Of a stretch of 36,104 nucleotides of DNA, positions 1 through 36,104 are shown one piece after another. The stretch comes from Alphaproteobacteria bacterium. GTDB taxonomy: Bacteria; Pseudomonadota; Alphaproteobacteria; Micavibrionales; UBA2020. The DNA lies in contig WGNE01000030.1 in NCBI GenBank assembly GCA_016124645.1, positions 1 to 36,104 of the forward strand, in the 5' to 3' direction. The notes under the pieces were generated by a model, which had not been told where the DNA came from, searched no databases, and was given only the letters and a program-made list of their open reading frames with translations. Made by a program: the position numbers and the translations under genes. The stretch's first letter is position 1. Each line of letters opens with the position of its first letter.

Positions 1-1
1 A

Positions 2-532
<531 letters not shown>

Positions 533-770
533 CCTGCGTTCAGATTTTTTTCATAGCGCGTAAAAGGGCGGAAATCCGCCCGGCAGGCGCATGATTTGCC
601 CGCTGTTTTACGGATGCTTAATCATTCATGCCGCAGACTGTATCTGTGCTTCCGCGACCGCAAAGCTGTTGCAAGACAGGGGGGTTGTCGGGCATTCTTG
701 AAGTCGGGGTAACTGCCATGCGCCGCGTTCTGCGGCTCATTGAAAAATCGGGGGTAAGGTCATTCGGGCC
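533..770. other. Intergenic region before the secretion operon
   Basis: 238 bases with no gene I can support. A small perfect hairpin (GGGCGGA/TCCGCCC, 566-581, two-base loop) lies just after the upstream gene but has no T-run after it, so it is at best a weak terminator. The promoter of the secretion operon should lie here; I see no convincing -35/-10 pair. A stretch reading GGGGTAAGG (751-759) may serve as ribosome binding site for the GTG at 771. Confidence 0.4.
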
Positions 771-2201
771 GTGTTCAGAAAACATATGAAATCGATGTCA
801 TCCATTGCGTCCATGCGGTCTTTCATGCGGCCGTTCATCCGGCCTTTCATGCTCGCGACGGCGCTTTGCCTGCCGCTGGCCACGGGGGGGCGCGCGGCCT
901 TTGCCGAAAGCATCGCGGACAGCGTCTCGGCGGCGCTGTCCTCCCACCCGCAGATGCAGGCGGGTAAGGCGACGGTGGCCGCGGCGGCGGACGATGTGCG
1001 CACGCAGAAATCATCCTTCTATCCGACCGTCTCGATCGACGGCTCCACCGGGCGCATTCACGAAAACGACGACACCACCCGCGCCCTGACGGGCGGCTAT
1101 GCGGATTCGTGGAAGACGCAGGCGGGCATCACCGTGACCCAGCCGGTTTTCGCCGGTTTCGGCAACGTCAACAAGTTGGCCGCCGCGCGCGACCGCCAGC
1201 AATCCGCGCTCTACGAGCTGAACGGCAGCGCGGACAGCGTCGCGCTGAAGGCGGCGCGCGCGCATCTCAACCTCATGCGCACGAAAGAGCTCTTGATGCT
1301 GGCCGGCGACTACATGGACCGCATCAAGGAGCGCAAGGAAAGCATCGCCCTTTCCGTCAAGGAAGGCGCGACGAATGAATCGGAACTGCTGCAGGCGCAG
1401 GATATTCTCATGGCCGCGCGCACCACGCGCCTCGGCTACGAGGAAGCCTTCCGCCAGGCGAAGGCGGATTACATCGAGGCCGTGGGCGCCCCGCCCGACC
1501 ATATTCTCTCGATCGGCGCGCCCGCCTGGAACAGGCTGATTCCGCCGACGGAAGACGGCGCGGTGGCGCAGGCGGACGAGAACCCCGCCGTGCAATCCGC
1601 CGCGCGGATCGTGGCCGCGCTGGCAAAAGACGCGGCGGCGGAAAAATCATCCATGCTGCCGCATGTCGATGCGCAGGTCAGCTATTCCGCCATGGACCAG
1701 CGCGACCAGCTGGGCGGCGAGCAGAACACCGCGCAAGCGATGCTGAAGATGTCGTGGAACTTCGCCACCGGCGGCGGCCAGCTTTCCAGCGTGGACCGCA
1801 AGCTGAGCGAGCGCCGCGCGGCCATGGCGAAGCGCGCCGCGGCCCTGCGCATGGCCCAGCACGACGTGCGCCAGAAATACACGGCCATGACCATCGTGGA
1901 CGAGCAGTACGACCTGCTCAGCGACCGCGAAAAGGCGGGCGAGAAGCTGCTGAAGAGCTACCTTGCGCAATACGAGGGCGGACGGCAGACCAACCTGCAG
2001 ATCATCAGCGCCAACGCCCGGCTGTTCGACGCCCGCGCGGCGCGCACGGATGCCTATTACCGCCGGTTGCTCTCGCGCTTCGAGCTTTTGCAGGCGCTGG
2101 GCTGCCTGCGCGATTCCTTCGCGGATATTCCCTCCGCCCCGCCGAAAGAGGCGAAGGCGCCTGCGCCCGCCGCTATGCCGGCGGACAGCAAGGGCGGATG
2201 A
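771..2201 (+). CDS. TolC-family outer membrane channel of a type I secretion system
   Basis: Forms the outer-membrane and periplasmic tunnel through which the ABC transporter/HlyD pair exports protein. It is 476 residues from GTG 771, with a basic Met-rich N-terminus and a hydrophobic signal segment (about residues 27-43, ending GGRAAFA). Two long alpha-helical repeats follow, with TolC-type features such as SWKTQAGITVTQPVFAGF and a second copy near WNFATGGGQLSS. The GTG is preceded by AAGG at 11 bases spacing; ATG 786 or 795 are alternative starts and still leave a complete signal peptide. The stop overlaps the region of the next start (ATG 2203, one base gap), so the genes are coupled. The family is clear; the substrate is inferred from the neighbourhood. 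Confidence 0.9.
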   Translation: MFRKHMKSMSSIASMRSFMRPFIRPFMLATALCLPLATGGRAAFAESIADSVSAALSSHPQMQAGKATVAAAADDVRTQKSSFYPTVSIDGSTGRIHENDDTTRALTGGYADSWKTQAGITVTQPVFAGFGNVNKLAAARDRQQSALYELNGSADSVALKAARAHLNLMRTKELLMLAGDYMDRIKERKESIALSVKEGATNESELLQAQDILMAARTTRLGYEEAFRQAKADYIEAVGAPPDHILSIGAPAWNRLIPPTEDGAVAQADENPAVQSAARIVAALAKDAAAEKSSMLPHVDAQVSYSAMDQRDQLGGEQNTAQAMLKMSWNFATGGGQLSSVDRKLSERRAAMAKRAAALRMAQHDVRQKYTAMTIVDEQYDLLSDREKAGEKLLKSYLAQYEGGRQTNLQIISANARLFDARAARTDAYYRRLLSRFELLQALGCLRDSFADIPSAPPKEAKAPAPAAMPADSKGG

Positions 2202-2202
2202 T

Positions 2203-4383
2203 ATGGTCAAGGGCGCCAGCGACACGGCACGGGGTGCCGAAACGCCCGCCGAAACGCCTGACGGTACGGCTCACCCCGGCGCGGCGCGCCAGGCCGACAG
2301 CTTCCTTGAATCCCTCGTTTTCCTGACCAGTTATTTCGGCCATGCCCGCTCGGCCGAGGCGCTGGCCGCCGGGCTGCCGGTGGAAAAGACCGGCATGACG
2401 CCCAAGCTGTTTTGCGAGGCGGCGCAGCGCGCGGGGTTCCGCGCGCAGGTGGTGCGCCGCCGTCCCTCGCAGGTGCCCTCCGAGGTCATGCCCGCCGTCG
2501 TCGTGCTGAAGTCGAAGGAAGCGGTGCTGCTGGTGCAGCGCGGCAAGGGGCAGGTCAAGCTGATGGACCCCGCCACGCGCAGCGAAACCGTAGTGAGCGC
2601 GAAGGAACTGGAAAAGAAGGCGGCGGGATACGTCATCTACGCCCGCCCGCAGGAAGAAGAGGAAGACGCGCCGCTGTCCCGCCACTGGTTCTGGAGCGAC
2701 GTGCTGGAAAACCTCGGCATCTACGCGCGGGTGCTGCTGGCTTCCTTCCTCATCAACTGCTTCGCGCTGACCAGCCCGATCTTCATCATGAACTTCTACA
2801 ACCGCGTGCTGCCCAACAACGCGCAGGAAACCGGCTGGGTGCTGGCCATCGGCGCGGGCTCCATCTATATCTTCGACTTCGTCATCCGCACGCTGCGCAG
2901 CTATTTCATCGACATCGCGGGCAGGCGGGCGGACGTCATCGTCGGCCAGCGGCTCTACGACCAGGTGCTGGACATGAAGCTGGGCCAGCGGCGCGATTCC
3001 GTGGGCGTGATGGCCAACAGCATGCGCGAATTCGACAGCCTGCGCGAGTTCTTCAATTCCGCGACCATGACGGGTCTGGTCGATTTCCCGTTCTCCTTCC
3101 TGTTCATCGCCGCCATCTGGATGATCGCCGGCGGCACCATCGCCGCGCTGCTGCTGGGCTTTTATTTGCTGGTGCTGGTGACGGGCTACCTCATGCAGCT
3201 GCCGGTGCGGCGCAAGGTGCGCCTCGCCATGCGCACGGCGGAACAAAAACACGGGTTGCTCATCGAAACGCTGGGCAACCTCGAGACCATCCGCGGCGTG
3301 GGGGGCGAGGGGGCGCTGCGCGCCGCCTACAGCCATTACGTCGGCAGGGCGGCGGAAGCGGGGCAGGATTCGCGTTTTTATTCCGGCCTCAGCGTCAATT
3401 TTTCCCTGCTCATCCAGCAACTCAGCGTTATCGTCATCGTCCTCGTCGGCATGTACCTCATCGCCGGGCGCGAGCTCAGCGTGGGCGCGCTCATGGCCTG
3501 CGTCATCCTCAGCTACCGCGCTATCGCGCCCATCGGGCAGGTGGCGGGGCTTATCAGCCGTTATTATCAGGCGCGCTCCGCCTACCGCACGCTGGACGCC
3601 GTCATGAAACTGCCGGTGGAGCGCCCGCGGGGCGTGAAGTTCCTGCACCGCCCCGCGCTGAAGGGGGCCTTCTCCTTCCGCAACGTGGAATTTTCCTACC
3701 CGCGCACCTTCCGGCCGGTTCTGCAGGGCGTCAACCTCAACATCGTGCCGGGCGAGAAGATCGCCGTGGTCGGGCGCATCGGCTCTGGCAAAAGCACGCT
3801 GGTCAAGCTGATGGTCAATTTCTTCGAGCCCTCGCAGGGCACGGTGCTGGTCGATGAGACCGACATGCGACAGATCGACCCCGCCGACCTGCGCCGCAAC
3901 ATCGCCTATATGGGGCAGGACACCACGCTGATGAGCGGCACGGTGCGCGAGAACATCGTGATGGGCCGCCCGCGCGCGACGGACGAGGAGGTGCTGCGCG
4001 TGGCCGAGCTGGCGGGCGTGCATGACTTCATCCGCCACAAGCCGATGGGCTACGACACGCCCGTGGGCGAGCGCGGCGAAGGGCTTTCGGGCGGGCAGCG
4101 GCAGGCGGTGGCGCTGGCGCGCACCTTGTTGATGGACACGCCCGTCCTCATCATGGACGAGCCGACGAATTCGATGGACAGCACGACCGAGGCGCGGGTG
4201 CTGCAGAACATCGCGGCGGATACGCAGGAACGCACCGTCATCATCGTCACGCACAAGCCCGCGCTGTTGCAGCTGGTCACGCGGGTCATCGTCATGGACA
4301 ACGGCCGCATGGTGCTGGACGGCCCGCGCGACGAGGTGCTGGCCGCGCTCTCCTCGGGCAAGGTCGCGGTGCCGCAGGCATAG
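2203..4383 (+). CDS. Type I secretion ABC transporter (permease/ATPase) with degenerate C39-like domain
   Basis: Inner-membrane exporter that uses ATP to push an unfolded substrate into the TolC/HlyD conduit. It is 726 residues from ATG 2203, one base after the TolC-like stop. Residues about 32-150 form a C39 peptidase-like domain without the catalytic Cys (the motif region reads VFLTSYFGH) or the usual His, so it should bind substrate rather than cleave a leader, as in HlyB/LapB types. A six-helix membrane domain spans about 170-450. The nucleotide-binding domain has Walker A GRIGSGKST at 524-532, signature LSGGQRQ at 628-634 and Walker B LIMDEP around Asp652. The HlyD-type gene begins 9 bases downstream. 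The missing protease residues imply an RTX-like substrate with no N-terminal double-Gly leader. Confidence 0.95.
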   Translation: MVKGASDTARGAETPAETPDGTAHPGAARQADSFLESLVFLTSYFGHARSAEALAAGLPVEKTGMTPKLFCEAAQRAGFRAQVVRRRPSQVPSEVMPAVVVLKSKEAVLLVQRGKGQVKLMDPATRSETVVSAKELEKKAAGYVIYARPQEEEEDAPLSRHWFWSDVLENLGIYARVLLASFLINCFALTSPIFIMNFYNRVLPNNAQETGWVLAIGAGSIYIFDFVIRTLRSYFIDIAGRRADVIVGQRLYDQVLDMKLGQRRDSVGVMANSMREFDSLREFFNSATMTGLVDFPFSFLFIAAIWMIAGGTIAALLLGFYLLVLVTGYLMQLPVRRKVRLAMRTAEQKHGLLIETLGNLETIRGVGGEGALRAAYSHYVGRAAEAGQDSRFYSGLSVNFSLLIQQLSVIVIVLVGMYLIAGRELSVGALMACVILSYRAIAPIGQVAGLISRYYQARSAYRTLDAVMKLPVERPRGVKFLHRPALKGAFSFRNVEFSYPRTFRPVLQGVNLNIVPGEKIAVVGRIGSGKSTLVKLMVNFFEPSQGTVLVDETDMRQIDPADLRRNIAYMGQDTTLMSGTVRENIVMGRPRATDEEVLRVAELAGVHDFIRHKPMGYDTPVGERGEGLSGGQRQAVALARTLLMDTPVLIMDEPTNSMDSTTEARVLQNIAADTQERTVIIVTHKPALLQLVTRVIVMDNGRMVLDGPRDEVLAALSSGKVAVPQA

Positions 4384-4392
4384 GAAGGGAAG

Positions 4393-5706
4393 ATGGACAA
4401 GGAAGACATCGCATTCATGTCCGAGCTGGAAGCGGCGGCGCACCTGCGCCCCAGCCGCTCCTCGCAGTTCTTCCTTTTCGCGGTGGCGGGGCTGTTCGTC
4501 TGGCTGTTCGTCTGGGCCGCGACCTCTCAGGTGGACGAGCGCGTGCGCGGCTCGGGGCAGGTGATGCCCTCCAGCGACATACAGGTGGTGCAGAGCCTCG
4601 ACGGCGGCATCGTGAGCGACCTCGACGTGACCGAGGGCCAGCACGTGAAAAAGGGTCAGGTGCTGCTGCGCATCGACGACGTGCAGTTCGCCACGCAGGG
4701 CCGCGGCATCGAGGCGCAGATGGCCGGGCTGAAGGCCAAGCGCGCGCGGCTGCAGGCGCAGGTGTCGGGCAAGCCTTTTTCGCTCGACGACGACTTCGTC
4801 AAAAAATATCCCGATATCGCCGCGAACGAGCAAAAGCTCTACCTCTCCCAGCAGCAGGAGCTGAAGACCGCCGTCGCCATCGTCGAGGATCAGGTGCATG
4901 AGGCGGAGGCGAACCTCGCGCAGGTGCGCGCCAATATCTCGCAGTTCAGCAAGAGCAAGGCCTTGCTGCAAAAAGAGCTCGACATCACCCGCAAGCTGGT
5001 GGCGAAAAAGGCCCAGCCGGAAATCGAGCAGATCAGGCTGGAACGGCAATACAACGACGTGGCGGGCAATCTTTCCGCCGCCTACCAGTCGCAGCAGTCC
5101 TTGGAAGCCAAGCTTTCCGCGGCGCGCAAGCAGGAAGACCAGAAGCGGGGCGATTTCCGCTCGCAGGCGCTGGCCGATCTCAACGACACGGAAACGCGCA
5201 TCGCCGCCATTCGCGAAAGCCTGAAGTCGGTCGAGGACAAGGTGAGCCGCAGCGAGCTGAAATCCCCCGTCGATGGCATCGTGCAGAAGACCTACGTCAA
5301 GACCGTTGGCGGCGTGGTGCAGCCCGCGCAGCGGCTGGTGGAAATCGTGCCGACGGCGAACGATTTGATGATCCGCGCGCGCGTCAGCCCCTCGGACGTG
5401 GCTTTTTTGAAGCCCGGGCAGAAGGTGCGGGTGAGCATCACCGCCTATGAATCGCAGATCTACGGCACGCTGACCGGCAAGCTGGAACGCATCAGCCCCG
5501 ATACGGCGACCGACCAGCGCGGCGACACTTTCTTCGAGATCGACGTGCGCACGGACAAGAATTACCTCGGCGACGCGGCGCACCCGCTGCCCATCGCGCC
5601 CGGCATGGTGGCGGAAACGGAGGTCATCGTCGGCAAGCGCACGATACTGACCTATCTTCTCAAGCCTGTCCTGCGCACCAAAGACCGCGCGTTTACGGAG
5701 AAATGA
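4393..5706 (+). CDS. HlyD-family periplasmic adaptor of the type I secretion system
   Basis: Membrane fusion protein joining the ABC transporter to the TolC-like channel. It is 437 residues, preceded by a strong AGGAAGGGAAG ribosome site. A short cytosolic N-terminus is followed by one membrane helix (about 25-44). A lipoyl/barrel-sandwich half motif (GGIVSDLDVTEG, about 71-95) comes next, then a long coiled coil (about 110-285), the second lipoyl half (SPVDGIVQKTYV) and a beta-barrel with the typical PGMVAETEVIVGKRTILTYL C-terminus. Length and order match HlyD/LapC proteins. The stop TGA (5704-5706) touches the next gene's ATG (5707), so the cyclase gene is almost certainly translated from the same transcript. 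Confidence 0.95.
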   Translation: MDKEDIAFMSELEAAAHLRPSRSSQFFLFAVAGLFVWLFVWAATSQVDERVRGSGQVMPSSDIQVVQSLDGGIVSDLDVTEGQHVKKGQVLLRIDDVQFATQGRGIEAQMAGLKAKRARLQAQVSGKPFSLDDDFVKKYPDIAANEQKLYLSQQQELKTAVAIVEDQVHEAEANLAQVRANISQFSKSKALLQKELDITRKLVAKKAQPEIEQIRLERQYNDVAGNLSAAYQSQQSLEAKLSAARKQEDQKRGDFRSQALADLNDTETRIAAIRESLKSVEDKVSRSELKSPVDGIVQKTYVKTVGGVVQPAQRLVEIVPTANDLMIRARVSPSDVAFLKPGQKVRVSITAYESQIYGTLTGKLERISPDTATDQRGDTFFEIDVRTDKNYLGDAAHPLPIAPGMVAETEVIVGKRTILTYLLKPVLRTKDRAFTEK

Positions 5707-7971
5707 ATGTTAAAGCAACTGCTGGTCAACCGGCGTTTCCAGGTTTTTCTTCTGCTGGCAATGCTCTTCAGCGCGAACTATTTGCAGTACGGCGAGACGA
5801 ATTTTCTCAACCCGTTGCGCAACCTCGTCTTCGACACCTATAACCGCATCTTGCCGCGTCACCCGGGCAACGGCGTGGCCATCGTCGATATCGACGAGGA
5901 TTCTCTTTCCCGCATCGGCCAGTGGCCCTGGCCGCATACCGTCATCGGGGAGCTGACGAAGGACCTGCGGAAAATGGGCGCGCGCTCGGTCGGGTTCGAC
6001 ATCGTTTTCGCCGAGCCGGACCGCACGTCGCCCGGCAACCTCGCGCGCCGGCTTCCCGTCACGCCGGAAACCGGGCCGATCATCGAAAGCCTCGAGACCA
6101 TGCAGGACAATGACGAGGTCTTCGCGAAGGACATCCGCGAGGCGGGGCACGTCTGCCTCGGCTTTGCCGTCTCCAACCAGTCGCGCGACATCTCGCCGTG
6201 GCTGAAGCCGCCGAAATATCTCGTGACGGGCAAGGGGCCGGGCCCCAAGGATTTCGTGCAGAGCGAGACGAACTTCGTCGCGCCGATGCCGGGGCTCGTC
6301 GCGGCGGCCGACGGCGTGGGCGTCTTCGCCGCGCGCCCGGACAGCGACGGCATCATCCGCCGCATTCCCCTGCTGGTCGGGCATATGAACCGCCGGGGCC
6401 AGACATACCAGGTATTCCCGGCCTTGTCGCTGGAAACGCTGCTGCTGGGCGTGGGCGGCAAGGATGCGCCCTACCGGATCAACATGAGCCGGGCGGGGAA
6501 AACCTCCTGGGGCAGCGAGACGACGTTCACGGGCATCCGCAGCCTCGGCGTCGGGGCTTACAATGTGCCGACCGACCTGTCCGGCTATTTCTACATCTAT
6601 TACGCGGGGCACAGGCCGTCGCTTTACATTCCGGCCTGGAAGATATTGAACGGCACGGCCCCCGCGCAAGCGATAAAAGACAAGATCGTGCTTGTCGGCA
6701 CTTCCGCCATCGGCCTGTTCGACCTGCGCTCGAGCCCGATCGACCGCGTCGTGCCCGGCGTGGAAATGCACGCGGAGATCATCGACCAGATCATGCAGCA
6801 GCAATTCCTGAAGCGGCCGTTCATGCTGCAGGCGCAGGAACTGCTGGCGACGGCGCTGGCGGGGATTCTCATCATCTTCCTGATGCCCTACGTCAGCACC
6901 GGCGCGCTGGCGCTGGTCAGCGCGATCTTCATCGCGGGCGGTTTCGTGGGCGGGCTTTATTGCTACCAGAACTACGGCTTGCTGATCGACCCCGTGCTGC
7001 CGACGCTGATCTACCTGACCTTGTTCATCCTCTCCTCCATCCTGACCAACATGCGGTCCGAGGCGCAGAAGAGAGCCATCCGGCAGGCCTTCAGCCATTA
7101 CATCTCGCCGGTGCTGATGGAAGAGCTGGCGGGGAACCCCGAAAAGCTGAAGCTGGGCGGCGAAGTGCGCGAGCTGACCGTGATGTTCACCGACATCCGC
7201 AACTTCACGACGATATCGGAATCGATGGACCCGGCTGACCTCATCAAGATGATGAACGACTTTTTGACCCCCATGACCTCCTGCGTGCTGGAAAACCGCG
7301 GCACCATCGACAAATACATGGGCGACGCCATGATGGCCTTCTGGAACGCGCCGCTGGAAGACCCGGACCACGCGAAGAACGCCTGCCGCGCCGCGCTCGA
7401 CATGGTCAAGTCCCTCGCGCCGGTGAACGAGGCGCAAAAGCAGGCGGCGGAGGCGGCGGGCCGGCCCTTCCACGAATTACGGGCGGGCATCGGGTTGCAC
7501 AGCGGCAAGTCCTCCGTCGGCAACATGGGCTCCAAGCAGCGCTTCGCCTATTCCGCGCTGGGTGACACGGTCAACCTCGCCTCGCGCATGGAAAGCCAGA
7601 CCAAGGGATACGGCGTGAACATCATGATTTCCGAAGGTACGCACAAGCTGGCGCCGGATTTCGCCGTCATCGAGCTGGACCTGCTGACGGTCAAGGGCCG
7701 CAGCGAGCCCGAGCGCGTCTATGCGCTGCTGGGCGATGCGCAGATGCTGGAGGATGCGGCCTTCAAGGACTTCCGCGCCCTGCATGCGCGGATGCTGGAG
7801 ACCTACCGTGCCCGCAAGTGGGACGAGGCTGTCGAAACCGGGAAGGCGTGCGAGAAGCTGCACCCCGAGCTCGGGGGGCTCTACGCGCTCTATCGCCGCC
7901 GCATCGAGATCTACCGCGAAAACCCTCCGCCCGATGGCTGGACGGGCGTCTGGGTCGCGACGGAAAAATAA
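5707..7971 (+). CDS. CHASE2-domain class III adenylate/guanylate cyclase
   Basis: Membrane nucleotide cyclase expected to make cAMP or cGMP in response to a periplasmic signal. It is 754 residues with an N-terminal membrane anchor (about 12-26). A periplasmic CHASE2 sensor follows (motifs VAIVDIDEDSL and GFDIVFAEPDR), then about three membrane helices (roughly 375-450), a linker helix and the class III catalytic domain. Metal-binding Asp496 (FTDIRNF) and Asp540 (GDAMMAFW) and the transition-state Asn/Arg (VNLASR) are present, as is the purine-selecting Lys536 (DKYMGD). The second selecting position reads Ala614 (RFAYSALGD) where adenylate cyclases often have Asp, so cAMP versus cGMP is uncertain. 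It directly abuts the HlyD gene with no gap, tying signalling to secretion. A cyclic-nucleotide-binding EAL protein lies about 3.4 kb away. Confidence 0.93.
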   Translation: MLKQLLVNRRFQVFLLLAMLFSANYLQYGETNFLNPLRNLVFDTYNRILPRHPGNGVAIVDIDEDSLSRIGQWPWPHTVIGELTKDLRKMGARSVGFDIVFAEPDRTSPGNLARRLPVTPETGPIIESLETMQDNDEVFAKDIREAGHVCLGFAVSNQSRDISPWLKPPKYLVTGKGPGPKDFVQSETNFVAPMPGLVAAADGVGVFAARPDSDGIIRRIPLLVGHMNRRGQTYQVFPALSLETLLLGVGGKDAPYRINMSRAGKTSWGSETTFTGIRSLGVGAYNVPTDLSGYFYIYYAGHRPSLYIPAWKILNGTAPAQAIKDKIVLVGTSAIGLFDLRSSPIDRVVPGVEMHAEIIDQIMQQQFLKRPFMLQAQELLATALAGILIIFLMPYVSTGALALVSAIFIAGGFVGGLYCYQNYGLLIDPVLPTLIYLTLFILSSILTNMRSEAQKRAIRQAFSHYISPVLMEELAGNPEKLKLGGEVRELTVMFTDIRNFTTISESMDPADLIKMMNDFLTPMTSCVLENRGTIDKYMGDAMMAFWNAPLEDPDHAKNACRAALDMVKSLAPVNEAQKQAAEAAGRPFHELRAGIGLHSGKSSVGNMGSKQRFAYSALGDTVNLASRMESQTKGYGVNIMISEGTHKLAPDFAVIELDLLTVKGRSEPERVYALLGDAQMLEDAAFKDFRALHARMLETYRARKWDEAVETGKACEKLHPELGGLYALYRRRIEIYRENPPPDGWTGVWVATEK

Positions 7972-7982
7972 TAGTTTTATTC

Positions 7983-10322
7983 TTATACGACCGTATGGCT
8001 GATGGAGCCGAAGGCGCCGTCGCCGTTGTGGATGACGAGCGTGACGCTGCTGGAGTTATAGGTCGCGGTGATCGTCGTGGGGGTGCCGGGAGTGTCGGTC
8101 GGGTTCGACAATACCGTGCCGTCGCTGCCGTTCAGCAACACGGTTTGGCTTTGGGCGCCGCCGCCCGTGGAGATGTCCAGCGTCCCGCCGGGGCCGACCA
8201 TGTCGAAAACGTCCTGCAGGCTCAAGGTGAGCGTGTTCGAATGGTTTTTGTCCATGTCGATGCTTGTGATGTTATAGACGTTATGGCCGGAGGTGATGAA
8301 GTTGAAGTTCAGTCCCGAGACGTCGGAGGAGCTGCCCAGTTGCAGCTTGTCGTTGTCGGCCACCGCGCCGCCGTTGATGTATTCATAGGTGTTTCCGCCC
8401 GTCAGCACGATTTTATCCGTGCCGCCACCGCCCAGCAGCGTGTCGAAGCCGCCGTTGCTGACCAGCGTGTCGTTGCCGTCGCGCCCGACCAGCAGGTCGT
8501 GGCCGGCGCCGCCGATGAGGGGGTCGTTGTTCATGCTGGGCGCGACGTTAACCTCGCTGAACGCCGTTCCCGGGTTATCGCCGATCTGGATGCCGTTGAA
8601 CCCCGGCGCATGGATATACTGGCTGCTGAGCGTCAGGCTGTAGTTCTGCGTGTCGATGACCGTGCCGCCCGCGTCCGTCGCCGTGATGGTGAAGGCGATG
8701 CTGGAGCCGTTGACGTCGGGTAGCATGGCGAAGGGGTTGTCGATGTGCACCGTGCCGTCCGGGTTGATGCTCATGACGCTCAGTAAGGTGCTCGACGACA
8801 CTGCGGTCGTGGTGGAACCCGTGTAATGCAGGCTGTTGAGCGCGCCGGTCGTCAGGCTGTATGTCGTTCCCGCCGGGAAGAGGGACGTGTCGATATGGCC
8901 GACCTGGAAGCCGGGGTCAGGCGTGGCCGCGAGCGAGCTCAGGTTTTCGTAGAGCAGGGGCACGCCGCCATCGGCCTGATACCAGCTCTCGAAGGTGAAG
9001 TTCAGGTGCGGGGTGAGCGAGGCGGCCGAGGTCGTCGGCGTGGCGGCCCCGCCGGTCGCGGCGGCCAGCGTGCCGGATGAGCTGGTGGTGGACAAAAGCG
9101 TGGCGCCGCCCAGCGTCGCGGCACTCGTCGCGCCGCCGGTGGTGGCGAAGCTGCTGCCGGTGGTGTCGGTGGTGAAACTGCTGCCCGTCATGTCGGTGGT
9201 GAAGCTGGCGGTGCTCGCGCCCGCCTGCGTGACGGAGGGGTCGGTGAAGACGTCGCCCGGCATCAGCAGGCCGTCGCTGGGCGCGGGGGCCGTCGTGCCG
9301 TGATCCAGCGGCGCCGTCGTGTCGCCGGGCGCTGTCGTGGAAGGCGCTGTGTTGTCCGTCGGTGCGGTCGTCGTGCCGTCATGGTTGACGGTCGCATCGG
9401 GCGCGGCCACGGGTGCGGACTGGTAAACGCCGGTCGAAACGGCATCGAAGGTGCCGGAGGCCACGCTGTGCGCCGCGTCATAGGTCGTCGAGAAGGCCTG
9501 CGCCGTCATCTGGCCGCCATCGAGTGGCGCGGACGCATAATCGTTGAGCACGGCGGTGTCGAGGTTCTGATCCAGAAGAAGCGAGCCGCCGTCGTTGGTC
9601 ACGACAATCGCGCCATCGACGATGGTGATATGGCTGTCCTGCCCTGCGGGGTGGATGTCGCCCGCCACCACGGTGCCGCGGATGCCGATGGCGCCGACCG
9701 GCGTGTTGATGTTGACGTGGCCGGGGTCATGCTTGCCGATGAGGCCGCTGGTATAGACGAAGACCCCCTGCAGCACGGAGAAGAAGGTGCTGCCCGAATG
9801 GTCCGCCGGGTGGTAGTTGAATTCATCGACCGACATGCGCGCATTTTCGCTGATGGCGAAGGTCGTGTTGTCGGAGAAAAGAATGTTGACGCCGCCCTTG
9901 TCGGCAGTCTGGATGACGTCGCCCTGATGAATGGCGGCGTTCAGCGCCGCGGGGGCATGGCTGCCGTCGGCGTGGATGACTTCGGCCTTGCCGACGACTT
10001 GGGTGATCTTGCCCACGGCGCTTGAATCATCCGCCGCCGCGGCGTGATGGCCGGCATCCGCATATTGCGCGGGGTGCTGGGGGGCGAGAAAGGCGGAAAC
10101 CAGGTCGGGTGAAAGATGCTTGCCGTCGGGCGTATCGAGCGACGGGGGCGGGTTGTGGCTGAAATAACCTTCGACTTTCACCGTGTGGCCGTCGGGAGAG
10201 GTCAGGAAAAGATCCGCGCCCTCGCGCGCGAACTGGGCGTCGGCGATGACGTCGCTGCCGGGCAGCATGACGTGGCCGTCCGTGGCGTGAACTGTGGCGT
10301 CGAAGTGCATGTCTTTTGGCAT
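7983..10322 (-). CDS. FecR-domain/RTX-type secreted surface protein, probable type I substrate
   Basis: A 779-residue acidic protein without a Sec signal peptide. The start is ATG 10322, preceded on the minus strand by GGGGAG at about 8 bases; an upstream ATG at 10373 lacks support. An N-terminal module (GADLFLTSPDGHTVKVEGYF, about 36-54) is typical of large type I adhesins. A FecR-like domain follows (about 100-240; NTPVGAIGIRGT at 206-217). Next come a Thr/Ala/Pro linker (about 320-375), a short repeat (MTGSSFTTDTTGSSF) and a cadherin-like beta domain. Degenerate RTX glycine-rich nonapeptides are at about 603-636 (GGAGHDLLVGRDGND), before a hydrophobic C-terminus suited to be a type I signal. 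It is convergent with the secretion operon (11-base gap), so it is the obvious cargo candidate. Adhesin or biofilm function is inferred. Confidence 0.85.
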   Translation of the reverse strand: MPKDMHFDATVHATDGHVMLPGSDVIADAQFAREGADLFLTSPDGHTVKVEGYFSHNPPPSLDTPDGKHLSPDLVSAFLAPQHPAQYADAGHHAAAADDSSAVGKITQVVGKAEVIHADGSHAPAALNAAIHQGDVIQTADKGGVNILFSDNTTFAISENARMSVDEFNYHPADHSGSTFFSVLQGVFVYTSGLIGKHDPGHVNINTPVGAIGIRGTVVAGDIHPAGQDSHITIVDGAIVVTNDGGSLLLDQNLDTAVLNDYASAPLDGGQMTAQAFSTTYDAAHSVASGTFDAVSTGVYQSAPVAAPDATVNHDGTTTAPTDNTAPSTTAPGDTTAPLDHGTTAPAPSDGLLMPGDVFTDPSVTQAGASTASFTTDMTGSSFTTDTTGSSFATTGGATSAATLGGATLLSTTSSSGTLAAATGGAATPTTSAASLTPHLNFTFESWYQADGGVPLLYENLSSLAATPDPGFQVGHIDTSLFPAGTTYSLTTGALNSLHYTGSTTTAVSSSTLLSVMSINPDGTVHIDNPFAMLPDVNGSSIAFTITATDAGGTVIDTQNYSLTLSSQYIHAPGFNGIQIGDNPGTAFSEVNVAPSMNNDPLIGGAGHDLLVGRDGNDTLVSNGGFDTLLGGGGTDKIVLTGGNTYEYINGGAVADNDKLQLGSSSDVSGLNFNFITSGHNVYNITSIDMDKNHSNTLTLSLQDVFDMVGPGGTLDISTGGGAQSQTVLLNGSDGTVLSNPTDTPGTPTTITATYNSSSVTLVIHNGDGAFGSISHTVV

Positions 10323-10592
10323 GTTTGGCTCCCCGCTGGATAATCTGCGCATTCCCCGGCAAGTGAAATGCACGTAGGCGGCAGGACGGATAGCCTTCCG
10401 CCATGCCTTTCCCCCATCTTTTTATTATAATGCCAAAGCTTTAAGTCATTATGAAGAAAAGATAAAATGAATCCTATCTGAACTGCCTGAAAACAAAAAG
10501 CTTTTTAGCCCCGCGCGGGGCTGGACAGGAAGATTTTCCCCCTTCATATTCACAAAATCGAAAAATCACCGCACAGCACGTCAGGAGCAGCC
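10323..10592. other. Divergent intergenic region with promoter-like -10 and paired palindromes
   Basis: 270 bases between the FecR/RTX gene (minus) and a methyltransferase (plus). On the minus strand a perfect -10 (TATAAT, 10431-10426) lies about 105 bases upstream of the FecR/RTX start, but no good -35 stands 16-18 bases before it, hinting at activator dependence. Two adjoining perfect palindromes lie at 10495-10522. The right end carries AGGAG (10582-10586) for the methyltransferase start. Confidence 0.45.
10495..10522. promoter_or_regulatory. Two abutting perfect palindromes, possible operators
   Basis: AAAAAGCTTTTT (10495-10506, 12 bases) is followed without gap by AGCCCCGCGCGGGGCT (10507-10522, 16 bases). 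Neither has a T-run placed as in an intrinsic terminator in either direction. They sit between two divergently transcribed genes, so binding sites for a dimeric regulator are the simplest reading; a DNA cruciform or RNA hairpin is also possible. Confidence 0.4.
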
Positions 10593-11387
10593 ATGTCATT
10601 GAAAAAAGAAGTGGATTTCGGCAAGACCTCCGCCGATTACGCGAAGCACCGCGCAGGCTTCCCGGACAGCTTTTTCAAGCGGCTGGCGGGGGCGGGGTTC
10701 CTCGATAAACGCGATAAAGATAAAAAAGGCCGCGTGCTCGACCTTGGCACCGGCACGGGCACCATCGCCCGCAGGCTGGCGGGCGAGGGGTTCGCGGTCA
10801 CCGGGCTCGACATCGCGCAGAACCAGCTGGACGCCGCGGCGCAGCTGGCGCGCGAACAGGGCGTTTCGGCCCGTTTCGTGCTCGGCACGGCGGAAAAGAC
10901 CGGGCAGGAAGACAATGCCTTCGATTACGTGACGGCGGGCCAGTGCTGGCACTGGTTCGACCCCGCGCAGGCCGCCGCCGAAGCCCTGCGCGTGCTGGAT
11001 GCGGGCGGGCGGCTGGTGCTGGCCCATTTCGACTGGGACGACGACTGCGCGCCCGTCGAGGCCATGTACCGCCTGCGGGCGAAATACAATCCGTCATGGA
11101 CGGCGAGCGGCCTCTGGCCCTTCGGCGAATATCCTTCCGGCCCCGGCAGCGTGCAGCCGGCGGGTTTCGTTTCCGTCGCGTCCTTCGAATACATGGAGGA
11201 CGTGTCCTATAGCCACGAAGGCTGGCGGGGACGGATGCGCGCCTATTCCGGCATCGGCGGCAGCCTGCCGCCGGAGGCGGTGGAGGAGTTCGACCGAGAA
11301 TTCGCAAAGGTGCTGGCGGAAAACTTCCCCGAAGAGGTGCTGCAGGTGCCGCACCGCATCTGGGCGGAGTCTTTTACGGCGGCGTGA
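10593..11387 (+). CDS. Class I SAM-dependent methyltransferase
   Basis: A 264-residue Rossmann-fold methyltransferase; the acceptor substrate is unknown. The SAM motif I is VLDLGTGTGTIARRLA (about residues 48-63), followed by the acidic end of strand 2 (VTGLDIA) and a motif IV/post-I region with AGQCWHWFD, typical of the UbiE/COQ5-like methyltransferase-11 group. AGGAG stands 6 bases before ATG 10593. It is a single gene, tail-to-tail with the EAL gene (18-base gap). Nothing links it functionally to the secretion cluster except position. Confidence 0.88.
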   Translation: MSLKKEVDFGKTSADYAKHRAGFPDSFFKRLAGAGFLDKRDKDKKGRVLDLGTGTGTIARRLAGEGFAVTGLDIAQNQLDAAAQLAREQGVSARFVLGTAEKTGQEDNAFDYVTAGQCWHWFDPAQAAAEALRVLDAGGRLVLAHFDWDDDCAPVEAMYRLRAKYNPSWTASGLWPFGEYPSGPGSVQPAGFVSVASFEYMEDVSYSHEGWRGRMRAYSGIGGSLPPEAVEEFDREFAKVLAENFPEEVLQVPHRIWAESFTAA

Positions 11388-11405
11388 CTTTTCAGCTAAG
11401 AGGGA

Positions 11406-12659
11406 TTACTTGCCCGAACCCGCGCGGCGCGGGGCTTCCATTCTGGGCGGCTGCCAGTTCTTCATGAAGTCGAGCGCGGCGTCCAGCGGCATGGGCTTGG
11501 CGAACCAGTAGCCCTGGCAGAATTCGCAGCCGAGGTTGCGGACGATCTCCGCCTCGTGCTGGGTCTCGATGCCCTCCGCGATAACCTTCATGTTCAGGTT
11601 GCGCGCGAGGGTGATGATGGATTTGACCAGCACCATGCTGGCGTGATGCGTCGTCATGGCGCGGATGAAGCTCTGGTCCACCTTCAGCGTGTCGATCGGG
11701 AAGTAGTGCAGGTAGCTGAGCGAGGAATAGCCGGTGCCGAAATCGTCGATCGAGACGTCCAGCCCGCGCGCGCGGCATTTTTCCAGCGCTTCCTTGGCCG
11801 TTTCCGGCGCCTCCATCAGCAGGCTTTCGGTGATTTCGAGGTGGATCTGCTCCGGCTTGACGCCCTTTTCCTTCAGCTTGCCGTCGATGTATTCGAAGAG
11901 GTCGGCGTCCGCGAAGTCCTTGACCGAGAAATTGACGCCGACGAAGATCGGCTTCTTGCCGACGAGCTCGGGGTTGGCCGCCGCCTGCAGCTTGGGCGCG
12001 TTTTCCGCCGCGACGTCGAGCGCGAAGCGCGAGAGCTCCACGATCATGCCGCTTTCCTCCGCCACGGGAATGAACACGCCGGGGGAGATCATGCCTTTTT
12101 CCGGGTGCTGCCAGCGCATCAGCGCCTCGAAGCCCGCGATCTTCATGTTCTGCACGTCGATGATGGGCTGGTAGAACAGCGTCAGCTCTTTCTTTTCCAG
12201 CGCGCCCTTCAGCTCGTGGTGGACCTTGATGGTGGAAAGGGCGATGTTGTGCAGCTCGTCATCGTGCTCCGCGTCCTCCGCCGCCGTGGAGGGCGGGAAG
12301 CGGATGAACTGGGTGCGGCCGATCATGTCGCGGTAGCGGTTGGTGATGACGCGCATCACCATCTTCACGACCGGGTCGGCGCTTTCGACGCGCCTTGCGA
12401 AATCGTCGCGCGATATTTCCAGCGCAACGCAGTCTTCGATGGCGCGCACGGTCGCGGTGCGGGGCTTGTCGTCGATCATCGCCATTTCGCCCAGCAGCGA
12501 GCCGGGGCCGCGTACGCCGATCTGCAGGGGCTGGCCCTCGCGGTGGACGAGAATCTCGACATTGCCGCTTTCGATGACATAGGCGCAATCGCCCTTGTCG
12601 CCTTCGCGCATCAGGATGTCGCCTTGCTTGAATTTCTTTTTGGTGGTCGTTTCCGACAT
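11406..12659 (-). CDS. Cyclic-nucleotide-binding domain/EAL c-di-GMP phosphodiesterase
   Basis: A 417-residue soluble protein that probably hydrolyses c-di-GMP under control of a cyclic mononucleotide. Residues 8-115 form a Crp-type binding fold; its phosphate cassette GEMAMIDDKPRTATV (57-71) keeps the ligand-contacting Glu58 and Arg67. The EAL domain (about 145-400) has the family's catalytic set: EAL at 178-180, Asn243, Glu275, Asp305-Asp306 (DDFGTGYS), Lys326, Glu362 and Gln382, so it should be active. It starts at ATG 12659 with a sigma70-type promoter about 85 bases upstream. The CHASE2 cyclase gene nearby could supply its ligand; this link is inference. No GGDEF domain is present. Confidence 0.93.
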   Translation of the reverse strand: MSETTTKKKFKQGDILMREGDKGDCAYVIESGNVEILVHREGQPLQIGVRGPGSLLGEMAMIDDKPRTATVRAIEDCVALEISRDDFARRVESADPVVKMVMRVITNRYRDMIGRTQFIRFPPSTAAEDAEHDDELHNIALSTIKVHHELKGALEKKELTLFYQPIIDVQNMKIAGFEALMRWQHPEKGMISPGVFIPVAEESGMIVELSRFALDVAAENAPKLQAAANPELVGKKPIFVGVNFSVKDFADADLFEYIDGKLKEKGVKPEQIHLEITESLLMEAPETAKEALEKCRARGLDVSIDDFGTGYSSLSYLHYFPIDTLKVDQSFIRAMTTHHASMVLVKSIITLARNLNMKVIAEGIETQHEAEIVRNLGCEFCQGYWFAKPMPLDAALDFMKNWQPPRMEAPRRAGSGK

Positions 12660-12740
12660 AATCCCCTAGAACCTGTAACCCCGGACATGACAGCGGGTCT
12701 GCAAAGCCCGCAAAAACGCATCCGGCTCCGCTTTCCCACT

Positions 12741-12769
12741 ATTATATTTAAGCCGTCCCCGGTTAACAA
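12741..12769 (-). promoter_or_regulatory. Sigma70-type promoter for the cNMP-binding/EAL gene
   Basis: On the minus strand TTGTTA (12769-12764), a 17-base spacer and a perfect TATAAT (12746-12741). Transcription would begin near 12734, giving a leader of about 75 bases that contains a small hairpin (GCGGG/CCCGC). Confidence 0.65.
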
Positions 12770-12816
12770 AGTAATAATGAACGGGCGCAAAGGTTAAATA
12801 ATTACGGCAATGCGCG

Positions 12817-12852
12817 TTTTGCGCGCTTTACTTCTGGCCAGAACGCGCAAAA
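12817..12852. promoter_or_regulatory. Nested inverted repeats upstream of the DUF3307 gene
   Basis: Outer arms TTTTGCGCG (12817-12825) and CGCGCAAAA (12844-12852) enclose a perfect 12-base palindrome, TTCTGGCCAGAA (12832-12843). A T5 run (12856-12860) follows, so in the rightward direction this may also fold as a weak terminator or attenuator 35 bases before the start at 12887. It lies in the divergent gap between the EAL gene and the DUF3307 gene. Confidence 0.45.
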
Positions 12853-12886
12853 TAATTTTTAATGGGACTATTGTTCGAGGGGTTTG

Positions 12887-13294
12887 ATGACGCTGCTCAA
12901 TATTCTAGTTCTTTACCTTGCGTTCCGCGCCAAGCAGGTGGTTTGCGATTTCTTTCTGCAGACCTCGTGGATGGCGAACGTCAAGGGCAGCCCGTTCAAC
13001 ATGGGCGGGGCGAAGGCGCTGGGCGTGCATGCGGCGATTCATGCGGCGGGCACGCTTGCGCTCATGCTCGTCTTCGCGCCCGCGCTGTGGTGGCTGGGGG
13101 CGGTGGATTTCATCGTCCACGGCCTTGTCGATAAGATCAAGGGCGCCATCACCAACAAATTCGGCTGGACCTACAAGGACACGGCCTATTGGTGGGCCTT
13201 CGGCATCGACCAGGAAGTGCACAACCTCACCCATCTCGTCTATATCATCATCGTGATCGTTTTCTCCGGCGCGTCGCTGACCTGCCTGCACTGA
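12887..13294 (+). CDS. DUF3307-family small membrane protein
   Basis: A 135-residue integral membrane protein matching the DUF3307 family. Several hydrophobic helices carry conserved His residues (GVHAAIHAAGTL; FIVHGLVDKIKG; FGIDQEVHNLTHLVY near the C-terminus). Function is unknown. I place the start at ATG 12887, five bases after GAGGGG; a TTG one codon earlier (12884) is in frame but less likely. It is tail-to-tail with the TauE/SafE gene with a 6-base gap and has no operon partner. Confidence 0.8.
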   Translation: MTLLNILVLYLAFRAKQVVCDFFLQTSWMANVKGSPFNMGGAKALGVHAAIHAAGTLALMLVFAPALWWLGAVDFIVHGLVDKIKGAITNKFGWTYKDTAYWWAFGIDQEVHNLTHLVYIIIVIVFSGASLTCLH

Positions 13295-13300
13295 TCGTCT

Positions 13301-14062
13301 TCAGCCGTTCAGCCAGAGCATGAAGGCCTTTTGCAGGTAAACGACGCCGATGACGAAGAGGATGCCCTGCGTCGCGTGGTAGAACTGCTTGTCCGAAATG
13401 CGCGCGAGGATGGATTTCGACAGCTTTGTTCCGATCAGCGCCGCGGGGATGAGGGCGGCGAAAAGCCACAGGGGCACGCCGGATGCGGCCTGCGAGAGGC
13501 TGCCCGCGATAAAGCCGAAATAGACGAATTTGGTCAGGTGGGAGGTCGCCGCCATGAAGGCCTTGGTCGCCACCGTCTCATGGCGGGTCAGGCTGTCGGT
13601 CTGGAAGAAAAGCGCCTGCGCGGGCCCGGCCACGCCGCAGGTCAGCTGCAGGCCGGTCACGACCGCGCCGCAGGCGCAGGCATGGGCGGGCTTGGTGATG
13701 TCGAGCTCCAGCTTTTTGGGCAGCAGGTAGGAGATGAACGGCCCGACGCCCAGCAGCACGAAGACGGCAAGCTTGCTGGGCACCAGCGTGATGGCGGCGA
13801 AGACGCAAAAGGTGACGGCGGCCCCCGCGAAGTACCAGAGCAGCCCCTTGCGGTAGATGTGGTGGCGGTGGATCCATGCGCGGCTGGAATTGGCCGAGAG
13901 CTGCGCCACCGCGTGCAGGATCATCGCATGGCTGACGGGCAGCACCCAGACCAGCAGGCCCATCAGCATCACGCCCCCCGCCATGCCGAGGATGCCCGAG
14001 ACGATGGAGGTCGCGAAAACGGTGACGAGGATAAGCAAGGATGTGGCGAGGCTGACGGTCAT
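13301..14062 (-). CDS. TauE/SafE (TSUP) family permease
   Basis: A 253-residue multi-helix permease of the sulfite/organosulfonate exporter family. Visible marks are an N-terminal helix with SIVSGILGMAGGVMLMGLL, several helical stretches, and a second half repeat (GVVTGLQLTCGVAGPAQ-like, here CGAVVTGLQLTCGVAGP). ATG 14062 fits the family length; the open frame extends upstream to 14239 but that part is low-complexity and contains promoter and terminator elements. The ribosome site before 14062 is weak. It has its own promoter (14196-14224) with an intrinsic terminator between promoter and start, so expression may be attenuated. The transported substrate cannot be told from sequence. Confidence 0.87.
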   Translation of the reverse strand: MTVSLATSLLILVTVFATSIVSGILGMAGGVMLMGLLVWVLPVSHAMILHAVAQLSANSSRAWIHRHHIYRKGLLWYFAGAAVTFCVFAAITLVPSKLAVFVLLGVGPFISYLLPKKLELDITKPAHACACGAVVTGLQLTCGVAGPAQALFFQTDSLTRHETVATKAFMAATSHLTKFVYFGFIAGSLSQAASGVPLWLFAALIPAALIGTKLSKSILARISDKQFYHATQGILFVIGVVYLQKAFMLWLNG

Positions 14063-14082
14063 GGCAGACCATATAGCACAGA

Positions 14083-14101
14083 TTGCCGCGCGGGGCGGCA
14101 A
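14083..14101 (-). promoter_or_regulatory. Leader hairpin close to the TauE/SafE start
   Basis: TTGCCGC (14083-14089) and GCGGCAA (14095-14101) form a 7-pair stem with a 5-base loop, 20 bases upstream of ATG 14062. There is no T-run, so it is not a terminator. Its closeness to the start suggests a possible effect on translation. Confidence 0.35.
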
Positions 14102-14126
14102 AATCAAAAAGAGGCGGATTTCGGAT

Positions 14127-14165
14127 AAAAAAAGTCCGGAGAATCTTTTAAGGGATCCTCCGGAC
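14127..14165 (-). terminator. Strong intrinsic terminator in the TauE/SafE leader
   Basis: In leftward RNA a 12-pair stem (14165-14154 with 14145-14134, one G-U pair), an 8-base loop, then seven T (14133-14127). It lies about 25-60 bases after the expected start of transcription from the 14196-14224 promoter and 65 bases before the permease start. It may act as an attenuator, end a very short RNA, or serve the bufferin operon that ends 350 bases upstream. Confidence 0.75.
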
Positions 14166-14195
14166 AAACGGCGGTAATAGAGGGTGTGTAAGACA

Positions 14196-14224
14196 GTTAT
14201 AAGAAAATCCGAGTCCGCTTTCAA
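14196..14224 (-). promoter_or_regulatory. Sigma70-type promoter upstream of the TauE/SafE gene
   Basis: Minus strand TTGAAA (14224-14219), 17-base spacer, TATAAC (14201-14196). The predicted start is near 14189, giving a leader of about 127 bases to ATG 14062 that contains the terminator at 14127-14165. Confidence 0.6.
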
Positions 14225-14515
14225 GAAAAAAATGCACAAACCTTAAAAAAAAGTGAAGGTTTTTGAAATCTTTATATATTTCAGGAGAGAAACCCGAAAC
14301 TATCTTCCAAATACGTGGGTTATGAGAATAATTCTCATTATTGTATAGATGCGGTCTTAACGGTGAATTTTAACGCTGTAAGGTCGGCAAAGCCCCGCTG
14401 CGGCGGGCATTTTACGGATTTGCGCAATGCAGCATTTTCAATGATTTGCGCGCTCCGGCGAAAAAACGACGGATTTTGTGCGCGGCGCGGTTCCGGGAAC
14501 GATTCCCCGGAAGAA
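14225..14515. other. AT-rich gene-free stretch
   Basis: About 290 bases with no supportable gene. Besides the Fur-like palindrome it holds A/T runs (14226-14260), an imperfect GC hairpin near 14389-14412, and a 7-pair hairpin TTCCGGG/CCCGGAA (14491-14497, 14506-14512) right after the stop of the leftward operon. That last hairpin lacks a T-run, so it is a poor terminator. An sRNA could be hidden here but I see no complete promoter plus terminator for one. Confidence 0.4.
14322..14338. promoter_or_regulatory. Fur-like 8-1-8 palindrome
   Basis: ATGAGAAT-A-ATTCTCAT is a perfect palindrome around one central base and resembles the Fur/Fur-like box form TGATAAT-N-ATTATCA. It lies in a gene-free AT-rich stretch, about 100 bases upstream of the TauE/SafE promoter and 180 bases beyond the end of the bufferin operon. 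Which transcript it controls is not apparent. Confidence 0.45.
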
Positions 14516-15235
14516 TCACGCGCCGCCTTCGGGCAGGACGATGGGGGTGGAAAGCTTTTTCTGCATCGCCTCGACCAGCGGCTTTTCCGCGTCGCCCAGC
14601 GCGCGGCGCGACAGGGTCAGGTCGCGCTTCGGTTCCTGCAGGGTGAAGACGATGTTTTTGCGCTCGATGCGGCAGGACGCCACCTGCTTCAGCGGCAGGC
14701 GCAGGAAGGGCTTGTTGTAAAGCCGCAGCAGCGCGCGCGCCGCGCCGTCCGTCAGGGATACGGCGGCGTAAAGCTCGTCCCCGCGCAGGAAGATTTCGGG
14801 CCCGCTCTTGTCGCGGCCCTGCACCCTGTCATAAAGACGGCTTTCGCGCAGGGTGGAAAACAGCGCGTGCCACGTCAGGCCGCAGACAGCCATGGAAAGA
14901 AGCCAAGTGGCAAGCATGAGGGCATAGCTGTAATCCCCGGGCGCGAGCTGCACGGCGTGCGCGGTCGGCAGCAGCAGGCTGAAGCCGCCCACGCAGACGA
15001 AAGAGACGGCGGTCGCGAGCAGGAAGTGCAAAAAGAACTGCCCCACGTAATGCGCGCTGTAGGGCAGCTTGCGGGAAAAATCATCCTTGCCGCCCGCGTC
15101 GGCCGCGGCATAGCCGGCCAGCGGCTTCAGGACGCGGCGCGCGTGCCGGTTTTTGAAAACCGCCAGCAAAATGGCGGCGATGAAGGCGATGCCGGCGAAG
15201 ACGGCGAGGAACAGGGGATTGTCGATGGGCGTCAT
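14516..15235 (-). CDS. Unrecognised membrane protein at the end of the bufferin operon
   Basis: A 239-residue protein I do not recognise. An N-terminal membrane helix (about 8-28) is followed by a basic soluble segment, two further helices (about 67-92 and 104-125), then a soluble C-terminal half of about 110 residues. The tail has a pleckstrin-like beta pattern with repeated basic/hydrophobic strands (IFLRGDELYAAVSLT; RIERKNIVFTLQEP). The start ATG 15235 is 2 bases after the BufC stop, so it is translated as the last gene of that operon. Position suggests a part in bufferin maturation, copper handling or membrane anchoring; nothing in the sequence itself proves it. It has one Cys at about residue 81, one at 117 and one at 192. 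Confidence 0.75.
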   Translation of the reverse strand: MTPIDNPLFLAVFAGIAFIAAILLAVFKNRHARRVLKPLAGYAAADAGGKDDFSRKLPYSAHYVGQFFLHFLLATAVSFVCVGGFSLLLPTAHAVQLAPGDYSYALMLATWLLSMAVCGLTWHALFSTLRESRLYDRVQGRDKSGPEIFLRGDELYAAVSLTDGAARALLRLYNKPFLRLPLKQVASCRIERKNIVFTLQEPKRDLTLSRRALGDAEKPLVEAMQKKLSTPIVLPEGGA

Positions 15236-15237
15236 GA

Positions 15238-15981
15238 TTACTCCTTGACCAGAAGCTCTTGTTGAATAAGGGCGGCCAGCAGCCTGTCGAGCGACAGCTC
15301 CGGCTCGGCGGCCATCGCCGCTTCGGCGGCGAAGGCGAAAGAGGCGTCGATGGTTTGCAGGTGTTCCATGAAGCGGTAGCCGCCGATGGTGACGGACCAG
15401 ACGGCGATGCGCTGCCCGTCGCGGAACAGGGCGCAGCAGGTGTCGCGCGCTTCCATCGTGAAATCCTTCAGCGCGTCGCCCTGTTCGCCGATGGCGCTCC
15501 AGAGCGTATCGACCGGCCAGGCGGACTGCAATATCTGCACATGGGGCTGCAGGCGCAGGCGCATGTTGACGGGGTCTTTCACGGCGGCGAGGTCTTGCGC
15601 CGTCATCGCGGGCAGGCGGGGGGAAAGATAGCTTTCATGCGCCAGCCATTCCAGCCGCGCCGTGTCGGGCACATAGGGGTATTGGTTGAGCGCGGGCAGA
15701 TGCGCGAGAAAATCGGCGAAGCGCGCGCCATAGCCGTTCATGTCGCCGCTTTCGGGCGGCAGGTGGGCGATGAAGGCCTGCGCCGCGTGGTTCATGAACC
15801 CTTCGCCCAGCAGCTTGGTCGTGACGGGGAAAACGTCTTTCAGCAAATCGCGCAGGATGAAGGCGGTGTTGTTCTTGTATATCTGCAGCCGTTCCTTCCG
15901 CTTCAGCGGCAGGGCGCCCGCATCCCCGTCCTGCAGGATGCAGCGGATGAGGTCTTGCTGCAGCTTATGCAACGCGGGCAT
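15238..15981 (-). CDS. bufC: DUF2063 (HvfC/BufC) partner protein of the bufferin-modifying enzyme
   Basis: A 247-residue cytosolic protein of the DUF2063 family (formerly called putative DNA-binding), which partners DUF692 oxidases and presents the precursor peptide. The N-terminal helical domain is recognisable (LQQDLIRCIL; YKNNTAFILRDLLKDVFPV; MNGYGARFADFL). The C-terminal half is a recognition-type domain ending near LLAALIQQELL. I chose ATG 15981 because it removes 14 unlikely residues; it overlaps the end of the DUF692 gene by 17 bases, which indicates translational coupling. It is preceded in the operon by bufB and followed at 2 bases by a membrane protein. Confidence 0.85.
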   Translation of the reverse strand: MPALHKLQQDLIRCILQDGDAGALPLKRKERLQIYKNNTAFILRDLLKDVFPVTTKLLGEGFMNHAAQAFIAHLPPESGDMNGYGARFADFLAHLPALNQYPYVPDTARLEWLAHESYLSPRLPAMTAQDLAAVKDPVNMRLRLQPHVQILQSAWPVDTLWSAIGEQGDALKDFTMEARDTCCALFRDGQRIAVWSVTIGGYRFMEHLQTIDASFAFAAEAAMAAEPELSLDRLLAALIQQELLVKE

Positions 15982-16885
15982 TTTTCGTTCCCTTGTCTTT
16001 TCGCAGCGCGGCGCGGTATTCATCCGCCTTTTGCGCTTCTTCCAGCAGGCGGGAGAGGACGGGCAGATCGCTGTCCCATTCGATGAGCGTCGGGATATCG
16101 CCGAAGCGCGCGAGCGCGGCTTCGTACAAATCCCACACCGGGTCGTAAACCGGGTTGTTGTGCGCGTCGATGAAGACGTCGTCGCCCGCCACCTCGTTGA
16201 CGTGATAGCCCGCGAGGTGGATTTCGCCGACGATGCCTTGCGGTATCGCGTCCAGATAGGCCTTGGCGTCGAAGCCGAGGTTGTGCGCGCTCACGTATAT
16301 GTTGTTGACGTCGAGCAGCAGGCCGCAGCCGGTGCGCTCGATGATCCGCGCGATCATCTCCGGCTCGTTCATCTCCATGCCCTCAAATTCCATGTAGGAG
16401 GACGGGTTCTCGACGAGGATGGCGCGGCCCAGCGTTTCCTGCACATGCTCGATGTTGCGGCAGATGGCGGCAAGCGCCTCCTGCGTCATCGGCAGGGGAA
16501 GAAGATCCGGCACGGCCACGCCCGCCGCGCGGCTCCAGGAGACATGCTCCGACATCAGGACGGGCTGGACGATATCGGCCAGCGCTTTCAGCTTTTGCAG
16601 GTGCGCGTCATCGACGCCCTCCGCCGCGCCCAGCGACAGGCCGACGCCGTGCAGGCTGACGGGGTAATCTTCGCGGCAGGCCATCAGCTGCTCGAAAGGC
16701 ACGCCGCCGATGCAGAAATAATTCTCGCTATGCGCTTCCAGAAATCCCGCTTCGGGCTTTCCGGCGATGATCTGCGCTGCATGGGGCGCGCGCAGCCCGA
16801 TGCCGGTCCGGCCCGAAGACAGCGCGGCGTCCGGCCCCGAAAAAAGGGCGAAGGGCTTTTCCGCTTTCTTGTCCTGCGTGTTCAT
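15965..16885 (-). CDS. bufB: DUF692 multinuclear iron enzyme (BufB-type peptide oxidase)
   Basis: A 306-residue TIM-barrel enzyme of the DUF692/MbnB family. These enzymes use a two- or three-iron centre to modify Cys residues of a small peptide, in bufferins to thiooxazoles. Family metal ligands are visible: the SLHGVGLSLG His, the SEH motif of MSEHVSWS, ENPSSYM, LLDVNNIYVSAHN, EIHLAGYH, VFIDAHNN and the late LIEWDSD Glu. Its start overlaps the DoxX gene stop (16882-16885, ATGA type) and its end overlaps bufC, so the three are coupled. The expected substrate is the Cys-containing peptide encoded at 17559-17858. The family assignment is firm; the exact chemistry is inferred. Confidence 0.92.
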   Translation of the reverse strand: MNTQDKKAEKPFALFSGPDAALSSGRTGIGLRAPHAAQIIAGKPEAGFLEAHSENYFCIGGVPFEQLMACREDYPVSLHGVGLSLGAAEGVDDAHLQKLKALADIVQPVLMSEHVSWSRAAGVAVPDLLPLPMTQEALAAICRNIEHVQETLGRAILVENPSSYMEFEGMEMNEPEMIARIIERTGCGLLLDVNNIYVSAHNLGFDAKAYLDAIPQGIVGEIHLAGYHVNEVAGDDVFIDAHNNPVYDPVWDLYEAALARFGDIPTLIEWDSDLPVLSRLLEEAQKADEYRAALRKDKGTKNARVA

Positions 16886-17460
16886 GCGGGGGTTTCCGTG
16901 ACGGGTTGCGTGTTGGTATCCTGTTCCAGTTTAACACAAAAACCCGTTTTCATCAGCTTTTTGCGCAGGATATGGTCGAGGGAGAAAAAGCCGGGGCCGC
17001 GCGCCATGACCAGCGCCATCAGCAGCATCCAGTAATAATTCTCGTCCGTGCCGGGATAGACGAAAAGCTCGATGGCGAGGGCCATCATGAAAATGCCGAA
17101 GGCGGCGATGCGCCCGCCGAGGCCCAGCGCGAGCAGGACGGCCAGCCCGATTTCCGCATAGCTGACGCCGAAGCCGCCCAGCGCCGCGCCCGGCACGGGG
17201 AAGGAGATGTCGAAGCCGAAGACGTGCTTGACGTGATGCGCCTCCCATTCCGGTTGGAAGAGGGTGGTGAAGGTCTCCTTCGCGTGGTCGAACCCCTCTG
17301 CCAGCTTGTCGCGCCCGGAAACCCAGAAGATGCGCGCCACGTAAAGCCGCGCGGCCAGCAGGGCGAGGGGCGAGAGGTATTTTTCGCAAAGCCCGATCTT
17401 GAAGGCGGCGAGGCGCATGATTTTTTCCGTGATCGGCATCTTGGCGGCGGCATCGGTCAT
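16882..17460 (-). CDS. DoxX-family membrane protein of the bufferin operon
   Basis: A 192-residue DoxX family inner-membrane protein with about four helices (for example LAALLAARLYVARIFWVSG; YAEIGLAVLLALGLGGRIAAFGIFMMALAI; YYWMLLMALVMARGPGFFSLD). DoxX proteins often accompany DUF692/DUF2063 pairs (called HvfX or BufD). The role is unclear, perhaps redox or membrane coupling. The first ATG at 17460 gives about 35 residues before the helices. It ends in a 4-base overlap with bufB. A strong terminator separates it from bufA upstream, so its mRNA level is probably below that of bufA. Confidence 0.87.
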   Translation of the reverse strand: MTDAAAKMPITEKIMRLAAFKIGLCEKYLSPLALLAARLYVARIFWVSGRDKLAEGFDHAKETFTTLFQPEWEAHHVKHVFGFDISFPVPGAALGGFGVSYAEIGLAVLLALGLGGRIAAFGIFMMALAIELFVYPGTDENYYWMLLMALVMARGPGFFSLDHILRKKLMKTGFCVKLEQDTNTQPVTETPA

Positions 17461-17496
17461 GGCGTGTTCCTTATTGTCGCGGGATTGTCGCGGATT

Positions 17497-17539
17497 GAAA
17501 AAAACCGCCGGTCCCTGCGTTGACGGAGACCGGCGGTTT
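17497..17539 (-). terminator. Strong intrinsic terminator between bufA and the DoxX gene
   Basis: In leftward RNA a 12-pair perfect stem (17539-17528 with 17513-17502; GACCGGCGGTTT and its complement), 14-base loop, then a T-run (17504-17498). It lies 20 bases after the bufA stop and 37 bases before the DoxX start. Partial read-through would give much peptide precursor mRNA and little enzyme mRNA. Confidence 0.85.
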
Positions 17540-17558
17540 CGCGTGAAGTGAACCGGTC

Positions 17559-17858
17559 TTATTTGTCCATTTTCATGTCGTCTTTCATCATGCCGCCCTT
17601 CATCATTTCGCCGGGCGGGGTGGTGGAACCGCCGGCCAGCTTGTCGCAGAGCCCGGCGGGCACGAGGACGAATTCGCCGCCGCCGTCCGTCTTGGCATGG
17701 CCGGCGCAGGCATGGGCCGCGGTTTTACAGTCGTTGTGGCCGGCCTTGACGACGCCGTAGCATTTTTCCTGCGAGGAGGCGGCCTGCGCGGCGGGAGCGA
17801 GGGACAGGGCGACGACGGCGGCCAGGGCGGCGGCGGAGAGGATTTTCGTGGTTTTCAT
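17559..17858 (-). CDS. bufA: Bufferin-type copper-binding peptide precursor (DUF2282) with Met-rich tail
   Basis: A 99-residue precursor exported by Sec: signal peptide residues 1-27 (ending APAAQA), then the DUF2282 core with four Cys (33, 44, 51, 71) in the family pattern EKCYGVVKAGHNDCKT...CAGHAKTD...LC. In bufferins the central Cys are converted to thiooxazoles by BufB/BufC and the product binds copper in the periplasm. After the last Cys the protein runs on for 28 residues with six Met (85, 86, 90, 91, 95, 97), which is unusual and suits Cu(I) binding. ATG 17858 is preceded by AGGAAACC; a longer frame to 17906 would add 16 residues before the signal peptide and is unlikely. Confidence 0.88.
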   Translation of the reverse strand: MKTTKILSAAALAAVVALSLAPAAQAASSQEKCYGVVKAGHNDCKTAAHACAGHAKTDGGGEFVLVPAGLCDKLAGGSTTPPGEMMKGGMMKDDMKMDK

Positions 17859-17979
17859 GATGGTTTCCTTTTTTGAATGAATGCATTGTCGGGGTTGTCG
17901 TGACATACGGGCGTCGCCGCCCGCATGACAGGTTATTCGGCCCGGCCCGCAAAAGGTTTCAGGGGGAAAGGTATTTTTT

Positions 17980-18633
17980 CTAGATTTTGGCGAGGCGCGT
18001 CTTTAACAGAAAGCGGCCGAGGGCGATGCCCGCCAGCGCGGCCACGGCCACGGGCAGGAAGTGCCAGACCAGCAAATGCTCCGGCGCGTCGTTGGGGCAG
18101 AAGACACGCATCCCCGTCGCGGAGAAGGAGGCGATGGAGAGCAGCGCGGCATAGCCCGCCCAGCCGCGCCAGACGGGCGCGCCCTTCGTCATCATGCGGA
18201 TGACGACGGCCAGCGGCAGGGTCATCATGGCGGAAAAGCCGATGACGCAGGCATCCCCGTGGTCGGGCGGGGCGAGGCCGATCTTCATGACCTGCCCGAA
18301 AGTATCGGAGAGAATGAACAGCCAGATGGCCGAGGCCGCGCCCAGCATCACGCGTTCGGGCGCGCGCACCTTCGTGTCCGGCACGCAAAGGCGGATGGTG
18401 GCGATGGAGGCCAGCAGCCCCGCAAGGAACATCGAGACGGTCTGGGCAAGATAGAAGGGGCTGCGCAGCGCGCGCATCAGGTCGGGGCGCGGGCCGTGCA
18501 GCGCGTAGATGACGGCCATGACGAAAATGATGCAGACAAGGCAGAGCCCCAGCGCCCTGCGGCCCGCCGGCGCAAGGGGCTTGACGGGGGCCAGCTCGTC
18601 CCCCAGCTTGTCGATCAGCTCACGAGTATCCAT
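17980..18633 (-). CDS. nrsF: NrsF-type membrane anti-sigma factor (DUF1109)
   Basis: A 217-residue inner-membrane protein with about six helices that holds the ECF sigma factor inactive until metal or redox stress. A short cytosolic N-terminus (MDTRELIDKLGDELAPV) precedes the first helix (about 28-45). Cys129 (DACVIGF) and Cys179 (RVFCPND) match the positions of the two conserved sensor Cys reported for Caulobacter NrsF; Cys83 is extra. The gene starts 14 bases inside the sigma factor gene, so the two are co-translated. It is 121 bases upstream of bufA in the same direction, consistent with control of the bufferin genes by this pair. Confidence 0.9.
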   Translation of the reverse strand: MDTRELIDKLGDELAPVKPLAPAGRRALGLCLVCIIFVMAVIYALHGPRPDLMRALRSPFYLAQTVSMFLAGLLASIATIRLCVPDTKVRAPERVMLGAASAIWLFILSDTFGQVMKIGLAPPDHGDACVIGFSAMMTLPLAVVIRMMTKGAPVWRGWAGYAALLSIASFSATGMRVFCPNDAPEHLLVWHFLPVAVAALAGIALGRFLLKTRLAKI

Positions 18634-19198
18634 AGGATATCAGCCATTCCCTCATTTTCTTGTAGGCGCGGTGCGCGGCGACCTTGGTCGCGGTTTCGCT
18701 CATCCCCAGCTTCTTTCCGGCCTCGGCCATCGAATATCCCTCGACCTTGGTCAGCAGCAGCACCTGCCGCTGCTTGTCCGGCAGATGCGTCAGGGCTTGC
18801 CGGATGTCCTTGCCTGACAAGGCTTCTTCAGGGTTATTCGCATCGTCGGCCAGAAAAGTTTCAAGCTCGGCGTCATTAATTTCATTGTCCCGCTGGCGGC
18901 CCTGCTTGCGCAGGTAATCGACCATCTTGTGCCTTGCGATGCCGTACATCCAGTTGCGGAAGGGCTGTTCGGGCCGGTAGGTGTGGCGGGCGGCGTGGAT
19001 GGCCAGCAATATCTCCTGCACCACGTCCTCGATATGATCGCGGAAAAAGAACCTTGTGCGCAGGAAAGAGGTGAGCGCGGGCGCGATCTCCCCCAGCAGC
19101 TTTTTATAGGCGACGGCATCCCCCGCCTGCGCCGCGCGCATCAGCGTTGACCAAGGGTCCTCGGGGGCGGATTTTGTGTGAATATCAGCGGATGCCAT
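18620..19198 (-). CDS. sigF: ECF sigma factor (SigF-like) paired with NrsF
   Basis: A 192-residue sigma70-family ECF factor. Region 2 is visible (FFRDHIEDVVQEILLAIH; RPEQPFRNWMYGIARHKMVDYLR) and region 4 has the helix-turn-helix (LPDKQRQVLLLTKVEGYSMAEAGKKLGMSETATK). ATG 19198 is used; an in-frame TTG three codons upstream (19207) is possible and no ribosome site decides it. It overlaps nrsF. By analogy with Caulobacter SigF, it should switch on the bufferin operon downstream when NrsF releases it. I could not identify an ECF promoter with confidence upstream of either sigF or bufA. Confidence 0.9.
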   Translation of the reverse strand: MASADIHTKSAPEDPWSTLMRAAQAGDAVAYKKLLGEIAPALTSFLRTRFFFRDHIEDVVQEILLAIHAARHTYRPEQPFRNWMYGIARHKMVDYLRKQGRQRDNEINDAELETFLADDANNPEEALSGKDIRQALTHLPDKQRQVLLLTKVEGYSMAEAGKKLGMSETATKVAAHRAYKKMREWLISYGYS

Positions 19199-19226
19199 TG
19201 TAATCAAAAGGTTAATTCTGTATGGA
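19198..19226 (+). promoter_or_regulatory. Candidate promoter for acetoacetyl-CoA synthetase
   Basis: TTGTAA (19198-19203), 17-base spacer, TATGGA (19221-19226), about 95 bases before the start at 19321. A 14-base palindrome AAAAACGCGTTTTT (19286-19299) lies in the resulting leader, just before the ribosome site. Confidence 0.35.
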
Positions 19227-19285
19227 TACTATGCATTCAGAAATGTATGATGTCCACCATTAATACATATGGTTTTCAGGCGTTT

Positions 19286-19299
19286 AAAAACGCGTTTTT
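19286..19299. promoter_or_regulatory. Perfect palindrome before the acetoacetyl-CoA synthetase start
   Basis: AAAAACGCGTTTTT, 14 bases, ends 11 bases before the GAGG ribosome site (19311-19314). It could be an operator or a translational hairpin. Confidence 0.35.
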
Positions 19300-19320
19300 C
19301 AAGTCGCAGAGAGGATGAAG

Positions 19321-21293
<1,973 letters not shown>

Positions 21294-21294
<1 letters not shown>

Positions 21295-21851
21295 TGCGGG
21301 GCTATTTCGGCATCGGGGTCGAGGGCATTTCAAAGCCGATGAACGTCGGCAACCTTTTGCGCTCGGCCCATTCCTTCGGCGCCAGCTTCTTTTTCACCAT
21401 CAACCCGACGGTGGACATGAAGGCGATGCGCGTCTCCGACACCTCGGGCGCCTTCGACCATATCCCCGTCTATGACTTCGAAAAGGTGGACGACATGGTG
21501 CTGCCGCGCAACGTCTCCATCGTCGCGGTCGAGCTGGTGGAAGGGGCGGTGGAGCTGCCCAGCTTCCGTCACCCGCTGCGCGCGCTCTACGTGCTGGGGC
21601 CGGAGAAGAACAACGTCTCCCCCCGGATGCTGGAACGCGCCGACCACGTCATCAAGATCCCCATGAAATTCTGCATCAACGTCGGCGTGGCGGGCGCGCT
21701 GGTCATGTATGACCGGCTGCTGTCCATGGGCCGCTTCCCCGACCGGCCGGTGACGGAAGGCGGGCCCGACGCCTTCGCGCCCGAGCGGCTGAAGGAAGAG
21801 CAGATGATCAACCACCTCGCCCGCCAGTACACGCCGCCGCAAAAGGACTGA
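21294..21851 (+). CDS. SpoU/TrmH-family RNA 2'-O-methyltransferase
   Basis: A 185-residue SPOUT-fold enzyme that methylates a ribose in RNA; the target (tRNA or rRNA) cannot be told. Motif 1 Asn/Arg is seen in [14 protein letters not shown] (about 18-31), motif 2 in [13 protein letters not shown], and motif 3 in [21 protein letters not shown], which forms the knotted SAM site. There is no extra N-terminal RNA-binding domain, so it is a minimal form. It shares one base with the aacS stop and is followed by a short terminator. Confidence 0.88.
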
Positions 21852-22149
21852 TGCGGAACACTCCGTAAAATGCTGCACTGCATCACATATTGCGGCGCGG
21901 CAGACTCAGGATTTTGCTGCGCGCGCGTGGTGCGGCGCACCAAGTTTTTCGCGTGATATTTTTCTAAAAAAACGCGGCGCAGCATTGCAACTTTCAATCA
22001 AATTTACCCCCTGCGCCCTTTGCGCCTTGCGAAGTTTATTGCAAAGGATATTTGAATATGCGAAAGCGGATTCACAAAAGAGACGCCGCCGCAAAACACA
22101 GTTGCAAATGCGAGCGGATCGCATCAATGAAACACAAGGAGTAATTGGG
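21852..22149. other. Intergenic region upstream of leucine dehydrogenase
   Basis: 298 bases holding the terminator at 21928-21949, then AT-rich DNA from 21943 to about 22075 where the promoter of the dehydrogenase should lie. I see several TTGCAA/TTGCGA-like elements (about 21984, 22027 and 22040) but no -10 at proper distance. The frame of the dehydrogenase stays open to 21985, yet the family start and the AAGGAG site place translation at 22150. Confidence 0.4.
21928..21949 (+). terminator. Likely intrinsic terminator after aacS-RNA methyltransferase
   Basis: Six-pair stem TGGTGC/GCACCA (21928-21933, 21937-21942) with a 3-base loop, followed by AG and five T (21945-21949). It lies 77 bases after the methyltransferase stop. 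The stem is short but GC-rich. Confidence 0.5.
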
Positions 22150-23226
22150 ATGTCTGTCTTCACTCACAAGGAATTCGACGATCACGAGCAAGTGTCGTTC
22201 TTCACGGATCCGCACACGGGTCTGCGCGCCATCATCGCCGTCCACAACACCAACCTCGGCCCCGCGCTCGGCGGCTGCCGCATGTGGGCCTACGAAAACG
22301 ACGACCTGGCGCTGACCGACGTGCTGCGCCTCTCGCGCGGCATGAGCTACAAGGCGGCCATCTCCGGCGTGCCGCTGGGCGGCGGCAAGTCCGTCATCAT
22401 CGGCGACAGCCGCAAGATCAAGACGCCCGAGCTGATGCGCGCCATGGGCCGCGCGGTCGATACCTTCGGCGGCCGCTACATCGTGGCCGAAGACGTCGGC
22501 ACCTCGGTCGAGGACATGAACAACATCCACCGCGAGACCGACCACGTCGTCGGCATCTCCGACAAGGGCGAGGGCAGCGGGGATCCGTCGCCCACCACGG
22601 CCTACGGCGTCTATGTCGGCTTCAAGTCCGCCGTCCGCCACCGCCTCGGCAAGGACAGCGTGAAAGGCCTGAAGGTGGCCGTTCAGGGCCTGGGCAACGT
22701 CGGCTACAACCTGTGCAAACACCTGCATGAAGACGGCGCGGAGCTGTTCGTGACCGATGTGCAGACCGACCGCATCGACATGGCCGTGACCGAAATGGGC
22801 GCGACTCCCGTCGGCCTGCACGACATCTACGGCATGGACGTCGATGTCTTCGCGCCCTGCGCGCTGGGCGGCATCCTCAACGACGACACCATTCCGCTGC
22901 TGAAAGCGAAAGTCGTCGCGGGCGCGGCCAACAACCAGCTGGCCGAGGCGCGTCACGGCGACATGCTGCGCGACCTCAACGTCCTTTATGCGCCGGATTA
23001 CGTCATCAACGCCGGCGGCCTCATCAACGTCTATTACGAATATCTGGCCCGCAAGGGCGGCAAGGCCTATGACCGGGCCGGGGTCATGGCCCATGTCGAG
23101 CAGATCGACGCCACCGCGACGCGCATTTTCGACCGCGCGGAAAAAGAAGGCATCTGCACGGCGATGGCGGCAGACCAGATTGCGGAGCTGGCGTTCAAGG
23201 AAAAAAAGAACTGCAAGGCTGCATAA
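22150..23226 (+). CDS. Leucine (Leu/Val/Phe) dehydrogenase
   Basis: NAD-dependent oxidative deaminase of branched-chain or aromatic amino acids, 358 residues, belonging to the Glu/Leu/Phe/Val dehydrogenase family. The N-terminal domain has the substrate motif [10 protein letters not shown] and the catalytic Lys in [12 protein letters not shown]. The NAD domain begins at [18 protein letters not shown], and the typical [11 protein letters not shown]-like motif reads [21 protein letters not shown] stands about 9 bases before ATG 22150. It is a single gene with its own terminator. Together with acetoacetyl-CoA synthetase it points to catabolism of leucine and ketone bodies, though the genes are not one operon. 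Confidence 0.92.
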
Positions 23227-23274
23227 AATAGTATGCAGTCGCGGTGATATTTTTCCGGCACTTTCTTCATGATC

Positions 23275-23308
23275 AAAGGGGGCTCCCGCAAGGGACCCCC
23301 TTTTATTT
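23275..23308 (+). terminator. Intrinsic terminator after leucine dehydrogenase
   Basis: AAAGGGGG (23275-23282) pairs with CCCCCTTT (23296-23303), extended by TCCC/GGGA across one bulged C, with a GCAA loop. The following TTTTATTTT gives the U-rich tail. Confidence 0.8.
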
Positions 23309-23361
23309 TCGAATGTTAAAGATTTTGAAAACAATTTATGGTTGAATTGGGCATAAGGAGG

Positions 23362-23378
23362 CTTAACTTCCTTAACTT
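23362..23378 (+). repeat. Direct repeat upstream of the hybrid kinase gene
   Basis: CTTAACTT occurs twice with a 9-base period (23362-23369 and 23371-23378), 21 bases before ATG 23399 and just upstream of the GAGGAG site. It could be a regulator binding site, for example for a response regulator. The spacing does not equal the TTAA-N7-TTAA CtrA box. Confidence 0.4.
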
Positions 23379-23398
23379 ACCGAGGAGTCGCCCGCCCC

Positions 23399-24676
23399 AT
23401 GTTCGGCCGAAACAAGGACAAGAACAAAAAAGACAAGCCGCCGCCCACGGAGAATGAACCCGGCGACAAGGCGCGGCTGAACGCGCAAAAGCTGGAGGCG
23501 CTGGGGCTTTTCGCGGGCGGCATCGCGCATGATTTCAACAACATCCTTTCCATCATCGAAGGCTATGCCAACGTCGCCCTGCGCCAGCAGCGCGAGGAGG
23601 GCAAGACGGACCCCGCCACGCTGGAAAAGATCGTCAACGCCACCCAGCGCGGGGCCGGGCTGACGCGCCAGCTGCTGGCCTTCGGCCGCCAGCAGATCAC
23701 CCCCACGGAAAAGACCGACCTTGCGGCGGAGCTGCGCGCGCAGGCCGCGCTGATACGGCCCCTGCTGGGCGAGAACGTCACGCTTTCCCTCGCCCTGCCC
23801 AAGACGGGGCTCTGGATGATGGGCGCGCGCGACCATATCACGCAGATATTGCTCAACCTCGCGCTGAACGCGCGCGACGCCATGCCGCGCGGGGGCACCG
23901 TCATCGTCAGCGCGCTGCAGCTGCCCGACAACCGGCTGGTGCCGCGACTGCTGCGCGAGAAATTCCCGGACACGCCCTTCATCCACCTGCGCTTCACCGA
24001 CGACGGCACGGGCATTCCGCCCGACGTGCTGCCGCATATCTTCGATCCGTTTTTCACCACCAAGGACCAGGGGCTGGGCACCGGTCTCGGGCTTTGCGTC
24101 GTCTATGGCATCGTCGATCAGCTGGGCGGCACGGTCGAGGTGTCCTCGCGCGAGGGCAAGGGCACGCAGTTCGACATCTTCCTGCCCGCCGCCACGCCCG
24201 CGGAGGAGCGCAAGGAGGAAGCCGCCGCCGCGCATGAACCCGCCGCGCAGCCGCTGGCCGGGCGCACCATCCTCATCGCCGAGGACGAGCCTGAACTGCG
24301 CGACGTGCTGACGGTCATCTTTTCCGGCATGAACATGCATGTGCTGACCGCCTCCAACGGCAACCACGCCCTGCAGGTGCAGGAGGACTACGACGGCGAC
24401 ATCGACTTCCTGCTGGCCGACGTGGTGATGCCGGAAATGGACGGCGTGCAGCTGGCCGAGCGGTTTTCAAGGCTGCGGCCGGGCGCGAACGTCGTCTATA
24501 TGAGCGGCTACCCCTTTATGGACAACCGCAAGGACATCAAGCTGCCCGACGACGCCGATTTCCTGCCCAAGCCCCTGCGGGAAGACCGTTTGCGGCAGAT
24601 TCTGGAACGCGCGCTCGCCAGACGGGACGCAAGGCGCCAGCGCGATACGGCGCAGGGCACGGACGATTTGCGCTAA
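23399..24676 (+). CDS. Soluble hybrid histidine kinase with receiver domain (CckA-like C-terminus)
   Basis: A 425-residue cytosolic kinase with no membrane segment and no sensor domain. A charged N-terminus of about 25 residues is followed by the phospho-acceptor helix (GGIAHDFNNIL, His at about residue 43). The ATPase domain has the N-box NLALNARDAM, G1 DDGTGIP, the F-box FDPFFTTK and G2 GLGTGLGLCVVYG. The C-terminal receiver domain has the acidic pair in IAEDEPE, the phospho-acceptor Asp in LLADVVMPEMDG, Ser in MSGYP and Lys in LPKPL. The order matches the core of CckA without its N-terminal PAS and membrane parts. The partner phosphotransferase and regulator are not in the window. GAGGAG lies 11 bases before the start. 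Confidence 0.92.
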   Translation: MFGRNKDKNKKDKPPPTENEPGDKARLNAQKLEALGLFAGGIAHDFNNILSIIEGYANVALRQQREEGKTDPATLEKIVNATQRGAGLTRQLLAFGRQQITPTEKTDLAAELRAQAALIRPLLGENVTLSLALPKTGLWMMGARDHITQILLNLALNARDAMPRGGTVIVSALQLPDNRLVPRLLREKFPDTPFIHLRFTDDGTGIPPDVLPHIFDPFFTTKDQGLGTGLGLCVVYGIVDQLGGTVEVSSREGKGTQFDIFLPAATPAEERKEEAAAAHEPAAQPLAGRTILIAEDEPELRDVLTVIFSGMNMHVLTASNGNHALQVQEDYDGDIDFLLADVVMPEMDGVQLAERFSRLRPGANVVYMSGYPFMDNRKDIKLPDDADFLPKPLREDRLRQILERALARRDARRQRDTAQGTDDLR

Positions 24677-24699
24677 TCTTGCCGCCGGGCAAATAGCTG

Positions 24700-24729
24700 T
24701 TGCACTCCTTGCAATATTACGCTTATATA
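24700..24729 (+). promoter_or_regulatory. Sigma70-type promoter for glpD-glpK
   Basis: TTGCAC (24700-24705) with TATATA (24724-24729) at 18 bases, or TTATAT (24723-24728) at 17. Transcription would start near 24736, giving a short leader of about 25 bases to GTG 24761. Confidence 0.55.
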
Positions 24730-24760
24730 TCAGAGGGTTAATAAACCACTCGGGGTAGGC

Positions 24761-26283
24761 GTGACAAGACTGAAGGAAGTGGACGTATTGGTCATCGGCG
24801 GCGGCGTGAACGGCGCCGGCATCGCGCGCGACCTTGCGGGCCGCGGGCTCTCGGTTTTCCTGTGCGAGAAGGACGATCTCGCCTCCGCCACCTCCTCGGC
24901 CAGCACCAAGCTCATCCACGGGGGGCTGCGCTATCTCGAATACTACGAATTCCGCCTCGTGCGCGAGGCGCTGAAGGAGCGCGAGGTGCTGCTGCGCGCC
25001 GCGCCGCACATCATCTGGCCGATGCGTTTCGTGCTGCCGCACCACAAGGGGCTGCGCCCGTGGTGGATGATACGGCTCGGCCTGTTCCTCTACGACCATC
25101 TCGGCGGGCGCAAGCTGCTGGAAAAATCGCGCAGCGAGACGCTGACCGGCCGCACCATCGGCCAGCCGCTCAAGAACGAATACCGCCGCGGCTTCAGCTA
25201 TGCCGATTGCTGGGTGGAGGACACCCGCCTCGTCGTGCTGGCCGCGCTGGACGCGGCGGAGAAGGGCGCGGAGATCCATACCCGCACCGAATGCGTGAAC
25301 CTCGCGCGCCACGAAAAAGACCCGCAATGGGTCGCCACGCTGCAGGACGTGCTGACGGAGGAGAAATTCCGCATCCGCGCCAATCTCGTCGTCAACGCCT
25401 CCGGCCCCTGGGTCAGCAAGACGCTGGGCCTCGCCGGGTCCGAGATCGGCAAGTACAAGACGCGCTGGGTCAAGGGCAGCCATATCATCGTCCCGCGGCT
25501 CTATCAGGGCGAGCATGCCTATATCCTGCAAAACGACGACAAGCGCGTGGTTTTCGCCATTCCTTACGAGAAGAAATACACCCTCATCGGCACGACGGAC
25601 ATCGAGTACCACGACGACATCGAGGAAGTGCGCATCACGCTGGAGGAGGTCGAATACCTCTGCCGCGCCGTCAGCCATTTCTTCCGCACGCCCTTGAAGC
25701 CCGAGGACGTGGAATGGACCTACAGCGGCGTGCGCCCGCTGGTCGATGACGGGGAGGGCAACGCCTCCGCCGTCACGCGCGATTATATCGTCGATATGGA
25801 GGAATACCAGGAGCTGCCCGTCGTCTCCATCTACGGCGGCAAGATCACGACCTTCCGCAAGCTCTCGGAACATGTGGCGGAGGAGGTGGTGAAAAAGCTG
25901 GGCCGCGGCGGCGGCGCATGGACGGAGGAAGCGCCCCTGCCGGGCGCGGAGGCGAACGCCGCCAATTTCAAGACCTTCCTGAAGACGCTGAAGCGCGAAT
26001 ACAACTGGCTGCCCGACGCGCTGGCCCTGCGCTACGCCCGCGCCTACGGCGGCCGCGTGCGCGATCTGCTGCGCGGGGCGAAGCGGCTGGGCGACCTCGG
26101 CGTCTATATCGGCGAGAACGTCTATGAGGCGGAATTGCGCTACCTCGTCAATACCGAATGGGCGATGACGCTGGAGGACGTTCTCTGGCGCCGTTCCAAG
26201 CTGGGGCTGCACACGACGGACGAGACGCAGAAGAAGATAAAACGCGCGCTGAAGAAAATCGTCGCGGAGAAGGAGAAAGCCTG

Positions 26284-26284
<1 letters not shown>
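24761..26284 (+). CDS. glpD: Glycerol-3-phosphate dehydrogenase (FAD, aerobic type)
   Basis: Membrane-associated flavoenzyme oxidising glycerol-3-phosphate to dihydroxyacetone phosphate and passing electrons to quinone. It is 507 residues, the normal length. An N-terminal FAD dinucleotide fold (VLVIGGGVNGAGIARDLAGRG) is followed by the GlpD motifs SSASTKLIHGGLRYLE and YGGKITTFRKLSE, and a C-terminal helical cap domain. The start is GTG 24761; no ATG fits the FAD-fold position. The stop shares one base with the glpK ATG (26284), so both are one operon under the promoter at 24700-24729. No glycerol facilitator or glpR gene is next to them. Confidence 0.96.
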
Positions 26285-27765
<1,481 letters not shown>

Positions 27766-27796
27766 GAAAACAGGGCAACGCGAAGACCGACGCAGA

Positions 27797-27827
27797 AAAG
27801 GCCGCCCCTGTGAAAAGGGCGGCCTTT
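27797..27827. terminator. Bidirectional hairpin terminator between glpK and ompW
   Basis: An 11-pair stem AAAGGCCGCCC/GGGCGGCCTTT (27797-27807, 27817-27827) with a 9-base loop, between two convergent genes. The stem ends in T runs on both strands (three rightward, four leftward), so it can serve both although the U-tracts are short. Confidence 0.7.
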
Positions 27828-27853
27828 GCCGTTACACACCCCCACCGGGGTTT

Positions 27854-28480
27854 TTAGAAGCGGTAGCCGACGCCGAGGCCGAAGACCCAGGGGTCGAGAT
27901 CGACATTCGCGCGGACCGCGCCGCCGTTGACGCTGGCTTTTGTCTTCAGGAAGATTTTCTTGATATCCGCGTTCAGCATCCAGTGCTCGTCAAGTTTGTA
28001 ATCCGCCCCGGCCTGCAGCGCGTAGCCGATGTGGTCGTCGTACTTGATGCTGGTGGCCGCGCCCTTGTCCACGTTGTAGAAGATCGTGTAGTTCAGCCCC
28101 GCGCCGAGGTAGGGCACGAGGGGCGTGGCGTTGAGGAAGTGGTATTGCACCGTCAGCGTCGGCGGCAGGGCCCAGACGCTGCCGAGGTCGATGTTGGGCG
28201 ATTTTTCCGCCATGTTGTGCTTGGTGGTGGCGAGAATCAGCTCGGCCGAGATGCGGTCGTTGAAGAAATAGCTGATGTCCAGCTCCGGCGCGATGCGGTT
28301 GCCGACGGAGATCTTGCCGCCATTGGTCGTCGTGCTGCTTTCCTGCGGCGCGAGGTCGATGCCGCGCAGGCGCAATTGCCAGTCATGCGGGTTGAACTTG
28401 AAAGAATCGGCCGCAGCGGGTTTCGCGGCGAATGCGGCGGCGAGGATGCAGCAGATGGCGGGGAATGGCGTTTTTTTCAT
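27854..28480 (-). CDS. ompW: OmpW-family outer membrane protein
   Basis: A 208-residue small beta-barrel of the OmpW family, which forms a narrow hydrophobic channel in the outer membrane. A signal peptide (residues 1-24, ending KPAAA) is followed by the usual strands, with WQLRLRGIDLAPQES, PELDISYFFNDRISAELILATTKH and a C-terminal strand ending in GVGYRF with the terminal aromatic residue. ATG 28480 is chosen because GAAGGAG lies upstream and the extra 11 residues from 28513 would precede the signal peptide. A CRP/FNR-type site and a -10 lie upstream, so oxygen-dependent expression is likely, as known for ompW in enterobacteria. Confidence 0.93.
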   Translation of the reverse strand: MKKTPFPAICCILAAAFAAKPAAADSFKFNPHDWQLRLRGIDLAPQESSTTTNGGKISVGNRIAPELDISYFFNDRISAELILATTKHNMAEKSPNIDLGSVWALPPTLTVQYHFLNATPLVPYLGAGLNYTIFYNVDKGAATSIKYDDHIGYALQAGADYKLDEHWMLNADIKKIFLKTKASVNGGAVRANVDLDPWVFGLGVGYRF

Positions 28481-28513
28481 TGTTTGTGTGCTCCTTCGTG
28501 GACGAGTGGCCAC

Positions 28514-28556
28514 AGGCTAGCACCGCGCGCGGGCCGCGCGACTTGATATTTGTCAA
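28514..28556 (-). promoter_or_regulatory. CRP/FNR-type site and -10 for ompW
   Basis: TTGAT-ATTT-GTCAA (28543-28556) differs from the FNR consensus TTGAT-N4-ATCAA at one base. On the minus strand TAGCCT (28519-28514) is a fair -10. The site centre is about 41 bases upstream of the predicted start near 28508, the class II activation position. The leader to ATG 28480 would be about 27 bases. Confidence 0.55.
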
Positions 28557-28858
28557 ATTTTCCGCGATGGTCCGAAAAAAGCGGCGCCATCGGCGTCAAT
28601 GCAGACGGGACAGGTACGGATTGGGAACGCGAAATTTTTGGGGCCGCTTTTTAAGGCGGCCCCAAAATCACTTACACACACTGTATTTCTATTCGGACCG
28701 TTTGTCCTTGATCCCCCGGACCCTTCAATCTTTTCAATCTTCGGACCCTTTGCCGTGCGGGTGCATTCACCCTTGCACATGGTTACAGTAGCAAAGGAAG
28801 GTAACGAAAGTGCTAACGAAAGGTAAAGGAATCCTTAACGCGAAAGGGGGCGAAAGCT
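28557..28858. other. Repeat-rich intergenic region with uncertain small frames
   Basis: About 300 bases between ompW and the HD-GYP gene with base and codon use unlike the neighbours. It holds a perfect inverted repeat (28636-28667), repeats of CGGACCCTT (near 28717 and 28742) flanking a tandem TTCAATCTT, and several TAACGAAAG/GTAAAGG-like words (28800-28830). Small frames exist on both strands (minus 28553-28780, 75 codons with a CPVC motif; plus 28599-28826). Neither has a ribosome site, and rare codons such as aga, tta and gta argue against translation. Confidence 0.4.
28636..28667. repeat. Perfect 12-base inverted repeat with 8-base spacer
   Basis: TTTTGGGGCCGC (28636-28647) and GCGGCCCCAAAA (28656-28667). 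The T-runs are at the 5' arm and A-runs at the 3' arm in either direction, opposite to an intrinsic terminator, so it is not a standard one. It may be a protein-binding dyad or an RNA hairpin. Confidence 0.7.
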
Positions 28859-28888
28859 CTATTCGCCGCGCCGCTATTCGCCGCGCCC
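28859..28888. repeat. 15-base tandem duplication across the HD-GYP stop codon
   Basis: CTATTCGCCGCGCCG (28859-28873) is followed directly by CTATTCGCCGCGCCC (28874-28888), 14 of 15 identical. Read on the minus strand this repeats the last codons and the stop: after GRGE-stop comes in frame RRGE-stop. Confidence 0.85.
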
Positions 28889-29497
28889 GTAATATTCGGG
28901 GTCGAGGCGGTAGGCCTCGCGCGTGTAGAGATCGACGCAGGTGTTGACGATGTCCCTTTCGTACTTCGTCTCCTTGTCCTTGATGACCTCCGCCAGCGCC
29001 TGTTCCGGCGTCATGGCCGCGCGCCACGGGCGGGGGGAGGTCATGGCCTCCATCGCGTCGGCGATGGCGATGATCTGCGCTTCCAGCAAAATCTCGTCGC
29101 CCTTGAGCCCTTTGGGATAGCCCGAGCCGTCCAGCCGCTCGTGGTGCTGCAGCACGATCTCCGGCACCGGCCAGGGGAATTCGATGTCGCGGATGAGGTC
29201 GTAGGCGGCCTGCGGGTGCCCCTTGACGATTTCGTATTCCTCCGCGCTCAGCGCCTCGGGCTTGTTCAGGATATCGGCGGGGATGAGCAGGTGGCCGAGG
29301 TCGTGCAGCGTGGCCGCCATGCGGATGCAGTCGATTTCATCCTCCCTCAGCCCCATCATCTGCGCCAGCGTGCGGGCGATGCGCGAGGTCTTGGTCTGGT
29401 GGCTCAGCGCCTTGGGCTCGTGCAGGTTGGCCATGTCGGCCAGCACGCCGACGGTCTGGAACAGGGCGTGGACGATTTCCTCGTTCAGGTCTTTCAT
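28874..29497 (-). CDS. HD-GYP domain phosphodiesterase
   Basis: A 207-residue protein made almost only of an HD-GYP domain, which cleaves c-di-GMP. Motifs: HD at 65-66 within HDLGHLLIP, His94 (KGHPQ), HHERLDGSGYPKGLKGDE (118-135) with the GYP signature at 126-128, and Asp147 in ADAMEAMTSPRPWR. Where most family members read HDIGK, this one has HDLGH, so a conserved Lys is replaced by His. There is no receiver or other sensor domain, so regulation is probably through another protein. ATG 29497 follows AAGGAG at about 10 bases; an upstream ATG (29539) adds an unlikely Cys/Ala-rich segment. The stop codon region is tandemly duplicated. Confidence 0.88.
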   Translation of the reverse strand: MKDLNEEIVHALFQTVGVLADMANLHEPKALSHQTKTSRIARTLAQMMGLREDEIDCIRMAATLHDLGHLLIPADILNKPEALSAEEYEIVKGHPQAAYDLIRDIEFPWPVPEIVLQHHERLDGSGYPKGLKGDEILLEAQIIAIADAMEAMTSPRPWRAAMTPEQALAEVIKDKETKYERDIVNTCVDLYTREAYRLDPEYYGRGE

Positions 29498-29571
29498 GGA
29501 AAAAAATCTCCTTGCAGGCGGATGCGCGGCGGCGCACACGCGTGGGACGTTCCCTCTATTGCAAGTCTATT

Positions 29572-32316
<2,745 letters not shown>

Positions 32317-32354
32317 CTGTCTCTCGGTCCTTGTCAAATCGGGGATTCTTTTTT

Positions 32355-32369
32355 ATGGGCATTGCCCAT
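32355..32369. promoter_or_regulatory. Perfect 7-1-7 palindrome at the secA transcription start
   Basis: ATGGGCA-T-TGCCCAT (32355-32369) begins 3 bases after the -10 of the secA promoter and covers the predicted start near 32365. It is either a repressor operator or a 5' RNA hairpin. Confidence 0.5.
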
Positions 32370-32371
32370 GA

Positions 32372-32399
32372 CATATAAACCAGATTGTCCCCGTGTCAA
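32372..32399 (-). promoter_or_regulatory. Sigma70-type promoter of secA
   Basis: Minus strand TTGACA (32399-32394, perfect), 16-base spacer, TATATG (32377-32372). The predicted leader to ATG 32316 is about 50 bases. Confidence 0.65.
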
Positions 32400-32562
32400 T
32401 CAAGCCTTTTACCCCGTATTTTGCAAAGTCTTTTCGCGGCGGCGCGCCAGAAAACCCCTTGCTAATCAGGCGAAAAGCTGCCTTTATGGCTCGGAATATC
32501 CGAAAAGCCGCCCCAAGGGGCGCGACGGGTGCTTGGTCAATCAAAATTCAGGAGAATATGGA

Positions 32563-33483
32563 ATGTCTATTCGTGGTAAAGTCCTGGCCCTTTCGGCCGT
32601 GGCATTCGCGGCAGCCATGGGCATGGCCGCCCCCGCGCAGGCGGCGGCGAAGGCGGATGACGCCGTCATCGCGGTCGTGAACGGCAGCAAGATCACCAAG
32701 CAGGACGTGACCGATGCGCTGAGCCAGGCGCCCGGCAAGAAGCTGACCGACGACGAGCTGAAATTCATTTTCCCGAAAGCGGTCGAGATGCTGGTGAACG
32801 AAAAGCTGATGGATCAGGCCATCGCCAAGTCCAAGATCGAGCAAAGCGACGATTACAAGAAACGGCTCGAATTCATGAAGGGCCAGCTGGCCAAGCAGCT
32901 CTACCTGCAGGACTACCTGAAGGACAAGGTGACCGAGAAGGACATCCAGTCGGAATACGCCAAGTTCAAGAAAGAGAACGAGGGCAAGCTGGAGGTCCAC
33001 GCCGACCAGATCGTGGTGCCGACCAAGGTCGAGGCGGAGCAGGTCGTCAAGGACCTCGCCGCGGGCAAGAAATTCGCGGATCTCGCCCGCCAGCGCTCGG
33101 CGGATGCGGAATCGGCCCAGCACGGCGGCGACATCGGCTGGTTCGCCAAGGACGAGCTGCCAACGCCCTTCCAGGCCATCGCGGACGAGGCTTTCAAGCT
33201 GAAGCCGGGGCAATACAGCAAGACGCCGGTCAAGAGCGATTTCGGCTGGCACGTCATCAAGGTGGAAGGCCGCCGCGAGCGCAAGGTGCCCACGCTGGAT
33301 CAGGTCGAAAACGGCATCCGCCAGAAGCTTTCGCAGGACGCCATCGCCAAGATGATGACGGACCTGCGCAAGCAGGCGAAGCTGCAGTTCTTCGACCTGA
33401 AGGGCAAGCCGATGACGGCGGCCGAAATGAAGGCCGACGCCTCCAAGGGCAAGCCCCTGCTTGACGACAAGGCCAAGAAATAA
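32563..33483 (+). CDS. Periplasmic parvulin-type peptidyl-prolyl isomerase
   Basis: A 306-residue SurA/PrsA-like folding helper. A signal peptide (1-27, ending APAQAA) is followed by an N-terminal chaperone-like helical region (about 35-125). The PpiC/rotamase domain spans about 135-235 (VHADQIVVPT; AESAQHGGDIGWFAKDELPTPF; KTPVKSDFGWHVIKVEGRR), and a Lys-rich helical tail ends the protein. The parvulin core His residues are kept (V-H-A-D-Q; G-W-H-V-I). AGGAG stands 8 bases before ATG 32563. The reading frame is open far upstream opposite secA, but that part is an antisense shadow. Divergent placement with secA fits a link between protein export and folding. Confidence 0.92.
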   Translation: MSIRGKVLALSAVAFAAAMGMAAPAQAAAKADDAVIAVVNGSKITKQDVTDALSQAPGKKLTDDELKFIFPKAVEMLVNEKLMDQAIAKSKIEQSDDYKKRLEFMKGQLAKQLYLQDYLKDKVTEKDIQSEYAKFKKENEGKLEVHADQIVVPTKVEAEQVVKDLAAGKKFADLARQRSADAESAQHGGDIGWFAKDELPTPFQAIADEAFKLKPGQYSKTPVKSDFGWHVIKVEGRRERKVPTLDQVENGIRQKLSQDAIAKMMTDLRKQAKLQFFDLKGKPMTAAEMKADASKGKPLLDDKAKK

Positions 33484-33519
33484 GGCCGGAAAACGGCGCC
33501 TTTTCAGGCAGCAAATGCG

Positions 33520-33556
33520 AAAAGGGCGGCCCCCGTGCGCGGGCCGTCCTTTTTCA
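33520..33556 (+). terminator. Intrinsic terminator after the isomerase gene
   Basis: AAAAGGGCGGCCC (33520-33532) pairs with GGGCCGTCCTTTT (33541-33553), including one G-U pair and an 8-base loop, with TTTTT and a second T-run (TTTTT near 33559) after it. Confidence 0.8.
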
Positions 33557-33642
33557 TGTTTTTAACCGTTTGATATCAGGGGCTTGCCTGCGGGCCGCCA
33601 TCCTCATTGACTCCCCCCTGTTTTACGGCTATCAAGAGAGTT

Positions 33643-34281
33643 ATGAGTATTCTTAAAGTGTTCAACAAAGGCGCGGACGGCCCGCGCGAGCTGGTCTTCG
33701 ACGCCGAGTCGACGGGCATTCTCGTGTCCGAGGGCCACCGGCTGGTCGAAGTCGCGCTGATCGAGATGGTCGGCCAGCGTCCGACGGGCCGCGAATTCCA
33801 CGCCATCATCAACCCCGACCGCGACATTCCGGCCGAGGTGGTGAAGATCCACGGCATCTCCAACGAAGAGGTCAAGGACAAGCCTTTCTTCGGCGAGATC
33901 GCGAAGGACCTGCGCGAGTTCATCGGCAACGATCCCGTCATCATCACCTGCCGCACGACCGCGGACGGCTATACGCTGGACATCGCCCAGCTGAACATGG
34001 AATTCCAGAAAGCCGGCCAGCCCGAGGTGCCGGAAGAGCAATGGGTCAACGTCCGCCGCTGGTCCGAGGCGATGTTCGGCGACAAGAGCGCGACGCTCGA
34101 CAAGGTCCTCGACCGCTACGGCGTCAGCCGCAAGGAGCGGGACGACAACGGCCACGGCGCCGTGCTGGATGCGCGTTTGCTGTCGGAGGTTTACCCCAAG
34201 CTGCTGAAGGATTACATGAACTACAGCGCGCGCCATCCCGCGCCTGCGGCAAAAGACAAGAAACCCGGACCAAAATCCTGA
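33643..34281 (+). CDS. dnaQ: DnaQ-type 3'-5' exonuclease, divergent Pol III epsilon-like
   Basis: A 212-residue DEDDh exonuclease most similar to the proofreading subunit of DNA polymerase III. Metal ligands: Asp20 and Glu22 (VFDAESTG, where epsilon usually has LDTETTG), Asp113 (TLDIAQLNMEF), His171 and Asp176 (GHGAVLDARLLSEVY). The Exo II region is odd: the usual HNAxFD is replaced by a longer TCRTTADGYTLD. The C-terminus ends soon after Exo III without the GGQ-type clamp-binding segment seen in epsilon. ATG 33643 gives the epsilon-like start; ATG 33607 is an alternative. It may be the replicative epsilon or a paralogue; mutT four bases downstream fits a DNA-quality operon. Confidence 0.75.
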   Translation: MSILKVFNKGADGPRELVFDAESTGILVSEGHRLVEVALIEMVGQRPTGREFHAIINPDRDIPAEVVKIHGISNEEVKDKPFFGEIAKDLREFIGNDPVIITCRTTADGYTLDIAQLNMEFQKAGQPEVPEEQWVNVRRWSEAMFGDKSATLDKVLDRYGVSRKERDDNGHGAVLDARLLSEVYPKLLKDYMNYSARHPAPAAKDKKPGPKS

Positions 34282-34285
34282 AATC

Positions 34286-34723
34286 ATGAGCTGTTTTGAC
34301 GCCGATGCGCCCATGGCGCCGCCCGCGAAGATCGTCCATGTCGCCGCGGTGGTGCTGGTGGACGCGGACGGTCGCGTGCTGCTGGCGCAAAGGCCGGAAG
34401 GCAAGGCGCTGGCCGGACTCTGGGAATTCCCGGGCGGCAAGATCGAGCCCGGCGAAACCCCCGAGGCCGCCCTCGTGCGCGAGCTCGAAGAGGAGCTGGG
34501 CATCGACACCAAGGCCTCGTGCCTCGCGCCGCTCACCTTCGCCTCCCACCGTTATGACGACTTCCACCTGTTCATGCCGGTCTTCGTTTGCCGGGTCTGG
34601 AAGGGAGTGGTAACATCGAGAGAAGGGCAAGGTCTTGCATGGGTTTATCCCAAGGACTTCAACCAATACAAGATGCCGCCCGCCGATATTCCGCTGATCC
34701 CCGTCATTCATGACTTGCTTTAG
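34286..34723 (+). CDS. mutT: MutT-type Nudix hydrolase (8-oxo-dGTP diphosphatase)
   Basis: A 145-residue Nudix enzyme that should remove 8-oxo-dGTP from the nucleotide pool. The Nudix box GGKIEPGETPEAALVRELEEELGI (about residues 49-72) matches GX5EX7REUXEEXGU fully. The preceding QRPEGKALAGLWEFPGGK and the C-terminal YPKDFNQYKMPPADIPLI are typical of the MutT subgroup. It lies 4 bases after the exonuclease gene and 2 bases before the next, so the three form an operon. Confidence 0.92.
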   Translation: MSCFDADAPMAPPAKIVHVAAVVLVDADGRVLLAQRPEGKALAGLWEFPGGKIEPGETPEAALVRELEEELGIDTKASCLAPLTFASHRYDDFHLFMPVFVCRVWKGVVTSREGQGLAWVYPKDFNQYKMPPADIPLIPVIHDLL

Positions 34724-34725
34724 GT

Positions 34726-35475
34726 ATGTACACAAAGGCAATTGATTTAAAAGAGTTTTACGAATCTTCCCAAGGCCGCGTGGTGCAGCGCATCCTGCGC
34801 CAGCACCTGCGCCATTTCTGGCCCGGCGTCGATGGGCAGCGCGTGCTGGGTCTGGGCTATGCCGTGCCTTACCTGAAGACCTTCCTCGGCGAGGCGGAGC
34901 GCGTCGTCGCCCTCATGCCCCGGCCGCAGGGCGCGGTCTTCTGGCCGGCGGATGAAAAAGGGCTGGTCGGCATTTGCGAGGAAGGCGAGTTGCCGATCGA
35001 AACAAATTCCATAGACCGGATGCTCGTCATCCACGGCTTTCACGGTTATGAAAGCCTCGACGTCATCCTGCGCGAGGCGTGGCGGGTGCTGGTCGGGCAG
35101 GGGCGGCTGGTGCTGGTGGTGCCCAACCGCACCGGCGTCTGGGCGCGGGTGGACAGCACGCCCTTCGGCCACGGCACGCCCTTTTCGCTGGGGCAGATTC
35201 GCGGCACGCTGAAGGATTACCTCTTCGTTCCCGAAAAGATGGAGCGCGCGCTTTTCGTGCCGCCCACGTCCTCCCGCCTGCTGCTGGCCATGGCCCCGGT
35301 CTGGGAGAAAATCGGCCAGCGGTTCTTCCCGGCCTTCGGCGGGGTGAATATCGTGGAGGCGAGCAAGCAGCTTTACGCCGGCACGCTGGTCGGGGCCACG
35401 GAGCCGATCGCCGCCACCCGCCGCCGCGCCGCCATTCCGGCGGGACCGGTGCCGGGCGCGCGGGTCAGTCATTGA
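34726..35475 (+). CDS. Methyltransferase-like protein (class I SAM fold)
   Basis: A 249-residue protein with a methyltransferase-11-like fold: RVLGLGYAVPYLKTFLGEAERVVALMP in the motif I place (the Gly-rich loop is partly degenerate) and later SIDRMLVIHGFHGYESLDVILREAWRVLVGQGRLVLVVPNR, the typical post-motif region. The substrate is unknown. It follows mutT by 2 bases. In many alphaproteobacteria a gene of this type stands near gloB or secA. Weak SAM loop residues leave open that it is a non-catalytic member. The C-terminal 30 residues are low complexity. Confidence 0.75.
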   Translation: MYTKAIDLKEFYESSQGRVVQRILRQHLRHFWPGVDGQRVLGLGYAVPYLKTFLGEAERVVALMPRPQGAVFWPADEKGLVGICEEGELPIETNSIDRMLVIHGFHGYESLDVILREAWRVLVGQGRLVLVVPNRTGVWARVDSTPFGHGTPFSLGQIRGTLKDYLFVPEKMERALFVPPTSSRLLLAMAPVWEKIGQRFFPAFGGVNIVEASKQLYAGTLVGATEPIAATRRRAAIPAGPVPGARVSH

Positions 35476-35480
35476 AGAGG

Positions 35481-35801
35481 TTAGCGGCCGGGGGTTTTCG
35501 GGCCTTTCTTGTCGCGCTTCAGGCGTTTCAGCGTCTCTTCGCCCTGACGGATGGCATCGCCGAGCTCTTTGGCTTTTTCGGCGAACCATTTCTCGTCGGC
35601 GACGACATAGCCGAATTTATCGGCCAGGCGGGCGATTTCCCGCTCCATCTTTTGTTTTCCTGCCGCGCCCTTGTCCTTGTAACGGTCGATGATTTTCCGC
35701 TCTTCCGCGAAAAACCGTTCCGCCTTTTCGCCGGCTTTTTTCAGGTGCGCGGCGAGTTCGTCTGAAATGGGAAGGTCGCGGGGCTTGTCGTTTTTCGACA
35801 T
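35481..35801 (-). CDS. Small highly charged helical protein of unknown function
   Basis: A 106-residue protein, Lys/Glu/Arg-rich and predicted all helical, with a possible coiled coil (ELAAHLKKAGEKAERFFAEE and following). It has no signal peptide, no Cys and no motif I recognise. A good ribosome site (GGAGGAACGAAATC then ATG 35801) and codon use like the neighbours support translation. It is tail-to-tail with the methyltransferase-like gene, 5 bases apart, and divergent from hisC. Confidence 0.7.
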   Translation of the reverse strand: MSKNDKPRDLPISDELAAHLKKAGEKAERFFAEERKIIDRYKDKGAAGKQKMEREIARLADKFGYVVADEKWFAEKAKELGDAIRQGEETLKRLKRDKKGPKTPGR

Positions 35802-35984
35802 GATTTCGTTCCTCCGGTTTTAATATCCATAAGACGTACAGAATTATGCCGGGAGAGTCAACGCAAAGCGGAGCCTTGCACGCAATAGATCTCAATTATG
35901 GAAAATATTTTCAGCTTTCTCCTTGTCCGGCCCGCCATCCTCCAATAGAAAAACCATACGCGATCAATTTGAAGGAGCATCCCC

Positions 35985-36104
35985 ATGGGCCAGCCACTGC
36001 CGAAACCCGGCATTCTCGACATCAAACCCTATATCGGGGGCGAGGGGCGCGTGGAAGGGGTGACGCATCTCGTCCGTCTGGCCTCCAATGAAAACGTGCT
36101 GGGC
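35985..36104 (+). CDS. hisC: Histidinol-phosphate aminotransferase, 5' part only
   Basis: The first 40 codons; the gene continues beyond the window. The N-terminus (MGQPLPKPGILDIKPYIGGE ... LVRLASNENVLG) matches HisC, a pyridoxal-phosphate enzyme of histidine synthesis (also able to act on aromatic amino acids in many alphaproteobacteria). GAAGGAG stands 7 bases before ATG 35985. The SNEN motif marks the start of the aminotransferase fold. The active-site Lys is not in the window. Confidence 0.9.
   Translation, partial: MGQPLPKPGILDIKPYIGGEGRVEGVTHLVRLASNENVLG

Follow-up and report, generated by a model that had tools for sequence, protein, structure and literature searches.

A probable autonomous small-RNA gene recurring across the order Micavibrionales, with candidate target sites at gene starts

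Introduction

The intergenic region upstream of a tauE/safE-like permease gene in an alphaproteobacterial genome of the Micavibrionales, which we take to be the GTDB name of an order absent from the NCBI taxonomy, raises the question of whether a promoter that is followed at once by a terminator serves the adjoining gene or produces an RNA in its own right. The locus lies in a stretch of 36,104 nucleotides (contig WGNE01000030.1, hereafter the window). A previous, sequence-only reading described a good σ70 promoter, a 12-pair terminator with seven T residues and a second hairpin near the start codon, and proposed either an attenuator or a very short RNA of about 60 bases. When considered together with related genomes, the unit is probably an autonomous small-RNA (sRNA) gene and not a TauE attenuator, and we regard it as likely that its RNA pairs in trans with mRNA leaders and blocks ribosome binding, a reading that draws on sequence comparison throughout.

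The minus-strand unit

The promoter and the terminator are both where they had been described, and can be read directly on the minus strand (Table 1). Transcription would proceed from this σ70-type promoter, with A14189 as the probable start, to the intrinsic terminator. The predicted fold of the resulting 63-mer has an energy of -21.1 kcal/mol (z = -5.0), which none of 200 shuffled sequences equalled, and leaves the first 24 nt unpaired in the minimum-energy structure. The promoter of the window is not listed by an automated promoter scan, because that scan accepts only -10 elements whose sixth base is T. No Rfam family reaches its gathering score in the window, sub-threshold matches being the only ones at 14060-14516.

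Table 1. Features of the locus in window coordinates
Feature	Position	Strand	Basis or remark
tauE/safE-like permease gene	13301..14062	-	Pfam PF01925; downstream neighbour only
-35 element TTGAAA	14219..14224	-	direct reading
-10 element TATAAC	14196..14201	-	direct reading; 17-nt spacer from -35
Small RNA, 63 nt	14127..14189	-	sequence, fold, conservation in relatives
Unpaired 5' end ACACACCCUCUAUUACCGCCGUUU, 24 nt	14166..14189	-	proposed antisense region; near-invariant in relatives
Terminator stem-loop, 12 pairs, 8-nt loop	14134..14165	-	fold and two-sided pair changes; arms 14165-14154 / 14145-14134
T7 terminator tail	14127..14133	-	direct reading
Second hairpin TTGCCGC/GCGGCAA	14101-14083	-	seen in window

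Conservation of promoter, 5' end and stem

Covariation and conservation of the leader in relatives had been named among the points on which the initial proposal should be judged. Promoter, 5' end and stem all recur in relatives, and the unit is therefore more than a chance arrangement. Among related loci the -35 consensus is TTGCAA/TTGCAT, and a best-fit search, run without a shuffled control, scored the promoter at 8 of 12 or better in 72 of 78 loci and returned TATAAA (43/78) or TATAAC (13/78) as the -10 sequence. A spacer of 17 nt, to which the search gave a small bonus, was obtained in 64 of the 78, and 6 nt separate the -10 element from the first A in 56 of them.

The transcript itself was compared in alignment A5, which holds 79 distinct sequences in 81 rows, and in which ACACCCUCUA is nearly invariant. 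The columns ACACCCTCTA show no variation among the 79 distinct sequences except for one gap and two C-to-T changes, and ATTACCGC, which comes next, has few changes; the loop and the inner stem are free to vary, in contrast to the near-invariant 5' end. Two-sided changes occur at 11 of the 12 stem pairs, 96.7% of the cells pair and none of 500 shuffles reaches any of five measures of stem support, all figures from an alignment fitted to the model. The GGAGG within the stem, which had been suggested as a possible coupling of translation and folding, is not conserved and reads GGAGA or GGAGC in relatives. Judged from its sequence, the unit appears to have the own promoter and intrinsic terminator that characterize trans-acting base-pairing sRNAs, and alignment and fold together give it a conserved unpaired seed.

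Distribution across the order

A covariance model built on the transcript (R2) matches 37 of 55 relatives (E<=0.1). When 142 genomes of the order were searched (E<=0.01), it matched 100, of which 99 are counted, as the match in G467 is not sRNA-like. The RNA is represented in 48 of the 54 genera of the order; at the same threshold it was not found by R2 in 43 of the 142 genomes, some of which are nearly complete. In a sample of the class, searched with strict filters and with 13 candidates scored per genome, 4 of 385 genomes match (E<=0.001), all four from the window's order. A pattern scan of named genomes yielded 69 loci, from entries titled Micavibrio or unclassified Alphaproteobacteria together with a few Rhodospirillales, Rhodospirillaceae and Pseudomonadota; part of the sequence is prescribed by this pattern, which biases the 69 loci towards the core, and the matches of the R2 model are less affected. 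In G466, for instance, the RNA starts at 1,130,449 on the minus strand of contig 1.

Tandem copies of the sRNA gene were seen in G025, L062 and L091, about 300-380 bp apart and each preceded by promoter-like sequence (L044, 1200-1262 and 1501-1559; L062, 3853-3913 and 4199-4259; L091, 7259-7319 and 7641-7699).

No description of the RNA was found in one open-access literature collection, searched by organism and by core sequence, and the terms “small RNA” and “hfq” do not occur in the main text of PMC3189940. The best reading of these sequences would be that this family of trans-acting sRNAs is new.

The relation to tauE and other neighbours

The position of the unit nevertheless invites another explanation, in which tauE is transcribed from this promoter and the terminator governs the extent of read-through, either as a transcription attenuator or with a 5'-UTR-derived sRNA as product. 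The unit, promoter included, does lie directly before tauE in the window and in nine relatives of its family (L003-L009, L011 and L012), with a gap of about 25-90 nt between terminator and gene, the shortest of which leaves scant space for another promoter; at a further locus, L010 in G008, a contig edge has left only the terminator end. Against this, the unit occurs order-wide without an adjoining tauE, four family relatives (L013-L016) carry tauE without the unit, and G013 has kept the RNA although no TauE match was found there. TauE was matched in 25 of the 55 relatives, and among the genomes examined the unit stands before it only in the window's own family, so that the conserved linkage expected of an attenuator was not found beyond that family. 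The second hairpin, which would be part of such a layout, is present in the window and has no equivalent in the folds of nine family relatives; where an alternative antiterminator fold was looked for, non-exhaustively, the lowest-energy structure of the window's 63-mer kept its 5' end free and the downstream sequences shared no fold. Attenuation of tauE is quite unlikely as an account of the unit, and of the two proposals made initially it is the short RNA, found order-wide and away from tauE, that the comparison favours.

At 78 sRNA positions, with tandem loci counted twice, the largest groups of neighbours are NDUS4 (32), NrsF (24), rhodanese (23), DUF192-like (23) and ECF sigma (20), four of the five groups being assigned by Pfam and the DUF192-like group by eye. 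The rhodanese gene lies upstream of the RNA in the same direction, and the other four groups mostly face it. Because the order-wide neighbours are other genes, tauE is best regarded as a family-specific neighbour of the sRNA gene. Read-through into tauE may occur in the window's family, where the gene starts only about 25-90 nt past the terminator.

Upstream of the RNA, an operon-like run on the minus strand (14516-19207) encodes an ECF sigma factor, NrsF, DUF2282, DoxX, an MbnB/TglH/ChrH-type enzyme, DUF2063 and a protein of 239 aa for which Pfam gives no match; the run resembles an operon for a bufferin-type metal-binding peptide.

Candidate target sites at gene starts

If the RNA acts in trans, it would do so through its 24-nt unpaired antisense 5' end, to which some pairs add the stem's 5' strand (GUUUGUCCGG). 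The putative partners are mRNA leaders that read GGACAAACGGCGGUAAUAGAGGGUGUG(N)AUG, the Shine-Dalgarno sequence AGAGGG being part of most of them, and pairing at this place would keep ribosomes from binding. Complementarity near the ribosome-binding site of mRNAs encoded elsewhere is clear in several relatives; searches of the genome to which the window belongs yielded none.

The candidate sites emerged as weak secondary matches to the whole R2 model, 15 in number: nine from the 55 relatives and six further ones from the 142 genomes of the order. The search of the 55 relatives gave 12 rows other than the sRNA, three of which match the stem part alone, in addition to the stem palindromes of the sRNA itself. 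Twelve of the 15 (8/9 and 4/6, respectively) lie antisense just before an ATG that opens a reading frame of at least 87 aa; as for the exceptions, the match in G459 precedes a short open reading frame only, and those in G004 and G467 do not fit. The sites resemble GGACAAACNGCGGTAATAGAGGGTGTG, and the Shine-Dalgarno sequence lies inside most of them (just after the site in G508). Some are kept between species, such as the MQVNVKQ site in G025, G046, G480 and G482, the last two having come from marginal matches of a further model, R3, and the MSLTN site in G051, G516 and G517. A third case is a giant protein encoded after purH (assigned by Pfam in G048), the site of which is kept in G025 and G048, although the proteins, of 1,433 and 1,450 aa, share only 26% identity over 656 aa.

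Both giant proteins are encoded at the same place after purH (L232, 6973-11322, 1,450+ aa; G025:C5 from 298781, L221 and L222, 1,433 aa), and the parts scanned have no Pfam or NCBIfam match.

For 18 chosen sites the predicted duplexes have energies of -20 to -50 kcal/mol, as opposed to averages of about -11 to -20 for shuffled sequences, the target sites having been chosen by complementarity and R2 itself also favouring a hairpin and a T run. With some targets the predicted duplex continues into the stem's 5' strand, which could explain why this strand varies little.

The targets recognised so far appear to be proteins without a known family. None of 11 distinct candidate target proteins or parts scored above the Pfam cut-off and one was sub-threshold; PHROGs matched none of four, NCBIfam gave one match far below cut-off among six, and a PDB search with one protein returned none.

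The preference of R2 for hairpin and T run bears on another possible origin of the secondary matches, as decayed copies of the sRNA gene that lie antisense in front of other genes and would act, if they act, in cis. A hairpin and a T run do stand on the antisense strand of some matches, but these are the very features that R2 selects for, and inspection by eye shows no TTGCAA-17-TATAAA promoter on the antisense strand such as the sRNA genes have, which makes this origin very improbable.

A binding partner other than mRNA has also to be weighed: the sRNA may bind a protein or the ribosome, its gene-start matches being a by-product of shared ribosome-binding motifs. Such a role would suit a 5' end that contains the anti-Shine-Dalgarno-like CCCUCU and is constant even where genomes lack recognisable targets, the window's own included. 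However, matching extends to the part outside the Shine-Dalgarno complement: over 678 kb of sequence from G025 and G048, selected so as to contain known matches, its two best matches cover 17 and 16 of 18 positions and both fall at gene starts, and the best scores of 30 shuffled probes ranged from 13 to 16, with one probe reaching 16. In a scan of start regions in samples of the same two genomes, which likewise include the known matches, three sites scored above all 200 shuffles per genome. One specific form of ribosome binding, pairing with the 530 loop of 16S rRNA, was tried and rejected, and we hold the whole alternative to be unlikely. The sRNA 5' end is similar to the complement of the E. 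coli 530-loop sequence GCGGUAAUAC..GGAGGGUGC, but the fit fails over the second half in 13 16S loci from the order, and shuffled ends were equal or better in energy at the two loci tested. The 16S gene of the window's genome was not found in its assembly.

Pairing in trans with mRNA leaders, the reading that we prefer, is supported in some lineages only. An 18-nt pattern with up to three mismatches showed no genome-wide excess over the reversed control. Most MQVNVKQ homologues lack the site, long complementarity being found in 2 of the 25 placed. Among the marginal R3 matches, 4 of 20 fetched (from 23 untrained) are clear gene starts, which is about the chance expectation, and three of these four are orthologous to sites that went into R3. 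Run on the genome of the window, R3 finds the RNA and no other site (E<=10); complementarity is not enriched at starts in an 808-kb sample of that genome, and no long target site was found, so that the RNA would there use shorter pairings or other targets. The genes next to the sRNA are not obvious targets either, with no clear excess of complementarity in the 69 loci.

Relation to known small RNAs and possible significance

CUCCU sRNAs of Rhodobacter are sRNAs with CU-rich anti-Shine-Dalgarno motifs, and the RNA described here likewise carries such a motif, CCCUCU, in an unpaired stretch. It differs from them in that the motif lies in the 5' end, where the constant AUUACCGCC follows, and in that the stretch is not a hairpin loop. 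Attenuators and 5'-UTR-derived sRNAs share with the window's family the promoter and terminator directly before a gene, a linkage that is here not seen outside that family. The trans-encoded sRNAs described for Rhizobiales in PMC3927594 resemble the present RNA in their stand-alone gene, intrinsic terminator, conserved unpaired region and pairing at the ribosome-binding site, the last being a proposal in our case, and differ in sequence and order. Compared with alphaproteobacterial trans-encoded sRNAs in general, the present RNA matches no Rfam family above cut-off and its recognised target sites are unusually long.

A bolder and distinctly more doubtful idea is that of a master sRNA of the Micavibrio order, which by unusually long pairing in trans at the ribosome-binding site would silence a shifting repertoire of proteins that belong to no known family, and perhaps switch the predatory cycle. 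Were this true, the shared site would mark the targets, including the proteins of more than 1,400 aa, as one regulon readable from sequence. On the reading that we prefer, genes of unknown function would be grouped by a common control site and not by homology, and an order with obligate bacterial predators would gain a conserved single-gene regulator that is testable in the cultivated ARL-13, with its published RNA-seq.

Sequences upstream of the promoter

A Fur-like palindrome, TGAGAATAATTCTCA, lies at 14323-14337, about 149 bp upstream of the RNA start, and its copy in the window overlaps the end of a promoter-like match. Nine of 11 family loci have a 15-mer at -148 to -154 that agrees with a Fur consensus at a score of 10-12 out of 14, and a score of 10 is reached somewhere in 83 of 500 shuffled copies of the region. 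Between this box and the sRNA promoter, the minus strand carries GTTTCTCTCCTGAAA (14270-14320), an anti-Shine-Dalgarno-like stretch flanked by short complementary arms. Finally, an A/T-rich stretch, CTTCACTTTTTTTTAAG, lies upstream of the -35 element (14240-14275) and is conserved in most loci of the window's family that have the RNA; it may be an UP element or the binding site of a regulator.
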